Source of the DNA: Bacteroidota bacterium
Lineage (GTDB): Bacteria > Bacteroidota > Bacteroidia > Chitinophagales > Chitinophagaceae
DNA length: 64,000 nt
Assembly (NCBI GenBank): GCA_947453145.1
Contig: CANGFA010000009.1
Span: 1 to 64,000 of the forward strand
Direction: 5' to 3'
In this document: piece after piece, positions 1 through 64,000 of the stretch
Position numbering within the stretch: the stretch's first letter is position 1
Layout of the letters: each line of letters starts with the position of its first letter
Program-made: the position numbers and the translations under genes
The notes under the pieces: generated by a model
Told to the model about the DNA's origin: nothing
Seen by the model: only the letters and a program-made list of their open reading frames with translations
The model's database searches: none

Positions 1-261
1 AAAATCATCGGTATATAAAAATAAAAAAACGCGCCCGCCTGTTTGGTAGCCGATATATTTTTCTTGTTCGGGTGTAGCAGCTTTCGCTAGTAATAAGGTA
101 CATCCATTTTCTGCACCATTGGGTTGAACCATTACCCATCTTTTTGTTTCCGATAAAACGGTATCCTCAATTAATTTAAAACCTAATGTTTTTGTATAAT
201 AATGAATGGCTTCATCATAATCTCTCACCACTACTGCGATATGTGCTAAGTTTTGTTTCAT
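1..261 (-). CDS. VOC/glyoxalase-family protein (partial, C-terminus beyond window)
   Basis: The minus strand is open from an ATG at 261 to the window edge, giving 87 residues that begin MKQNLAHIAVVVRDYDEAI. The opening HIAVVVRDYDEAIHYYT pattern (first beta strand with a His, then a helix with the YY pair) and the following GF-xL, RWVMVQP strands are typical of the vicinal-oxygen-chelate fold of glyoxalase/bleomycin-resistance/dioxygenase proteins. Members bind a divalent metal and act on varied small substrates, so the reaction cannot be named. It is divergent from the HAD gene at 322. The C-terminal half lies outside the window. Confidence 0.8.
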   Translation of the reverse strand, partial: MKQNLAHIAVVVRDYDEAIHYYTKTLGFKLIEDTVLSETKRWVMVQPNGAENGCTLLLAKAATPEQEKYIGYQTGGRVFLFLYTDDF

Positions 262-321
262 GTTTCAAATGTACAAAAATTTGAAAGCTTTGTTTATCTT
301 CATGAAGTTTAAAACCAATCT

Positions 322-939
322 ATGGCTACTACAAAGAATTTGATTTTTGATTTAGGCAATGTTTTATATGATATTGATTTTGTAAAAATGTATAGTGCTT
401 TTGAGTCCTTGGGTATTCCCAATTTTGAGAATTATTTCACTTTAAACAAGTCAGATCAAATTTTCTTTGACTTAGAAAAAGGCTTTATTAACGAGGATGA
501 ATTTTGTGCGGGCTTTAATGCGTTGTATTCATTGGATTTACAAAAGCATCAAATTATTGATGCTTGGAACGCATTACTAGTTGGTTACCGAAAAGACAGT
601 ATAGATTGGGTGAAAGCAAATAATGGCAAATATGCCACATTTCTATACTCGAATACGAATCAAATCCATTATGATTATTTTATCCCTCAGTTTAGCAAGG
701 AAATAGGTGGAAATTTCGAAAATTTATTCAAAACACCCTATTTTTCACATAAAATGGGCCAAAGAAAGCCTGATCCGGCCTCTTTTTTGCATATTTTGGA
801 AAAAGAAGGATTGGTTGCCGAAGAAACCCTTTTCATTGACGACAATGAGCCCAATGTGATTGCGGCCGCTTCAGTCGGCCTTCAGGTTTTGTATTTAAAA
901 CCAGGTATGCGGGTAGAAAAAGACTTGATCCTAGGATAA
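322..939 (+). CDS. HAD-superfamily hydrolase, YihX-like (HAD-IA)
   Basis: A 205-residue cytosolic HAD phosphatase candidate. Motif I is FDLGNVLYD with nucleophile Asp10, motif II is LYSNT (Ser110), motif III is Lys149 in RKPDP, and motif IV is FIDDNEPN (Asp173/174). The cap region between residues 15 and 85 fits subfamily IA. The DLGNV form of motif I, with Gly where most HADs have the general acid/base Asp, matches the alpha-D-glucose-1-phosphatase (YihX) branch, so a sugar-phosphate phosphatase is the best guess; the substrate is not readable from sequence. It converges on the small membrane protein gene ending at 955, with 15 bp between stops. Confidence 0.85.
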   Translation: MATTKNLIFDLGNVLYDIDFVKMYSAFESLGIPNFENYFTLNKSDQIFFDLEKGFINEDEFCAGFNALYSLDLQKHQIIDAWNALLVGYRKDSIDWVKANNGKYATFLYSNTNQIHYDYFIPQFSKEIGGNFENLFKTPYFSHKMGQRKPDPASFLHILEKEGLVAEETLFIDDNEPNVIAAASVGLQVLYLKPGMRVEKDLILG

Positions 940-954
940 GTTTCGCAATACTAA

Positions 955-1227
955 TTATTTCTTAACTTCTTCAAAATCAATGTATTCTGTCTCAGCAGGC
1001 GGTTCTTTTTTGGTTGCACTAGTAGTTGAAGTACTTTGCGCAGCGGTAGGTCCTTGTGCCGGTCCCGCCCCGTTTTGAGCTTGTCTAAATGCCTCAGCCT
1101 GTTGACGCTGCATCTGTTCCATATTCTTTTTTACTGTTTTCACCCCATTAGAAACGGGAACTACAACCTCAAAAATGACTTTATAAAGGAGGTAAATCAC
1201 CAAACCATATATGATTAGCTTCATCAT
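955..1227 (-). CDS. small single-pass membrane protein, DUF4834-like
   Basis: A 90-residue protein with one N-terminal hydrophobic segment (about residues 3-25), then a charged Gln/Lys stretch and a Pro/Ala/Gly/Thr/Ser-rich tail ending in an acidic YIDFEEVKK motif. Length, single anchor and acidic end resemble the Bacteroidota DUF4834 family, whose function is unknown; this match is by recollection and was not tested. Two ATG codons are adjacent at the start (1225-1227 and 1222-1224). It is divergent from the rimP operon promoter at 1258, so the genes share a 120-bp upstream region. Confidence 0.6.
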   Translation of the reverse strand: MMKLIIYGLVIYLLYKVIFEVVVPVSNGVKTVKKNMEQMQRQQAEAFRQAQNGAGPAQGPTAAQSTSTTSATKKEPPAETEYIDFEEVKK

Positions 1228-1257
1228 GACGCAAAAATACGATTCTAGCTAATATTA

Positions 1258-1289
1258 TTGGGTGATTTCATCCCGTTTTATTACCTTTG
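1258..1289 (+). promoter_or_regulatory. predicted promoter of rimP-nusA-infB
   Basis: TTG at 1258-1260 is followed by 21 bases and TACCTTTG at 1282-1289, matching the Bacteroidota -33/-7 consensus (TTTG, TAnnTTTG). The transcript should begin near 1294, only about 15 bases before the hairpin at 1311. Confidence 0.6.
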
Positions 1290-1310
1290 TTCCAGAATAA
1301 GCAGAGAAAT

Positions 1311-1343
1311 GAAGGGAACGAAATCGTTCCCTTCTTCTTTTTT
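1311..1343 (+). terminator. terminator-like hairpin in the rimP leader (candidate attenuator)
   Basis: An 11-bp perfect stem, gaagggaacga (1311-1321) with tcgttcccttc (1324-1334), is followed by ttctttttt (1335-1343). It ends four bases before the preferred rimP ATG at 1348 and lies downstream of the predicted promoter, so it is placed to terminate or pause transcription of the operon. An in-frame ATG at 1309 would place a ribosome over it. Confidence 0.6.
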
Positions 1344-1347
1344 AACT

Positions 1348-1818
1348 ATGGAAGTAAACGATTTAAAAGATAGGGTACACGGTTTAATTGAGCCTCTTTT
1401 GTTAGAGGATCCGGAATATTTTTTGGTATGGATTAAGGTGAAGCCTGGCCATATTATTAGAGTGTATTTGGATGGAGACAATGGTCTACCCATTCAAAAG
1501 TGTATTTACTTTAATCGTAAATTATATAGAGCCATAGAAGAAGCAGCTTGGTTTCCAGAAGGCGATTTTGCTTTAGAAGTTTCTTCCCCAGGTGTGGACG
1601 AACCTTTATTATTAAAAAGACAGTACAATAAAAATATAGGCAGAAAAGTAGAGGTGGAGTTGTTAGATGAAACTAAAAAGGAAGGCACATTAACAACGGT
1701 AACAGAAGCAGATATTCTTATTGAGTGGACTGAGGGTAAGGGTAAAAAAGCAACCCAGCAACAATTGCTTATTCCGTTTGAAAATATTAAATCAACAATA
1801 GTTCAAATTCAATTTTAA
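1348..1818 (+). CDS. rimP: ribosome maturation factor RimP
   Basis: RimP assists maturation of the 30S ribosomal subunit. From ATG 1348 the protein has 156 residues, the usual family length, and contains the family signature LEVSSPGVDEPL, followed by a C-terminal SH3-like domain (GRKVEVELLDETKKEGTL). The open frame extends upstream to a TTG at 1258, but that codon is the -33 promoter element, so it cannot be the start. An in-frame ATG at 1309 would add 13 residues encoded by the hairpin; I prefer 1348 because homologues begin near here, but 1309 cannot be excluded. It is first in the operon with nusA and infB, an order conserved across bacteria. Confidence 0.92.
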   Translation: MEVNDLKDRVHGLIEPLLLEDPEYFLVWIKVKPGHIIRVYLDGDNGLPIQKCIYFNRKLYRAIEEAAWFPEGDFALEVSSPGVDEPLLLKRQYNKNIGRKVEVELLDETKKEGTLTTVTEADILIEWTEGKGKKATQQQLLIPFENIKSTIVQIQF

Positions 1819-1856
1819 CAAATCATCAAGCGAGGAGCTTGAAAAAAAATTATGTT

Positions 1857-3107
1857 ATGGCAAGTATAAATTTGATTGAAGCCTTTCAGGAGTTTAAAGA
1901 CGCAGAAAGCATTGACCGTCCAACCATGATGAAAGTGGTAGAGGATGTATTTAAAACTTTGTTAAGAAAAAAATACGGTAGTGACGAAAACTTCGACGTT
2001 ATCGTAAACGCCGAAAAGGGGGACTTGGAAATTATCCGTCGTCGTGAAATTAGACCCGATGATGATGTGGACAATCCTTTGGCAGAAGTATCTTACTCTG
2101 ACGCAATTAAGATAGAGCCTGACTTTGAGATAGGTGAGGAATTATTAGAAGAAGTAAATATTTATGACTTTGGTCGTCGTGCTATTCTTGCCGCAAAGCA
2201 AACATTAGCATCTCGTATTAATGATTTAAAGAAAACGGCGTTAGTAAAAAAATATTCTGATCGCATTGGTGAAATTATGAACGCTGAAATTTATCAGGTT
2301 TGGAAAAAAGAAGTTTTATTATTAGATGAAGAAGGTAATGAATTGATTCTTCCTAAAACAGAACAAATTCCACAAGACTTTTTCAAAAAGGGAGAAAACA
2401 TTAGAGCAGTTATTGAGCGTGTGGATATGAAAAATAATTCTCCTGTAATTATTTTGTCTAGAACAAGTCCTTTATTCTTAGCTAAATTATTAGAAATAGA
2501 AGTGCCGGAAATTTTTGATGGTTTAATTACCATTAAAAAAATTGTGCGTGAACCAGGTGAGCGTGCAAAAGTAGCTGTTGAATCTTTCGACGATCGTATC
2601 GATCCAGTTGGTGCTTGTGTGGGTATGAAAGGTTCTCGTATTCATGGTATTGTTCGTGAATTGAAAAATGAAAATATTGATGTAATTAACTTTACAACTA
2701 ATACGCAATTATTAATTCAACGCTCATTAACCCCTGCCAAAATCAGCTTCATGAACTTAGATAATGATCGCAAGCGTGCGGAAGTATACTTGCAAGCAGA
2801 TCAGGTTTCTTTAGCCATTGGTCGTCGTGGTGTAAACATTAAATTGGCTTCAGAGTTAACAGGATATGAATTAGATGTGTATCGTGAGGACGAAGAAGTA
2901 TTAGAGGAATTTGATATTGATATGGATGAATTTACAGACGAAATTGAACCATGGATTATTGATGAATTCAAGCGTGTAGGTTGCGATACAGGACGAAGTG
3001 TATTGAAATTAAGCGCGGATGAATTAGAAAGAAGAACAGACTTAGAAAAAGAAACAATCGCCGATGTGCGTCGTATCTTACAAGAAGAGTTTGATAAAGG
3101 CGAATAA
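1857..3107 (+). CDS. nusA: transcription termination/antitermination factor NusA
   Basis: NusA binds RNA polymerase and nascent RNA and modulates pausing, termination and antitermination. The 416-residue protein shows the NusA N-terminal domain (about 1-125), an S1 domain (about 130-200), KH1 (GACVGMKGSRIHGI, with the conserved ENIDVI) and KH2 (LAIGRRGVNIKLA). It ends in one short helix-hairpin-helix-like acidic tail rather than the two repeats of enterobacterial NusA. I chose ATG 1857 (MASINLIEAF); the upstream TTG at 1839 adds six atypical residues. It sits 38 bases after rimP and 77 bases before infB. NusA is known to regulate its own operon in E. coli, which is relevant to the hairpin at 1311. 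Confidence 0.95.
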   Translation: MASINLIEAFQEFKDAESIDRPTMMKVVEDVFKTLLRKKYGSDENFDVIVNAEKGDLEIIRRREIRPDDDVDNPLAEVSYSDAIKIEPDFEIGEELLEEVNIYDFGRRAILAAKQTLASRINDLKKTALVKKYSDRIGEIMNAEIYQVWKKEVLLLDEEGNELILPKTEQIPQDFFKKGENIRAVIERVDMKNNSPVIILSRTSPLFLAKLLEIEVPEIFDGLITIKKIVREPGERAKVAVESFDDRIDPVGACVGMKGSRIHGIVRELKNENIDVINFTTNTQLLIQRSLTPAKISFMNLDNDRKRAEVYLQADQVSLAIGRRGVNIKLASELTGYELDVYREDEEVLEEFDIDMDEFTDEIEPWIIDEFKRVGCDTGRSVLKLSADELERRTDLEKETIADVRRILQEEFDKGE

Positions 3108-3184
3108 GCTTTTTAAAAGTATATTTGTATTAGGTGAAACGTCCTATGAATTAATTAAAATGAAGTAGGACAAAAAACAATAGA

Positions 3185-6139
3185 ATGTCAGAATTGAAAC
3201 TACCAAGACTGTTAGCAGCTGCTAAAGAATTTAACGTGGGACAAGATACCATCGTTGACTTCTTGGCTAAAAAAGGTTTTCCTAAGGACGACCTAAAGCC
3301 AACAGCTAAATTAACGGAAGCACAGTATTATGCTTTGCAAGCAGAATTTCAAAGCGATAAAGTCGCTAGAAATAAGGCGGATCATGTGGAGCTGCCAAAA
3401 AATGCTGGCACGGATAAAGTAAAGAAAGCAGACGAAGCTGCTCATGTCGCAGATACGGGCGGAAAAGCAAAAGTAACTGAGGCATCAAAGCCGGCTGTTG
3501 CTGAAGTTCCTAAAGTGGATGGTTTTGCAGCAACACCTATACCTGCTGTTGCAGAAGAAAAATCAAAAACGGTGACTTCGAAAATTGAAGCTCCAGAAGT
3601 GGAAGCGCCTAAAGTAGTAAACAAAATAGATCTTTCATTAATTGACTCTTCTACCAGACCCAAAAAATCTACAAAGAAGACCACAGATGAGGAAGCTACT
3701 AAAGCGGCTGAACAAAGCGCAACAGCAAAAGCGACAGGTACTAAAAAAACGGCCGCTAAAAAAACTGATACCGATAAAGTAGCAGAACCAACTAAGCCTG
3801 CACCAGCTGCTCCAGTAGATCATTCTATTGCACCTGAAAATGTACATGGGGCAATTACCAATATTCAAGCGGATAAATTAACTGGACCTAAGATTTTAGG
3901 AAAAATTGATTTGCCTATTAATAGTGATACAAGACCTAAACCATTAAGTCAGGAAGAAAAGCGTACGCGTAAACGTATTCCTGTTCAAGGTCAAGGCAAT
4001 CGTCCTCAAGGTCAAGGCCAACAAGGCGGAAATACTCAAGGTCAAGGCGGTGGTGGTTATCAAGGCAATCGTCCTAATAATGGCGGTGGCGGATATCAAG
4101 GCAATCGTCCTAATAATGGCGGTGGCGGCGGATATCAAGGCAACCGACCTAATAATCGTCCCGGTCAAGCAGGTGGTGGAGCAAGAAGAAACGTTCCTCA
4201 AACAGCTGAACAAAAAGAAATTGACCAAAAAGCAATTCAAGATAAGATCAAGGAAACACAAGCTAAATTATCTGGCCAAGGTGGTAGAGGTAAGAGCATG
4301 AAATCCAAGTATCGTCGTCAAAGAAGAGAGGAAGCAGCCGAAAACGAAAGCAACGAACAAAGAGAAGATAATAAGTTACAAGTAACAGAATTTGTAACCG
4401 TAAGTGAGTTATCAAGTTTAATGGATGTAAGCTTTGCAGATATCATTAGCAAGTGTATGAACTTAGGTATCATGGTATCTATCAATCAACGTTTGGATGC
4501 AGAGGTTATTGAATTAGTTGCATCTGAATTTGGATTCGAAGTTGAATTCGTTGGATTAGAAGAAGCTGAGGAAATGGATGAGCAAGAAGAGGCAGATGAC
4601 TTAGCTAATTTAGTAGAGCGTCCTCCAATTGTTACGATCATGGGTCACGTGGATCACGGTAAAACATCTTTATTGGATTATATCCGTAATGCAAATGTAG
4701 TTGCTGGTGAGGCAGGTGGTATTACGCAACATATTGGTGCTTACGAGGTGACTTTGCCAAACGGAAAAGCAATCACTTTCTTGGATACTCCCGGTCACGA
4801 AGCCTTTACAGCGATGCGTGCTCGTGGTGCTAAGATTACCGACATTTCTATTATTGTAGTAGCTGCGGATGACGCGGTGATGCCACAAACCAAGGAAGCC
4901 ATCAGTCACTCGCAAGCAGCGAATGTACCTATGATTTTTGCGGTAAATAAAATTGATAAAGACGGAGCCAATCCACAAAAAATATACGAGCAGTTATCTC
5001 AAATGAATATTTTAGTAGAAGCTTGGGGTGGTAAATTTCAAAACCAAGAATTATCTGCTAAACAAGGTTTGAATGTAGATGCTTTATTAGAAAAAGTATT
5101 ATTAGAGTCTGAAATTTTAGATTTAAAAGCAAATCCCAACAGAGAAGCAACAGGTAGTGTTATTGAAGCATCTTTGGATAAGGGCCGCGGATATGTAGCT
5201 ACTATTTTAGTTCAAAACGGAACCTTACGTCAAGGCGACTTGATTTTATCTGGCCAGTTTTATGGTCGTGTAAAAGCCATGTTTAATGAACGTAATCAAA
5301 GAATTGAAGTTGCACCTCCTTCCACACCAGTGGTAATATTAGGTTTGAATGGTGCACCACAAGCGGGTGAGAAATTCAAAGTATATGAGGACGAAGCTGA
5401 AGCAAAAGAATTAGCAACTAAGCGCGCTCAATTATTAAGAGAGCAAGGTTTAAGAACCAGAAAACATATTACATTAGACGAGATTGGTCGTCGTTTGGCT
5501 TTAGGAAACTTCAAAGAATTAAATATTATCATTAAAGGTGACGTGGATGGTTCGGTGGAAGCTTTGAGTGACTCTTTACAAAAATTATCTACCGAAGAAA
5601 TTGCGGTGCGCGTAGTATTAAAAGGAGTAGGTCAAATTTCAGAATCAGACGTATTGTTATCAGCTGCGTCGGATGCGATTATTATTGGATTTAACGTTCG
5701 TCCTAGTATGCAAGCAAATAAGTTAGCAGAAGCAGAAGGTGTGGAAATTAAAATGTACTCTATTATCTACAACGCGATTGACGAAATCAAGAGCGCGATG
5801 GAAGGTATGTTGGAACCAAAAATTCAAGAGAAAATTGTGGCTAACGTGGAAGTACGCGAAGTATACAAATTTGATAAAGCAACCGTTGCAGGATGTTTTG
5901 TATTAGATGGTAAATTAAGCCGAAACAGTAAAATACGTATCATACGTGATGGTATCGTTGAGTTCCCAAGAGGCGAGGGTCAGGCTGCAGAATTAGGTAG
6001 CTTAAAGCGTTTTAAGGACGACGTGAAGGAAGTGGTTTCTAACATGGAGTGTGGTTTAACCATTAAAAACTTTATTGATTTAAAACCAGGCGATATTGTA
6101 GAAGCGTTTGAAGAAGAAGAAGTAAAACGTACTTTATAA
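3185..6139 (+). CDS. infB: translation initiation factor IF-2
   Basis: IF-2 is the GTPase that brings fMet-tRNA to the 30S subunit and promotes 50S joining. The 984-residue product begins with an IF2_N helix bundle ([20 protein letters not shown]), then a long Ala/Lys/Pro-rich linker, a Gln/Gly/Asn/Arg repeat region (about residues 270-330), a second IF2_N module ([19 protein letters not shown]), and the G domain with G1 GHVDHGKT (about 487), G3 DTPGHE (about 534) and G4 NKID (about 588). The C-terminal domains end in [15 protein letters not shown]. It is longer than E. coli IF-2 because of the linker. The start ATG 3185 is unambiguous. Confidence 0.97.
4046..4170 (+). repeat. in-frame short tandem repeat in the infB linker
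   Basis: Near-identical copies of a block coding [10 protein letters not shown] recur three to four times (around 4053, 4090, 4130), with variable Gly runs between them. The repeat keeps frame and gives a flexible Gly/Gln/Asn/Arg segment between the N-terminal modules and the G domain. Length variation between strains is expected here. Confidence 0.85.
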
Positions 6140-6208
6140 AATAATTAAGATTTGATAGTTGGTACATTGCACCAGCTATCAGAACTTTACCCTATTAATT
6201 CTATTTTG

Positions 6209-7597
6209 ATGAAAATTGTTAGTGTTGTATTTTCTTTAGTAGTATTGTCGGTTTCGGCAAAAGCACAGGTAAAAAAAGTATTGGCTGATAAAATTGTTGC
6301 CACTGTTGGAGACAAATTTATTTTAAGATCCGATATTGACAATTCAATTGCCGACTATAAAAGGCAAGCACAGGGCCAAGAAGGAGTTGTTATTCCGTCG
6401 GCATGTCAAATTATGGAAGGCCAATTAATTCGTAAAGCTTTGGTATTACAAGCTGAAAAGGATTCCATTAATGTAACTGAGGATGAAGTGCAAAATGCGA
6501 TTGATGCAAAAATTAGATTATTTCTTCAGCAATTTGGCTCTAAGGAAGTTTTAGAAGAAGTTGCTGGTAGAAGCATCTCTCAATTAAAAGACGATTTTAA
6601 AATTTTAATAAAGGAGCAAAAATTGGCCGATGAAATGCAACAAAAAATTGTTGACAAAGTAAAAATCACGCCAACCGAAGTACGCAGTTATTACAATAAA
6701 ATTCCAGTAGACAGCTTGCCATTGTATGAAAGTGAGGTACAGGTATTAGAATTGGTAATGCATCCCAAAGCCAATAGAGATATTGAAGAATACGTGATTA
6801 AACAATTAATGGATTATCGTCGTCAAGTGGAAGCGGGTATCAACAAATTTGATCAATTGGTTAAATTGTATTCAGAGGATCCAAGTTCAAAAGAAAATTT
6901 AGGTCAGTTTAATTTAAATAGAAATGAAAAAAACTTTGACCCTGCTTTTATGGCGGGATCTTTCCGTTTAAAAGAAGGTCAAATATCCGCTCCTATTAAA
7001 TCAAAGTTTGGCTATCATTTAATTCAACTCATTTCAAGAACAGGAGATGATGCGGTCGTAAAACATATTTTACGTATTCCTCCTATTGCTGCAGATGAAA
7101 TTAATGAAACCAAGCATTTTTTGGATAGTATTAGAAAAGACATCATTGCCAATAAATATAGCTTTGGCGAAGCAGTGAATAAACACAGTGACGACGAGAG
7201 TAGCAAGTTTACTGGAGGTGCAATCTCTGGAAGAGACGGATCTACATATATTAATTACGATATGTTGCCGGACAAAGAAATGATTGTTTTACTAAAAACA
7301 ATGAAGCCTGGTGATATTTCGACTCCACAGGTTTATACGGACGATAGAGGCAGAAAAACAGTACGTTTAGTTTATTTTAGAGACCGTACAGAACCCCATA
7401 AGGAAAACTTAAAAGAGGATTATAATCGTATAGCAGCACGTGCTTTGGAAGTAAAGAAAGCCAAGGTATTGGAAGAGTGGTTTAACGAGCATATTACAAA
7501 TTACTATATTAATATAGACGAGGATTACCAGTCTTGCAATGAGATTAGGGAGTGGACCAAGGTGGCAAATGCATTGGTTAAGCAAAAAACCTACTAA
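6209..7597 (+). CDS. SurA-like periplasmic peptidyl-prolyl isomerase/chaperone
   Basis: From ATG 6209 the 462-residue protein has a signal peptide (MKIVSVVFSLVVLSVSAKA, cleavage before Gln20), a SurA N-terminal helical domain (VLADKIVATVGDKFILRSDI) and two parvulin-type rotamase regions, the first with LGQFNLNR..FDPAFMAGSF..GQISAPIKSKFGYHLIQL and a second, weaker one with FTGGAISGRDG..DISTPQVYTD. This order matches SurA, which escorts outer-membrane proteins through the periplasm. A TTG at 6152 opens the frame earlier but would put 19 residues ahead of the signal peptide. It follows infB by 69 bases. It may be one of several parvulins in the genome, so I give no symbol. Confidence 0.88.
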   Translation: MKIVSVVFSLVVLSVSAKAQVKKVLADKIVATVGDKFILRSDIDNSIADYKRQAQGQEGVVIPSACQIMEGQLIRKALVLQAEKDSINVTEDEVQNAIDAKIRLFLQQFGSKEVLEEVAGRSISQLKDDFKILIKEQKLADEMQQKIVDKVKITPTEVRSYYNKIPVDSLPLYESEVQVLELVMHPKANRDIEEYVIKQLMDYRRQVEAGINKFDQLVKLYSEDPSSKENLGQFNLNRNEKNFDPAFMAGSFRLKEGQISAPIKSKFGYHLIQLISRTGDDAVVKHILRIPPIAADEINETKHFLDSIRKDIIANKYSFGEAVNKHSDDESSKFTGGAISGRDGSTYINYDMLPDKEMIVLLKTMKPGDISTPQVYTDDRGRKTVRLVYFRDRTEPHKENLKEDYNRIAARALEVKKAKVLEEWFNEHITNYYINIDEDYQSCNEIREWTKVANALVKQKTY

Positions 7598-7671
7598 TTT
7601 AATTTTTTTTCGACCTGTTCCTAGTTATCATACAGGAACTATTGTAAATTCGTGGCTCCTTAAACACCATC

Positions 7672-9519
7672 ATGAGCGACGAAATTAAACACGAATGTGG
7701 CCTAGCTTATATTCGACTTAGAAAACCATTTTCGTATTACTTACAAAAAAGAGGTTCGGTAACTTATGGTTTGAATAAGTTATACCTCCTGATGGAAAAA
7801 CAGCATAACCGCGGACAGGACGGCGCCGGTTTGGCAACTTTAAAATTAAATATTGAAGCAGGCAATCCTTTTTTGTATAGGCAAAGAAGCAACGCTCCAC
7901 AACCCATTGCTGACTTATTTTACAAAATAGGATTGGAAATTCAGGAACTAGAAAAATTCCAACCCGATATTACTAAGCATCCAGGATTGATGAAAGGGCA
8001 TTTACCTTTTATGGGTGAGATTTTATTGGGCCATTTACGTTATGGCACACAGGGTAAAAACAATGTGGAATTTTGCCACCCCTTTTTAAAGAAGGATCTA
8101 GTACCTGGGAAAAATATTGCTTTAGCTGGAAACTTCAACTTGGTTAATACCGACGAATTATTTCAAAATATTGGATTTGACCCAGGTCCATTTGAAAAAC
8201 AAAGCGACTTGGCAGCGATGATGGAAGTGATTCATCATTTCCTTGTAAAAGAAGAAGCTTTAAATCCCAATGCACCCAATATTGTAAATGTATTAAAACA
8301 AGCAGCGCCTTTATTTGACGGCGGTTTTACCATTGGTGGCTTAATAGGCAATGGGTATAGTTTTATTATGCGTGATGCCAATGGCATACGCCCAGCTTAT
8401 TATTATATAGATGGCGAAGTAATTGTGGCTGCAAGTGAACGCGCTTCCATTAGAACCACTTTTAATGTTGGCGAGAATGAAGTTTTAGAACTCATGCCAG
8501 GTTCTGCTTTAATTGTAGACGACAAAGGTGACTTTAAAATTGAGCAAATCATTGAACCTAAAGAAAGAAGAGCTTGTTCTTTTGAACGCATTTATTTTTC
8601 ACGCGGTAGTGATGAAAAAATATACAGAGAGCGTATTGCTTTAGGAAATCATTTAAGTAAAATTGTTTTAGATAGAATTGAGAAGGATCTAAAAAATACT
8701 ATCTTCTCTTATATCCCCAATACGGCCGAAGTTGCTTTTTATGGACTTGTTAAAGGCATGGAACAATACCTTAACAAAATTAAGGTAGAGCGTATTTTAA
8801 GCTGGGGTAAAGATGTAGACGCTGAGCGTTTAGAAGAAATGGTGAATCGAAAAATTCGTCAAGAAAAAATTGCCATTAAGGATGTAAAGTTAAGAACCTT
8901 TATCACAGCGGATGCTAACCGCAATGAAATGGTGCAACACGTTTACGACATTACTTATGGAACGGTGAAAAAAAACGAGGATACCTTAGTGGTGATTGAT
9001 GATAGTATTGTTAGAGGTACTACACTAAAAGAGAGTATTATAAGAATGTTATCTCGTTTATCCCCTAAAAAAATAATTGTAGTTTCTTCTGCTCCACAAA
9101 TTAGATACCCCGATTGTTATGGTATTGATATGAGTAAGATGGGCGATTTTATTGCGTTTAAAGCGGCCATTGCTTTGTTAGAAGAAAGGGACATGAAAAA
9201 CGTGATAGACGAAACCTATAACAAAATAAAGGAGTTAGAAGCGGCAGGTAATTTACATACAGAGAATGTAGTAAGACAGTTGTATAAGCCGTTCACGCCC
9301 GAAGAAATTTCGGATAAAATTGCGCAGTTAATTACCCCTAGCAATGTACATATTCCCGTTGAAGTCATTTATCAAACCATTGAGGATTTGCATGAATGTT
9401 GCCCTACCAATACCGGAGACTGGTATTTCACAGGAAATTATCCAACTCCAGGCGGCAATAAAGTTTGTAATAAAGCTTTTGTAAATTATGTCGAAGGCAA
9501 TAATGTTCGTGGATACTAA
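7672..9519 (+). CDS. PurF-family amidophosphoribosyltransferase (long form)
   Basis: A 615-residue class-II glutamine amidotransferase joined to a phosphoribosyltransferase domain. Cys9 in HECGLAYI is the expected N-terminal nucleophile, which implies removal of eight residues as in propeptide-bearing PurF. KQHNRGQDGAG and LGHLRYGTQG are amidotransferase motifs; VVIDDSIVRGTT (about residue 440) is the PRPP loop. Scattered cysteines (RRACSFE, YPDCYGID, HECCPTN, NKVCNK) could hold an Fe-S cluster as in the Bacillus enzyme. PurF makes phosphoribosylamine in purine synthesis. At over 600 residues it is longer than canonical PurF (about 470-500) and belongs to a long Bacteroidota form that often coexists with a short PurF, so the exact role is uncertain. 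Confidence 0.8.
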   Translation: MSDEIKHECGLAYIRLRKPFSYYLQKRGSVTYGLNKLYLLMEKQHNRGQDGAGLATLKLNIEAGNPFLYRQRSNAPQPIADLFYKIGLEIQELEKFQPDITKHPGLMKGHLPFMGEILLGHLRYGTQGKNNVEFCHPFLKKDLVPGKNIALAGNFNLVNTDELFQNIGFDPGPFEKQSDLAAMMEVIHHFLVKEEALNPNAPNIVNVLKQAAPLFDGGFTIGGLIGNGYSFIMRDANGIRPAYYYIDGEVIVAASERASIRTTFNVGENEVLELMPGSALIVDDKGDFKIEQIIEPKERRACSFERIYFSRGSDEKIYRERIALGNHLSKIVLDRIEKDLKNTIFSYIPNTAEVAFYGLVKGMEQYLNKIKVERILSWGKDVDAERLEEMVNRKIRQEKIAIKDVKLRTFITADANRNEMVQHVYDITYGTVKKNEDTLVVIDDSIVRGTTLKESIIRMLSRLSPKKIIVVSSAPQIRYPDCYGIDMSKMGDFIAFKAAIALLEERDMKNVIDETYNKIKELEAAGNLHTENVVRQLYKPFTPEEISDKIAQLITPSNVHIPVEVIYQTIEDLHECCPTNTGDWYFTGNYPTPGGNKVCNKAFVNYVEGNNVRGY

Positions 9520-9527
9520 TCCGAAAT

Positions 9528-10592
9528 TTATACTCTATAGCAAATTGCATTAATATTCATACCCGCACCTACGGAGGCAAAAATTACAATATCCCCTTTG
9601 TGTAATTGATGTTCAGGATACTTGCCATGTTTTACCATGTCATATAAAGTAGGAATGGTAGCTACCGAACTATTACCTAAGTCATGAATGCTCATAGGCA
9701 TAATATTTGCAGGTACTTCTCTGGTTCCATATAATTTATATAGTGCCTTAATAAACCCTTCGTCCATTTTTTCATTTGCTTGATGCAAGAAAAACTTTTT
9801 CACATCTTTAATATCTACGCCGGCTTTTTCGATACATTCTTTCATGGCAATAGGCACATTTTTAATAGCATATTCATAAACTTTGCGCCCCTTCATTTTA
9901 ATGTATCTTGTTTCTTCTTCTCCTTCGGGATGATAAGACTTGCCTAAATATAAAAAGTAGGCTTCATCATTACAATGACTTTGTACACTTGCAGCTAGTA
10001 TACCACTATCTGTAAAAGGGTCTCCTTCTACAATACAAGCGCCTGCACCATCACTAAAAATCATACTGTCTCTGTCATGCGGATCCACTACACGACTTAA
10101 TGTCTCTGCACCAATTACTAAACATCGTTTAGCCATACCAGATTTAATAAAAGCGTCAGCCTGAATGACTCCTTGAATCCATCCTGGGCATCCAAATAAA
10201 ATATCATACGCAACGCAATTAGGATTGCGAATGTCTAGTTGATTTTTTACACGAGAAGCAATGGCCGGAATGGTGTCAGTTTGAATAGTTCCTGGAAGTA
10301 CGTTGCCAAAATTATGGGCAACAATTATTTGATCAATGGTTTCAGGATCAATGCCAGCATCCTGTATAGCCAATTTAGCTGCTTCGGTTGCCATTTCGGA
10401 GGTATTCATTTCTTTACCTGCATACCTTCTTTCATAGATACCTGTAATATCTTTGAATTTTTCTACTATCTCTTCATTGGGTGTTGGAATCAGTTCCCCG
10501 TTTTCCCCATAAAAGGTATTGCCAATAAAATCCTTATTGGTTTTGATAGTATTGGGGATATAACTACCTGTTCCGGTAATAATAGTAGCCAT
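9528..10592 (-). CDS. 3-oxoacyl-ACP synthase III-like thiolase (KAS III family)
   Basis: A 354-residue condensing enzyme with the KAS III triad: Cys135 in LFGCPGWIQG, His270 in FFLHQANEK and Asn307 in DLGNSSVATIP. The GxGSYIPN start and the AHNFGNVLPG strand also fit. FabH condenses acetyl-CoA with malonyl-ACP to begin fatty acid synthesis. This protein carries an insert near residues 25-45 and lies last in an apparent operon behind kdsD and manC rather than with fab genes, so a specialised role in making an envelope or secondary acyl chain is equally possible. It converges on the PurF-like gene with eight bases between stops. Confidence 0.85.
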   Translation of the reverse strand: MATIITGTGSYIPNTIKTNKDFIGNTFYGENGELIPTPNEEIVEKFKDITGIYERRYAGKEMNTSEMATEAAKLAIQDAGIDPETIDQIIVAHNFGNVLPGTIQTDTIPAIASRVKNQLDIRNPNCVAYDILFGCPGWIQGVIQADAFIKSGMAKRCLVIGAETLSRVVDPHDRDSMIFSDGAGACIVEGDPFTDSGILAASVQSHCNDEAYFLYLGKSYHPEGEEETRYIKMKGRKVYEYAIKNVPIAMKECIEKAGVDIKDVKKFFLHQANEKMDEGFIKALYKLYGTREVPANIMPMSIHDLGNSSVATIPTLYDMVKHGKYPEHQLHKGDIVIFASVGAGMNINAICYRV

Positions 10593-10650
10593 AGGGGAAA
10601 TCTTTGAATTAAAGCAATCGTTGTAATCTAAGTTACGAATTATACATTAA

Positions 10651-11745
10651 TTAAATGTATTTATCGCCTTTATTCCTTTTTACTTCGGCAACATATTCTT
10701 TAATAGACTGCTCTTGTTCTTTACTACAAATAAGTAAGACATCCTTGGTATCTACGACAATAAAATCATCTAATCCTTGTACGACTACCAATTTGTCTTT
10801 AGGTGCTTTAATCATACATTTAGTTGCATCAATCACCACAACATTATCAGAAGCAACTGCATTGCCTAAATAATCTTTCTCCATATTTTCATAGGCACTA
10901 TTCCAGGTCCCTAAGTCGCTCCATCCAAATGAAGAAGGCAATACATATACGTTATCCGCTTTTTCCATCACCGCAATGTCAATTGAAATATTGGTGCACT
11001 GAGGATAAATTTTTAAAATGGAGGCTCTTTCCTTTTCGGTATTAAAATTTTCTTTTTCTTGATCAAACAACTCGTACATTTCTGGTTGCAATTTTTCAAA
11101 GGCAGTTAAAATGGTTGTTGCTTTCCAAGCAAAAATGCCCGCGTTCCATAAAAAATCACCGCTATCCAAAAAGGATTGTGCGATGGCTAAATCTGGTTTT
11201 TCGGTAAAAGTTTTTACTTTATAAACTCCCTTTGTTACTTCTAATCCTTCATATTGAATGTAACCATATCCCGTATTGGGATTGGTAGGCTTAATTCCTA
11301 ATGTAACCAAGGCTTTGATATTGGAGACAAAGTCCAAGGCGTTTTCAACTATTTTTTGAAAATTTCCTTCCTCTAAAATTAAATGATCGCTAGGGGCTAC
11401 TACAAAAGTTGCTTCAGGATCCTTTAAAGCCAACTTAAAAGAAATGTATGCAATACAAGGTGCTGTATTTTTACGACTCGGCTCTGCTAAAATATTTTCA
11501 ACAGGCAAGTTGGGTAATTGCTCCTTTACAATAGCAACATATTCCTCCGAAGTGACAATATATATATTATCAATAGGAATAAATTTTGCGTATCGCTCAA
11601 AGGTCCATTGTATTAATGTTTTGCCGGTGTTTAATACATCTAAAAATTGTTTTGGATAAGCTGTTCTGCTCATTGGCCAAAACCGGCTTCCTATTCCGCC
11701 CGCCATTATGGCTACATAATGATGTTTATTATTCATCCCTTTCAT
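10651..11745 (-). CDS. manC: mannose-1-phosphate guanylyltransferase
   Basis: A 364-residue nucleotidyltransferase that makes GDP-mannose from mannose-1-phosphate and GTP for glycan synthesis. It has the pyrophosphorylase signature AGGIGSRFWPMSR followed by YPKQFLDV, the VAPSDHLI motif and FTEKPD. The length indicates the single-function enzyme without the C-terminal isomerase domain of type-II proteins. Two starts, ATG 11745 and ATG 11736, are both plausible; with the first, only eight bases separate it from the kdsD stop. It lies in an operon with kdsD upstream and the KAS III gene 58 bases downstream, which points to lipopolysaccharide or capsule precursor supply. Confidence 0.9.
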   Translation of the reverse strand: MKGMNNKHHYVAIMAGGIGSRFWPMSRTAYPKQFLDVLNTGKTLIQWTFERYAKFIPIDNIYIVTSEEYVAIVKEQLPNLPVENILAEPSRKNTAPCIAYISFKLALKDPEATFVVAPSDHLILEEGNFQKIVENALDFVSNIKALVTLGIKPTNPNTGYGYIQYEGLEVTKGVYKVKTFTEKPDLAIAQSFLDSGDFLWNAGIFAWKATTILTAFEKLQPEMYELFDQEKENFNTEKERASILKIYPQCTNISIDIAVMEKADNVYVLPSSFGWSDLGTWNSAYENMEKDYLGNAVASDNVVVIDATKCMIKAPKDKLVVVQGLDDFIVVDTKDVLLICSKEQEQSIKEYVAEVKRNKGDKYI

Positions 11746-11753
11746 TCGTTTAA

Positions 11754-12716
11754 TTATAAAATGCCCTCTCTCATTAAATCGTGCATATGTATCATCCCAA
11801 TATATTTTGTCCCGTCAGCAACAATAATTTGACTAATGTCTTTTTCTTGCATCAATGCCAATGCATTTACAGCTAGCTCATTGGATGCAATGGTAATAGG
11901 TGTTTTATGAAGTATATCAATTGCTTTTAATGCTTGTATACTGGTATGCTCCTCCAGCATTCTTCTTATATCACCATCCGTTATAATTCCTACTACATTA
12001 TTTTGATCATCCACAACGGCAGTAGCACCTAATCGATTTTTAGAAATGGTATGAATCACTTCCTTTAAACTAGTAGCATTTAGCACACTGGGTTTGGGGT
12101 TGTTGTTGGCCATTTGTCCAACGGTTAAAGTTAAACGCTTACCTAAATTTCCGCCGGGATGATATTTTGCAAAATCATTGGCATTAAAATTATTTAGTTC
12201 CATTAAACAAACTGCAATTAAGTCGCCCATGACCATTTGAGCAGTGGTGGAAGAAGTAGGCGCTAAATTATTAACGCAAGCTTCTTTTTCGACAGTGGTA
12301 TTTAAAACCCATTTGGATTGTTTTGCTAAATAACTATCCGTATTGCCAACCATTCCAATTAAAGTATTACCAAAGTGGTTTACTAGGTCAACTAAATTTT
12401 TTATTTCTGGACTTTCACCACTTTTGCTAATAATTAAAATTAAGTCGTCGGGTGTGATCATGCCAGAATCGCCATGAATTGCTTCGGCAGCATGTAAAAA
12501 AATTGAGGGGGTCCCTGTTGAATTACAAGTGGCAACTATTTTTTGTGCGATAATGGCACTTTTGCCAATACCACTTACAATAAATCGGCCCTTGGAATTA
12601 TGAATTGCATGAACCGCTTCTTCAAAAGATTGGTCTATAAAATTGGATAATCCATTGATAGCCTCTAATTCTATTTGTAACGTTTTATTGGCGATGGACT
12701 GGATGCTATTTGTCAT
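11754..12716 (-). CDS. kdsD: arabinose-5-phosphate isomerase (KpsF/GutQ family)
   Basis: Interconverts ribulose-5-phosphate and arabinose-5-phosphate, the first step of Kdo synthesis for lipopolysaccharide. The 320-residue protein has an N-terminal SIS domain (GIGKSAIIAQKIVATCNS; FLHAAEAIHGDSGM; ISKSGESPEI) and a pair of C-terminal CBS domains (GATAVVDDQNNVVGIITDGD; ISQIIVADGTKYIG). I start it at ATG 12716 (MTNSIQS). The frame opens seven codons earlier at a TTG (12737), but that triplet is part of a TAACTTTG -7 promoter box. It is first in the envelope operon and divergent from recQ. Confidence 0.9.
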   Translation of the reverse strand: MTNSIQSIANKTLQIELEAINGLSNFIDQSFEEAVHAIHNSKGRFIVSGIGKSAIIAQKIVATCNSTGTPSIFLHAAEAIHGDSGMITPDDLILIISKSGESPEIKNLVDLVNHFGNTLIGMVGNTDSYLAKQSKWVLNTTVEKEACVNNLAPTSSTTAQMVMGDLIAVCLMELNNFNANDFAKYHPGGNLGKRLTLTVGQMANNNPKPSVLNATSLKEVIHTISKNRLGATAVVDDQNNVVGIITDGDIRRMLEEHTSIQALKAIDILHKTPITIASNELAVNALALMQEKDISQIIVADGTKYIGMIHMHDLMREGIL

Positions 12717-12734
12717 ATGCGTATTAACGAGTGA

Positions 12735-12742
12735 CAAAGTTA
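12735..12742 (-). promoter_or_regulatory. -7 promoter box of the kdsD operon
   Basis: The minus strand reads TAACTTTG here, a perfect TAnnTTTG. I found no TTTG at the usual 20-base spacing, so only the -7 half is supported. It predicts a leader of roughly 14 bases to ATG 12716. Confidence 0.4.
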
Positions 12743-12894
12743 ATGTTTCATCCCCTTAGATACCCTAATTATAAGAAAACCTTAAAAAAAAGGTTTTTAA
12801 AAAATAGGCGTGGGGAATGAACATTTCTTTAGTTATTTTCGTTAACTTATTACTCCCAATTTTATAGAAACAGTTGATTTTAAGATATTTATAG

Positions 12895-15153
12895 ATGTCC
12901 AAAGCGAAAAAAGCAAGCCCAAAAGCCAATAATAACCCTACCATGGATAACACTTTTGATAAAAAAGAGGTGCTAATTGCATTGGAGCAACATTTTGGGT
13001 TTAAGGAATTTAAAGGAACTCAGGAAAAAGCCATCATGTCTCTTTTAAGTGGCAGGGATACCTTTGTTATTATGCCTACTGGAGGCGGAAAAAGTTTATG
13101 TTATCAGTTGCCCGCTTTAATGTTACCTGGTTGCGCCATTGTGGTTTCTCCCTTAATTGCCCTTATGAAAAACCAGGTTGATTTGGTAAGAGGCTATAGT
13201 GAAAAAGATGATGTCGCTCATTTTCTAAATTCTTCTTTGAATAAAGGACAAATTAAGGAAGTAAAGTCCGACTTATTATCTGGCAAAACAAAGTTATTAT
13301 ATGTAGCGCCCGAGACCTTAACCAAGCAAGAAAATTTAGATTTTTTTAGCGACTTAAAAATTTCCTTTTTTGCAGTGGATGAAGCGCATTGTATTTCGGA
13401 ATGGGGTCATGATTTTAGACCAGAATACCGAAGGTTAAAAGAAATGATGGAGGAGATTAACAATGGGGTTCCAATTGTAGCTTTAACTGCAACTGCAACG
13501 CCTAAAGTGCAATCTGATATTGTAAAAAATCTTTCTCTTCGTGAGCCTGAAATTTTAATCTCTTCCTTTAATCGTGCTAATTTATACTACGAGGTTCAAC
13601 CAAAAGTAAAGAAAGAAACTACTGTAAAAAGTATTGTAAAATATATTACAGGTCATAAAGGAAAGAGTGGTATTATTTATACACTAAACCGTAAAACTAC
13701 CGAGGAATTAGCAGAAGTATTAATTGCTAATAATATTAAAGCGGTTGCTTATCATGCAGGCTTAGATCAAAAACTAAGAGCCGATAGGCAGGATCAATTT
13801 TTAAACGAAGATGTTCAGGTAATTGTTGCTACCATTGCTTTTGGAATGGGTATAGATAAGCCAGACATTCGATTTGTAATCCATTACAATATCCCTAAGT
13901 CCATTGAAAATTATTATCAAGAAACTGGTAGAGCAGGACGAGATGGATTAGAAGGGAATTGCATTTTATATTATTCACACGCCGACGTAACAAAGCTTGA
14001 ACATTTTTTAAGAGACAAGCCTTTGAGTGAAAGAGAAGTGGGTGCGCAACTCATAGATGAGACGGTTGCTTTTGCAGAAAGCGGTGTATGTAGACGGAGA
14101 AGTTTATTGCATTATTTTGGAGAGGATTGGGAGGATAAAAATTGCGGCAACTGCGATAACTGTTTGCAACCTAAAGAAAGCATCGAAGCAAAAAAGCAGT
14201 TGGTTGCTTTATTGCAAGTGATAAAAGCCTTAGATGAAAGGTTTGTTGCAGATTATGTAGTGCAAATTTTAAAAGGGGAGTATACGCCGCAGATTGGGTT
14301 ATATCGTCATGAAAAACTTGCTGTTTTTGGAATTGGGAAAGATCAGGATGCTTTGTTTTGGAATAGTTTGGTAAGACAAGCTATGCTAGAGCAAATGATT
14401 CAAAAGGATATCGAAGAGTATGGACTTTTAAAATTGACTCCCAAAGGGGAGAAGTTTATCAAAAAGCCAATAAGCTTTAAGATTGTTTTAAATCATGTAT
14501 TTGATGATGCCAATGCAGACGATGAGGAGGCTGAAACAGGTGCAACAGGAATTGCAACAACGGATGAGCCTTTGTTTGAAATGCTTAAAGAAATACGCCA
14601 AGTAGAAGCCAAAAAAAGGAAGCTTCCGCCATTTGTCATCTTCTTGGAAACTTCATTACAAGATATGGCAACGCTTTATCCAACCACTTTAGAGGAGTTA
14701 GAAAGATGCCAAGGAGTGAGCAAGGGTAAGGCTATCAAATATGGCAAACCATTTGTAGAATTGATTGACAAATACGTTACGGAAAATAATATTGAAAAGC
14801 CGGATGATTTTGTGATGAAATCGGTAGCGAATAAATCTAGCAATAAAATTTATATCATTCAAAATGTAGATAAGAAAATTTCTATTGAAACCATTGCCAA
14901 AAATAAAGATTTAAGAATAGATGAATTGCTAGAAGAGATGGAAACCATTGCAGCAAGTGGCACCAAATTAAATTTAGACTATGCCATTGATGAATGGCTA
15001 GATGAATATGATCAAGAGGAAATTCTTGAATATTTTAAAAATTGTGAAACTTCTTCCCTTCAAATCGCACAGCAGGAATTAAGCGATAATGATTATACCT
15101 GGGAACAACTAAAAATAATGCGCATTAAATTTTTAAGTGTAGTGGGGAATTAG
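12895..15153 (+). CDS. recQ: ATP-dependent DNA helicase RecQ
   Basis: A 752-residue 3'-5' DNA helicase acting in recombination and replication-fork repair. Motif I is MPTGGGKS (Lys66), motif II DEAH (about 162) followed by the RecQ aromatic loop [13 protein letters not shown], motif III ALTATAT, and motif [11 protein letters not shown]. The RQC zinc site is [17 protein letters not shown] (about 400-423), and an HRDC domain follows (about 559-625). The final 110 residues add a helical module ([21 protein letters not shown]) common in Bacteroidota RecQ. The stop overlaps that of the convergent DUF3089 gene by four bases. Confidence 0.96.
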
Positions 15154-16220
15154 TGTAAGCTATTCATTGGTTTTTCCAAATCGTTGGGTTCTAAATATTG
15201 CAATACCCTTGTAGCCACATTGTCTCTGATACTACTATAATACAAGTTAAAATCGGCAATATGGTAGTTTTGTGTTCTAATTAGAACGTTGCCAAAAAAT
15301 CTTGGTTTGGGGGTCCATAATACACCATCATGATTAATAGCGCCTGCTACCTTTGGAATTAATTTATTAAAATTGTAAAGAAGGGATCCTTCGTTGGCTG
15401 TCCTTGCAACACTTGTATTTTCATTATTCCATGATAGCGGATTTGTAACAATGGAAGTAAATTTTTCTTTAGCAATAAAGGGGTCTTTATAACCTTGTTC
15501 ATACGTTCTCCATGCACAAATACATCCCGTTTGATTGGGTTTTTCACAAGCTTTAAGGTTGGTATAGGTTGCAGGATTCAATGCCATTCCTACTACGTAG
15601 GCAGCAACCAATTGCTTGCTAAGCGGCTTGCCGTCAAAATATTCTTTTAATAATCGAATCGCATGCGTAGATCCCTGACTATGAGATGCAATAATAATGG
15701 GTCTGCCATTGTTATTGTTTTTTAAATAGTATTCAAATGCATTTTTTACATCGGCGTAAGCCAAATCAAAAGCTGCAATTGCTTTTACAGTATCCTCCTT
15801 AGTGACTGGATAGTATGCATTTATATTTGCTTGTCGATACCTTGGAGCATATATTTTCCCTACTTCATTAAATACACTTGCTTGATATAAAATAGAAGAA
15901 TAGTCGGTATAGATATTAATTTTTACATCATTTAATGAAGCATTCCAACCTGCTGGCATTGTTTTATCTAAATAACTTGTTGGGTATACAAAAAAAACAT
16001 CTACTGCTTTTTTGGGAACCTCTTTTAATTCCATCACATTTTTGGGAGTACTATCAGAAGGATTTTTTTTATTTGGATGCGCGGCCCAGTAGTCTAAATT
16101 ACTATAATCCGGCACTTCATTTAATACCACTTTTTCATAAACGGGGGCATATTTAGAATAGTTGCTCTGAGAACAACTCGCCATGATGAGTATAGCTGCA
16201 AGGAGGGAAAAGGAGCGCAT
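15150..16220 (-). CDS. DUF3089 lipoprotein, predicted alpha/beta hydrolase
   Basis: A 356-residue protein with a lipoprotein signal peptide (LIMASC, lipid-modified Cys16), so probably anchored at the outer or inner membrane. The core has strand-turn motifs [13 protein letters not shown] and the nucleophile elbow [10 protein letters not shown] (Ser about 178), which is the G/A-x-S-x-G pattern of serine hydrolases and matches the DUF3089 family. CACW-like [12 protein letters not shown] and a late Asp/His region ([11 protein letters not shown]) complete the family pattern. Members resemble lipases or esterases, but no substrate is established. It converges on recQ and is divergent from the chromate transporter gene. 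Confidence 0.82.
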
Positions 16221-16332
16221 AATAGACTTGGTTTATGTTGTAAAGTTATAAAAAAATTAAGCGAAGTAGGTCTAAATTGGATAGTAGGCAAATAATCCAT
16301 AAATTATTTTAATTTTAGCGTACTCAAAATCA

Positions 16333-17595
16333 ATGACATTCAAACATTACATATCATTTTTGAAAGATGTGCTACTGCATAGCATCACTTCCTTTGGCGG
16401 TCCTCAAGCTAATCTAGGTTTGTTGCAATCTAGGTTTGTGAACAAGCGCAAGGATTTGACCGACGAGGAATTAATGGAGTATAACGCACTTTGTCAATTG
16501 TTACCAGGCGCATCTGCTACCCAAAACATAGTATTAATTGGATTTAAAGTAGGTGGTTATACACTTGCAAGTTTGACACTTTTAGTTTGGATATTTCCTG
16601 CATGTACTTTTATGACCTTTATTGCGATTATGTATGACCGTCAAAATTTTTCTGCCGGCTTTTCTATGTTAGCTTATTTAAAACCAATGACCATTGCATT
16701 TATTTTGAGTGCTACCTTTTTGCTTTTTAAAAAATCGGTTTATAATCCCATTACCAAATGGATTTTTGTGGGGGCCTCCCTAGCCGTATTGGTGGGTTTT
16801 AAATCCCCTTGGACAATACCGGTAGTAATTATGCTTGCTGGCATCGCTACCAATTTTAGTAAAAAAAGAATTCCAGAAGTACCTATTCAAAAAACTAAAA
16901 TTAAAACAAGGGCTATTTTTATTTTTTTAATACTGTTTGTGGTGGCTGGATTTTTATCCGAAAAGGCAACGAGAAATAATTGGCCACATCAAAAAGTGTT
17001 TAATTTATTCGAAACTAATTATCGTTTTGGCACTTTTGTTTTTGGCGGTGGAGATGTTTTAATTCCATTAATGTATGAGCAGTATGTCACTAGACCTTCT
17101 TCTGACAAAATTATAAAAAGTAAAAGAGACGTTATCAAAATTTCGAGTGATGCATTTTTAACTGGAGCTGGAATCGTGAGAGCAGTACCAGGACCTGTTT
17201 GGTCGGTTGCTAGTTTTATGGGAGCACTAGCCGTGAATGATAAAAATTTATATTGGCAAATCATTGGTGCTTTCACAGCCACCCTTGGTGTTTTCTTACC
17301 CAGTTTTTTTATCGCATTGTTTGCTTTGCCTTTATGGCAAAATTTAAAAAAATACGCCATTGTACTCAGGTCTTTAGAAGGGATACACGCGGCTGTTGTA
17401 GGTATTATGTTAGGGGCAAGCTTTTATCTTTCTAAAGACTTAATCTCCTCTGTAAAGTTATTTTCTTGGCCCATCCTAACTTTAAATTTCGCTATCTTAA
17501 TCACCTGTACTTATTTATTGTACTTCAAAAAAATAGCCACCCATTGGTTGGTTCTGGCAGTGATTGCAATTGGGGGCCTAAGTTTATTGTTTTAG
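16333..17595 (+). CDS. chrA: chromate transporter (CHR family, two-domain form)
   Basis: A 420-residue polytopic inner-membrane protein with two homologous CHR halves. The first carries SFGGPQANLG and LCQLLPGASATQ; the second carries FGGGDVLIPLMYEQYV, AGIVRAVPGPVWSVASFMG. These FGG and PGP motifs define the chromate ion transporter family, which exports chromate or exchanges it with sulfate. The transported anion here is inferred from the family only; many CHR proteins are untested. The gene stands alone with no adjacent chromate reductase or regulator. Confidence 0.87.
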   Translation: MTFKHYISFLKDVLLHSITSFGGPQANLGLLQSRFVNKRKDLTDEELMEYNALCQLLPGASATQNIVLIGFKVGGYTLASLTLLVWIFPACTFMTFIAIMYDRQNFSAGFSMLAYLKPMTIAFILSATFLLFKKSVYNPITKWIFVGASLAVLVGFKSPWTIPVVIMLAGIATNFSKKRIPEVPIQKTKIKTRAIFIFLILFVVAGFLSEKATRNNWPHQKVFNLFETNYRFGTFVFGGGDVLIPLMYEQYVTRPSSDKIIKSKRDVIKISSDAFLTGAGIVRAVPGPVWSVASFMGALAVNDKNLYWQIIGAFTATLGVFLPSFFIALFALPLWQNLKKYAIVLRSLEGIHAAVVGIMLGASFYLSKDLISSVKLFSWPILTLNFAILITCTYLLYFKKIATHWLVLAVIAIGGLSLLF

Positions 17596-17743
17596 CAATA
17601 GTTGCATTTTATGCCTACCAGATAATTTTTTTATTTACATATTTTTTGATTTTGCATTTTTTAATTTTAAAAAGGTAAAAACCTGTTAATTTAATTCCAA
17701 TAAAACTAATTTTAGCAAATCCTTGCCTAATATTGCAACTGTA

Positions 17744-18475
17744 ATGAAATTATTAAAGGTTTTTATTGTTTTATTTTGCGTTGCTTTCACAACAAAATTA
17801 AGTGCCCAATTTACTACAGTTAGTGGAGTTGTTTATGATATTTCTGGACGCCGGCCTGTGGAAGCAGTGGTAGTTAATAGTAACACAAATCATACCATGA
17901 CCGACTCTTTAGGCAGGTATATTATTGTATTAAAAGCCAAAGACTCTATTTGGTTTTCTTTGTTTGGGAAAAACACCCCCAAATTTCCTATAGACACCAT
18001 TACCGATCCACATAATTTTAATGTAATGATTCATATTTTAGGATATGATTTACCAGAGGTTCGTGTAAGAAATAATAATTACAGGCTAGATTCTATCCAA
18101 AATAGAAATGATTACGCTAAATATTTTAACTATCGTTCCCCTGGAATTAAATTGAGCAACAATCAACAATTGTTTAATCCATCGGGTATGACCATTGGCT
18201 TAGATTTAGATGAATTAATTAATATGTTTCGATTTCATCGAAATAGAAATTTACAATTCTTGCAAAACAGGCTAGTCGCCCAGGAGCAGGAGAAATATGT
18301 TAATAACAGATTCACTAAAAGGTTTGTGCAAAAGCTCACCCATTTGGAGGGGGACCAGCTGGTTAAGTTTATGAATTATGCTAGGCCAACTTATGAAATG
18401 TTAGGCCTATTAAACGAGCTTGAACTTGGGTTATATATCGAAAAACGGTTTGCTACTTATAAAAGGACAAATTAA
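17744..18475 (+). CDS. secreted protein with carboxypeptidase-regulatory-like beta domain
   Basis: From ATG 17744 the product has 243 residues with a signal peptide (MKLLKVFIVLFCVAFTTKLSA, cleavage before Gln). Residues about 25-105 form a carboxypeptidase-D-regulatory-like/transthyretin-type sandwich: VSGVVYDISGRRPVEAVVV, then TMTDSLGRYIIVLKAKDSIWFSLFG and a closing LPEVRV strand, as found at the N-terminus of TonB-dependent receptors but without a barrel. The remainder is helical and basic (FRFHRNRNLQFLQNRL), with no family I can name. A TTG at 17723 opens the frame seven codons earlier. It is probably periplasmic or surface-exposed; the role is unknown. Confidence 0.75.
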   Translation: MKLLKVFIVLFCVAFTTKLSAQFTTVSGVVYDISGRRPVEAVVVNSNTNHTMTDSLGRYIIVLKAKDSIWFSLFGKNTPKFPIDTITDPHNFNVMIHILGYDLPEVRVRNNNYRLDSIQNRNDYAKYFNYRSPGIKLSNNQQLFNPSGMTIGLDLDELINMFRFHRNRNLQFLQNRLVAQEQEKYVNNRFTKRFVQKLTHLEGDQLVKFMNYARPTYEMLGLLNELELGLYIEKRFATYKRTN

Positions 18476-18520
18476 TCATTGCTACTTTTAGCTTCTTGAG
18501 TTCACCATTCATCTATTTAA

Positions 18521-18552
18521 TTGGTATAAAAAGCATTTTTTGGCTACCTTTA
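18521..18552 (+). promoter_or_regulatory. predicted promoter of the RND efflux operon
   Basis: TTG at 18521-18523, 21 bases, then TACCTTTA at 18545-18552, one base off the -7 consensus and with the same spacing as the rimP promoter. The start codon at 18573 gives a leader of about 15 bases. Confidence 0.5.
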
Positions 18553-18572
18553 GTCACTAAAATTGCTAAATT

Positions 18573-19622
18573 TTGAGAAAATTATCATTTATCGCATTTG
18601 CCAGTTTATTTGTTATGGGTTGCAAAGAAAAAGCCAAAACAATAGACAAATTTGATCCAAATGCATCCGTATCAATTGACTATACCGTAATTGAAAAACA
18701 ATCCATTTCAAAGTTGGTGGAAGTGAGTGGCTCTGTTATCTCTAATGATTATGTTGAATTGCACCCTGAAACCAACGGGAGGGTTACTTTTTTACAAATT
18801 CCAGAAGGCAAAGTGGTGAGTGCAGGTACGGTGCTCGTTAAATTAAACGACGCAGATTTGCAGGCACAACTTGAAAAAATAAAAGTGCAATTGGATTTGG
18901 CGCAAACCAATGAACAAAGAAATAAACAATTGCTTAGCATAAAAGGTATTAACCAAAGTGATTACGATGTTTCTGCACAACAAGTAAAAAGTTACAAAGC
19001 CGACATGGCATATACGCAGTCTTTAATTGACAAGACCGTTATTAAAGCGCCTTTTACCGGTCAATTAGGTTTGAGACAAATTAGTTTAGGTGCATTTATC
19101 AATACAGCTACTACGGTTGTTACACTTCAAAAAACCGATGATTTAAAAATTGATTTCACCGTTCCTGAAGTGTATAAAAATCTGGTAAAAGTGGGTTCAA
19201 AAGTATCTGTAGAAACGGCTGGTGAAGAAAATGGAAAATTAGAGGCCACTATTAATGCTATTGAACCTCAAATAATGGCCACTTCTAGAAATTTGAAAGT
19301 AAGGGCAAGCGTAAAAGGAAAATTAATGCCTGGTTCTTTTGCCAAAATATATTTAGCGGATGCAAGTGCAGCAGCTACCTCAATTATGGTTCCAACAAAT
19401 GTGATTATACCCGATTCCAAAACAAAGCAAATTGTTATCGTGAAAAATGGGAAGGCTAAGTTTGTGAGTGTGGAGACCGGTTATCGCACCCAAACTGCAG
19501 TTGAAATTACAAAAGGCTTGCAAGTTGGCGATAGCGTAATTGTAGCAGGTATGTTATTTGTAAAAGAAGGCTCAAAATTAAAAATTGGAAAAGCCTTGTC
19601 TAATATTGATATTACCAAATAG
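18573..19622 (+). CDS. RND efflux periplasmic adaptor lipoprotein (HlyD/AcrA family)
   Basis: A 349-residue membrane fusion protein that links the inner-membrane pump at 19646 to an outer-membrane channel. It uses a TTG start: the signal peptide MRKLSFIAFASLFVMGC begins at that codon and ends in a lipobox with Cys17. A lipoyl/barrel-sandwich half (HPETNGRVTFLQIPEGKVVSAG) leads into a coiled-coil hairpin (about 85-145), then VIKAPFTGQLGLRQISLGAFI closes the lipoyl domain, followed by beta-barrel and membrane-proximal domains. It is 23 bases upstream of the pump. No outer-membrane TolC-type gene is adjacent, so the channel must be encoded elsewhere. Confidence 0.92.
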   Translation: MRKLSFIAFASLFVMGCKEKAKTIDKFDPNASVSIDYTVIEKQSISKLVEVSGSVISNDYVELHPETNGRVTFLQIPEGKVVSAGTVLVKLNDADLQAQLEKIKVQLDLAQTNEQRNKQLLSIKGINQSDYDVSAQQVKSYKADMAYTQSLIDKTVIKAPFTGQLGLRQISLGAFINTATTVVTLQKTDDLKIDFTVPEVYKNLVKVGSKVSVETAGEENGKLEATINAIEPQIMATSRNLKVRASVKGKLMPGSFAKIYLADASAAATSIMVPTNVIIPDSKTKQIVIVKNGKAKFVSVETGYRTQTAVEITKGLQVGDSVIVAGMLFVKEGSKLKIGKALSNIDITK

Positions 19623-19645
19623 GTCATAAAAACTAAGTTATTTAG

Positions 19646-22600
19646 ATGAATATATCTGAACTGTCATTAAAACGTCCGGTACTTGCTACCGTAATGAATA
19701 TTGCCATTATTATTTTTGGTTTAGTTGGTTTTTCTTTTTTATCCTTAAGAGAATATCCAGCAATTGACCCTCCAATAATAAATGTTCAAACAAACTATAC
19801 AGGTGCAAATGCCGAAGTGATGCAAAGTCAAATTACAGAACCCTTAGAAAAAGCAATTAACGGTATCCCTGGAATTAGAACCATTAATTCCTCTAGTTCT
19901 GTTGGTAATTCAAATATTTCGGTTGAGTTTAACTTAGGGGCAAATTTAGAAACAGCAGCAAATGATGTTCGTGACAAGGTTTCGCAAGCAACTAGATCCT
20001 TGCCTCAGGATTTGCCAAGTCCGCCAGTAGTATCAAAAGCAGATGCAAGTGATTTTATTTTATTACTTACCTTAAGAAGTAAATCCAAGGGACTGTTAGA
20101 ACTTACTGAGTATGCCGAAAATGTTTTACAACAAAAATTTCAAACCATTGACGAAGTTAGTAATGTAGGGGTAAGAGGTAAGCGTCAGTCTATGCGCGTT
20201 TATCCAAACTTGGACTTACTAAATTCATATGGTGTTGCTTTTAGTGATATTCAAACTGCATTAAATAAAGAAAATGTGGAGTTGCCTTCCGGATCTATTT
20301 ATGGTAATAAATCTGAGTTTGTAATCAGAACTTTGGGAAGGTTAACAAAAGAGGCAGATTTCAGAAATGTTATTTTAAGAGAAGACGCAAATGGTATTAT
20401 TCGTTTGGGAGATGTTGCGAAAGTAGAGTTAGGACCAGAACAAGAGGATCAGGGCACTTATTTTAATGGCGTGCCTGTTGTGATGTTAACGGTTTCGCCT
20501 CAGCCTGGCGCCAATCAAATTAAAATAGCAGATGAGTTTTATAAAAGATTGGAAGAAATAAAAAAACAAAATAAGTCTGATATTGAATTTAATTTACCCA
20601 TTGACAATACTTTAAATATTCGCAGGGCATTAAATGAGGTTAAAGAAACCATTATTATTTCTTTTGTGTTGGTGGTATTGGTGATTTTCTTCTTCTTTAG
20701 AAATTGGCTTATTGCCATTAGACCTTTAATAGATATTCCTATTTCCTTAATTGCCACTTTCTTTATCATGTATTTGGCTGGCTTCTCTATTAATGTATTA
20801 ACGCTATTAGCCATTGTATTAGCAACCGGCTTGGTGGTAGACGATGGAATTGTTGTTACCGAAAATATTTTCAGAAAATTAGAGGAAGGGCTTTCTTTGA
20901 AAGATGCTGCTAGAGAAGGAAGTAAAGAAATATTTTTTGCAGTCATTTCAACTTCCATTACCCTTGCTGTGGTATTCTTACCTGTTATTTTCTTACAAGG
21001 GTTTGTTGGATCTTTATTCAAAGAATTTGGCGTAGTAATTGCCGGCGCGGTATTGGTCTCCGCATTTGTCTCCTTAACTATTACCCCTGTATTGAATGTT
21101 TATTTAAATAGAAAAGACGGTAGTCAGGGAAAATTTTATGAACGCACAGAGCCTTTCTTTAGAGGAATGGAGATGGGCTATAAAAATTTCTTAGATAAGT
21201 TTTTAAAAGTAAGATGGTTTGCTTGGATTATAGTTATTGCTTGTGTTGGTATTATTGTGGTACTTGGAAAAACAATCCAAAGTGAATTGGCTCCATTGGA
21301 AGATAAAGGGTCTATTAGAATTAGTTTGACTGGTGCAGAAGGAACTAGCTACGAGGACATGAAAGGGGACTTATTAAAATCCATAAGCATTATGCAGGAC
21401 TCTTTCCCTGAACAAGCATTTACTTGGGGAAGTGTACCTGGATATGGGGGTAATAGTGGAAGTAGTTCTGCATCGGGTCGTTTGGGATTGGTGGACAAAA
21501 AAGATAGAACAAGAACACAATCACAAATTGCACAGGACTTAAATAAAAAAATGAAACGTTTTAAAAACGTGCGTGTTTTTGCAGTGGAAGAACAAACCAT
21601 TTCGGTAGGTATGATGTCCAGAGGTTCATTGCCTGTTCAGTTTATTATTCAGAATCTGGACTTCCAAAAAATTAAATCTGCCATTCCTAAGTTTTTAGAT
21701 GCTGCGAGGAAAGACAAAACGTTTCAGAATGTGGATGTGAATTTAAAGTTCAATAAACCCGAATTAGATTTGACAATTGATCGTATGCGCGTGCGTGATT
21801 TAGGATTAACCACTGCCGATGTAGCACAAGCTTTACAAGCTGCATTTAGTGGTGCGCGTTCTGCTTACTTTATTATGAACGATAGACAGTATCAAGTAAT
21901 CACTCAGGTGCCAAGAGCTTCCCGTAATGAACCAACGGATATTAATAAAATATACGTACGTAATAATAAAGGAGAAAGTATTCCTATTTCAAGTGTTTTA
22001 GTAACCGAGGAAAATAGTAATCCACCTAACCTGTATCATTATAACAGCTTTAATTCTGCAACCATTTCTGCATCACTTGCCGAAGGCAAAACCATTGGCG
22101 ATGGAGTTGCTGCAATGGAACGTATTGCTAAAGAACAATTAGACGAAACCTATCAAACAGCTTTAAGTGGACCTTCCAGAGATTTTAAAGAAAGTTCATC
22201 TAATACTTCCCAAGCATTATTGCTTGCTTTGATTTTAATTTATTTAGTGTTGGCTGCGCAATTTGAAAGTTTTACAGATCCTTTTATTATTATGATTACA
22301 GTGCCTTTAGCATTGGCGGGTGCTTTATTATGTTTATGGTTATTCGATCAGACCTTAAATATTTTCTCTCAAATAGGAATTATTATGCTGATTGGTTTGG
22401 TAACAAAGAATGGTATTTTAATTGTCGAATTTGCTAATAAGAAACGTGAGCAAGGGTTAGCTCTTAGAGAAGCCGTATTAGAAGCTGCTTCACAAAGATT
22501 CCGACCTATCTTAATGACAAGCTTAGCCACTGCCTTGGGTGCATTGCCTATTGCCATTAGTCTTGGAGCGGCAGCAACAAGCCGTAAATCACTTGGAACC

Positions 22601-22702
22601 GTAGTAGTAGGTGGGTTGATGTTCTCCCTAATACTTACCCTATTTGTAATCCCTTCGGTATACACATATGTTTCAAGTAAACACCGAAAACAAGTAGATT
22701 AA
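19646..22702 (+). CDS. RND multidrug efflux permease (AcrB/MexB type)
   Basis: A 1018-residue inner-membrane proton-driven exporter. It starts with the typical N-terminal helix LSLKRPVLATVMNIAIII, followed by porter domain PAIDPPIINVQTNYTGA, the transmembrane bundle with the essential Asp pair in LATGLVVDDGIVVTENI, the second porter half, and the C-terminal bundle (GIIMLIGLVTKNGILIVEFA, RFRPILMTSLATALGALP). Length and motifs fit the hydrophobe/amphiphile efflux (HAE-1) subfamily rather than heavy-metal pumps. It is co-transcribed with the adaptor and ends before a strong bidirectional terminator. Substrates cannot be read from sequence. Confidence 0.94.
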   Translation: MNISELSLKRPVLATVMNIAIIIFGLVGFSFLSLREYPAIDPPIINVQTNYTGANAEVMQSQITEPLEKAINGIPGIRTINSSSSVGNSNISVEFNLGANLETAANDVRDKVSQATRSLPQDLPSPPVVSKADASDFILLLTLRSKSKGLLELTEYAENVLQQKFQTIDEVSNVGVRGKRQSMRVYPNLDLLNSYGVAFSDIQTALNKENVELPSGSIYGNKSEFVIRTLGRLTKEADFRNVILREDANGIIRLGDVAKVELGPEQEDQGTYFNGVPVVMLTVSPQPGANQIKIADEFYKRLEEIKKQNKSDIEFNLPIDNTLNIRRALNEVKETIIISFVLVVLVIFFFFRNWLIAIRPLIDIPISLIATFFIMYLAGFSINVLTLLAIVLATGLVVDDGIVVTENIFRKLEEGLSLKDAAREGSKEIFFAVISTSITLAVVFLPVIFLQGFVGSLFKEFGVVIAGAVLVSAFVSLTITPVLNVYLNRKDGSQGKFYERTEPFFRGMEMGYKNFLDKFLKVRWFAWIIVIACVGIIVVLGKTIQSELAPLEDKGSIRISLTGAEGTSYEDMKGDLLKSISIMQDSFPEQAFTWGSVPGYGGNSGSSSASGRLGLVDKKDRTRTQSQIAQDLNKKMKRFKNVRVFAVEEQTISVGMMSRGSLPVQFIIQNLDFQKIKSAIPKFLDAARKDKTFQNVDVNLKFNKPELDLTIDRMRVRDLGLTTADVAQALQAAFSGARSAYFIMNDRQYQVITQVPRASRNEPTDINKIYVRNNKGESIPISSVLVTEENSNPPNLYHYNSFNSATISASLAEGKTIGDGVAAMERIAKEQLDETYQTALSGPSRDFKESSSNTSQALLLALILIYLVLAAQFESFTDPFIIMITVPLALAGALLCLWLFDQTLNIFSQIGIIMLIGLVTKNGILIVEFANKKREQGLALREAVLEAASQRFRPILMTSLATALGALPIAISLGAAATSRKSLGTVVVGGLMFSLILTLFVIPSVYTYVSSKHRKQVD

Positions 22703-22712
22703 TAATGAGCAG

Positions 22713-22754
22713 AATATAAAAAAAGAGTGAACTAGTTCACTCTTTTTTTATATT
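22713..22754. terminator. bidirectional terminator, 42-bp perfect palindrome
   Basis: The sequence from 22713 to 22754 is a perfect inverted repeat centred on actagt (22731-22736). The G/C core gagtgaac pairs with gttcactc, flanked by seven A on one side and seven T on the other, so it can terminate the RND operon (+) and the alpha/beta hydrolase gene (-). Confidence 0.85.
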
Positions 22755-22772
22755 GCTATAAACAGGAAAAAT

Positions 22773-23756
22773 TTATTTTTTAATAATAATCTTTTCCATA
22801 AAATCCTTCGTTTCTTTTTCAACAGTTATAATATCTTTTGAAACCAATGGAGAAGCCAATACATGATTTCCTGCATTGGGTATGGCAACCCCTTTTTTTA
22901 AATTCTCGGGAGTACTTATCTGCGACAACATTTTTTTAATAGCACTTACTTTAACTACATTGTCTTGATTAGTTTCGTCCTTATAATAGTAAAGTGCAAG
23001 ACATGGTTGGTTCACTTTTTCAAAAGTTTCTTTAGTCATTGTGGCTTCAATTAAATTTTGAAGTTCCACTGTTGACTCTAGTCGATAATGTACATTCCAA
23101 TATTTTGGATAGTCGGGGTGCTGGTATTTTATGTCGGCATAATTACCGCCTTTTACAAATCTTGCAATTTGTAAACCCCAAGGATTGTTTAATAAAGGAG
23201 CAGCAGGATTGTTAATTTCAATATTGGGTGAATACATGATAAGGCCGGCAATTTCTGGATAGGCAGCAGCAAGTTGCAAGGACAAAGTGCCGCCCGTGGA
23301 AGTGCTCATTATAATTACTTTCTTTCCTAATTTTTTTCCAATCGCATAAGCGAGTTTTGCAGATTCCCAATATTTTTCTGCGGTCAAATTCAGTAGGTCT
23401 TCAGTGGTATCAATGCCATGTTCTGCTAACCTTGCTAAATATAAATTACAATGATATGCTTTGGCAATATTTTCATGTATAGGTGCGCCTTCCATTTGGC
23501 TAGCACTAAATCCATGTAAATAAACAATGGCATATTCGGTTGCTTGATGAGAACTGTCGGCCCAAACAATTTTTGCTTCATTATTTGCTTTAAGATGGTG
23601 CTGTTTTTCACCTGCTTGTATAAAGCTATCTAAACTTATCTGGGCTGGAATGTTTGGCAGGGTATTATTTAATTTAGCTGGACTAGGATGTGGGCCTAGC
23701 AAGTAAATACCCACCAGTATGCATAAAGTGACACCTGTAATTTTTAGGAATCGCAT
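22773..23756 (-). CDS. membrane-anchored alpha/beta hydrolase
   Basis: A 327-residue protein with an N-terminal hydrophobic segment (about 4-21) that is either an anchor or an uncleaved signal. The alpha/beta hydrolase core has YLHGFSAS (oxyanion region) and the nucleophile elbow MSTSTGGTLS, a variant S-x-S-x-G in place of G-x-S-x-G, then NAGNHVLASP with the likely catalytic His. The late Asp is probably in YYKDETNQDNVV. It resembles monoacylglycerol lipase/serine aminopeptidase S33 proteins. Esterase or lipase activity is inferred; the substrate is unknown. It converges on the RND operon across a shared terminator. Confidence 0.8.
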   Translation of the reverse strand: MRFLKITGVTLCILVGIYLLGPHPSPAKLNNTLPNIPAQISLDSFIQAGEKQHHLKANNEAKIVWADSSHQATEYAIVYLHGFSASQMEGAPIHENIAKAYHCNLYLARLAEHGIDTTEDLLNLTAEKYWESAKLAYAIGKKLGKKVIIMSTSTGGTLSLQLAAAYPEIAGLIMYSPNIEINNPAAPLLNNPWGLQIARFVKGGNYADIKYQHPDYPKYWNVHYRLESTVELQNLIEATMTKETFEKVNQPCLALYYYKDETNQDNVVKVSAIKKMLSQISTPENLKKGVAIPNAGNHVLASPLVSKDIITVEKETKDFMEKIIIKK

Positions 23757-23838
23757 AATTATAATTTAAATAAAGCTAAGTAATTCAATGATGATTAAAA
23801 AAATATTTTGCGTACCTTGATTGTCTAAAAACCTTGCC

Positions 23839-24927
23839 ATGAACAATCAAAGATTTTTATCCCTTGATGTATTTAGGGGGATGACTATTTGTTTAATGAT
23901 AATTGTAAATACACCAGGTGATGGTGCTGCCACATTCGCTCCATTTTTACATGCCCATTGGAATGGCTTTACGCCAACCGATTTAGTATTTCCTTCCTTC
24001 TTATTTGCAGTAGGTAATGCAATGAGTTTTGTTTTACCAAAATGGGAAAAGCTTTCAAATACTAAGGTGATATATAAAATCCTAAAAAGAACATTACTTA
24101 TATTTTTATTAGGCTACTTAATGTATTGGTTTCCATTTACGGGTCCAATTGAAAATACTAGAATATTAGGTGTTTTACAACGCATTGCTTTATGTTATGG
24201 TTTAGGTTCTATCATTGCGCATTTTATGCATGAACGAGTGGTAATGGTATTAGCAGGTGTTCTGCTTTTATTGTATTGGTATATTAGTTTGCATTTTGGA
24301 ATACCTGGTCAAGAATTAACTATGACGGGCAATGCAGGTATTTTGTTTGATAAATGGTTGATGGGTGAATCGCATATGTATCATGGAGAAGGCATTGCTT
24401 TTGATCCCGAAGGCTGGTTAAGTACTTTGCCCTCTATCGTAAATGTATTAATTGGTTTTAGGGTGGGTAAGTTTATTCAAGAAAAAGGAAAGACCTATGA
24501 AGGGCTTACGCATTTACTCATGTGGGGTGCTGGATTTATATTTTTAGGATTTATGTGGAATTACCAATTTCCAATCAATAAAAAAATGTGGTCAAGCAGT
24601 TTTGTAATGCTCACCGTAGGTTTAGACATGGTAATCATTGGAACTATAATATATCGCATTGAATTGCAAAAGCAATTGCAGTTTTCAGGCTTTTTTGAGG
24701 TGTTTGGAAAGAATCCATTGGTCATTTATCTGTTTTCAGAAATACTCGTTACCATTCTAAATATGGTAAATATTGGCGATATGACCTTATTTACCTGGAT
24801 TTTTAAACATGGTTTCTCCTTTTTTGCCCCTTATTGGGCCTCCTTGGCTTTTGCTATATCTTATATGTTGGTTTGTTGGTTATTGGGTTATATATTAGAT
24901 AAAAATAAAATGTATATTAGAGTGTAA
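23839..24927 (+). CDS. HGSNAT-like membrane acyltransferase (DUF5009/DUF1624 type)
   Basis: A 362-residue polytopic protein from ATG 23839. It opens with RFLSLDVFRGMTICLMIIVN, the signature of bacterial homologues of heparan-alpha-glucosaminide N-acetyltransferase, followed by HAHWNGFTPTDLVFPSFLFAVG, with the His and Asp residues typical of the family, and about ten membrane helices. Human HGSNAT transfers acetyl across the lysosomal membrane to glucosamine; bacterial relatives are thought to acylate sugars or cell-wall glycans, but the substrate here is not known. The frame opens six codons earlier at a TTG (23821) directly after a TACCTTGA -7-like box (23813-23820), so that codon is not the start. 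Confidence 0.85.
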   Translation: MNNQRFLSLDVFRGMTICLMIIVNTPGDGAATFAPFLHAHWNGFTPTDLVFPSFLFAVGNAMSFVLPKWEKLSNTKVIYKILKRTLLIFLLGYLMYWFPFTGPIENTRILGVLQRIALCYGLGSIIAHFMHERVVMVLAGVLLLLYWYISLHFGIPGQELTMTGNAGILFDKWLMGESHMYHGEGIAFDPEGWLSTLPSIVNVLIGFRVGKFIQEKGKTYEGLTHLLMWGAGFIFLGFMWNYQFPINKKMWSSSFVMLTVGLDMVIIGTIIYRIELQKQLQFSGFFEVFGKNPLVIYLFSEILVTILNMVNIGDMTLFTWIFKHGFSFFAPYWASLAFAISYMLVCWLLGYILDKNKMYIRV

Positions 24928-24978
24928 ATCTATTCACTCCTTTTTTCCCTTTTGTTTTTTTTAGGACTGTAAACGGCG

Positions 24979-24986
24979 TACCTTTG
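24979..24986 (+). promoter_or_regulatory. -7 promoter box of typA
   Basis: TACCTTTG, a perfect TAnnTTTG, 17 bases before the typA ATG. A TTTG at 24951-24954 is 24 bases upstream, a little longer than the 20-21 seen at other promoters in the window. The leader would be only about 12 bases. Confidence 0.5.
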
Positions 24987-25003
24987 CAGCCTCAAAACAG
25001 TAC

Positions 25004-26806
25004 ATGGAAATAAGAAACATCGCTATTATCGCGCACGTTGACCACGGTAAAACTACATTGGTTGACAAAATTTTACACGCAACTAAGGTATTCAGAGACA
25101 ACCAGGAGACTGGCGATCTTATCATGGATAGCAACGAATTAGAGCGTGAAAGAGGTATCACTATCTTAAGTAAAAACGCTTCTGTAACTTATAAAGGCGT
25201 TAAAATCAACGTAATTGATACTCCAGGTCACTCTGACTTTGGTGGTGAAGTTGAGCGTGTATTAAAAATGGCAGACGGTGTTTGTTTGTTGGTGGATGCC
25301 TTTGAAGGACCAATGCCTCAAACGCGATTTGTATTACAAAAAGCTTTACAATTGAATTTAAAGCCAATTGTAATCATCAATAAAGTAGATAAAGAAAACT
25401 GTCGTCCTGACGAAGTGCATGATGCCGTTTTTGAATTATTCTTTAACCTAGATGCTACGGAAGAACAATTAAACTTTCCTACTTTCTATGGTAGTGGTAA
25501 GAATGGCTGGTTCAATGATAGCTTAACTCAATGTGAAGATATCACTCCATTAATGGACGGTATCTTAAAATATGTACCTGGTCCAGATGTGAAGGAAGGG
25601 CATACACAAATGCAAATTACTTCATTAGACTACTCAACTTTCTTAGGTCGTATTGCCATTGGTAAAGTAGAAAGAGGTACCATTAAAGAAGGTCAAAACA
25701 TTGTTTTGGTGCAAGCAGATGGTAGCATTAAAAAGAGTAAAGTAAAAGAATTATACGTATTCGAAGGAATGGGTAAACGTAAGGTAACCGAAGTGGTTTC
25801 TGGTGACTTATGTGCTGTGGTTGGTTTAGAAGAATTCAATATTGGTGATACGATTGCGGATCCTGAAAATCCTGAAGCATTACCAATTATTAGTGTTGAC
25901 GAGCCTACAATGAGTATGACTTTTAGTATTAACAACTCTCCTTTCTTTGGTAAGGAAGGTAAGTTTGTAACTTCTCGTCACATTCGTGATCGTTTAATTA
26001 AAGAAACTGAAAAGAATTTAGCATTGCGTGTGGAAGAAACAGACAGTGCGGATAGCTTCTTGGTATATGGTCGTGGTATTTTACACTTAGGCGTATTAGT
26101 GGAAACAATGCGTCGTGAAGGATATGAATTAACCGTGGGTAATCCTCAAGTATTGGTAAAAGAAATTGATGGTAAAAAGAATGAGCCATTTGAAATATTA
26201 GTTGTAGATGTTCCTGCAGATTTTAGTGGTAAAGTAATTGACCTAGTAACCCAGAAAAAGGGGGAGATGTTAATTATGGAATCAAAGGGAACCATGCAAC
26301 ACTTAGAGTTTGATATACCATCAAGAGGATTGATTGGTTTACGTTCTCAAATGTTAACACAAACAGCAGGAGAAGCTGTGATGGCACACCGTTTTAATGA
26401 ATACAAACCTTGGAAAGGACAAATTCCTGGAAGAAGCAATGGTGTATTAATTGCCAAAGGTGGTGGTACTACAACAGCTTACTCTATTGATAAATTACAA
26501 GACAGAGGTCGTTTCTTTATTGAACCAGGTGAAGAAGTTTATGCAGGTCAAATTTTAGCGGAGCATATCAAGCCAGGTGATTTAAACATTAACGCAGTGG
26601 AGATGAAAAAATTAACGAACCACCGTGCGAGCGGTAGTGATGATAGCGTTCGTATCACTCCAAAAATTCAATTTACTTTAGAAGAGTGTATGGAGTACAT
26701 ACAATTTGATGAGTGTATTGAAGTAACACCAAAGTCGGTTCGTATGCGTAAATCTATGTTGGATGAAAATGAGCGCAGTAAAGCCGCAAAATCAAATAAC
26801 AATTAG
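25004..26806 (+). CDS. typA: translational GTPase TypA/BipA
   Basis: A 600-residue ribosome-associated GTPase related to EF-G, involved in ribosome assembly and stress or cold adaptation. The G domain is at the N-terminus: G1 AHVDHGKTTL, switch I RERGITILSKN, G3 DTPGHSDFGGEVER, G4 NKVDKE. Domains II, III and V follow, then the TypA-specific C-terminal domain (RSNGVLIAKGGGTTTAYSIDKLQDRG..EEVYAGQI). The length is normal. It has its own promoter and a strong terminator (26823-26861), so it is monocistronic. Confidence 0.97.
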   Translation: MEIRNIAIIAHVDHGKTTLVDKILHATKVFRDNQETGDLIMDSNELERERGITILSKNASVTYKGVKINVIDTPGHSDFGGEVERVLKMADGVCLLVDAFEGPMPQTRFVLQKALQLNLKPIVIINKVDKENCRPDEVHDAVFELFFNLDATEEQLNFPTFYGSGKNGWFNDSLTQCEDITPLMDGILKYVPGPDVKEGHTQMQITSLDYSTFLGRIAIGKVERGTIKEGQNIVLVQADGSIKKSKVKELYVFEGMGKRKVTEVVSGDLCAVVGLEEFNIGDTIADPENPEALPIISVDEPTMSMTFSINNSPFFGKEGKFVTSRHIRDRLIKETEKNLALRVEETDSADSFLVYGRGILHLGVLVETMRREGYELTVGNPQVLVKEIDGKKNEPFEILVVDVPADFSGKVIDLVTQKKGEMLIMESKGTMQHLEFDIPSRGLIGLRSQMLTQTAGEAVMAHRFNEYKPWKGQIPGRSNGVLIAKGGGTTTAYSIDKLQDRGRFFIEPGEEVYAGQILAEHIKPGDLNINAVEMKKLTNHRASGSDDSVRITPKIQFTLEECMEYIQFDECIEVTPKSVRMRKSMLDENERSKAAKSNNN

Positions 26807-26822
26807 TATTTAACTAGCTTGA

Positions 26823-26862
26823 AATAACAAAGGCCTGCGAATTTCGCGGGCCTTTGTTATTT
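26823..26862 (+). terminator. intrinsic terminator of typA
   Basis: An 18-bp stem with a single T-G wobble: aataacaaaggcctgcga (26823-26840), loop att, and tcgcgggcctttgttatt (26844-26861), followed by tttact. It lies 17 bases after the typA stop. Confidence 0.85.
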
Positions 26863-26991
26863 TACTACATATAAAAATTTAAAACTAAATACTTACTCTC
26901 ACCGAACACTTAGTTATACTAAGGAAGAAAAGGTTTTGCAAGTTCGAATGTTCGTGCGTATTTGTTTTATATTTTTCATTTAAGTATTTTT

Positions 26992-27020
26992 AAAAAAAAG
27001 CCCCAGAATTTGGAGCTTTT
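26992..27020 (-). terminator. intrinsic terminator of obgE
   Basis: Read on the minus strand: aaaagctcca, short loop, tggggctttt and then further T residues (26996-27005 pairs with 27011-27020, one mismatch). It lies 19 bases after the obgE stop. The roughly 130 bases between this hairpin and the typA terminator hold nothing I can name, apart from a weak 6-bp hairpin cttagt-tat-actaag. Confidence 0.7.
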
Positions 27021-27038
27021 ATAATTATGTATTCGAAA

Positions 27039-28040
27039 TTAAATAGGTTTATTCAATGCTTTCCAAAGCATGTCTTTTAATTCCACTAAGTTTTTATTAA
27101 TGGCAGAGGAGATAAATATATGCGGGATGTTTTCTGGCAATTCTTTTTCAATCGCTTCGGTTAATTCCTCGTCTAATAAATCCGACTTGCTAATAGCTAT
27201 AATAAATTCCTTTTGTAATAATTCAGGATTGAATTCGTTTAATTCATTCTTTAAAATCTCAAATTCTTTTTTATGATCATTGGAGTCCGCAGGAATTAAA
27301 AATAATAAAACTGCATTTCGTTCAATATGTCTCAAGAACCTATGTCCTAGGCCTTTTCCTTCAGCCGCACCTTCAATAATGCCTGGCAAATCGGCAATGC
27401 AAAATGATCGGTTATCGCGATATTCCACCATACCCAATTGAGGAGTTAAAGTGGTGAATGCGTAATTAGCAATTTTTGGTTTTGCTGCAGTGATAGAGGA
27501 AAGTAAAGTAGATTTTCCTGCATTGGGAAAGCCCACTAATCCAACGTCGGCTAAAACTTTCAATTCAATTTGTTTCCAACCTTCTACTCCATCTTCGCCG
27601 GGTTGCGCATATTCGGGAACCTGCTGTGTAGCAGTCGCAAAATTGCTATTGCCTAAGCCACCACGTCCTCCTTTCAACCAAACTATTTCTTGACCATCAT
27701 GTAATATTTCTCCTTCAATCTTTCCGGTAATTTCATCTCTTGCTATGGTGCCTAATGGGACTTCAATAATAATATCTTTCCCGTCTTTACCAGTACAGTT
27801 ATTTTTGCTTCCGTTTTCACCATCCTCTGCAATTACATTTTTATGATATCTTAAGTGTAATAGGGTCCAAAGTTGACTATTGCCTCGTAATATCACATGA
27901 CCTCCTCTGCCACCATCACCACCATCTGGACCTCCTTTAGCAGTTAATTTATTACGAAGAAAATGTTTACATCCAGCTCCGCCATGACCACTGTGGGCGA
28001 AAATGCGGATATAATCAATAAAATTATTTCTTTCTGACAC
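27039..28040 (-). CDS. obgE: GTPase Obg
   Basis: A 333-residue Obg/CgtA GTPase that binds the 50S subunit and is needed for ribosome assembly and stress control. The N-terminal glycine-rich Obg fold ([44 protein letters not shown]) precedes the G domain with G1 [13 protein letters not shown]3 DLPGII, and G4 ISKSDL, then the SSAINKNL G5 region. The product stops after the G domain and lacks the C-terminal extension found in some bacteria. The start codon is GTG at 28040, which fits the family N-terminus ([14 protein letters not shown]). Confidence 0.95.
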
Positions 28041-28067
28041 GATATAAGATTAGCTGCAAAGTTAACC

Positions 28068-28664
28068 TTATTTATTTGCTTTTAAACCGTCAATTAAAAT
28101 GGCAACCATATTTTGTTCTAATTCTTCGGCTGTAATTTTTTTAGTAGAACGGTGCCAACTTTCAATACCACTTACGGCATGTAAGAATATCAATACAACA
28201 GTGGGCGCATCAATGGCTTTAATTTCTTTATTTCTAATCCCTTCCTCAATAATCGCTGCTAATCTTTTGCGATATACCCTTCTTTGATTCTGGTAATTGG
28301 ATAAATAAGGGTCTGACAAGTGTTTCCACTCTCTATCACTTACGTATACTTCCTCGTAGTGATGTATCATTTCACTAATATGAAAGCGTAATATTTTTTC
28401 CATCTTCTGTAATGAAGAAATTGGTTCAGATTCAATCTCGTCTAATTTAATCACAAATTTATTGGCAACACTAAAAACCAATTCGTGTAATAATTCGCTT
28501 TTGGATTTAATGTGGTTGTATAAACTTGCCGCTTCTACGCCCACCGCTTCTGCCAGGTCACGCATACTTGCTGCCTTATATCCTTTTTCTCTAAAAAGGG
28601 TGGCTGCTTTACTTACAATGACGTCTTTACGAGATAAGTTTTTTTCGGTTTTAATTCTGGCCAT
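28068..28664 (-). CDS. TetR/AcrR-family transcriptional regulator
   Basis: A 198-residue protein with an N-terminal helix-turn-helix: KDVIVSKAATLFREKGYKAA followed by SMRDLAEAVGVEAASLYNHIKSKSELL, the TetR pattern. The C-terminal ligand domain resembles TetR proteins tied to fatty acid or acyl-CoA metabolism in Bacteroidota, but the ligand cannot be deduced. I start it at ATG 28664 (MARIKTEKNLSRK); an ATG at 28721 would add 19 residues that overlap the upstream region of the divergent kinase gene. It lies 27 bases behind obgE on the same strand direction and is probably transcribed ahead of it. Confidence 0.88.
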   Translation of the reverse strand: MARIKTEKNLSRKDVIVSKAATLFREKGYKAASMRDLAEAVGVEAASLYNHIKSKSELLHELVFSVANKFVIKLDEIESEPISSLQKMEKILRFHISEMIHHYEEVYVSDREWKHLSDPYLSNYQNQRRVYRKRLAAIIEEGIRNKEIKAIDAPTVVLIFLHAVSGIESWHRSTKKITAEELEQNMVAILIDGLKANK

Positions 28665-28792
28665 AGTAGTATTTTTTATGCTTGTTAGCACAAAATTAAA
28701 CCTTTGACTCCCCAAAATCAAGTTTTTTTTAAAAAAATATCAAAATTTGTTAGTTTTTTGATTTTGAAGAAGTTATGCACCCTAAAAAATCG

Positions 28793-28800
28793 TAGTTTTG
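28793..28800 (+). promoter_or_regulatory. -7 promoter box of the PfkB kinase gene
   Basis: TAGTTTTG matches TAnnTTTG; the ATG at 28824 follows 23 bases later. No TTTG at standard spacing was found, so only the -7 half is supported. Confidence 0.35.
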
Positions 28801-28823
28801 CGCCTGAATTAAAATACATAAAA

Positions 28824-29744
28824 ATGTCTTTAGTAGTAGTTGGCTCCATGGCCTTTGATGCCATTGAAACTCCCTTTGGGAAAAGTGATAAAATTATTGG
28901 TGGTGCTGCCACTTATATTGCTTGGTGTGCTTCCAATTTTACCCCAGTTAAACAAATTTCGGTAGTAGGTGGGGACTTTCCTCAATCTGAGCTAGATGCA
29001 TTAACAAATAGGGGTGTTACTTTAGAAGGTGTACAAATTAAAAAAGACGAAAAAACATTTTTCTGGAGCGGCAAATATCATTTAGATATGAATACGCGTG
29101 ATACCTTGGATACGCAATTAAATGTATTGGAAAACTTTCAACCTGTTGTTCCAGAAAGCTACCAGGATTGTGATATTTTAATGTTGGGAAATTTAGTTCC
29201 AGGTGTACAAAGCAGTGTGATTAAGCAAATGAAAACCCGTCCTAAATTAATCGTGATGGATACGATGAATTTTTGGATGGAAATAATGTTAGATGATTTA
29301 TTGCACACAATTAGTTTAGTAGATGTATTAATGGTAAATGATAGCGAAGCACGTCAATTAAGTGGTGAATATAGTTTAGTGAAAGCGGCTAAGAAAATCA
29401 TGGCCATGGGTCCTAAATATTTAATTATTAAAAAAGGGGAACATGGCGCTTTATTGTTTCATAACAACGAAGTGTTCTTTGCACCTGCATTGCCTTTGGA
29501 AGAAGTATTTGATCCAACTGGTGCTGGTGATACTTTTGCGGGTGGTTTTGTAGCTCATTTAGCAAAGACTAAAGATTTTTCTTTTGAAAACATGAAGTCT
29601 GCCATTATATTAGGTTCAGCAATGGCTAGTTTCTGCGTGGAAAAATTTGGTACACAGCGTTTAACAGAAATTAATATGGACGAAATTAAAGACCGCGTAC
29701 AATCGTTTGTTTCGTTGGTTAATTTTGAAATAGAGTTAGTTTAA
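28824..29744 (+). CDS. PfkB-family carbohydrate/nucleoside kinase
   Basis: A 306-residue ribokinase-fold kinase. The C-terminal signature FDPTGAGDTFAGGFVAHL contains the catalytic Asp and anion hole, and IGGAATYIAWCAS near the N-terminus is the substrate-binding glycine region. The middle motif LMVNDSEARQLSG is typical for the family. The start ATG 28824 gives MSLVVVGSMAFDAIETPFG; the frame is open 40 codons further upstream, but that stretch is AT-rich, includes the -7 box and lacks family similarity. The substrate is not readable; Bacteroidota homologues are simply called sugar kinases. Its stop codon touches the -33 box of the asd leader promoter. Confidence 0.87.
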   Translation: MSLVVVGSMAFDAIETPFGKSDKIIGGAATYIAWCASNFTPVKQISVVGGDFPQSELDALTNRGVTLEGVQIKKDEKTFFWSGKYHLDMNTRDTLDTQLNVLENFQPVVPESYQDCDILMLGNLVPGVQSSVIKQMKTRPKLIVMDTMNFWMEIMLDDLLHTISLVDVLMVNDSEARQLSGEYSLVKAAKKIMAMGPKYLIIKKGEHGALLFHNNEVFFAPALPLEEVFDPTGAGDTFAGGFVAHLAKTKDFSFENMKSAIILGSAMASFCVEKFGTQRLTEINMDEIKDRVQSFVSLVNFEIELV

Positions 29745-29776
29745 TTTGGCGAATTGCATGTATCCAATTAATTTTG
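29745..29776 (+). promoter_or_regulatory. promoter of the asd leader
   Basis: TTTG at 29745-29748, 20 bases, TAATTTTG at 29769-29776: a full match to the Bacteroidota consensus. It begins directly after the PfkB kinase stop (29742-29744). The transcript should start about 29781-29783, immediately before the leader-peptide ATG codons. Confidence 0.7.
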
Positions 29777-29783
29777 TTCCACA

Positions 29784-29828
29784 ATGATGAAAAATAAACA
29801 TACAAAACAAATTAAGAAACCACGCTAA
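29784..29828 (+). CDS. putative asd leader peptide, MMKNKHTKQIKKPR
   Basis: A 14-codon open frame with two adjacent ATG codons (29784, 29787) and stop TAA at 29826-29828. Five of 14 residues are lysine, including the tandem AAG-AAA at 29814-29819; there is also one Thr and one Ile. It sits at or within a few bases of the predicted transcript start, so it would be translated from a leaderless or nearly leaderless RNA. Stalling at the tandem Lys codons would leave the antiterminator strand (from 29831) uncovered, while a ribosome at the stop codon would cover it. The lysine bias could partly reflect A-rich DNA, so the peptide is inferred from its position and from the alternative RNA structures that follow. 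Confidence 0.6.
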   Translation: MMKNKHTKQIKKPR

Positions 29829-29907
29829 GCGGAAGGTCTGATTGTTTGTATGTAAATAAATATACTCAGAAGCCTTCCTAGAAATTGGGAGGCTTTTTCT
29901 TTTTTTA
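29798..29907 (+). promoter_or_regulatory. transcription attenuator upstream of asd (candidate lysine-responsive)
   Basis: Three competing pairings are visible. (1) 29798-29810 with 29842-29853, twelve pairs and one bulged A, overlapping the leader-peptide codons. (2) Antiterminator: ggaaggtctga (29831-29841) with 29866-29870 and 29873-29878, eleven pairs around a two-base bulge. (3) Terminator: agccttcc (29871-29878) with gggaggct (29887-29894), followed by T-rich 29894-29907. Pairings 2 and 3 share 29868-29878 and exclude each other. Aspartate-semialdehyde dehydrogenase feeds lysine/diaminopimelate, threonine and methionine synthesis, so amino-acid control is functionally sensible. Confidence 0.65.
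29868..29907 (+). terminator. intrinsic terminator inside the asd leader
   Basis: Stem 29868-29878 with 29887-29897 (core agcc-ttcc with gggaggct, one T-G pair), loop tagaaatt, then tttttctttttttaag. It lies 61 bases before the asd ATG and has no gene of its own to end except PfkB, 124 bases upstream, which fits a conditional terminator. Confidence 0.8.
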
Positions 29908-29967
29908 AGTTTTTGTAAAACATAAGACTTAGAAAAAGAATAATTAACGACGAATAAAAAATAAAAT

Positions 29968-30964
29968 ATGAAAGTTGCAGTAGTAGGTGCCACGGGGCTA
30001 GTTGGCACAAAAATGTTACAAGTACTAGCTGAAAGAAATTTTCCAGTAACTGAATTAATTCCAGTAGCTTCTGCTCGTTCAGTTGGCAAGGAAGTAATAT
30101 TTAAAGGAAAGTCATACAAAGTAGTAGGCATGGAAGAGGGTATAGCAGCTAAACCTGCTGTTGCTATTTTTTCAGCTGGCGGTGGTACTTCAACGGAGTG
30201 GGCTCCAAAATTTGCTGCTGCTGGTATTCGTGTAATTGACAACTCATCGGCATGGAGAATGGATCCTACCAAAAAGCTAGTTGTTCCTGAAGTCAATTCA
30301 AGTGTATTAACTGCCGAGGATATGATTATCGCGAATCCTAATTGTTCAACCATTCAAATGGTGGTTGCCTTACAACCATTACATGTTAAATATAAAATTA
30401 AGCGTGTAATTGTGAGCACTTATCAAAGTGTAACGGGTACAGGTAAGCAAGCAGTAGATCAATTAATGAATGAGCGTGTAGGAAAAAAAATGACTGCCGA
30501 AGATATGGCTTATAAATATCAAATTGATTTAAATGCTATTCCTCAGATTGATGTTTTCTTAGAAAATGGATACACAAAGGAAGAAATGAAGATGGTAAAA
30601 GAAACTTGTAAAATCATGCAAGACGACAACATCAAAGTTACAGCTACAACGGTTCGTATACCCGTAATGGGAGGCCATAGTGAAAGCGTAAATGTGGAGT
30701 TTGAAAATGAATATGATTTAAAAGAATTGATAGCTGAGTTAGCAGTTGCTCCTGGTGTTGTAGTTCAACAAGACGATGCAAAACAATTTTATCCAATGCC
30801 ATTATGGGCACATGAAAAAGACGAGGTATTTGTGGGTCGTTTACGTCGTGATGAAACACAAGCAAAAACATTAAACATGTGGATTGTGAGCGATAACTTA
30901 CGCAAAGGCGCTGCAACCAACGCAGTTCAGATTGCAGAGTATTTGGCTGCAAAAGGAATTATTT

Positions 30965-30966
<2 letters not shown>
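29968..30966 (+). CDS. asd: aspartate-semialdehyde dehydrogenase
   Basis: Reduces aspartyl phosphate to aspartate-4-semialdehyde with NADPH, the branch-point step to lysine/diaminopimelate, threonine, methionine and isoleucine. The 332-residue protein has the nucleotide-binding GATGLVGTKML, the catalytic Cys126 in IANPNCSTIQM, and the VTGTGKQAVDQL and PVMGGHSESVNVEF motifs (catalytic His). Its length is usual for the bacterial Asd family. It is preceded by its own promoter and an attenuator. Its stop codon directly abuts the stop of the convergent ligA. Confidence 0.96.
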
Positions 30967-33060
<2,094 letters not shown>

Positions 33061-33123
33061 CTAAAATACAAATAGTTTTATTCTTTTATTTCGTATTTTG
33101 GTATTCGATTGCTTTTATTTTGA

Positions 33124-33834
33124 ATGATTATGATAGACGAAAAAGATGCCATTGCCTTGGTTAGTAAATACCCCACTGTTCCATTGACAGTAGATTGTGT
33201 CATTTTTGGCTTTGACGAGAACTCCTTGAAAGTATTGCTTATTAAGAGTGACTTAGCCCAATTTCAAGGGAAATTGTCTTTTTTAGGTGATAATGTCCAT
33301 GTCCATGAGGATTTAGATACCGCTGCCAACCGGGTATTAAAGGAAAGAACCGGCATGAATGATGTTTTCTTGGAGCAGGTTCATACATTTAGCAAACCCG
33401 ACAGGCATCCTGCTGGCAGGGTAGTTACTACTGTTTATGCTTCCTTATTAAATAGTAAGCACCATGAATTAATTATTCAAGACAACGAATTAAAATGGCA
33501 TGTAGTGAATCAAATTTCAGAAATGGCATTTGACCATCAGCAAATATTAGAAGTATGTACCAAGTGGTTGCAAAAAAAGGTACAGGAACAACCCTTAGCA
33601 TTTAATTTATTGCCTACTAAGTTTTCATTGAGAGCGTTACAAAATGTATATGAGGCCATTTTAGATATTAAATTAGACCGACGCAATTTTAGAAAGAAAT
33701 TTGCATCCATGGGGTTCTTAAATGACACCAATGAGATGGAGACCCATGTAACCCATCGGCCGGGTAAATTATACACTTTTGACTTTGAGCAATACCAGCA
33801 AAAAAAGAAGCATTTCATTAGTATTGATTTTTAA
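33124..33834 (+). CDS. NrtR-like regulator with degenerate Nudix domain and winged helix
   Basis: A 236-residue protein with an N-terminal Nudix fold (VDCVIFGFDENSLKVLLIKS) and a C-terminal winged-helix part (PTKFSLRALQNVYEAILDIKLDRRNFRKKF). The Nudix box reads EDLDTAANRVLKERTG: the catalytic Glu after Arg is Val and the second Glu of the EE pair is Arg, so hydrolysis is unlikely. This domain pair is typical of NrtR/AraR-type transcription factors, in which the Nudix domain binds an ADP-ribose or sugar ligand. The regulated genes are not obvious; it is divergent from ligA and followed by yicC. I see no NAD-salvage or arabinose genes nearby. Confidence 0.82.
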   Translation: MIMIDEKDAIALVSKYPTVPLTVDCVIFGFDENSLKVLLIKSDLAQFQGKLSFLGDNVHVHEDLDTAANRVLKERTGMNDVFLEQVHTFSKPDRHPAGRVVTTVYASLLNSKHHELIIQDNELKWHVVNQISEMAFDHQQILEVCTKWLQKKVQEQPLAFNLLPTKFSLRALQNVYEAILDIKLDRRNFRKKFASMGFLNDTNEMETHVTHRPGKLYTFDFEQYQQKKKHFISIDF

Positions 33835-33892
33835 AATATGCCCTCGCTTCCTTATAATTTAATACCTTTATCCACCAATAAAAAGGTATACT

Positions 33893-34768
33893 ATGTTGCA
33901 TTCAATGACAGGATATGGACGTGCGGAAACCAACTTTAATGATAAGACATTATTGATTGAGGTAAAATCATTAAACGGAAAGCAATTTGATCTGCGTTTA
34001 AATATTCCTTCTTTGTTAAAACCATATGAAGTTGAGATTAGGAATAAACTAAATGAGAACTTATTTAGAGGAAGTGTAGAGTGCTCTATTTCGGTCAAAT
34101 CCAACGGAGTTTCAAAGCCAGTGAGTATCAATACGGCATTGGCAAAATCATACTATCAACCCATTGTTGAATTAGCCAATGAACTAGGCATAGAAAAAGA
34201 AAATTTATTAAGCACTTTATTAAAAATGCCGGACGTTGTTTCCTCCTCAAATGAAATTATTACCGAGGCGGAATGGAAGGCAATTTCGGATTTGTTGCAG
34301 GTTGCTATTCAGCAATTAATTGAACACAGAAAAGACGAGGGTAAATCTATTGAAAAAGATTTATTGGAAAGATTAGCAGCGATTGAAGCGCAGCAAGCAA
34401 TTATTGCCGTTCATGAACCCAACCGTAGAATAAAAATAAAGGATGGCTTGGTTAAATTACTTGAACAACATGTTGGTACAGATAAATATGATACTAACCG
34501 TTTGGAGCAAGAGCTTATCTATTACATAGAGAAAATAGATATTTCCGAAGAAAAAGTAAGGCTAACCAATCACTGTGTATATTTTAAAGATGTATTAAAA
34601 GAAGCCGAAGCTTCAAAAGGGAAAAAATTATCTTTTATTTTGCAAGAGATGGGCAGGGAAATTAATACCACTGGATCCAAAGCAAATGATATTGAAATTC
34701 AAAAGGCAGTGATACTTATGAAAGATGAACTAGAGAAGGCGAAAGAACAAATTTTAAACGTTTTGTAA
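33893..34768 (+). CDS. yicC: YicC-family endoribonuclease
   Basis: A 291-residue YicC/YloC protein. The N-terminal signature MLHSMTGYGRAE, the middle LKPYEVEIRNKL and the C-terminal FILQEMGREINTTGSKAND are all family hallmarks. E. coli YicC has been described as an endoribonuclease acting on small RNAs. In many bacteria it precedes gmk; here it is followed after one base by gldH, so the usual partner is missing from this site. It runs into gldH and the two-component genes with almost no spacing, suggesting a single transcript. Confidence 0.92.
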   Translation: MLHSMTGYGRAETNFNDKTLLIEVKSLNGKQFDLRLNIPSLLKPYEVEIRNKLNENLFRGSVECSISVKSNGVSKPVSINTALAKSYYQPIVELANELGIEKENLLSTLLKMPDVVSSSNEIITEAEWKAISDLLQVAIQQLIEHRKDEGKSIEKDLLERLAAIEAQQAIIAVHEPNRRIKIKDGLVKLLEQHVGTDKYDTNRLEQELIYYIEKIDISEEKVRLTNHCVYFKDVLKEAEASKGKKLSFILQEMGREINTTGSKANDIEIQKAVILMKDELEKAKEQILNVL

Positions 34769-34769
34769 G

Positions 34770-35249
34770 ATGTTGGGAAATAAATTGATCACTGCTATTT
34801 GTATTGTAGTTGTAATGGTATTTTTTACTGCCTGTCAAACCAAACAATTGTATGAACAAAATACAATTTATCCAACTCATCAATGGGCTTCCAAACAAGT
34901 AAATGAATATAGCTTTACTATTACCGATACCACTGCTGCGTATAAAGTTTTTTTTGTCATAAGACATCACAACGCGTATCATTATAAAAATATTTGGGTT
35001 CAATTAAATACGCTTTCTCCTGATAACACGATTAATAAGCAATCCATAAATTTAAATTTAGCCGATGACGCTAAAGGTTGGCTGGGTATTGGTATGGATG
35101 ATATATATGACCAACGTATTCCTATTAATGCAAGTCCAGTTCACTTCAAGAAAGGGGTATATAAATTCATGCTTTCTCATACGATGAGAGAAGATCCGCT
35201 TGAAAATATTTTATCTACAGGCATAAGAGTAGAAAAAGTTAAACCATGA
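34770..35249 (+). CDS. gldH: gliding motility lipoprotein GldH
   Basis: A 159-residue lipoprotein with signal peptide and lipobox FFTAC (Cys22). The body YEQNTIYPTHQW..YSFTITDTTAAYKVFFVIRHHNAYHYKNIWV matches the GldH pattern of Bacteroidota. GldH is required for gliding in Flavobacterium johnsoniae and is associated with function of the gliding/type IX secretion apparatus. It is squeezed between yicC (one base) and the histidine kinase gene, whose ATG overlaps its TGA stop by four bases. In a genome without visible gliding genes elsewhere in the window apart from gldD and gldE, motility itself is not proven. Confidence 0.85.
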   Translation: MLGNKLITAICIVVVMVFFTACQTKQLYEQNTIYPTHQWASKQVNEYSFTITDTTAAYKVFFVIRHHNAYHYKNIWVQLNTLSPDNTINKQSINLNLADDAKGWLGIGMDDIYDQRIPINASPVHFKKGVYKFMLSHTMREDPLENILSTGIRVEKVKP

Positions 35250-36229
35250 TAAGCTATTTTAAAAAAGTAAATAAGCTTCAATTGATAAGGGTGGTTTATT
35301 GGCTATTCCTTGCATACATGGTGGCAGCCTTTATTTGGTGGTATGTTACCTTGGTTAAACAAAATCAACAAATTGCGGAAGTGCAATATGGTGTGATGCA
35401 AACAAATGATCCCAATCTGGCTCAGAAAACACATGCAATTGAGGACTTTCAGCTTCGAAAAAATAAACAATATCTAGGCGAAGGCTTGACAATTTTGTTT
35501 TTGTTCTTATTGGGAGCTATATATGTATACCGCTCTCTTATTAAACAAATTAGGTATTCTAATCAGCAACAAAATTTTATGATGGCCGTTACGCATGAAT
35601 TAAAAACGCCAATTGCTATTACACAATTAAATATTGAAACCTTATTAAAAAGAAATTTAGATGTAAGTCAGCAAAAAAAGATGCTAGAAATTTCCTTATT
35701 AGAAACGCAAAGGCTGGACAGCTTATGTAATAATATTTTATTGGCTTCGCAATTGGACATGGGAGTCTATCAAGCCAATTCGCAGGAAGTAGATTTTTCT
35801 AATATCATTTCATTATCCCTTTTGTCTTTTCAAAACCGTTTTCAGGACAGAAAATTTACAAGTACTGTAAAAGAAGGGATCTTCATAAAAGGCGAATCGG
35901 TTTTATTACAATTGTTAATTAATAATTTAATTGATAACGCTATTAAATATGCACCCATAGGCACTGTAATTGAAGTTGAATTATCCGAATTAAATGGATT
36001 CATTACATTGTTGGTTAAAGACCAGGGAGTAGGTGTGGAGCCGGATGATAGAGAAAAAATATTTGAAAAGTTTTATCGAGCAGGTGCCGAACATACGCGC
36101 TCCACAAAAGGAACAGGGCTTGGTTTGTATTTATGCAAACGTATTGCTATGTTTCATAAAGCAAAATTATTTGTAGTTCCAAATAGTCCACAAGGAAGCA
36201 TTTTTTCATTTACACTCCTATCTAATTAA
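35246..36229 (+). CDS. sensor histidine kinase
   Basis: A 327-residue two-component kinase. Two membrane helices (about 17-37 and 80-97) flank a short 40-residue periplasmic loop; the cytoplasmic part has HisKA with His117 in VTHELKTPI and a HATPase with NLIDNAIKYAP (N box), DQGVGVEPDDREKIFEKFYR (G1/F) and GTGLGLYLCK (G2). The periplasmic loop is too small for a known sensor domain, so it may sense within the membrane. It overlaps gldH by four bases and precedes its response regulator by one base. It resembles the RprX-type kinases of Bacteroides; the signal is unknown. Confidence 0.93.
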   Translation: MISYFKKVNKLQLIRVVYWLFLAYMVAAFIWWYVTLVKQNQQIAEVQYGVMQTNDPNLAQKTHAIEDFQLRKNKQYLGEGLTILFLFLLGAIYVYRSLIKQIRYSNQQQNFMMAVTHELKTPIAITQLNIETLLKRNLDVSQQKKMLEISLLETQRLDSLCNNILLASQLDMGVYQANSQEVDFSNIISLSLLSFQNRFQDRKFTSTVKEGIFIKGESVLLQLLINNLIDNAIKYAPIGTVIEVELSELNGFITLLVKDQGVGVEPDDREKIFEKFYRAGAEHTRSTKGTGLGLYLCKRIAMFHKAKLFVVPNSPQGSIFSFTLLSN

Positions 36230-36230
36230 G

Positions 36231-36926
36231 ATGGCTAATTATTCAATTTTATTGGTGGAAGATGAACTGCATTTACATGATGCATTAAAGTTAAATTTAA
36301 GTTTAGAGGGGTATGATGTAAGTTCTGCTTTTAATGGCCCAGAAGCACTTAAACAAATTGAAAATGCCGCTTTTGATTTAATTATTTTAGACGTGATGTT
36401 GCCTGGCATTGACGGGTTTGCCATTACAGAAATGGTACGTTTAAAAAATAATCAAACGCCCATACTTATTTTAAGTGCCAAAAATACAACTGCTAATAAA
36501 GTTCAGGGTTTAAAAATGGGTGCAGATGACTATATGACCAAGCCATTTAATTTAGAAGAACTTTTATTACGCGTTTCAAAATTGATACAAAAAAGTAATA
36601 ACTCTATTCCATTAACAACTAGCAATTCCTATACTTTTTCCGGTAATCAATTTGATTTTGCATCTTCTGAAGCCATCAATTATATGGGTGAAAAAATTAC
36701 CCTTACAAAAAAAGAGGCGATGCTTTTAAAATTATTAATAGATCATAAAAACAAAGTGGTTTCCAGGGAACATATTTTACAAACAGTTTGGGGATACAAT
36801 GTATTTCCAAGTACTCGAACCATTGATAATTTCATCCTCAATTTTAGGAAGTATTTTGAAAAAGATGCCAAACAGCCCGTCCATTTTATATCGATGCGGG
36901 GGGTGGGCTATAAATTCCAAGATTAG
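36231..36926 (+). CDS. OmpR/PhoB-family response regulator
   Basis: A 231-residue regulator. Receiver: acidic pair Glu10-Asp11 in LLVEDE, phospho-acceptor Asp54 in IILDVMLPG, Thr/Ser region ILSAK, and Lys in MTKPFN. C-terminal winged helix: LTKKEAMLLKLL, VVSREHILQTVWG, TRTIDNFILNFRKYFE and RGVGYKF, the OmpR pattern. It is the cognate partner of the kinase one base upstream. Being in a transcript with gldH and yicC suggests a link to envelope or surface functions, but target genes cannot be inferred. Confidence 0.93.
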   Translation: MANYSILLVEDELHLHDALKLNLSLEGYDVSSAFNGPEALKQIENAAFDLIILDVMLPGIDGFAITEMVRLKNNQTPILILSAKNTTANKVQGLKMGADDYMTKPFNLEELLLRVSKLIQKSNNSIPLTTSNSYTFSGNQFDFASSEAINYMGEKITLTKKEAMLLKLLIDHKNKVVSREHILQTVWGYNVFPSTRTIDNFILNFRKYFEKDAKQPVHFISMRGVGYKFQD

Positions 36927-36987
36927 TAGCCTTTTTGAGCAATGTTTTACCAGATTTTGCGTTTAAAGTGATAGTTAATTCATTTAA

Positions 36988-38121
36988 ATGTCATTGTCTA
37001 CTATTCAAGATTTTGTGGAGCCTGTTAATTTGGACCTTCTATCCAAGGACGAGGGTTATAGGGATACCCAATTAGGTAAGCATATTTTAGTGAACCAGGG
37101 AAGCTTACCCGATATTAGCCAGGCCGATATTGTAATTGTTGGGGCTGGTGAATGCAGAGGTGCTGGCTATGCCTTAAATGGTCATGAGGCGGCCAATGCC
37201 ATAAGAGCTGCTTTTTATAACCTTTATTATTGGCATGCGCAGGTGAACATTGCGGATATTGGTAATGTTAAATTAGGACAAAGTATTTCCGATAGTTATG
37301 CTGCTTTAAGAACGGTGATTTCAGAGCTTATTTTACAAAATAAGAAAGTAGTCATTATAGGAGGCTCCCACGATTTAACCCTTGCTCAATATCATGCCTA
37401 TACTTCCATTCCTACCCTGGTTAATGCTGTAGTAGTAGATGCCAAAATTGACCTGGACTTGGAAGCTAGATTACCTTCGGATCATTTTTTAGAGGAATTA
37501 TTTACAGGCTTACCCAATCATTTAAATCATTATGCACATATTGGATTTCAAAGTTATTTTATGCATCCTCATATGTTGGAAACTATTGATAAATTAAGAT
37601 TTGATTGTTTCCGTTTAGGTAAAGTAAGAGAAAATATTGAAGAGATGGAGCCCGTGATTAGAGACAGTCATATAATGAGCTTTGACATAAGTGCTATTCA
37701 AAATGCACATGCGCCAGCAAATATAGTAACCCCTAATGGCTTTAATGGCGAAGAGGCTTGTGTGTTAATGCAATATGCGGGGATGAGTTGGAAAACCAGT
37801 ACCATTGGGCTTTTTGGGTATCAGACGGAGTTGGATCAAAATGGGTTAACCGCTGTTCAAATGGCTCAAATGATGTGGTATATTGTGGACGGGGTGTATA
37901 AGGGTAAGAAAGAATCACCTTTAACTGATACAGAAAGATTTAAGGAATTTCATATTGCTTTTACAGATATTGATACCATGTTTTTACAAAGTAAAAGTAC
38001 GGGTCGTTGGTGGATGCAACTACATAATAAACAATGGTGCCCTTGTAGTTATAAAGATTATTTAGTAGCTTCCAACAACGAAATTCCTGAAAGATGGCTA
38101 AGAGCATTAGAAAGAGAGTAA
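36988..38121 (+). CDS. ureohydrolase-fold protein (arginase/formimidoylglutamase-like) with altered metal site
   Basis: A 377-residue protein of the arginase/agmatinase fold found widely in Bacteroidota and often labelled formimidoylglutamase. The fold landmarks are present but the manganese ligands are not: the usual GGDHS is GGSHDLT, DAHxD is DAKIDL, and SxDxDxxDP is SFDISAIQNAHAP. At least two metal ligands (the His of DAHxD and the second Asp of SxDxD) are replaced, so classic binuclear hydrolysis is doubtful. The C-terminal GRWWMQLHNKQWCPCSYKDY is a family-specific extension. It sits after a two-component system, and its 3' end overlaps the dacB start by 28 bases in another frame. Confidence 0.75.
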   Translation: MSLSTIQDFVEPVNLDLLSKDEGYRDTQLGKHILVNQGSLPDISQADIVIVGAGECRGAGYALNGHEAANAIRAAFYNLYYWHAQVNIADIGNVKLGQSISDSYAALRTVISELILQNKKVVIIGGSHDLTLAQYHAYTSIPTLVNAVVVDAKIDLDLEARLPSDHFLEELFTGLPNHLNHYAHIGFQSYFMHPHMLETIDKLRFDCFRLGKVRENIEEMEPVIRDSHIMSFDISAIQNAHAPANIVTPNGFNGEEACVLMQYAGMSWKTSTIGLFGYQTELDQNGLTAVQMAQMMWYIVDGVYKGKKESPLTDTERFKEFHIAFTDIDTMFLQSKSTGRWWMQLHNKQWCPCSYKDYLVASNNEIPERWLRALERE

Positions 38122-39410
38122 CTACTCCAATATCAATTATTTTAGTGGCAGTTTTATTTTCATTAACTGCATGTAGTGTACAAAAAGCCCAAAAAACTTT
38201 ATTAAGTGCTGCATCTTTGAAAGGCGCGCATGTAGGTATTGCTGTATACAATGAATCCACCAAGCAATGGGTGGACAAGCACAAAAGTGATGCTTATTAT
38301 ACACCTGCAAGTAATACTAAAATTCAGTCCTGTTATTTAGGAATGAAATATTTAAAGGATTCTATTCCTGGTTGGCAGTTTGCAGAAAATAAAGATTCTA
38401 TTTTCTTAATGCCTTTGGGGGACCCCAGTTTTTTGCATCCCGACTTTGCTTATCAACCTGTTGCGGATTTAATAAAGACTACTAAAAAGCAAGTGGTATT
38501 GTGTTTACCCAATAAGGCGGATCATTTTGCTATGTTCGGAAGAGGTTGGTCATGGGAGGATTATGATCAAGATTATCAGCCGGAAAGAAATAGGTTAAAT
38601 ATATATGGCAATATCGTAACCGTATACAAAAAAAATAATGGCGTTGAATTAAAGCCAAGCTATTTTACAAGAAGTCAAAATCTTCCTAAACAATATACAG
38701 TGTGGTCTCGTGAAAAATCCACGAATCAATTTTTTGCAACTTCAGAAAACATAAAAGATCCGGAACAACAAGTTCCATTCATTACTGGCGATAGTTATAC
38801 TTTAGCAAAATTACTTATCGAAGATACTTTACATCCTGCCTTTCCTATTGCAATTCAAAAGGGATGGAATCAACCTAGTTCATCCACCATAAAGACAGTT
38901 CCAACAGATAGTCTATTAAAAATAATGATGAATCGAAGTGATAATTTTTTCGCAGAGCAAGTGTTGTTAATGACAAGTCAGCAATTATTGGGAACCATGA
39001 ATGATAAAGCTATTATTGATACTATTTTAAAAACAGATTTTGCAAATTTTCCTCAGAAACCAGAATGGGTAGATGGAAGTGGATTAAGCCGATTTAATTT
39101 AACTACGCCCGAAAATTATATTTCGCTTTTGCAAAAAATGGAAACAGAATTTCCAATGGAAAGGATTCAGGCTATTTTTGCACAAGGAGGAAAAGGAACA
39201 CTTTCCAGTTATTATAAAAATATCCCTGGAACCTTATACGCAAAAACGGGAACACTTGGGAATCAAATTGCATTAAGTGGATATATATTTACCAATAAAG
39301 GATCTAAATTATTATTTTCTGTATTGGTAGCAAATCACGTGAGCCCAACTACGTATCCTGTGCGTCATGCCGTAGAGGAATATTTAACAGCAATTATGAA
39401 TGAATATTAA
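38094..39410 (+). CDS. dacB: D-alanyl-D-alanine carboxypeptidase/endopeptidase (PBP4, S13 family)
   Basis: A 438-residue penicillin-binding protein that trims or cleaves peptidoglycan peptides in the periplasm. The lipoprotein signal ends at LFSLTAC (Cys27). The active-site motifs are SNTK (Ser73, Lys76), SDN in MNRSDNFFAEQ and KTG in YAKTGTLGN, with the S13 large insert between SxxK and SxN. The start ATG at 38094 lies inside the preceding gene, overlapping its last 28 bases, and is supported by the signal peptide. It converges on mutL. Confidence 0.92.
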   Translation: MAKSIRKRVTTPISIILVAVLFSLTACSVQKAQKTLLSAASLKGAHVGIAVYNESTKQWVDKHKSDAYYTPASNTKIQSCYLGMKYLKDSIPGWQFAENKDSIFLMPLGDPSFLHPDFAYQPVADLIKTTKKQVVLCLPNKADHFAMFGRGWSWEDYDQDYQPERNRLNIYGNIVTVYKKNNGVELKPSYFTRSQNLPKQYTVWSREKSTNQFFATSENIKDPEQQVPFITGDSYTLAKLLIEDTLHPAFPIAIQKGWNQPSSSTIKTVPTDSLLKIMMNRSDNFFAEQVLLMTSQQLLGTMNDKAIIDTILKTDFANFPQKPEWVDGSGLSRFNLTTPENYISLLQKMETEFPMERIQAIFAQGGKGTLSSYYKNIPGTLYAKTGTLGNQIALSGYIFTNKGSKLLFSVLVANHVSPTTYPVRHAVEEYLTAIMNEY

Positions 39411-39450
39411 TTCAGGCTATTGTTTGTATAGATGTAATTTATCGTACTGA

Positions 39451-41310
39451 CTACTTGGTAAATAAGCTGTCCAAGTAACCTTCTTTAAAATCTATATAAG
39501 TAGGTGCGCCACTTGCACTCACGTTGGGCGTGTCGCAATTAAATAGGGAGTCAATTAAACTATGCATTTCCTTTTGTGAAAGGGACTGGCCTGCTTTGAT
39601 AGCAGACTGCCTAGCCATACAGCGAATTAATTTTTCTCTTTTGCTAAACTTTATATCTCCGCTAAAATGTTTGAATTGCTCTAATAATAATTCAATTGCA
39701 TTTTTTTCGTTGCCCGAAATAACGTCCGCAGGAATTCCTTGAATAATAAAACTATTTTGTCCAAAAGGTTCTATCTCGTAACCAATGATAGCTAGGTCCT
39801 CAATCATGTCTTCTAATAAAATAGCATCCGGCACACTTAATTCCAACACGACAGGGAATAAACTTTTCTGTGTTGCATGTGGTTGGACACTTGCTTTTTG
39901 GTATTTCTCATACAAAACACGTTCATGTGCTAATTGTTGATGCACCATTATAAGGTCGGCTCCCACAGGAGCTAGGATATAGGTATTGTTAATTTGCAAA
40001 AGGGTTGCGTCCTCGTCCACCATTACTGCCTCTGTATCCTTGTATAATCCCATGGAGGAGGATTTTACAATAAAAGATTCATGTTCATTTTCAATTTGGC
40101 CTTGGTCATTGGCAGCAGGTAGGTCACTAAAAAAACTTTTCCATGAGGTTCTTTCCGCATCACTTACTCTTGGAATAAAATGGGCTTGATTTTTTTGTGT
40201 AAAACCAGCATATAAGGAACTACTTGCGGCACTATTTCTTTGCTCTTCGCTCACTGGTTTTTGAATGGCATCCAATTGTTGTATATCCGCATCCAATGAA
40301 AAATCTAGGGAAGGGGCAATACTAAATTGTGCCAAAGCATGCTTAACGGCGGCTTGAACAAATGCGTAAATAATTTTATCGTCCTCAAATTTTATTTCCT
40401 GCTTAGTGGGGTGCACATTTATATCTACTTGAGCAGGATCAACGTCGATGTATAAAATATAACTTGGAAAACTTTCCTTGGGAATTAAGCCATCAAAAGC
40501 ATTGGCAATAGCATGATGTAAATAAGCACTCTTAATAAAACGGCGGTTCACAAAAAAGTATTGGTCGCTTCTTGTTTTTTTAGCTGTTTCGGGTTTGCCT
40601 ACAAATCCAGTTATAGTTAAGTAATCTGTTTTTTCACCTACTGCCACTAATTTCGTTTGATAACTATTGCCTAATACATGAATTGCTCTTTGTTTAAAAC
40701 TGCCTGCTTCCCAATGAAACACATCCTGGCCATTATTGGTTAGGCTAAAATATATTTCTGGGAAAGCCAATGCAACCCTTGTAAATTCTTCAATAATATG
40801 CTTTAGCTCAGCCGAATTACTTTTTAAAAAATTCCTTCTTGCTGGCACATTGAAAAATAAATTTTTCATGCTTATGCTCGTACCCACTGCGCAGGCCACC
40901 GGACTGGTTTCACTTACTTGGCTATTTTCTATTTCAACACTGGTTCCTAATTCATCCTCGGCTTGCCTGGTTTTTAAACTTACTAGTGCTACCGCAGCAA
41001 TGGAAGCGAGGGCTTCTCCTCTAAAACCCATGGTTCTAATTTGAAACAAATCCTCAATGGAGCTTATTTTACTTGTAGCGTGACGGGCAAAGGCGTTTTG
41101 TGCGTCAATCGGGTTCATGCCTTTCCCATTGTCTATAACCTGAATTAAGGCTTTCCCGGCATCGTTGATAATTAATTTAATTGTTGTGGCACCTGCATCT
41201 ACTGCATTCTCCAATAATTCCTTAACGGCACTTGCAGGTCTTTGAATAACCTCGCCCGCCGCAATTTGATTGGCAATATGATCGGGTAATAAATGTATGC
41301 TGTTCGCCAC
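39451..41310 (-). CDS. mutL: DNA mismatch repair protein MutL
   Basis: A 619-residue mismatch-repair ATPase that couples MutS recognition to strand cleavage. The GHKL N-terminal domain has AAGEVIQRPASAVKELLENAVDAGA, DNGKGM, and TMGFRGEALASIA; a transducer domain follows (DVNVHPTKQEIKF), then a variable linker (about 340-430) and a C-terminal dimerisation domain. The C-terminal part contains CMARQSAIKAGQ (a form of the ACRSSIKAG-type motif) but I see no clear DQHAxxER motif: the position reads HQQLAHERVLYEKY, a close variant. The start codon is GTG at 41310. It is divergent from the M3 peptidase gene. Confidence 0.95.
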   Translation of the reverse strand: MANSIHLLPDHIANQIAAGEVIQRPASAVKELLENAVDAGATTIKLIINDAGKALIQVIDNGKGMNPIDAQNAFARHATSKISSIEDLFQIRTMGFRGEALASIAAVALVSLKTRQAEDELGTSVEIENSQVSETSPVACAVGTSISMKNLFFNVPARRNFLKSNSAELKHIIEEFTRVALAFPEIYFSLTNNGQDVFHWEAGSFKQRAIHVLGNSYQTKLVAVGEKTDYLTITGFVGKPETAKKTRSDQYFFVNRRFIKSAYLHHAIANAFDGLIPKESFPSYILYIDVDPAQVDINVHPTKQEIKFEDDKIIYAFVQAAVKHALAQFSIAPSLDFSLDADIQQLDAIQKPVSEEQRNSAASSSLYAGFTQKNQAHFIPRVSDAERTSWKSFFSDLPAANDQGQIENEHESFIVKSSSMGLYKDTEAVMVDEDATLLQINNTYILAPVGADLIMVHQQLAHERVLYEKYQKASVQPHATQKSLFPVVLELSVPDAILLEDMIEDLAIIGYEIEPFGQNSFIIQGIPADVISGNEKNAIELLLEQFKHFSGDIKFSKREKLIRCMARQSAIKAGQSLSQKEMHSLIDSLFNCDTPNVSASGAPTYIDFKEGYLDSLFTK

Positions 41311-41341
41311 TATTAAATCTTTTAAAAGTGTGTAAAAGTAG

Positions 41342-41349
41342 TAAATTTG
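41342..41349 (+). promoter_or_regulatory. -7 promoter box of the M3 peptidase gene
   Basis: TAAATTTG, a perfect TAnnTTTG, 19 bases before the ATG at 41369 in the 58-bp gap divergent to mutL. The -33 element is not clear. Confidence 0.4.
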
Positions 41350-41368
41350 CCACTTAAAATCTCAACTT

Positions 41369-43093
41369 ATGCTAAGAACGGCGGACATCAAAAAAATACC
41401 TCATCACTACCTTCCCGGCGACTTTATTTTAACCGATTGGGCAGGGCTGGAGCCCTTTTTTAAGGAGTTAACAGACCGCGACATAAATAGTAAGGCTGAG
41501 TTGGAAAAATGGTTAAGGGATTTGAGCGAATTAGAAGCATTTGTAAGTGAGGATGCCTGTTGGAGACAAATTAAAATGACTTGTGATACCACCAACAAAA
41601 GTTTGGAAGATGCATTTACCTATTTCTGTATGGAGATACAGCCTCAAATGCAACCCTATGCCGATGCATTGAATAAAAAATTAATTGCTTCACCTTTTAC
41701 TTCAGAATTAGACAAGGCCCAATATTTCACTTATTTGCGTTCTGTAAAAAAGAGTATCGAACTTTTTAGAACAGAGAATATTCCGTTACAGGCAGAATTA
41801 AGCGTATTGCAACAACAATATGGAACCATTGCGGGAAAAATGACCATAGAAATGAATGGTCAGGAATATACTTTACAACAGGCTTCACAGTTTTTAGAAA
41901 ACGAAGACAGATTGGTAAGAGAAGAAGCCTATAAAAAAATCCAAGAACGTCGTTTGCAGGATAAGGATGTGATGCATGAACTGTTTACGACTTTAATTCA
42001 AAAAAGACATCAGGTTGCCGTGAATGCTGGCTTTGCTAATTTTAGAGATTATAAATTTGCAGAGTTAGGCCGCTTTGATTATACCAAAGAAGATTGTTTT
42101 CAATTTCATGAAGCCGTTAAATTACATGTGCTTCCTTTGATCGATAAAATTTATGTTCGTAAAAAACAAAAACTTGGATTAGACATTTTAAAACCTTGGG
42201 ACACCGAAGCGGAACCTGCTGGTACCAAGCCTTTGCGACCTTTTACAGATGGCAAAGATTTATATGAAAAATCGGTGGCCTGCTTTGAACAGCTCAATCC
42301 TTTTTTTGCAGATTGTTTGCGAAAGATGAATGAATTAAAACATTTTGATTTAGAAAGCAGAAAAGGAAAAGCGCCAGGCGGCTACAATTGTCCATTAGCA
42401 GAATCGGGGGCACCTTTTATTTTTATGAATGCAGCAGGACAAATGAGCGATGTTACTACCATGGTGCATGAAGGTGGTCACGCAATTCATTCCTTTTTAG
42501 CACATCCATTATCCTTAAGTGCTTTTAAAGAATATCCAATGGAGATTGCAGAGGTAGCAAGTATGTCCATGGAATTGTTTACTATGAATCATTGGCAATC
42601 CTTTTTTGATAATGAATCCGATTTAAACAGAGCCAAAGAACATCAGTTAGAACGCACCATTACTATTTTCCCATGGATTGCGATTATTGATAAGTTCCAA
42701 CATTGGGTATATGAAAATCCAAATCACAGCATTGAAGAAAGAACAAATAACTGGACAGCAATATTAAAAGAGTTTTCAACTAATTGCATTGATTATACTG
42801 GGCTTGACATGTATCGTGCCATTGGATGGCAAAGACAGTTACATTTATTTGAAGTGCCTTTTTATTATATCGAGTATGGTATTGCGCAATTAGGTGCGAT
42901 TGGTATGTGGATGCAGTATCAAAAAAATCCGAGTCAAGCATTGGAAAATTATATGAATGCATTGGCGCTAGGGGGAACTAAAACCTTGCCTGAATTATAT
43001 AAAACGGCGGGATTGGAATTTAATTTCTCACCTAATTATGTAAAAACTTTAATGGATTTTACCAATGAGGAATTAGAAAAATTATTTCACTAA
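41369..43093 (+). CDS. M3-family oligoendopeptidase
   Basis: A 574-residue zinc metallopeptidase of the thimet oligopeptidase/PepF group. The metal site is MVHEGGHAIHSFLA (HExxH, about residues 367-371), with the third ligand Glu in EYPMEIAEVASMSMELF. No signal peptide is visible, so it probably degrades peptides in the cytoplasm. Length and the conserved DYTGLDMYRAIGWQRQLHLFEVPFYYIEYGIAQLGA region fit the oligoendopeptidase F-like M3 subfamily. It has its own promoter and ends at two tandem hairpins, so it is monocistronic. Confidence 0.92.
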   Translation: MLRTADIKKIPHHYLPGDFILTDWAGLEPFFKELTDRDINSKAELEKWLRDLSELEAFVSEDACWRQIKMTCDTTNKSLEDAFTYFCMEIQPQMQPYADALNKKLIASPFTSELDKAQYFTYLRSVKKSIELFRTENIPLQAELSVLQQQYGTIAGKMTIEMNGQEYTLQQASQFLENEDRLVREEAYKKIQERRLQDKDVMHELFTTLIQKRHQVAVNAGFANFRDYKFAELGRFDYTKEDCFQFHEAVKLHVLPLIDKIYVRKKQKLGLDILKPWDTEAEPAGTKPLRPFTDGKDLYEKSVACFEQLNPFFADCLRKMNELKHFDLESRKGKAPGGYNCPLAESGAPFIFMNAAGQMSDVTTMVHEGGHAIHSFLAHPLSLSAFKEYPMEIAEVASMSMELFTMNHWQSFFDNESDLNRAKEHQLERTITIFPWIAIIDKFQHWVYENPNHSIEERTNNWTAILKEFSTNCIDYTGLDMYRAIGWQRQLHLFEVPFYYIEYGIAQLGAIGMWMQYQKNPSQALENYMNALALGGTKTLPELYKTAGLEFNFSPNYVKTLMDFTNEELEKLFH

Positions 43094-43094
43094 T

Positions 43095-43163
43095 CTAATT
43101 TGAATACCATTTCAAATTAGGTACTGCAAAAAAATAGCGCTCAATTTGAGCGCTATTTTTTTT
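43095..43163. terminator. tandem hairpins between the M3 peptidase and ricT genes
   Basis: First hairpin: ctaatttgaa (43095-43104) with ttcaaattag (43111-43120), ten perfect pairs. Second: aaaaaaatagcgctc (43128-43142) with gagcgctattttttt (43148-43162), fifteen perfect pairs with A and T runs on the two sides, which works as an intrinsic terminator on either strand for these convergent genes. Confidence 0.85.
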
Positions 43164-43187
43164 ATGGATCAATTTTCTTGATTAAGA

Positions 43188-44510
43188 TTAAGCAGGGCCT
43201 TGGCCACCCCCTTGATTATTGCCTTGTGGTGGACGATTGTTGCTTGGCCCATTATTAGGCCTTGGTCCGTTATTTGGTCTTGGACCATTGTTGTTTCTAG
43301 GACCATTGTTTGGGCCATTGTTCGGCCTTGGTCCGTTGTTATTTCTTGGTCCATTGTTTCTATCGTTACTTCTATCATTATAATTGCCAGGACCTCTTTG
43401 TTGATCTCTTCTTCTGCGATCGTTTTTCTCTAAACTTCTTAAACTAATTTGTCCTACCACATCCACAAAAGAAGGTTCAACTTCTTTTGGTTTACCACTC
43501 GTTACTTCTACTGCTTGTAATTCATCAACCACTATACCTTGTTGATTTAATTTTTTAATCTCCACAACACGATCAATGGTTAAAGGGTAATGCTTTGTAT
43601 TGTTAGGTAGGGTGTACCACATTAGGTTTTTGAAAATATCTTTTTTAATAAGGAAAGCCTGACCCATGGCAGTTTGTAAAGTATCTGCATAGTCCGGAAA
43701 TCCTTGTAAAGCATCTAAATAAGTATCTAGTTCAAAATTCAAACAACATTTTAAACGACCACATTGTCCGCTTAATTTAGTTTGATTAATAGATAAATTT
43801 TGATAACGTGCTGCGGTTGTATTTACACTTTTGAAATCGTGTAACCATGTGCTGCAACATAATTCACGGCCACAACTTCCAATTCCACCTAGTTTAGCTG
43901 CTTCCTGTCGTATACCAATTTGACGCATTTCTACTTTTAGTTTAAACTCGCCTGCAAAAATGCGGATGAGTTCTCTAAAGTCAATTCGGTCGTCGGCAGT
44001 GTAAAAAAAGGTTGCTTTTTTGCCATCCGCTTGCACTTCTACCTCACTTAGCTTCATGGCTAATTTAAGGTGTGTTGCATGGGTACGACTGCGTGCTAAT
44101 ATATCTGCCTCCCTACTTTTACTAATTTTGAAAGTTTCAATTTCACGGTCTGCACTTGGTCTAAGAATTTTTTTCATGTCGGGGTTAAATTCATCTGTCC
44201 CCCTTTTCTTTAATTGTAATCTTACCAGTTCGCCAGTAAGGGAAACCTCACCAACATCAAATCCATTTACTCCTTCCACGGTTACATAGTCCCCTTTTTC
44301 AAATAATTGCGAGGTAGTATTTTTGTAAAATTCTTTTCTGCTGCCTTGTTTAAAGCTTACCTCTACCACTTTGCATTGACTTTCAACATTGTCAATAGGT
44401 AGGTCACGTAACCAATCGTGTACGTTTAATCTGTTACAAGCGCCCGAACTACAACCGCCGTTGCTTTTGCAACCGCCTGGCTTGCCAGTTCCACATGATC
44501 CACATCCCAT
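43188..44510 (-). CDS. ricT: PSP1-domain protein, RicT (YaaT) homologue
   Basis: A 440-residue cytoplasmic protein with a Cys-rich N-terminus (MGCGSCGTGKPGGCKSNGGC; further Cys25), a PSP1 core, and two Cys motifs GIGSCGRELCCSTW and SGQCGRLKCCLNFE likely to hold Fe-S clusters. RicT in Bacillus belongs to the RicA-RicF-RicT complex that supports RNase Y-dependent RNA processing and development. In this lineage RicA/RicF partners are not evident, so the role is open. The last 60 residues are a Pro/Asn/Gly/Arg repeat tail. It is 69 bases downstream of holB on the same strand, the same pairing as in Bacillus. Confidence 0.85.
   Translation of the reverse strand: MGCGSCGTGKPGGCKSNGGCSSGACNRLNVHDWLRDLPIDNVESQCKVVEVSFKQGSRKEFYKNTTSQLFEKGDYVTVEGVNGFDVGEVSLTGELVRLQLKKRGTDEFNPDMKKILRPSADREIETFKISKSREADILARSRTHATHLKLAMKLSEVEVQADGKKATFFYTADDRIDFRELIRIFAGEFKLKVEMRQIGIRQEAAKLGGIGSCGRELCCSTWLHDFKSVNTTAARYQNLSINQTKLSGQCGRLKCCLNFELDTYLDALQGFPDYADTLQTAMGQAFLIKKDIFKNLMWYTLPNNTKHYPLTIDRVVEIKKLNQQGIVVDELQAVEVTSGKPKEVEPSFVDVVGQISLRSLEKNDRRRRDQQRGPGNYNDRSNDRNNGPRNNNGPRPNNGPNNGPRNNNGPRPNNGPRPNNGPSNNRPPQGNNQGGGQGPA
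43200..43370 (-). repeat. low-complexity repeat coding the RicT tail
   Basis: On the minus strand, blocks coding NNGPRPNNGP and close variants recur at least five times near the 3' end of ricT. The repeat keeps frame and makes a disordered Asn/Pro/Gly/Arg tail ending GNNQGGGQGPA. Confidence 0.8.
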
Positions 44511-44579
44511 ATATAGTTAGTTCTAACTGTTAATGAATAAAATACCTGCCTTTGCTTTCATATTCACCATCCCTTCTGC

Positions 44580-45785
44580 TTAGGCTTCTGTCAAAATTAA
44601 GGTTTTGTTCTGAATGATATGATAGAACTTGATACCCAAGGCCATAAATAGCATTTTTGGGTTCGCATTGCGCTCAATATGGTAAACCGCCTTGTCTAGC
44701 TCTTGAACAATAGCCTCCAATTGGCCAACTCCAGCTATTTTATTGATTCTGAGGGCAAAATCCTTTAAAGCGGGGTCCAGAGGGATATCACTACCCAGTA
44801 CTTTAATACGTATGCTTTGTTCTAAGAGATGGTTAAAGTACTTCAAAAACTGCTTTTGTGGCTCTCTGCCCATTTTACTGGTTTCTTCCACCCATTTCAT
44901 TTGGGCCAAGGGCCCCCCTTTTATAATAGCATTTAACCACTCTCTAATTTGGGTTAAAAAATCGGCATCACTATGTTGTAATAAATGAAGAGCCTCGCGG
45001 TAGTTTCCGTCAGAAATGGCAGCAATTTGAGCTGCTTTTGCTGGTTCAATATGTCCTTTTTGAACCAAGGCTGTCTCAATTTCCTGCTTGGTTAACCTAG
45101 GCACTTTAATAAATTGACATCGACTTATAATAGTTGGCAATATTTGCTCCTCTGAATTGGCAACCAGTAAGAATATGGTATTGTCAGGGGGCTCCTCTAT
45201 GAGTTTTAATAATTTGTTTCCCTCTTTGCCTAAATATTCCGGCATCCACATGACCAACACCTTATAAGCGCTTTCAAAACTCTTAAAGGAAAGTTTTTTT
45301 ATGATGTCGTTACACTCGTCAGCACTAATATTCCCTTGTTTATTTTCGGCCTTAATAGATTGTAACCAATCAAAAACATTGCCGTATGGATATCCGTTTA
45401 TAAATTCTCTCCACTCTTCAATAAAGTTGGAGCTTACATTTTTTGCACCTGGCTTTTCGGTAATACTTGGGAAAGAGAAATGAAGATCGGGATGCATTAG
45501 TTGGCTAGCTCTATGATAAGCAGGTAATTCCGCAATTTCTTCGGGACTATATACTTTAGGAGTTGAAGAGTTGGCAGCTTCTGTTGCACCAAATAAATCG
45601 GTGCCAGCACTTTCATTGTTATTGGGAATACTTACAATATACTGCGCAAATGCAACCGCAAGGGGCAGTGCGCCGGATCCCTCTGGTCCAACAAAAAGTA
45701 TCGCATGGCTTAGTCGATGGTGTTGCACCATGTCTACAAGCTGCTGCTTTAATTTTTCTTGACCAATGACTTCACTCAATAACAT
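44580..45785 (-). CDS. holB: DNA polymerase III subunit delta-prime
   Basis: A 401-residue clamp-loader subunit. It has the N-terminal RFC box-like VIGQEKLKQQLVDMVQHHRLSHAILFVGPEGSG, the P-loop degenerate at its end (GPEGSGALPL, no Lys), as expected for the non-hydrolysing delta-prime subunit, and the conserved LLKLIEEPPDNTIFLLVANSEEQILPTIISRCQ sensor region. An insert of about 60 residues (roughly 75-135) carries a proline- and serine-rich stretch and a helical segment found in Bacteroidota HolB. It precedes ricT. Confidence 0.9.
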   Translation of the reverse strand: MLLSEVIGQEKLKQQLVDMVQHHRLSHAILFVGPEGSGALPLAVAFAQYIVSIPNNNESAGTDLFGATEAANSSTPKVYSPEEIAELPAYHRASQLMHPDLHFSFPSITEKPGAKNVSSNFIEEWREFINGYPYGNVFDWLQSIKAENKQGNISADECNDIIKKLSFKSFESAYKVLVMWMPEYLGKEGNKLLKLIEEPPDNTIFLLVANSEEQILPTIISRCQFIKVPRLTKQEIETALVQKGHIEPAKAAQIAAISDGNYREALHLLQHSDADFLTQIREWLNAIIKGGPLAQMKWVEETSKMGREPQKQFLKYFNHLLEQSIRIKVLGSDIPLDPALKDFALRINKIAGVGQLEAIVQELDKAVYHIERNANPKMLFMALGIKFYHIIQNKTLILTEA

Positions 45786-45800
45786 GCAGCTAAGGTAAGA

Positions 45801-45821
45801 AAAAACCGCGGTGCGGTTTTT
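45801..45821. terminator. short hairpin between the peroxidase and holB genes
   Basis: aaaaaccgc (45801-45809), loop ggt, gcggttttt (45813-45821): nine perfect pairs with A/T runs on both strands. On the minus strand it would end the peroxidase transcript just 15 bases before the holB start. Confidence 0.7.
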
Positions 45822-45908
45822 GATGTGGAGAAAAGTATTTGCGGGTTTTTGATGTGGAGAAAAGTATTTGCGGGTTTTTGATGTGGAGAAAAGTATTTGT
45901 GGGTTTTT
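45822..45908. repeat. three tandem 29-bp direct repeats
   Basis: Units at 45822-45850, 45851-45879 and 45880-45908 begin gatgtggagaaaagtatttg and end cgggttttt. The first two are identical and the third has one C-to-T change. There is no spacer between units. They fill nearly all of the gap between the peroxidase and holB genes. On the minus strand each unit contains TACTTTTC, one base off the -7 promoter consensus. Confidence 0.95.
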
Positions 45909-45919
45909 AAGAAAGACGC

Positions 45920-46444
45920 TTATTTTAAGCGAGCCAAAATATCTTGACTATCGGGTGTTACATTACTTGGGAAATAGGCAATCATTTTGCCATTTTCATC
46001 CAATAAGAATTTATTAAAATTCCAGCTAATGTTTGCATCTAAAACGCCATTTTTAGCTTTCTGTGTTAGCCACTGATAAATAGGAGCAATGCCTGCACCT
46101 TTCACGTCAATTTTATCTGCTAAAGGGAAAGTAACGCCATAATTTTTTTTACAAAAACTTACAATTTCCTCATTAGTGCCTGGCTCTTGACCGCCAAATT
46201 GATTACATGGAAATCCAATGATCACTAATTTATCCTTGTATTGCTCATATACTTTTTCTAAGGCCTCGTATTGAGGAGTATAGCCACACTTGCTAGCGGT
46301 ATTAACTACCAAAATCTTTTTTCCTTTAAAGGAAGCGAAATTAATTTGTTTACCATCAATTCCGTTTACTTTAAAGCTATGTATACTTTGAGCATTGCCT
46401 AAAATTGTTATGGCGACCATGCATAATGAGATTAAGAATTTCAT
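45920..46444 (-). CDS. secreted glutathione peroxidase-family thiol peroxidase
   Basis: A 174-residue protein with a signal peptide (MKFLISLCMVAITILGNA before Gln19), so it acts in the periplasm. The peroxidatic Cys53 is in NTASKCGYTPQY; GFPCNQFGGQEP holds the likely resolving Cys and the conserved Gln, and WNFNKFL supplies the Trp and Asn of the catalytic tetrad. Bacterial members usually draw electrons from thioredoxin-like donors rather than glutathione. The frame opens ten codons earlier at a TTG (46474), which would place residues before the signal peptide, so ATG 46444 is preferred. Confidence 0.92.
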   Translation of the reverse strand: MKFLISLCMVAITILGNAQSIHSFKVNGIDGKQINFASFKGKKILVVNTASKCGYTPQYEALEKVYEQYKDKLVIIGFPCNQFGGQEPGTNEEIVSFCKKNYGVTFPLADKIDVKGAGIAPIYQWLTQKAKNGVLDANISWNFNKFLLDENGKMIAYFPSNVTPDSQDILARLK

Positions 46445-46511
46445 AAAAATTGTTTTTGTAATTAAATATAACAAGATTTGCGCAAAAAAGTTTACTGAAA
46501 GCGAAAAGCAG

Positions 46512-47228
46512 TTATGAATGGTAGGTATATGCTGCTGTTGCTATTTGGATACTGGCCGGCTGGGCCTCCAAAAGACAATGACAAGCAGCTTCTAAGGTGG
46601 CACCAGTCGTAATTACATCATCTATAATTAGTAAGTGTTTCCCTTTGAGTTGTGCTAACTGAGTAACAGAAAATAAAGAGGAAGTTTGTGCTGCTCTTTG
46701 TAAACGATCCTTATGCGTTTGGGTAGTTGCCGCCTTGGATTTTAATAAACCTGTAAATATAGGTACATGATAACTGCTGGCTACCATGGATTCGCAAATA
46801 AGTAAGCTTTGATTAAAGCCTCTTTTTTTTATTTTGCTTTTACTAATAGGGATAGGGATTAAATAATCTATTTCCTTAAATTTTTTGTTGTTCAGGAGTT
46901 CTATTGCCATTAGTCTTCCAAGCAAATAACCTGCTTTTTTATTTTGCTTATACTTTAGTTCAAATATTATTTTTTGAACAATACTTTCTTTGGTAAAATA
47001 CAATACTGCCGTTGCATTTTTGATGGATACGCGTCCCCAAAATATTTTTTCTATCGGGTTGTTTTGTAATTGCTCAAAATGTGTAAATGGCAGAGAGGCT
47101 TCACAAGTATCACAAATAATTTGTTTTTTGCGAAGTTCATCCATGCCACATTGCAAACAAATATGCGGATAAAAAAGATGCAGTAAAGCTTGAAGATAGC
47201 CGCCTATTGTTTTTATCCAATGATTCAT
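46512..47228 (-). CDS. comF: ComF-family phosphoribosyltransferase-like protein
   Basis: A 238-residue protein with an N-terminal zinc-binding double pair (HICLQCGMDELRKKQIICDTCE) and a C-terminal phosphoribosyltransferase fold with PRPP motif LLIIDDVITTGATLE. The middle LIPIPISKSKIKKRGFNQS is the ComF signature. ComF/ComFC proteins take part in DNA uptake for natural transformation in several bacteria. It begins one base after the radA stop, so the two are one operon; a compact ComEC gene at 59531 is the other competence-type gene in the window. Confidence 0.9.
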   Translation of the reverse strand: MNHWIKTIGGYLQALLHLFYPHICLQCGMDELRKKQIICDTCEASLPFTHFEQLQNNPIEKIFWGRVSIKNATAVLYFTKESIVQKIIFELKYKQNKKAGYLLGRLMAIELLNNKKFKEIDYLIPIPISKSKIKKRGFNQSLLICESMVASSYHVPIFTGLLKSKAATTQTHKDRLQRAAQTSSLFSVTQLAQLKGKHLLIIDDVITTGATLEAACHCLLEAQPASIQIATAAYTYHS

Positions 47229-47229
47229 G

Positions 47230-48600
47230 TTAAAAGAATAGTCGATAAGCTTCGTCTACTCTTTCTACAGGGATAATTTGAATACTATGTTTTTTGGGCT
47301 CTATGCCTTTACTGTTAAATGCAGAAATATAAATTTTTTCAAAGCCTAATTTTTCTGCTTCTGCAATACGTTGTTGAATTCTATTTACAGCGCGAATCTC
47401 TCCATTCAAACCTACTTCACCCGCAAAGCAAATACCTTGTGGCAAGGGGATATCCTCATAGGAAGAAAGGAGCGATAATATAATAGCTAAGTCAAGGGAA
47501 GGGTCTTCAATTTTTAAACCACCTGCAATATTTACAAAAACATCTTTCATGCCAAATGCAAAACCTCCACGCTTTTCTAAAACCGCCAATAATAATTGTA
47601 ATCTTCTTAAATCAAAACCAGTCACTGTTCTTTGGGGAGTGCCATAAACACTTTGCGTTACTAAGGCTTGTACTTCAATTAACAAAGGACGCATACCTTC
47701 CATAGAAGCAGCGATCGTACTACCACTTAAGGACTCGTTTCGTTGTGCAATTAAAAATGCGGATGGATTATTAACCACTTTCATGCCCTCTCCGGTCATT
47801 TCATAAATACCCAATTCACTAGTGCTGCCAAATCTATTTTTTAAAGTACGCAACATTCTATAGGCATAGTGACGGTCGCCTTCAAATTGAAGTACGGTGT
47901 CCACCATATGTTCTAAAATTTTTGGTCCTGCAATGGTTCCCTCCTTGGTAATATGTCCGATTAAAAATACAGGGGTGCCGGTTTCTTTGGCAAAGCGTTG
48001 GAATTCGGCAGCAGTTTGTTTTATTTGAGATACACTTCCGGCTGCGGCTTCGATGGTATTGGATTCCAGCGTTTGAATAGAATCCACAATCACCACTGTT
48101 GGCTTTAACTTTTTGATAGATTTAAAAATATCATTCGTGCGCGTCTCAGTAAGTAAATAAAAATTTTCGTTTTGTAAATTTAAACGGTCCGCGCGCATTT
48201 TAATTTGCTGAATACTTTCCTCTCCGCTAATATATAAAACAGTTTGATCCTTCATCATTAAACCCTGTTGTAAAAACAAAGTGCTTTTTCCAATGCCGGG
48301 TTCACCAGCAACCAGCACTATAGAGCCCAATACAATACCTCCACCTAATACTCTATTTAATTCAGGATCGGCACTGCTAATTCTTTTTTCTGATTGACTA
48401 TTTACTTCGTTAATAGCAATTACCTGAGTGCCTTTTTGTTGTGTTGTATAACCTTCCCAGCCAGTGTCTTTTTTTTCACCTTTTTCTACTAATTCCTCCG
48501 TGAAAGTATTCCACTCATTACAAGCAGGGCATTTACCTGCCCATTTAGCAGATTCATAACCACAGTTATTACAAAAGAAGGCCGATTTAGCTTTGCTCAT
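47230..48600 (-). CDS. radA: DNA repair protein RadA (Sms)
   Basis: A 456-residue RecA-like branch-migration ATPase. It has the N-terminal zinc finger FFCNNCGYESAKWAGKCPACNEW (shortened here: C9, C12, C26, C29 approx.), Walker A AGEPGIGKSTL, Walker B TVVIVDSIQTL, the diagnostic KNRFGS in LKNRFGSTSELG, and a C-terminal Lon-like domain (GLKIEDPSLDLAIILSL, FAGEVGLNGEIRAV). RadA also assists recombination during transformation, which makes its operon with comF sensible. Confidence 0.96.
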   Translation of the reverse strand: MSKAKSAFFCNNCGYESAKWAGKCPACNEWNTFTEELVEKGEKKDTGWEGYTTQQKGTQVIAINEVNSQSEKRISSADPELNRVLGGGIVLGSIVLVAGEPGIGKSTLFLQQGLMMKDQTVLYISGEESIQQIKMRADRLNLQNENFYLLTETRTNDIFKSIKKLKPTVVIVDSIQTLESNTIEAAAGSVSQIKQTAAEFQRFAKETGTPVFLIGHITKEGTIAGPKILEHMVDTVLQFEGDRHYAYRMLRTLKNRFGSTSELGIYEMTGEGMKVVNNPSAFLIAQRNESLSGSTIAASMEGMRPLLIEVQALVTQSVYGTPQRTVTGFDLRRLQLLLAVLEKRGGFAFGMKDVFVNIAGGLKIEDPSLDLAIILSLLSSYEDIPLPQGICFAGEVGLNGEIRAVNRIQQRIAEAEKLGFEKIYISAFNSKGIEPKKHSIQIIPVERVDEAYRLFF

Positions 48601-48655
48601 ACCTTAAAGATAAAGGCTATTTAAATTATTTGAGAAGTAAAAACCGAAAATAGTT

Positions 48656-50203
48656 TTACAGTTTAATTTCTTCCTGTTGGTCATCCAAGAATTTGTATTC
48701 TACCAAATGACTGCTGTTATCAGGTTGAGAACTTAACTTTAATTTATACTTGCGTCTCCACTTTTTAATAATACTACTAAATACACCCTTGGTTAAGTGT
48801 GAATGGATAATTGGATGAACTAGTATTTGAATGCGTTTGTGTCCGTGGGTAGTCAAATAGGCTAACTTCTTTTCCATTTCGTCTTCCAACAATAGGGTTG
48901 AAGTTATTTTGCCAGTTCCATTACATGCAGGGCAATCCTCGGAGGTATTAATATTTACTTCGGGTCTGATTCTTTGGCGGGTTGCCTGTAACAATCCAAA
49001 TTTAGATATTGGTAATACCGAATGTCTTGCGCGGTCCGTTTTCATAAACCCATCCAATGCTTCCTGCACTTTTCTTTTATTGTCTGGAAGTTTCATGTCA
49101 ATAAAATCAATGACAATAATGCCTCCAATATCTCTAAGTCTTAATTGACGCGCAATTTCTTCCGCCGCTTCTAAATTGGTTTGTAATGCATTTTCCTCTT
49201 GATTATTACTCACACTTTTAAAACCACTGTTCACATCAATAACGTGCAATGCTTCGGTATGTTCTATAATTAAGTAAGCACCACTATTTAGGTTTACTGT
49301 TTTTCCAAAGGATGATTTTACTTGCTTGGTAATACCATATTGATCAAATATTTCCCCATCGCCAGCATGGAGACTTAAAATATTTGCTTTTGCTGGTGCA
49401 ATCCTTTGTAAATAACTTAAGGTAAGATCAAATATTTTTTTATCGTTGACTACAATTTTATTGAAGTCTTCGTTAAGCAAGTCTCTTAGTATACTTGTAG
49501 TTTTACTTTCCTCACTCATAATACGAGCAGGAGCCATCGCGCCTTTCAAGTTGGCTTGAATATTTTTCCAGTTCTCTACCAAGGTTAACAAATCCTCATG
49601 TAGTTCTGCAGTAGACTTTCCTTCGGCAGCTGTTCTAACAATTACACCAAAGTTTTTTGGACGGATAGACTCCATCATTTTTTGTAGTCTTTTGCGCTCC
49701 TCACCACTGTGAATTTTTTTAGAGACTGCTACAATTTCATTAAAAGGGGTTAATACAATAAAACGACCTGCTAAGGATAACTCACAAGTTAATCTGGGTC
49801 CTTTAGCAGCTATGGGTTCCTTTAAAATTTGCACGAGTACATTGGGCTTCCCATTTAACACTTCACTAATCTTGCCTGTTTTAACTATCTCTGCTTCTGA
49901 TTGAAACTTAGAGAAGTCAAATTTATTATCATTATTATGAATGGCTTCCTGTGTGTATTTAATAAGCGATTTTACATATGGGCTTAAATCGGTGTAATGC
50001 AAAAAAGCATCTTTCTCAAATCCAACATCCACAAATGCAGCATTCAGGCCAGGTATAATTTTACGTACTTTTCCTAGGTACAAATCACCTACCGCCCATC
50101 GTGTATCCATTTTTTCATTATGGATTTCCACTAATTTCTTATCCTCCAACAAGGCTATTTCAACCCCGTCAGCGGAACTATTTATAATTAAGTCTTTATT
50201 CAC
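48656..50203 (-). CDS. rng: ribonuclease G (Rne/Rng family)
   Basis: A 515-residue endoribonuclease for rRNA maturation and mRNA decay. The S1 domain is near the N-terminus (GDLYLGKVRKIIPGLNAAFVD), the catalytic DNase I-like part has VIDVNSGFKS and GGIIVIDFIDMK (the two Asp metal ligands), and the zinc-link is DCPACNGTGKI. It lacks the long C-terminal scaffold of RNase E, so RNase G is the better name. The start codon is GTG at 50203, supported by the family N-terminus MNKDLIINSSADGVEIALLED. It lies in a run HU, TPR, 31-aa protein, rng, with a structured leader. Confidence 0.94.
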   Translation of the reverse strand: MNKDLIINSSADGVEIALLEDKKLVEIHNEKMDTRWAVGDLYLGKVRKIIPGLNAAFVDVGFEKDAFLHYTDLSPYVKSLIKYTQEAIHNNDNKFDFSKFQSEAEIVKTGKISEVLNGKPNVLVQILKEPIAAKGPRLTCELSLAGRFIVLTPFNEIVAVSKKIHSGEERKRLQKMMESIRPKNFGVIVRTAAEGKSTAELHEDLLTLVENWKNIQANLKGAMAPARIMSEESKTTSILRDLLNEDFNKIVVNDKKIFDLTLSYLQRIAPAKANILSLHAGDGEIFDQYGITKQVKSSFGKTVNLNSGAYLIIEHTEALHVIDVNSGFKSVSNNQEENALQTNLEAAEEIARQLRLRDIGGIIVIDFIDMKLPDNKRKVQEALDGFMKTDRARHSVLPISKFGLLQATRQRIRPEVNINTSEDCPACNGTGKITSTLLLEDEMEKKLAYLTTHGHKRIQILVHPIIHSHLTKGVFSSIIKKWRRKYKLKLSSQPDNSSHLVEYKFLDDQQEEIKL

Positions 50204-50340
50204 TTATAGCAACTTTTTTAAAAACAGTTAGCATGCCACCGTAATAGCTTAGCTAATGCTTTATAATTTTAGTAAACACGGCCACTTTACGAAGGAAGGA
50301 AAAGGTAAAGTAAAGTTGCTAAGTAGAAGAGTGGCGTGTA
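50204..50340 (-). promoter_or_regulatory. structured leader of rng with competing long-range pairings
   Basis: tagcaacttt (50207-50216) is exactly complementary to aaagttgcta (50312-50321); on the RNA this pairs bases 4-13 ahead of the GTG start. A second pairing, acacggccact (50276-50286) with 50330-50339 (ten pairs, one bulge), crosses it, so the two cannot form as simple nested helices. A small ctttac/gtaaag hairpin (50285-50290 with 50305-50310) is also possible. Confidence 0.5.
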
Positions 50341-50350
50341 TTTGAAAAGA

Positions 50351-50387
50351 ATATTAGTGTGCTCCTAAAATAGAAACACACTAATAT
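50351..50387 (-). terminator. hairpin between the 31-aa protein gene and rng
   Basis: atattagtgtg (50351-50361) pairs perfectly with cacactaatat (50377-50387), with a 15-base loop. On the minus strand it is followed by tcttttc, a poor U tract, so it may be a weak terminator or an RNA-stabilising stem after the small gene. Confidence 0.5.
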
Positions 50388-50399
50388 TTAGGAAGAGAA

Positions 50400-50495
50400 C
50401 TATTTATTCTTCTTCTTATGACGATTCTTTCTTAAACGTTTTTTTCTTTTGTGCGTCGCAATTTTATGACGCTTTCTTTTTTTACCACAAGGCAT
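50400..50495 (-). CDS. 31-aa basic protein, AURKAIP1/COX24 domain (small ribosomal-subunit type)
   Basis: Minus-strand ATG at 50495 and stop TAG at 50400-50402 give a 31-residue protein starting MPCGKKRKRHKIATHKRKKR, with 20 Lys/Arg residues. This agrees with the short AURKAIP1/COX24-domain proteins annotated across Bacteroidota, related to the mitochondrial small-subunit protein mS38 and to bacterial small basic ribosomal proteins. It is therefore probably a ribosome-associated RNA-binding peptide. It lies between the TPR gene and rng, both acting in or near RNA metabolism. Confidence 0.85.
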   Translation of the reverse strand: MPCGKKRKRHKIATHKRKKRLRKNRHKKKNK

Positions 50496-50534
50496 GTCCG
50501 ATATTTTTTGTTATTAAAAATTTTGTTTCTTCGT

Positions 50535-51377
50535 CTATTTCTTTAATTCTTTTATTCTCTTATCAATTGCATCAATTGCATCTGGATTTTTAACCATTGT
50601 TTTCATCTTAGTGTACCAGTCTATGGCTAAAGGCTTTTGGTCACTCAACTCATAACATTCAGCAAGATTTACCATTGCTTCCATGTTTGTAGGTTGAATT
50701 TTAAGTACCGTAATAAATCGTTCTATTGCTTTTGGGTATTGTCCCGATTTTTTACCACCCAATCCTAATATCAATTGTCCGTAAACATTTTGTGGATTTT
50801 TGTCCACTACTTCCTTAACTTTTAAAATACCCTGCATAGGATTGTCCGAAATATTTCCAAACATATAGCAGGCACCTAAGTTAATTTTTACAGTATCATT
50901 ATTAGGGTTAATTATCAATGCTTTATCTAAAAGAACTTTTGCATTTCCAGCCATCCAATTAAGCATGGCAGGTGGTGCGTCCGGGGTTGTTAGGTTATCT
51001 ATCAACTGCTGGGCTGCAAAAGTGAGGCTTTTTTCAGAATTTTCCAACAAAGCAGCACGGTAAGTATAATATAAATAAGGTTCCACTCGGTGGACTGAGT
51101 CGGCCCAAAACTTAGACAATTGTTTAAATACTACTAAGCTATCCTTGGGTGTTTTTGATGTAGTTAATTGATTTTCAATGCTTAAGAGGGCTATTTTTTG
51201 AGAGCCAGTAAGCACCGTTTTAGCCCCATCAATGATGGACTGGGTACTAATTGTTTGATTTTCAGGATTTTCTTTAACCGAATCGGTTTCCGATTTTTTT
51301 GTTCTAGGGACAAAAATGACAATTGCAACACATGAAAGTACTGCCAATAGGACAACAAGTAACTGAGGTTTTTTCAA
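50535..51377 (-). CDS. membrane-anchored tetratricopeptide repeat protein
   Basis: A 280-residue protein with an N-terminal transmembrane segment (LLVVLLAVLSCVAIVIFV, about 5-22), a linker, and TPR units in the C-terminal half (AKVLLDKALIINPNNDTVKINLGACY, VYGQLILGLGGKKSGQYPKAIERF and NMEAMVNLAECYELSDQKPLAIDWY, each given in part). TPR proteins mediate protein contacts; no specific partner is evident. The start is TTG at 51377, chosen because it precedes the membrane anchor directly. It is 26 bases behind the HU gene and in the conserved Bacteroidota run HU, TPR, RNase G. Confidence 0.85.
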   Translation of the reverse strand: MKKPQLLVVLLAVLSCVAIVIFVPRTKKSETDSVKENPENQTISTQSIIDGAKTVLTGSQKIALLSIENQLTTSKTPKDSLVVFKQLSKFWADSVHRVEPYLYYTYRAALLENSEKSLTFAAQQLIDNLTTPDAPPAMLNWMAGNAKVLLDKALIINPNNDTVKINLGACYMFGNISDNPMQGILKVKEVVDKNPQNVYGQLILGLGGKKSGQYPKAIERFITVLKIQPTNMEAMVNLAECYELSDQKPLAIDWYTKMKTMVKNPDAIDAIDKRIKELKK

Positions 51378-51403
51378 AATTCAACGATTTCCTACAAAGG
51401 TAA

Positions 51404-51688
51404 TTACTTACGATTGCTTTTCACCTCGTTTACGAATTCTTTTGCTGGTTTGAATGCTGGAATAAAATGTTCAGGAATAGCAACCGCAATATTCTTTTTA
51501 ATATTACGCCCAATTTTAGCGGCTCTTTTTTTAGTAATAAAGCTTCCAAAACCACGAATATAAATATTCTGGCCATTGGATAGACTTTCTTTTACTTCCT
51601 TAAACATCGTTTCTAAAGTAACTAAAACATCCACTTTAGGAATTCCAGTTTTCTCAGAGATTTGATTGATGAGATCAGATTTTCTCAT
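51404..51688 (-). CDS. HU-family DNA-binding protein
   Basis: A 94-residue histone-like protein with the HU/IHF helices (KSDLINQISEKTGIPKVDV) and the signature YIRGFGSFITKKRAAKIGRN, then the beta-arm containing the DNA-intercalating proline region (AVAIPEHFIPAFKPAKEF). It bends and compacts DNA. It is first of a four-gene run ending with rng and divergent from mutY over a 210-bp AT-only-like spacer (51689-51898), in which I could not place a convincing promoter. Confidence 0.94.
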   Translation of the reverse strand: MRKSDLINQISEKTGIPKVDVLVTLETMFKEVKESLSNGQNIYIRGFGSFITKKRAAKIGRNIKKNIAVAIPEHFIPAFKPAKEFVNEVKSNRK

Positions 51689-51898
51689 GAAGTTTAATTT
51701 TTGGGGTTTCGGTATTAAAAATAAATTAAATTTTAACTTTTTGCAACTAATTCTGCATTTATTTATACCGAATTGTCCATTATTTTAGCATTATACGCAT
51801 ATATTTATATTATATATGAATATATTATAATTTATAAATAATCATTTTTTGGCAAAAAAAGGCTTCTATTTGCGCAATTTGACCCAATTTTACCCCAA

Positions 51899-52969
51899 AT
51901 GAATAGCCTTTTTTGCGAATTACTTCTAAAGTGGGACAAAAAGTCCAACCACCGTCCCATGCCTTGGAAAGGGGAAAAGGATCCCTATAAAATTTGGCTC
52001 AGTGAGATTATTTTACAACAAACCAGGGTGGAACAGGGTTGGGCCTATTATGAAAAGTTTGTAAAAGTCTATCCAACGATTCAAAAATTAGCCGCAGCCA
52101 AGGATAATGAAGTGTTTAAATTATGGGAAGGACTAGGCTATTACAATAGATGCAGAAATTTGTTGTTTACTGCAAGGTATATTGTTAAAAATTTGAAGGG
52201 AGAATTTCCAACTACCCATGAAGTATTGTTGACTTTAAAAGGAGTAGGTCCTTATACCGCAGCAGCCATTGCTTCCTTTGCTTATAATTTACCACATGCA
52301 GTAGTGGATGGGAATGTATTTAGGGTTTTTGCAAGATATTTTGGTATTCATACACCTACAGACACAAAAGAGGGCTTGGCCCTATTTAATAAAATCGCCT
52401 TTGAAAATTTAGCTAAGAAAAAAGCAGGCTTATATAATCAAGCCTTAATGGATTTTGGTGCCACTGTTTGTAAACCATCATCCCCATTGTGTTCTAGCTG
52501 TGTGATGCAAAATTCTTGCGTTGCATTTAAGGAAAATTTAGTTGGACAATTGCCCATAAAATCCAAAACGATACAAAAGAAAAAAAGATATTTTGACTAT
52601 TTTGTTTTTATAGTAGGTGATACCTGTTTTATACAGGAAAGGCCTGTTGGAGATATTTGGGCTGGCTTATTCCATTTTTATTTAGTAGAAAACGAAAAGA
52701 TAATACCCCTTAATGATCCTTATTTTAAAGAAGTACTTTCAAATCAGTTATTGATAAAAGTTCAAAATGTTAAAATAGATGCAAATAAAAATAGTTTTCA
52801 TCAACAACTCACGCATCAATTGCTTGACGTAAGATTTACCAAAGTATACCTAAATGCCATTCCGCAAGCATTGTCTAGGGGTAAATGGGTTAAAATAAAG
52901 TCCCTAAAAAAATATGCATTCCCCAAAACTATCAACGATTACCTGATGCAAGAAGGTTATCTGGGTTGA
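51899..52969 (+). CDS. mutY: A/G-specific adenine DNA glycosylase MutY
   Basis: A 356-residue base-excision repair enzyme that removes adenine opposite 8-oxoguanine. The catalytic Glu36 is in WLSEIILQQTRVEQGW, the helix-hairpin-helix is LTLKGVGPYTAAAIASFA with the following Asp in VVDGNVFRV, and the Fe-S cluster site is CKPSSPLCSSCVMQNSC (C-x6-C-x2-C-x5-C). The C-terminal Nudix-like domain that recognises 8-oxoguanine follows (RPVGDIWAGLFHFYLVE). It precedes gldE and gldD, the same neighbourhood as in Flavobacterium. Confidence 0.96.
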   Translation: MNSLFCELLLKWDKKSNHRPMPWKGEKDPYKIWLSEIILQQTRVEQGWAYYEKFVKVYPTIQKLAAAKDNEVFKLWEGLGYYNRCRNLLFTARYIVKNLKGEFPTTHEVLLTLKGVGPYTAAAIASFAYNLPHAVVDGNVFRVFARYFGIHTPTDTKEGLALFNKIAFENLAKKKAGLYNQALMDFGATVCKPSSPLCSSCVMQNSCVAFKENLVGQLPIKSKTIQKKKRYFDYFVFIVGDTCFIQERPVGDIWAGLFHFYLVENEKIIPLNDPYFKEVLSNQLLIKVQNVKIDANKNSFHQQLTHQLLDVRFTKVYLNAIPQALSRGKWVKIKSLKKYAFPKTINDYLMQEGYLG

Positions 52970-53018
52970 TGAATTCTCTCATTTAATTGTTAACTTTCCA
53001 TCTTAAATAACAGCTATT

Positions 53019-54374
53019 TTGGATTATTATTCGAGTTACTTAAATATGTTGGCTACACCAACCGCAAACTTAGTTCAACAGGACAGTTTACTTTTCCTGG
53101 CAATGAGTATTTTATTATTTTTATCTTTTGCTATTGCCGGTTCCGAAGTTGCTTTTTTTTCTTTGTCATATAAGGACATTCAAATTCTTAAAACCAAAAA
53201 CAATAAATCCTTAAAGCGTGTAGTAGCATTGTTAGACAATCCAAATAAGCTATTAACTAGCATGCTTATTGCCAATAGCTTTATTAATATTTGTATTATT
53301 TTAATTGCCAATATTTTAATTAATCACCTTTTTGTTTTTGACACCATTACTTTCCCTGGATTTGAGTTTATAGTTAAAGTGCTCTCTGTAACCTTATTAC
53401 TTTTATTTTTTGCAGAGATTTTACCTAAAGTAATGGCTACCCAAAATAATATTCGATTTGCACAAAGTTTCGTAGGCCTTATTCAAGTGGTCTATTTTAT
53501 TTTTTCTAAGCCAAGTAGTATTATGGTTAAGTACACCAATATTATTGAAAACAAATTGGCTAAAAAGAAATTTGGAACCACATATAGTTTGGAAGAATTA
53601 GACCATGCCATTGACTTAACCGCTTCGCCCAATGAACAAGAGAGTGAAAAGAAAATTTTAAAAGGGATTGTAAAATTTGGGAATATCTCTGTTAAGCAAA
53701 TCATGAAAACTAGACTAGACGTTTATGGAGTTGAAGAATCTATTCCTTTTAACGAACTGCTAGATCATATTAAAGAGCACAATTACAGTAGGTTCCCTGT
53801 ATTTAAAGAGGACTTGGATACCATTGTAGGCATGATTCACACTAAGGATGTGCTACCTCACATTAATGAGCAATCAAGCTTTAATTGGGCTTCCTTAATT
53901 AGGCCCGCTTTTTTTGTACACGAACAAAAAATGATTGAAGATCTTTTAAAAGAATTCCAATTAAAACGAATCCATTTTGCGATTGTGGTAGATGAGTTTG
54001 GAGGCACCAGCGGTATAATAACATTAGAAGATATTTTAGAAGAAATTGTAGGAGATATTAAAGATGAATTTGATGAAGAAGAATTGATGGTCAAAAAAAT
54101 CGATGATTTCCATTATTTAATTGAAGGAAAAACACCAATCATTGATTTGTGTAATTATATAAATGTATCTGCTACTTTTTTTGATCCAGTAAAAGGAGAG
54201 AGTGATACTGTAGCAGGCTTATTTTTAGAGCTGGCCGGCGTATTTCCTAGCTTGCAGCAAGTGGTCAAGTACAAACAATTTAGCTTTACGACAATAGAGA
54301 TTAAAAAAAATAGGATTCATAAATTACAGCTTATTATTTCGCCACAATTAGTTCAGGTCCCTGAAAATGCATAA
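53019..54374 (+). CDS. gldE: gliding motility-associated protein GldE (CNNM/CBS transporter-like)
   Basis: A 451-residue membrane protein with an N-terminal CNNM (DUF21) membrane domain (LLFLAMSILLFLSFAIAGSEVAFFSLS), a pair of CBS domains (VYGVEESIPFNELLDHIKEH; IHFAIVVDEFGGTSGIITLED) and a C-terminal CorC/HlyC domain (YLIEGKTPIIDLCNYINV, DTVAGLFLELAGVFPS). GldE is a gliding-locus relative of the CorC magnesium/cobalt efflux family and works with GldD. The frame starts at TTG 53019 (MDYYSSYLN); ATG 53046 (MLATPTAN) is the alternative. It overlaps gldD by eight bases. Confidence 0.88.
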   Translation: MDYYSSYLNMLATPTANLVQQDSLLFLAMSILLFLSFAIAGSEVAFFSLSYKDIQILKTKNNKSLKRVVALLDNPNKLLTSMLIANSFINICIILIANILINHLFVFDTITFPGFEFIVKVLSVTLLLLFFAEILPKVMATQNNIRFAQSFVGLIQVVYFIFSKPSSIMVKYTNIIENKLAKKKFGTTYSLEELDHAIDLTASPNEQESEKKILKGIVKFGNISVKQIMKTRLDVYGVEESIPFNELLDHIKEHNYSRFPVFKEDLDTIVGMIHTKDVLPHINEQSSFNWASLIRPAFFVHEQKMIEDLLKEFQLKRIHFAIVVDEFGGTSGIITLEDILEEIVGDIKDEFDEEELMVKKIDDFHYLIEGKTPIIDLCNYINVSATFFDPVKGESDTVAGLFLELAGVFPSLQQVVKYKQFSFTTIEIKKNRIHKLQLIISPQLVQVPENA

Positions 54375-54954
54375 AAAAATTATTTTTTTAATTGGTTTTG
54401 TATTTGTTTTGTTAATGGCTTGCAATAGTCCATTTGTACCCAAACAAAAAGGGTATAGCCAAATGCATTTCCCTGAAAAAAAATATCAGGTTTTAAAGGA
54501 GCCAGGTTATCCCTATGTTTTTGAGTTCCCTATTTATGCTCAAATAAACAAAAAACTAAACTATTTTGGAGACACTAAAGAGGCCGACAATTGGATGAAT
54601 ATTAATTTTCCTGAACAAAATGCTACGCTATACATTAGTTATAGAGCTATTCAACCCGGTCAACTAGACACTTTAATAAAAGATGCAAATATTTTTGTAA
54701 ATAATCACAATAGCATGGCCAATTCCATGCAGGATTCTGTTTTTACAACTGCAAATGGTATTTCGGGCGTCTTTTTTCATATTGGAGGGGATGTGGCTAC
54801 CAATTATCAGTTTTATTTAACGGATTCTACCCGTCATTTTTTTAGAGCGGCGCTTTATTTTGATGCAACGCCTAACGAAGATTCCTTGGCGCCGGCAAAT
54901 GCCTTTATTTTAAAAGATCTAACCCATTTGGTAAATACTTTTAAGTGGCAATAG
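54367..54954 (+). CDS. gldD: gliding motility lipoprotein GldD
   Basis: A 195-residue lipoprotein (lipobox LLMAC, Cys19) with the GldD pattern KGYSQMHFPEKKYQ, YPYVFEFPIYAQI and WMNINFPEQNATLYISY, and a closing DLTHLVNTFKW. GldD is needed for gliding in Flavobacterium johnsoniae and is linked with the type IX secretion/gliding system. Its ATG lies inside gldE (eight-base overlap), so the two are translationally coupled. Confidence 0.9.
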   Translation: MHKKIIFLIGFVFVLLMACNSPFVPKQKGYSQMHFPEKKYQVLKEPGYPYVFEFPIYAQINKKLNYFGDTKEADNWMNINFPEQNATLYISYRAIQPGQLDTLIKDANIFVNNHNSMANSMQDSVFTTANGISGVFFHIGGDVATNYQFYLTDSTRHFFRAALYFDATPNEDSLAPANAFILKDLTHLVNTFKWQ

Positions 54955-55060
54955 GTAATCTTAAGTTTTATCCTTAACAAAATCAAAATATGCATATACT
55001 TTACCACACATCAAAAAATGCGCCGCATTTTTTTCTTATCTTTACAACATAATTTTAACT

Positions 55061-55645
55061 ATGATTATTATTGATTCAGTTTTAGTGAGTGACGAGATAG
55101 TTGAAGAACAGTTTGTTTGTGATTTAACAAAATGTAAAGGAGGGTGCTGCGAGGATGGGGATGCAGGGGCCCCTTTGGAAAACCAAGAAAAAGAGTATAT
55201 CAAGGAGTTTTATGATATTGTAAAACCATACATGACCAAAGAAGGCATTAAAGAAATAAATCAGGTAGGTCAATTTATGTACGACAGGGAATTTGGATGG
55301 GTAACGCCTACTATCAATGGTCAAATTTGTGCTTATGGCTTCAAGGATGAGAAAGGAATCATAAAATGTGCTTTTGAACAAGCCTATAATGACGGAAAAA
55401 TTCCTTGGAAAAAGCCGATTAGCTGTCATTTATTCCCCATAAAAATCACCAAAAGTAAATCAGATCCTGGAGTAGAATATTTGAATTACGAACCAAGGGA
55501 AGATTTATGTGCTGCGGCATGTAAGTTAGGAGAGAAATTAAAAGTGCCAGCTTATGTATTCTTAAAAGAGTCTATTATTAGAAAATATGGAGAGACATTT
55601 TACGAAGCCTTAGATGCATCTGCTAAACACCTTCAAAAAAAATAA
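55061..55645 (+). CDS. DUF3109 family Cys-rich protein
   Basis: A 194-residue cytosolic protein with Cys in FVCDLTKCKGGCCEDGDAG, GQICAYGF, IKCAFEQ, ISCHLFPI and LCAAACKLG. This arrangement matches DUF3109, which resembles the YkgJ-type zinc/iron-chelating proteins, and suggests a bound metal or Fe-S cluster. No activity is known. It is nine bases ahead of lutB and probably co-transcribed. A TATCTTTA box at 55037-55044 may be its -7 element. Confidence 0.88.
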   Translation: MIIIDSVLVSDEIVEEQFVCDLTKCKGGCCEDGDAGAPLENQEKEYIKEFYDIVKPYMTKEGIKEINQVGQFMYDREFGWVTPTINGQICAYGFKDEKGIIKCAFEQAYNDGKIPWKKPISCHLFPIKITKSKSDPGVEYLNYEPREDLCAAACKLGEKLKVPAYVFLKESIIRKYGETFYEALDASAKHLQKK

Positions 55646-55654
55646 TTAATTATT

Positions 55655-57031
55655 ATGCGCAGCATTTACGCCGATTCTTTTTTAGAAAAAAGTGCAGACA
55701 AGGCTTTGGACTTGGAGCACCGTCGTAAAATTAATTTTAATATTGGCAAGTATAACTCGGTTGTACCAAAGGGTAAGGAGCAGTTTTCCGATTTAGAACG
55801 TGTAAAAGAAGTTGCAAAAAATAGAAAGTGGGAAGCCGTTGAACATCTAGATTTGTATCTGACACAATTTGAAGAACAAATAACAAAAAGAGGTGCCAAG
55901 GTTTTTTGGGCGGAGGATAGCGAACAAGCTTTGAATTTTATAGGGGAGATATGTGCAGAGAAACAATGTAAGTCCATAGTGAAAAGTAAGAGCATGGTTA
56001 CCGAAGAAATTCATCTAAATGCTTATTTAGAGTCCATTGGCGTAGAAAGTGTAGAAACCGATTTAGGGGAATATATACAACAATTAGACGGTGAAGCACC
56101 CTACCATATCGTTACACCTGCGATGCATAAAAGCAAAGAGGATGTGGCTAAATTATTTGCAGAAAAACTAGGCACTGATATAAATTTAACTCCAGAGGAA
56201 CTTACTTTGGTAGCTAGAAAAAATTTAAGAGAGAAATATGCACATGCCGAAATTGGTATTACAGGAGCCAATTTTATTTTATCAGATATTGGAGGCATTG
56301 CATTAACAGAAAATGAAGGCAATGCGAGACTTTCAGTTGCAATGCCTAAGACCCATATTGTTATTGTAGGTATTGAAAAAGTGATTCCTTCCATTACCGA
56401 TCTTGGCTTATTTTGGCCCTTACTTTCAACTTTTGGAACGGGACAACAAGTTACTGTTTACAATAGCATTATTACCGGCCCTAGGCAAGCGGACGAGGTA
56501 GATGGTCCAGAAGACATGTATGTAATATTGCTAGATAATGGCCGCACCGATTTGTTAGCGAATGAAAAAAGTAGAGAAGCTTTATATTGTATACGATGTG
56601 GCGCATGTTTAAATACTTGTCCAGTATATAAAAATATTGGTGGACACGCTTACGAAACAACTTATAGCGGACCAATAGGAAGCGTTATTACACCTCATTT
56701 AAGAGGCATGCATGACTACAAGCATTTAAGTTATGCTTCTAGTTTATGCGGAAGTTGTACCGATGTATGTCCTGTAAAAATTAATTTGCACGAACTTTTG
56801 TTGGAAAACAGAAGAGCGTCAGTAGTAGATGGTGAAACCGATTTTAGTGAAAAATTTGCATGGAAAATATGGAAGCAATCTTCAATGAGCAGAAGGTTAA
56901 TGAATCAAGGAAATGCTTCCATTAAAAATTGGATGGTCAATAAAATGTTTAAGGGCTGGACTACACAAAGGGCGCCTTTAACTTTTTCTAAAAAAACATT
57001 TAATCAGCTTTGGAAGGAAGCGAAAAAATAA
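55655..57031 (+). CDS. lutB: LutB-like lactate-utilisation iron-sulfur protein
   Basis: A 458-residue LutB/YkgF-family protein. The N-terminal LUD domain holds TEEIHLNAYLESIGVESVETDLGEYI and GITGANFILSDIGGIALTENEGN; the C-terminal ferredoxin part has two 4Fe-4S motifs CIRCGACLNTCPVY (about 313-326) and CGSCTDVCPV (about 366-375), and a final LutB tail (KMFKGWTTQRAPLTFSKKTFNQLW, given in part). LutABC oxidises L-lactate to pyruvate. LutA and LutC are not adjacent: upstream is DUF3109 and downstream a convergent transporter, so partners must be elsewhere. Confidence 0.9.
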   Translation: MRSIYADSFLEKSADKALDLEHRRKINFNIGKYNSVVPKGKEQFSDLERVKEVAKNRKWEAVEHLDLYLTQFEEQITKRGAKVFWAEDSEQALNFIGEICAEKQCKSIVKSKSMVTEEIHLNAYLESIGVESVETDLGEYIQQLDGEAPYHIVTPAMHKSKEDVAKLFAEKLGTDINLTPEELTLVARKNLREKYAHAEIGITGANFILSDIGGIALTENEGNARLSVAMPKTHIVIVGIEKVIPSITDLGLFWPLLSTFGTGQQVTVYNSIITGPRQADEVDGPEDMYVILLDNGRTDLLANEKSREALYCIRCGACLNTCPVYKNIGGHAYETTYSGPIGSVITPHLRGMHDYKHLSYASSLCGSCTDVCPVKINLHELLLENRRASVVDGETDFSEKFAWKIWKQSSMSRRLMNQGNASIKNWMVNKMFKGWTTQRAPLTFSKKTFNQLWKEAKK

Positions 57032-57034
57032 TAG

Positions 57035-57967
57035 TTACATACCATCTGCATCTGAGATGGCTTCTACCGGATCCTTTTGTTTCTTTAAACTTTTATTTAC
57101 TAAATATACACCTGTAAGGGTGCAGATTGTTCCTAGTATCGTATTCCATGAAATTTGTTCTCCTTTAATAAGCAGAGAACCTACCCAAATTGCTACGATA
57201 GGATTAATATATGCATAAAGTGATGCAATAGATGCCTGCAAGTGTTTCATGCTATAAATAAAAGATATGAACGCAAATACGGAACCTCCAATAACCATAT
57301 AAATAATAACACCCCATGAGATGATAGGGATTTCGGAAATAGCGATATAATTTCCGGAAAAAAATGTAATTAGTCCCATGTTAATTGCGCTTATAAACAT
57401 TTGCCATCCTATAGAATAATAGGGATTGATTTCTATTTTAGTTCTGGAAATAATAATTGAACCAACACTCCAGGTGAGCATGGCAAACATAGACAAGCCA
57501 ACCCCCAATGCATAGTGTCCATTATGTACTTGTAAGCTATCTTTATAAAAAATAAAACCAATTCCCATTAAACCCAAAATGAGTCCTAGCATGGTTTGTG
57601 GAGTAATTTTGATAGCCTTATAATAAAACCTTTCAATAAGCACTACTGATAATGGATACAATGCTGCAATTAAAGCAGCTAGGCCACTGGTGATAAACTG
57701 TAATCCGTAAGTTGCAATTCCATTGGAGGATACAAACATTAAAAAGGCCATAGGAATCAACCACATAAATTGCTTAGTGGTAGGAAGTTTCTCTTTCTTA
57801 ATGAATAGGAAAAATAAAATATAAATGCTTCCACCAAAAAATTGACGAATACTGGCTAATTCAAAAGCAGGCATATGCGATACCCCCATTTTACTGGCCA
57901 CCCAAGTAGTACCCCAAACAACACTGGTTACGGTGAGGGCTAAATATGCTTTTTTTTGATTAGACAT
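57035..57967 (-). CDS. EamA/DMT-family transporter
   Basis: A 310-residue inner-membrane protein with ten predicted helices in two homologous EamA halves. The first half starts YLALTVTSVVWGTTWVASKM and has FASIRQFF-like ELASIRQFFGGSIYILF; the second carries the AMLTWSVGSIII and LYAYINPIVAIWVGSLLI segments. DMT exporters move amino acids, metabolites or drugs; the substrate is unknown. Its stop is four bases from the convergent lutB stop, and it is 19 bases behind purH on the same strand. Confidence 0.9.
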   Translation of the reverse strand: MSNQKKAYLALTVTSVVWGTTWVASKMGVSHMPAFELASIRQFFGGSIYILFFLFIKKEKLPTTKQFMWLIPMAFLMFVSSNGIATYGLQFITSGLAALIAALYPLSVVLIERFYYKAIKITPQTMLGLILGLMGIGFIFYKDSLQVHNGHYALGVGLSMFAMLTWSVGSIIISRTKIEINPYYSIGWQMFISAINMGLITFFSGNYIAISEIPIISWGVIIYMVIGGSVFAFISFIYSMKHLQASIASLYAYINPIVAIWVGSLLIKGEQISWNTILGTICTLTGVYLVNKSLKKQKDPVEAISDADGM

Positions 57968-57986
57968 TTATAAGGTATAGCAAAGG

Positions 57987-59471
57987 TTAGTGTTTGAAGT
58001 GTCTTAATTGAGTCATCACCATGGCTAAACCATGTTCCACACAATAAGCAATACTATCCTTGTCTCTAACTGATCCGCCTGGTTGAATGTAGGCTTCGAT
58101 ACCTTCAGCATGTGCGATACTAACACAATCATTAAAAGGGAAAAAGGCATCAGATGCTAGGGTTGCTCCTTTTAATTCAAAATTAAATTGCTTTGCTTTT
58201 TCAATAGCATGTCTTAATGCGTCCACTCTGGAAGTTTGACCACATCCTTTGCCAACAAGTTGTTTATTTTTAATAAGTGCAATGGCATTACTTTTCAAAT
58301 GCTTGCAAATAATATTTCCAAAAATCAAATCTTCTTTTTCTGCAGCAGTACAAGGTCTTGCACCAACTTCGTCCCAGTTGCTATAATTACCAGTATCTAA
58401 ACCTTGTTCTAAGGTTCCATTTAAAATGGACTTTTGTTGCGTAGGTTTAAAACCCACACCCTCTTTGCTTTGTAAAAGAATTCGATTCTTTTTAGCAGCT
58501 AATATGGCAATCGCTTCTTGGTCAAATGCAGGCGCAATAAGCACTTCAAAGAAAATTTCTTGAATGGCTTCCGCAGTTGCTTTGTCAATAGTGCCATTGG
58601 TAACCAACACTCCACCAAAAGCACTTTCTGGGTCACCCGCTAATGCAGCAGTCCAACTTTCAAAAACCGAATCTCTTTGAGCCACACCACAAACGTTGGT
58701 ATGCTTAATAATGGCAAAACTTGTTTTAGGCAAGTCGCCAATTAATGCAATAGCAGCGTCTACGTCTACTAAATTATTATAGGATAATTCTTTTCCATTT
58801 AATTGTGTAAACCAATCGTCCAAATTGCCATAGAAAGTAGCAATTTGATGGGGATTTTCGCCATAACGTAATACTTTGCCGGTTGCCGGATTAAAATAAT
58901 TACTAATAGCAATATCGTAATGCATTACTACTTCAAAAGCCTTAGCAGCAAATGCTTTCCTTTGTTCAATGGTTGTAGTTCCATGTTGCGCTATGAGCAT
59001 TGCATTTAATTTTTGATAGTCATCCTTTGCAGATAACACCACTATGTCGCGGAAATTTTTTGCAGCAGCGCGAATCATAGAAGGGCCGCCAATGTCAATT
59101 TTTTCGATGATTAATTTTTCTTCATCGGTAGTCCTTAATGTTTCTTCAAAAGGGTATAAATCCACAATGACTAAATCCAATTCAGGAATTTTATACTGTG
59201 CCATTTCTTCAATATCCTGCGCCTCATATCTGCGGCCTAAAATACCTCCAAATACCGAAGGGTGCAATGTTTTTACCCTGCCTCCTAAAATAGAAGGATA
59301 TCCTGTCACCGATTCCACGGATACACAAGGGATGCCCAAGTCTTCTAAAAACTTTTGCGTTCCACCTGTAGAATAAATGGTAATGTTTAACTGATGTAAG
59401 GTTCTTGCTAAGGGTTCTAAGCCGTCCTTGTAGAATACAGAAATGAGGGCTGATTGTATTTTCTTTTCCAT
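57987..59471 (-). CDS. purH: bifunctional AICAR transformylase/IMP cyclohydrolase PurH
   Basis: Catalyses the last two steps of IMP synthesis. From ATG 59471 the 494-residue protein has the IMP cyclohydrolase domain (ISVFYKDGLEPLARTL, STGGTQKFLEDLGI, GGRVKTLHPSVFGGIL, IDIGGPSMIRAAAKNF) and the transformylase domain (LRYGENPHQIATFYG, KELSYNNLVDVDAAI, FAIIKHTNVCGVA, SDAFFPFNDCV, IQPGGSVRDKDSI). The frame is open 79 codons further upstream, but that part overlaps the promoter and the comEC 3' end and shows no similarity. The ATG lies about four bases after its -7 box. Confidence 0.96.
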   Translation of the reverse strand: MEKKIQSALISVFYKDGLEPLARTLHQLNITIYSTGGTQKFLEDLGIPCVSVESVTGYPSILGGRVKTLHPSVFGGILGRRYEAQDIEEMAQYKIPELDLVIVDLYPFEETLRTTDEEKLIIEKIDIGGPSMIRAAAKNFRDIVVLSAKDDYQKLNAMLIAQHGTTTIEQRKAFAAKAFEVVMHYDIAISNYFNPATGKVLRYGENPHQIATFYGNLDDWFTQLNGKELSYNNLVDVDAAIALIGDLPKTSFAIIKHTNVCGVAQRDSVFESWTAALAGDPESAFGGVLVTNGTIDKATAEAIQEIFFEVLIAPAFDQEAIAILAAKKNRILLQSKEGVGFKPTQQKSILNGTLEQGLDTGNYSNWDEVGARPCTAAEKEDLIFGNIICKHLKSNAIALIKNKQLVGKGCGQTSRVDALRHAIEKAKQFNFELKGATLASDAFFPFNDCVSIAHAEGIEAYIQPGGSVRDKDSIAYCVEHGLAMVMTQLRHFKH

Positions 59472-59474
59472 AGG

Positions 59475-59506
59475 CAAAGTTAACGCCTTCCTCATTTTTT
59501 GGCAAA
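59475..59506 (-). promoter_or_regulatory. promoter of purH (predicts a leaderless mRNA)
   Basis: On the minus strand, TTTG (59503-59506), 20 bases, TAACTTTG (59475-59482): a full consensus match. The purH ATG at 59471 begins four bases after the box, so the transcript should start at or next to the start codon. Confidence 0.6.
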
Positions 59507-59530
59507 GCTCATTTTCCACATAAAATTCAA

Positions 59531-60790
59531 TTAACTGAATAACTTTATAAAAATATAGCCGGTAATTAGGGCCATGATAACAATAAGATAAATGGATTTT
59601 TTTAAGTAAATCCATAAATAAACAAGTAGTAGTATTAAATAGTATAAAAATGCCTGTAACCTGCTCATTGTAATTAGAAGCGTCCCTGCTTTGGTATTTG
59701 AAAACCAATCTTGCACAAGTTGGTTAAAGAATAATATATATTTTTCTACAATGCAACCACCATACATTGCAAAACGCATAGGCAATACTAGTAACAGCGC
59801 TAACCCATACAGGATAAAATTACTTAAAGGGACCATGATAAAATTGCTTACCAATACCCATGCCGCTACTTGATGAAAATGTATGACTAGTATTGGAAAA
59901 GTGGTGAGTTGTGCTGCTAGACTAACACAGCAGTTACTCCATAAAAACTGGACGATTGGATTGTCTAAATCAAGAGCGTTATATAGTATTTTGTAAAATA
60001 AATGAATTCCAATCACTGCCGCGTAGGACAACTGTAGTCCTATATTTTCAAGGCCGTTGGCTTTTACTAATATTAACAGAAGCAATCCCCCTGCAATAGC
60101 ATTTAATGTGAAATTGGGTAATTCAAAATGCTTCCCTAATAAATAAATTGAAAAAAATACCGATGCTCTAATTATAGAAGGCCCTGACCCAGCAATAAAG
60201 GTGTAAGTCCATACCAAAATAAGTAAGACTATAATTTCTACTATTTTTAATCCTTTTTTGCGAGGAAGCAGTCCAGTTAATTTTGATAAAATTTTAAATA
60301 AAATATCTAAATGCATCCCGCTAATAGCTATGATATGAATGATGCCCAATTGAGTATAGGCATTTACTAATGACCGGTTCATATCCATCTTTACACCAAT
60401 GAGTAATGCAAGGGCAAATCCGTTTGCTTCTTTTGAAATAATGTTTTTATTTATTTTATAGATAAGACCATTGCGACAAAAATCAATAAATGCATAAAAG
60501 GAGTTAGGCATGAACATAGAATAACCAGCAAAGGCATTCCATTGAATTAGGAAGCCCCAACTCATTAAACAAAAACTTGTGAATAAACCTATAATAAGCA
60601 AAGACAGTTTGCTTTTAGAGAGTAAAATCATTACTATTAATTCCAATAATAATATAGCAATTGATAATAGCGCAGTTCCCCTAAAGCTGATTTGGGGTAT
60701 TGCATTTGCAATAAAAATACCAAATAAAAAATGCAATGTGATAAATACCAATGGATGTGACGCACGCCAATAAACGTAAGGGTTTTGCAT
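59531..60790 (-). CDS. compact ComEC/Rec2-family membrane protein
   Basis: A 419-residue polytopic protein containing the ComEC competence core: ALLIGVKMDMNRSLVNAYTQLG, then HIIAISGMHLDILFKI, a SGPSIIRASVFFSIYLLGK motif, NIGLQLSYAAVIGI and ttfP-type QLTTFPILVIHFHQV. Full-length ComEC (about 650-800 residues) has an OB-like insert after the first helices and a C-terminal metallo-beta-lactamase-like domain; here the first is very short and the second is absent, since purH and its promoter follow directly. It may still be a DNA-uptake channel or a separate short paralogue. It lies behind the RsmI-like gene on the same strand. Confidence 0.8.
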   Translation of the reverse strand: MQNPYVYWRASHPLVFITLHFLFGIFIANAIPQISFRGTALLSIAILLLELIVMILLSKSKLSLLIIGLFTSFCLMSWGFLIQWNAFAGYSMFMPNSFYAFIDFCRNGLIYKINKNIISKEANGFALALLIGVKMDMNRSLVNAYTQLGIIHIIAISGMHLDILFKILSKLTGLLPRKKGLKIVEIIVLLILVWTYTFIAGSGPSIIRASVFFSIYLLGKHFELPNFTLNAIAGGLLLLILVKANGLENIGLQLSYAAVIGIHLFYKILYNALDLDNPIVQFLWSNCCVSLAAQLTTFPILVIHFHQVAAWVLVSNFIMVPLSNFILYGLALLLVLPMRFAMYGGCIVEKYILFFNQLVQDWFSNTKAGTLLITMSRLQAFLYYLILLLVYLWIYLKKSIYLIVIMALITGYIFIKLFS

Positions 60791-60832
60791 TGTTTAAATT
60801 AGACAATACAAAGTTTGGGATGGGTTCGGAAA

Positions 60833-61537
60833 TTACTTAGACCCGATTAAAAAAACGGCTAATTTTTTATGCAATTCGGGTTTGTTTGCTTTCCAATAAC
60901 TAATGCTAGCCGTTTTAATACTTTCATTGGGAGCAGTGATTTCCACTCCAATGCAGAGCTTGGTTTGCGGATGACAGTTTTGTAGGATGGCCTCTAGTAA
61001 TTGATTATTACGATAGGGAGTTTCAATAAATAATTGTGTGGTTCCTTTGCTATTTGCTTCTGATTCTAAGGATTGAATTTTTTTCTTTCTCTCATTATTA
61101 TCAATCGGAAGATATCCATGGAATTGAAAATTTTGTCCATTCATGCCACTGGCCATTAGTGCTAAAAGTAAAGAGGAGGGTGCGGTATATGGTTTTACTG
61201 TGGCTCCTATTTCTTGTGCAGCATGCACTAATATTTGACCCGGATCTGCAATGCCCGCACAGCCCGCTTCGGAAACAATGCCTATATTTTTCCCCTGGAT
61301 TAATAGTTGTTTAAATACCTGTATTTGTGCTTCTTCCACTTTATGAATGGGATGCCAAATGTAATTGTCAATGATCATTTCCTTCCATACCTTTTTAAAA
61401 AAGCGTCGGGTTGTTTTTTCATTTTCTACAAAAAAAGCGTCGCATTGCATAATCCATTTTTGGGTATCTGCTGGTAAAGCTTCCCATCCCTCTTCATGCA
61501 ATAACATGGGCAATAAATATACTTTTCCAATGTTCAT
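60833..61537 (-). CDS. RsmI-like SAM-dependent methyltransferase (tetrapyrrole methylase fold)
   Basis: A 234-residue protein of the tetrapyrrole methylase fold. The RsmI-type loop appears as VSEAGCAGIADPGQILVHAA (RsmI has SDAGTPLISDPG), with YTAPSSLLLALMASGMNG and FHGYLP following, and FIETPYRNNQLLEAIL. RsmI methylates C1402 of 16S rRNA; this shorter, diverged form, lacking the N-terminal GNLGD motif (here VYLLPMLLHEEG), is a Bacteroidota paralogue whose target is uncertain. Its ATG overlaps the upstream gene's TAA by one base, so the two are coupled. Confidence 0.82.
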   Translation of the reverse strand: MNIGKVYLLPMLLHEEGWEALPADTQKWIMQCDAFFVENEKTTRRFFKKVWKEMIIDNYIWHPIHKVEEAQIQVFKQLLIQGKNIGIVSEAGCAGIADPGQILVHAAQEIGATVKPYTAPSSLLLALMASGMNGQNFQFHGYLPIDNNERKKKIQSLESEANSKGTTQLFIETPYRNNQLLEAILQNCHPQTKLCIGVEITAPNESIKTASISYWKANKPELHKKLAVFLIGSK

Positions 61538-62298
61538 TAAGCGTTGTCTTTAATTTCTTGCGTATTTAAATGAGCGGCGATGAGTGCATAAAAAGGAGCA
61601 GTAACCCATCCGATGATTGGAATTAAGTGCATGATATAAAACATTAATCCATTGGCAATTGGAAGCCCTTTATGATTACTAACATAGGTCGCTGCAGCCA
61701 ACCTGCTTTTATCTTCGGTAGCCAATCCATAATCTAACATTGCATAACCCAAAAAATAGCCTTCCATCATAATAGTGAAAATGGGCGTAAACCAACCAAT
61801 AATAGGAATGGTACACACAATTATAATGGGTATTAAATAAACTATTTGCCAAACCATATTTGTTAGATTTAGCTGTATCGCACGAAGTACTAGTTTTATA
61901 TATTCACCCCAATTAAAAACGAAAGTTAAATTTTGCTGAATGGCTGCAATGCGCAAGTGATGGTATGAAAAAACAGGCGCAAATAAAATGAGAAAAATAA
62001 ATTTAAACAATGCAAAATAAAACAACATTAAAGTAAACCATAACCAAAAACTTCCCATGGTGATAAAAAATCCTAGTATATCGCTATCATTACTATCTAC
62101 CCAGGATTTCAATCCTGTTCTTAATATGATCCATTCGATAAATGAGCTCGAAGTTTGACTAAAGTAGGTGATACCCAACACAAATAAGAAAGCATAGATA
62201 ATTCCAGGAAGGATCATCCATTTCCACATGCGATGTTTCATGATGAATTGGTGTGCTAAAAAAAAGGCACGAACCGAAATAATGAGTTCTTTGAGCAA
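61537..62298 (-). CDS. EI24-domain membrane protein (CysZ-like)
   Basis: A 253-residue protein with about four long hydrophobic segments (roughly 24-47, 75-110, 140-175, 205-235), including WLWFTLMLFYFALFKFIFLILFAP in part and IPIIGWFTPIFTIMMEGYFLGYAMLDY, which match the EI24/CysZ family. E. coli CysZ carries sulfate; whether this protein does is unknown. The start is TTG at 62298 (no ATG precedes the first helix). The stop shares one base with the start of the RsmI-like gene. Confidence 0.8.
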   Translation of the reverse strand: MLKELIISVRAFFLAHQFIMKHRMWKWMILPGIIYAFLFVLGITYFSQTSSSFIEWIILRTGLKSWVDSNDSDILGFFITMGSFWLWFTLMLFYFALFKFIFLILFAPVFSYHHLRIAAIQQNLTFVFNWGEYIKLVLRAIQLNLTNMVWQIVYLIPIIIVCTIPIIGWFTPIFTIMMEGYFLGYAMLDYGLATEDKSRLAAATYVSNHKGLPIANGLMFYIMHLIPIIGWVTAPFYALIAAHLNTQEIKDNA

Positions 62299-62334
62299 GG
62301 AATTGAATTTGCTGTAAAGATACGAAGTCCTCTA

Positions 62335-62988
62335 TTAGGATTGCACTTTGGTTCCATAAGCTAAATCCCCCGCATCACCCAAGCCAGGGATAATATAGCT
62401 ATGATCATTTAAGGTGTCGTCTATGTCCCCACACCAAATTGGAATATTTTTACCCAAGGCGGCTTCCACGGTTTCAATGCCTTTTTTACTTGCAATGGCA
62501 ACTACAATATGCAACTCCTTAGGTGTTTGATTTTTGGTAATAGTTTTTATCGTTTCTACCAAAGATGCACCTGTTGCCAGCATAGGATCAGAAACAATGA
62601 CTACACGGTTATTTAGGTCGGGGCAACTTAGGTATTCGATACTTATTTCAAAACTACCATCCGCATGGTGTTTTCTATAAGCAGATATAAATGCGTTGTC
62701 GGCTTTATCAAAATAATTTAACATGCCTTGATGTAATGGGAGGCCTGCTCTTAATATAGTTGCAAGTACGGGTTGATCTACTAATACTTTTGATTGATGA
62801 ATACCTAATGGAGTAGTAGTGGGTATTGTTTTGGTTGACATTAACTTACTCATTTCATAAGCAGCCACCTCTCCTATACGTTCTAAATTTCTTCTAAAAC
62901 GCATTCTATCATTTTGCACATTTACGTCTCTTAATTCTGCTACCCAATTGCTAAGTAAACTATGTTTTTCGCTTAAATGATGAACCAT
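62335..62988 (-). CDS. upp: uracil phosphoribosyltransferase
   Basis: Salvages uracil to UMP with PRPP. The 217-residue protein has the UPRT features ATILRAGLPLHQGML, the PRPP loop VIVSDPMLATGASLVET and the uracil-binding C-terminus YIIPGLGDAGDLAYGT. The length is usual. It lies 42 bases behind the adenine deaminase gene and ahead of the EI24 gene, giving a small nucleobase-salvage pair with the deaminase. Confidence 0.95.
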   Translation of the reverse strand: MVHHLSEKHSLLSNWVAELRDVNVQNDRMRFRRNLERIGEVAAYEMSKLMSTKTIPTTTPLGIHQSKVLVDQPVLATILRAGLPLHQGMLNYFDKADNAFISAYRKHHADGSFEISIEYLSCPDLNNRVVIVSDPMLATGASLVETIKTITKNQTPKELHIVVAIASKKGIETVEAALGKNIPIWCGDIDDTLNDHSYIIPGLGDAGDLAYGTKVQS

Positions 62989-63030
62989 TTTATCTATTTT
63001 TTTTCAAATCTAAGGTTCTTGTAGACAATT

Positions 63031-64000
63031 TTAAAATAATTTAAATCCATCCCCATCAAATAAGCCTTTATCACTCAATTTTAAATGAGGAATCACTAGT
63101 AATGCCATAAAACTTAGGGTCATAAAGGGAGAACCTAATGGACTTCCCAATCCCTTTGCCATTTGGTTAATTTCGGTATAAGCCTGCGCAACCATATAGG
63201 GGTCCTTCGCACTCATTAATCCGGCAACGGGTAATCCAAGTACCTTTTGTGATGAAGTATTCACGCAACTTATTCCTCCTTTTTCTTGTATTACTATATT
63301 AATGGCTTTAACTATACTGGCATCGTCTACGCCTACTGCAATTATATTATGACTATCATGTGCAACGGTTGAAGCAATTGCACCTTGTTTAAAACCAAAA
63401 TTTTTGATGAATGCCATTTTAGGAGGTGCATTAAAATAGCGATTGTATACCACCATTTTCAAAACATCTTGCTGCGTATTAGATACCATTAAATTTTGAT
63501 GAATAGTGGCTTGCATCCATTTGCAATTGGTTATTAATTGTCCGTCTATTGCTTCAATTACTGGAACGAGGCCTGCTTCATTGGAAGGGTACTCTTTTAT
63601 GGTTACTTGAATTGAACTTTCAGTAATGGGTGCAGCATCAAACTGATTAATGCTGGCTTCTTGTATAAATGGTATCAAGGATTTGCCTTCTTCTGCTACC
63701 AATGCCCCATTAATATAGGTTTGCTTTACTTTAAAATTAGTTAAGTCCTCCACAATAATAAAATTAGCAGGGTCTCCTTGCTTTGCTTGTCCTGTGGGTA
63801 ATTTATAATGTAAGACTGGATTAATACAAGCTGCTCTTAATACATTAAATACATTGATCCTTTTTGCAACTGCTCTTGCACAAAGTGTATTGATATGACC
63901 TTCTAATAAACTATCTGGATGTTTATCGTCACTACAAAGCATTATCATAGTAGGATGATCGTCTAACAATTCATAGAGGGCTTCAAAGTTTTTTGCAGCA
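63031..64000 (-). CDS. ade: adenine deaminase (partial, N-terminus beyond window)
   Basis: The minus strand is open from the window edge (codons read from base 63999) to a stop at 63031, giving about 322 residues of the C-terminal part. MLCSDDKHPDSLLEGHIN is the adenine deaminase metal-site region with the catalytic Asp pair, and the C-terminal domain shows VAHDSHNIIAVGVDD and LGSPLGSPFMTLSFMALLVIPHLKLSDKGLFD. Adenine deaminase converts adenine to hypoxanthine, using manganese or iron. Full-length proteins have about 540-600 residues, so the amidohydrolase N-terminal part is outside. A TTG at 63969 is not a start, since the frame and similarity continue to the edge. Confidence 0.93.
   Translation of the reverse strand, partial: AAKNFEALYELLDDHPTMIMLCSDDKHPDSLLEGHINTLCARAVAKRINVFNVLRAACINPVLHYKLPTGQAKQGDPANFIIVEDLTNFKVKQTYINGALVAEEGKSLIPFIQEASINQFDAAPITESSIQVTIKEYPSNEAGLVPVIEAIDGQLITNCKWMQATIHQNLMVSNTQQDVLKMVVYNRYFNAPPKMAFIKNFGFKQGAIASTVAHDSHNIIAVGVDDASIVKAINIVIQEKGGISCVNTSSQKVLGLPVAGLMSAKDPYMVAQAYTEINQMAKGLGSPLGSPFMTLSFMALLVIPHLKLSDKGLFDGDGFKLF

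Follow-up and report, generated by a model that had tools for sequence, protein, structure and literature searches.

Upstream of asd we identified a leader that very probably acts as a ribosome-mediated transcription attenuator sensing charged tRNA-Lys (probability about 0.88). It lies in the 64,000-nt stretch of DNA analysed here (the window), which belongs to a genome of 2.13 Mb in 57 contigs. Three overlapping pairings, which we call protector, antiterminator and terminator, are encoded in the leader, with the terminator placed between a short reading frame and asd. Re-reading the sequence bore out every coordinate that a preliminary description had given for the promoter, the frame, the AAG-AAA codons, the three pairings, the terminator and asd, and its identification of asd agrees with a score of 430.6 bits for NF011456 against a cut-off of 223. 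The features are as follows:

28824–29744, + strand: gene for a PfkB-family carbohydrate kinase (Pfam PF00294, E = 1.7e-33), upstream neighbour of the leader
29745–29776, + strand: Bacteroidota-type promoter, with TTTG at 29745–29748, 20 nt, then TAATTTTG at 29769–29776
29784–29828, + strand: near-leaderless leader frame MMKNKHTKQIKKPR of 14 codons, with ATG at 29784 and stop codon TAA at 29826–29828
29798–29810, + strand: segment 1, the 5′ arm of the protector helix, within the leader frame
29814–29819, + strand: control codons AAG-AAA (Lys-Lys), outside all three pairings
29831–29841, + strand: segment 2, the 5′ strand of the antiterminator, ggaaggtctga
29842–29853, + strand: 3′ arm of the protector helix, partner of 29798–29810
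29866–29878, + strand: segment 3, common to antiterminator and terminator, tcaga-ag-ccttcc, partner of 29831–29841
29868–29907, + strand: intrinsic terminator, with its stem at 29868–29897 and a T-run
29968–30966, + strand: asd, aspartate-semialdehyde dehydrogenase (NCBIfam NF011456 and TIGR01296 above cut-off)

The form TTTG-N20-TAnnTTTG is what we take to be the promoter type of Bacteroidota, and inspection of the sequence places the opening of the leader frame 7 nt past it. We propose that RNA polymerase starts at the leader ATG or a few bases from it and that a ribosome loads on the near-leaderless frame. The protector would form first, its arms being the first to emerge. When Lys-tRNA is scarce, the ribosome would wait at AAG-AAA, where its body would open the protector and stop just short of 29831; segment 2 could then pair with the emerging segment 3, and transcription would continue into asd. 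When Lys-tRNA is plentiful, a ribosome at the stop codon would cover segment 2, and segments 3 and 4 would form the terminator. Without translation, the protector would enclose segment 2 and the terminator would likewise form. The ribosome reaches 11–12 nt ahead; on this basis, a ribosome whose A site holds the second Lys codon extends to about 29828, with segment 2 beginning at 29831, and one at the stop codon extends to about 29837, covering the GGAAGG core. Translation of the frame, the kinetic competition between helices and the response to lysine are predicted parts of this model.

The frame is held at fixed distances from segment 2. An ATG 43–54 nt ahead of segment 2, combined with a stop codon −6 to +12 nt from the segment 2 start, is present in 46 of 47 leaders, compared with a mean of 1.99 and a maximum of 6 of 47 in 200 dinucleotide shuffles; such a frame with at least four Lys codons is found in 44 of the 47 (shuffles: mean 0.18, maximum 2). 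The stop codon follows one of two designs, lying either just before segment 2, as in the leader of the window, or just behind it, and either design leaves segment 2 covered once the ribosome is at the stop codon. Among the 43 leaders having a Lys-Lys pair, 36 have its end 10–13 nt ahead of segment 2; the pair stays outside the three pairings, and AAA and AAG are both in use. In a slot test, segment 2 was placed blind to the codons, and the codons ending 8–18 nt ahead of it were then read. Every asd leader that could be scored (99 of 99) had Lys in this slot; the 47 seed leaders are part of this count, and some genomes enter it twice. Six of the 105 leaders examined were unscorable, four lacking a triple and two (L014 and L196) lacking an ATG frame. 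In L014, GTG appears to stand in for ATG as the start codon, again in the near-leaderless position.

The occurrence of the layout was surveyed in 110 regions upstream of asd, 30 from loci of the genus and 80 from named contigs; leaders were recognised by scanning for a terminator combined with segment 2 and by visual inspection. It precedes asd in 48 of the 110 regions (25 of the 30 genus loci and 23 of the 80 named contigs), the total including two loci, L064 and L077, whose upstream sequence of less than 90 nt is beyond judging. The closest named matches to the genome carrying the window, Sediminibacterium, Niastella and Filimonas among them, point to Chitinophagaceae as its family. Many of the 57 named contigs without a leader carry names from different groups, for example Mucilaginibacter, Pedobacter, Dyadobacter or Flavobacterium. 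In the five genus loci without a leader, asd directly follows a kinase-like gene (as judged by eye), and frame and terminator are both absent.

The comparison of relatives that the preliminary description had proposed found the frame, the Lys codons and all three pairings kept, with compensatory changes in the terminator and the protector. Pairs were counted in an alignment of 47 leaders from which L035 had been removed as a repeat of L020; a second alignment (A2), in which segment 4 was badly placed, was set aside. Pairing holds in 97.2% of terminator cells and 81.7% of protector cells, each of the two helices having 31 double-change cells; none of 500 shuffles reached either result. The antiterminator is paired in 93.9% of cells and shows 4 double-change cells, which 8 of 500 shuffles reached, and sliding this helix out of register gave 1–6 double-change cells. 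The antiterminator helix thus has little covariation of its own, and this covariation is undercounted because segment 2 is wrongly placed for L024 and L040 in the alignment used (A1). In these two leaders, segments 2, 3 and 4 change together (GGGGC/GCCCC/GGGGC), a joint change of three strands that is the best support for the antiterminator. Protector duplex energies had a mean z of −2.2 relative to shuffled arms, with no excess over shuffles for the protector of L028. Because the arms are strongly conserved, an arm from a different leader frequently pairs no worse than the cognate one (36 of 46 for L010, for example).

Folding of the leader without a ribosome (29780–29907) yielded −31.1 kcal/mol (z = −3.9), a value that none of 200 shuffles equalled, and the best fold consists of protector and terminator. 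The longer stretch to 29967 has a z of −7.4, partly because of a second A/T-rich hairpin behind the terminator. This hairpin spans 29893–29935 and includes the terminator T-run; by eye, a similar sequence is present in the close relatives L005, L007, L011 and L012.

To model the ribosome, we masked the nucleotides it would cover in 45 leaders, in which the anchor Lys is present by construction, L053 and L062 having been excluded as they have no Lys in the anchor slot. With the ribosome stalled at Lys and segment 4 (the terminator 3′ arm) not yet included, 44 of 45 leaders have the antiterminator as their best fold; with the ribosome moved to the stop codon, 0 of 45 do. This matches the geometry put forward in the preliminary description, in which segment 2 is free at the Lys stall and covered at the stop codon. 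When the whole leader is folded with the ribosome stalled at Lys, the terminator is preferred in 42 of 45 leaders and the antiterminator wins in two. Since the terminator is preferred in the complete leader despite the stalled ribosome, the switch would have to be kinetic, acting during transcription. With no ribosome and segment 4 not yet included, 38 of 45 leaders favour the antiterminator over the protector. Both results speak against a purely thermodynamic reading of the switch.

The link between codons and pathway was examined with a covariance model (R1) built from the asd leaders and run with stricter filters on 298 genomes of the order. All 71 matches listed at E ≤ 1e-5 precede amino-acid genes: 59 asd, 5 dapA, 5 hisG and 2 genes for a class I/II aminotransferase. 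Among weaker order-level matches (>1e-5), 9 of 20 loci in one subset lie before hisG or trpE, as do 2 of 10 in another (L199–L208), the other 8 of which do not. Seven further matches in the genome carrying the window (L113–L119, E 0.001–0.02) include none before asd, dapA, hisG or trpE. The codon runs are His before hisG (HHHH, for example), Trp before trpE (WWW) and Lys before dapA; these leaders mostly have the same near-leaderless start, and the run lies 12–19 nt from segment 2. In the slot test, Lys was found in 5 of 5 dapA leaders (5 examined), His in 10 of 11 hisG leaders (12 examined) and Trp in 2 of 2 trpE leaders (2 examined). Within the genus, a His-run leader with antiterminator and terminator precedes hisG in 30 of 30 loci (L209–L238), and a WWW leader with both elements precedes trpE in 18 of 20 (L269–L288), the two exceptions being cut by contig ends; the genome carrying the window has one of each (L227 and L281, both on contig C10).

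That hisG is preceded by His codons and trpE by Trp codons in the same layout indicates that the codon run tracks the product of the downstream gene. The asd gene stands at the head of the pathway leading to lysine; dapA belongs to the lysine/diaminopimelate branch and not to that of threonine or methionine. The Lys codons before this branch-specific gene therefore point to lysine, and not threonine or methionine, as the signal. No Lys leader with terminator was found before dapA in 27 of 30 genus loci, those whose dapA start was located (all but L247, L253 and L268), the genome carrying the window included, and thrA of the same genome has no Thr-rich leader. The codon swap in the hisG and trpE leaders is a stronger control than the comparison of asd leaders proposed earlier; together with conservation, it argues for the lysine attenuator that the preliminary description had put forward. 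The anatomy of the leader, its spacing, its conservation, the covariation of terminator and protector and the match of codons to pathway are the demonstrated parts of the attenuator model.

Other readings of the asd leader were considered and rejected. The first of these, which we think very improbable, is that the nascent peptide rather than the codons stalls the ribosome; its basic KKP motif would then make it an arrest peptide responsive to lysine or to some other ligand. The leader peptide is strongly basic, and K-H-T-K-R/Q-x-K-K-P is conserved in many relatives. However, the residues following KK vary (P, R, Q, H, L and G, among others), and distant leaders keep little but their Lys codons (L080, MATIIIKCTTKKHSAKGRL; L038; L048). 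The conservation of His-Thr-Lys can be explained because the part encoding it is a protector arm, and these residues are altered in several leaders that retain the Lys codons. Moreover, the codon before the anchored Lys is replaced in 5 of 45 leaders, by I, N, T or M and never by Arg, and the sister leaders exchange Lys for His or Trp.

Still less probable is a terminator that merely ends transcription of the kinase gene, with asd transcribed from a separate promoter located beyond it. The kinase gene is the immediate neighbour on the same strand, where a terminator would be unremarkable, but a full promoter separates the two, and no full −7 match occurs between terminator and asd in any of the 47 leaders, a gap that in seven leaders measures only 19–31 nt. 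Where the leader is missing, in five genus loci, the terminator is missing as well, and a plain terminator has no need of a frame, a protector or segment 2. Given the empty gap, transcription of asd seems to rely either on the promoter of the leader or on polymerases reading through from the kinase gene.

A riboswitch or protein-bound leader using the same alternative hairpins, with an incidental short frame, is equally remote: alternative hairpins alone would fit many regulators, but the window has no Rfam family at gathering score, the 60 family genomes have no RF00168, the start, stop and Lys codons of the frame sit at fixed distances, unlike those of an incidental frame, and the codons follow the pathway in sister leaders.

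To return to the attenuator, a full TAnnTT(T/C)G match is found 2–14 nt ahead of the leader ATG in 41 of 47 leaders, and the best −7 match ends 7 nt ahead of it in 27 of 47, which would put the predicted transcript start at the ATG or within a few bases of it. The preliminary description had called the near-leaderless start unusual for an attenuator; within this group it appears to be the usual arrangement. Leaderless mRNAs are reported to be rare in the phylum by two transcript maps, with about 3.7% of 5′ UTRs shorter than 10 nt in one (PMC7366714) and 5.5% in the other (PMC9723704), which makes the near-leaderless design notable as a standing feature of these leaders. Leaderless initiation is also discussed for the ilvBNC leader of Corynebacterium (PMC11857589).

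To place the leader among known systems, we searched Rfam 15, which at gathering score matched neither the window nor any of the 17 related loci tested. Subthreshold matches of the leader (E up to 5; Phe_leader at 22–24 bits against a cut-off of 55) were taken as chance. The lysine riboswitch RF00168 was found in 0 of 60 genomes of the family, with 4 of 14 control genomes positive. This riboswitch resembles the asd leader in controlling lysine genes in cis; unlike it, the riboswitch has no leader frame and binds lysine directly. The asd RNA motif of lactic acid bacteria, an Rfam entry, also precedes asd and is absent among the Rfam matches obtained here. The classical amino-acid leader attenuators are trpL, hisL and thrL of enterobacteria. 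With these the asd leader shares a short frame with control codons, mutually exclusive pairings, a U-run terminator and, as predicted here, control by a stalled ribosome. It differs from them in that it would sense lysine, has a Bacteroidota promoter, serves the single gene asd and has its frame at or near the predicted 5′ end, whereas the classical frames lie behind a ribosome-binding region.

The attenuation mechanism is already known; its lysine-codon version was not found described. Neither Rfam 15 nor the accessible, largely open-access literature contained a lysine leader attenuator, so that priority is unproven, and the same literature gave no description of how lysine/diaminopimelate supply is controlled in Bacteroidota without a lysine riboswitch. 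There is a likeness to the Cys attenuators that mycobacteria are reported to have (Canestrari et al. 2020, cited in PMC9031893 and in PMC9094748): going by the citing passages, these too are leaderless, and their short frame repeats the codon for the amino acid sensed. They sense Cys and not Lys, belong to another phylum and are likened here by description. Within the phylum, leader attenuation has been suggested upstream of amino-acid operons of Flavobacterium psychrophilum, in a passage that names no lysine leader (PMC9723704).

We lean towards a broader reading in which the near-leaderless attenuators of Chitinophagaceae form one scaffold with swapped control codons and switch strands (Lys codons with asd and dapA, His codons with hisG, Trp codons with trpE); its lysine form would stand in for the lysine riboswitch and be the first lysine-codon attenuator described. 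The asd leader would add lysine to those amino acids that ribosomes on leader frames sense. The cell wall depends on a supply of lysine and diaminopimelate, and the leader makes control of this supply testable codon by codon.

The codons of a leader may also give a clue to the pathway in which the gene behind it acts. In L195 and L198, a class I/II aminotransferase gene lies behind a Lys-codon leader (MNNKPYKKDKKRIPQR and MTRKLHKSKKHLPNR), which suggests a role of this enzyme in the lysine/diaminopimelate pathway. By eye, a similar frame with a GGCTTACC-type hairpin is present in at least 3 of 30 more loci from the bacterial family (L308, L313 and L331); in L308, Lys is not in the control slot. 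Finally, a fused aspartokinase-homoserine dehydrogenase gene lies behind a Thr- or Ile-rich short frame in L302, L303, L305 and L306 (clearly so in the first three). These four loci share a conserved stretch like TTGTACATTNCCATATTACC with no evident U-run terminator, and their leader is perhaps of a different kind.
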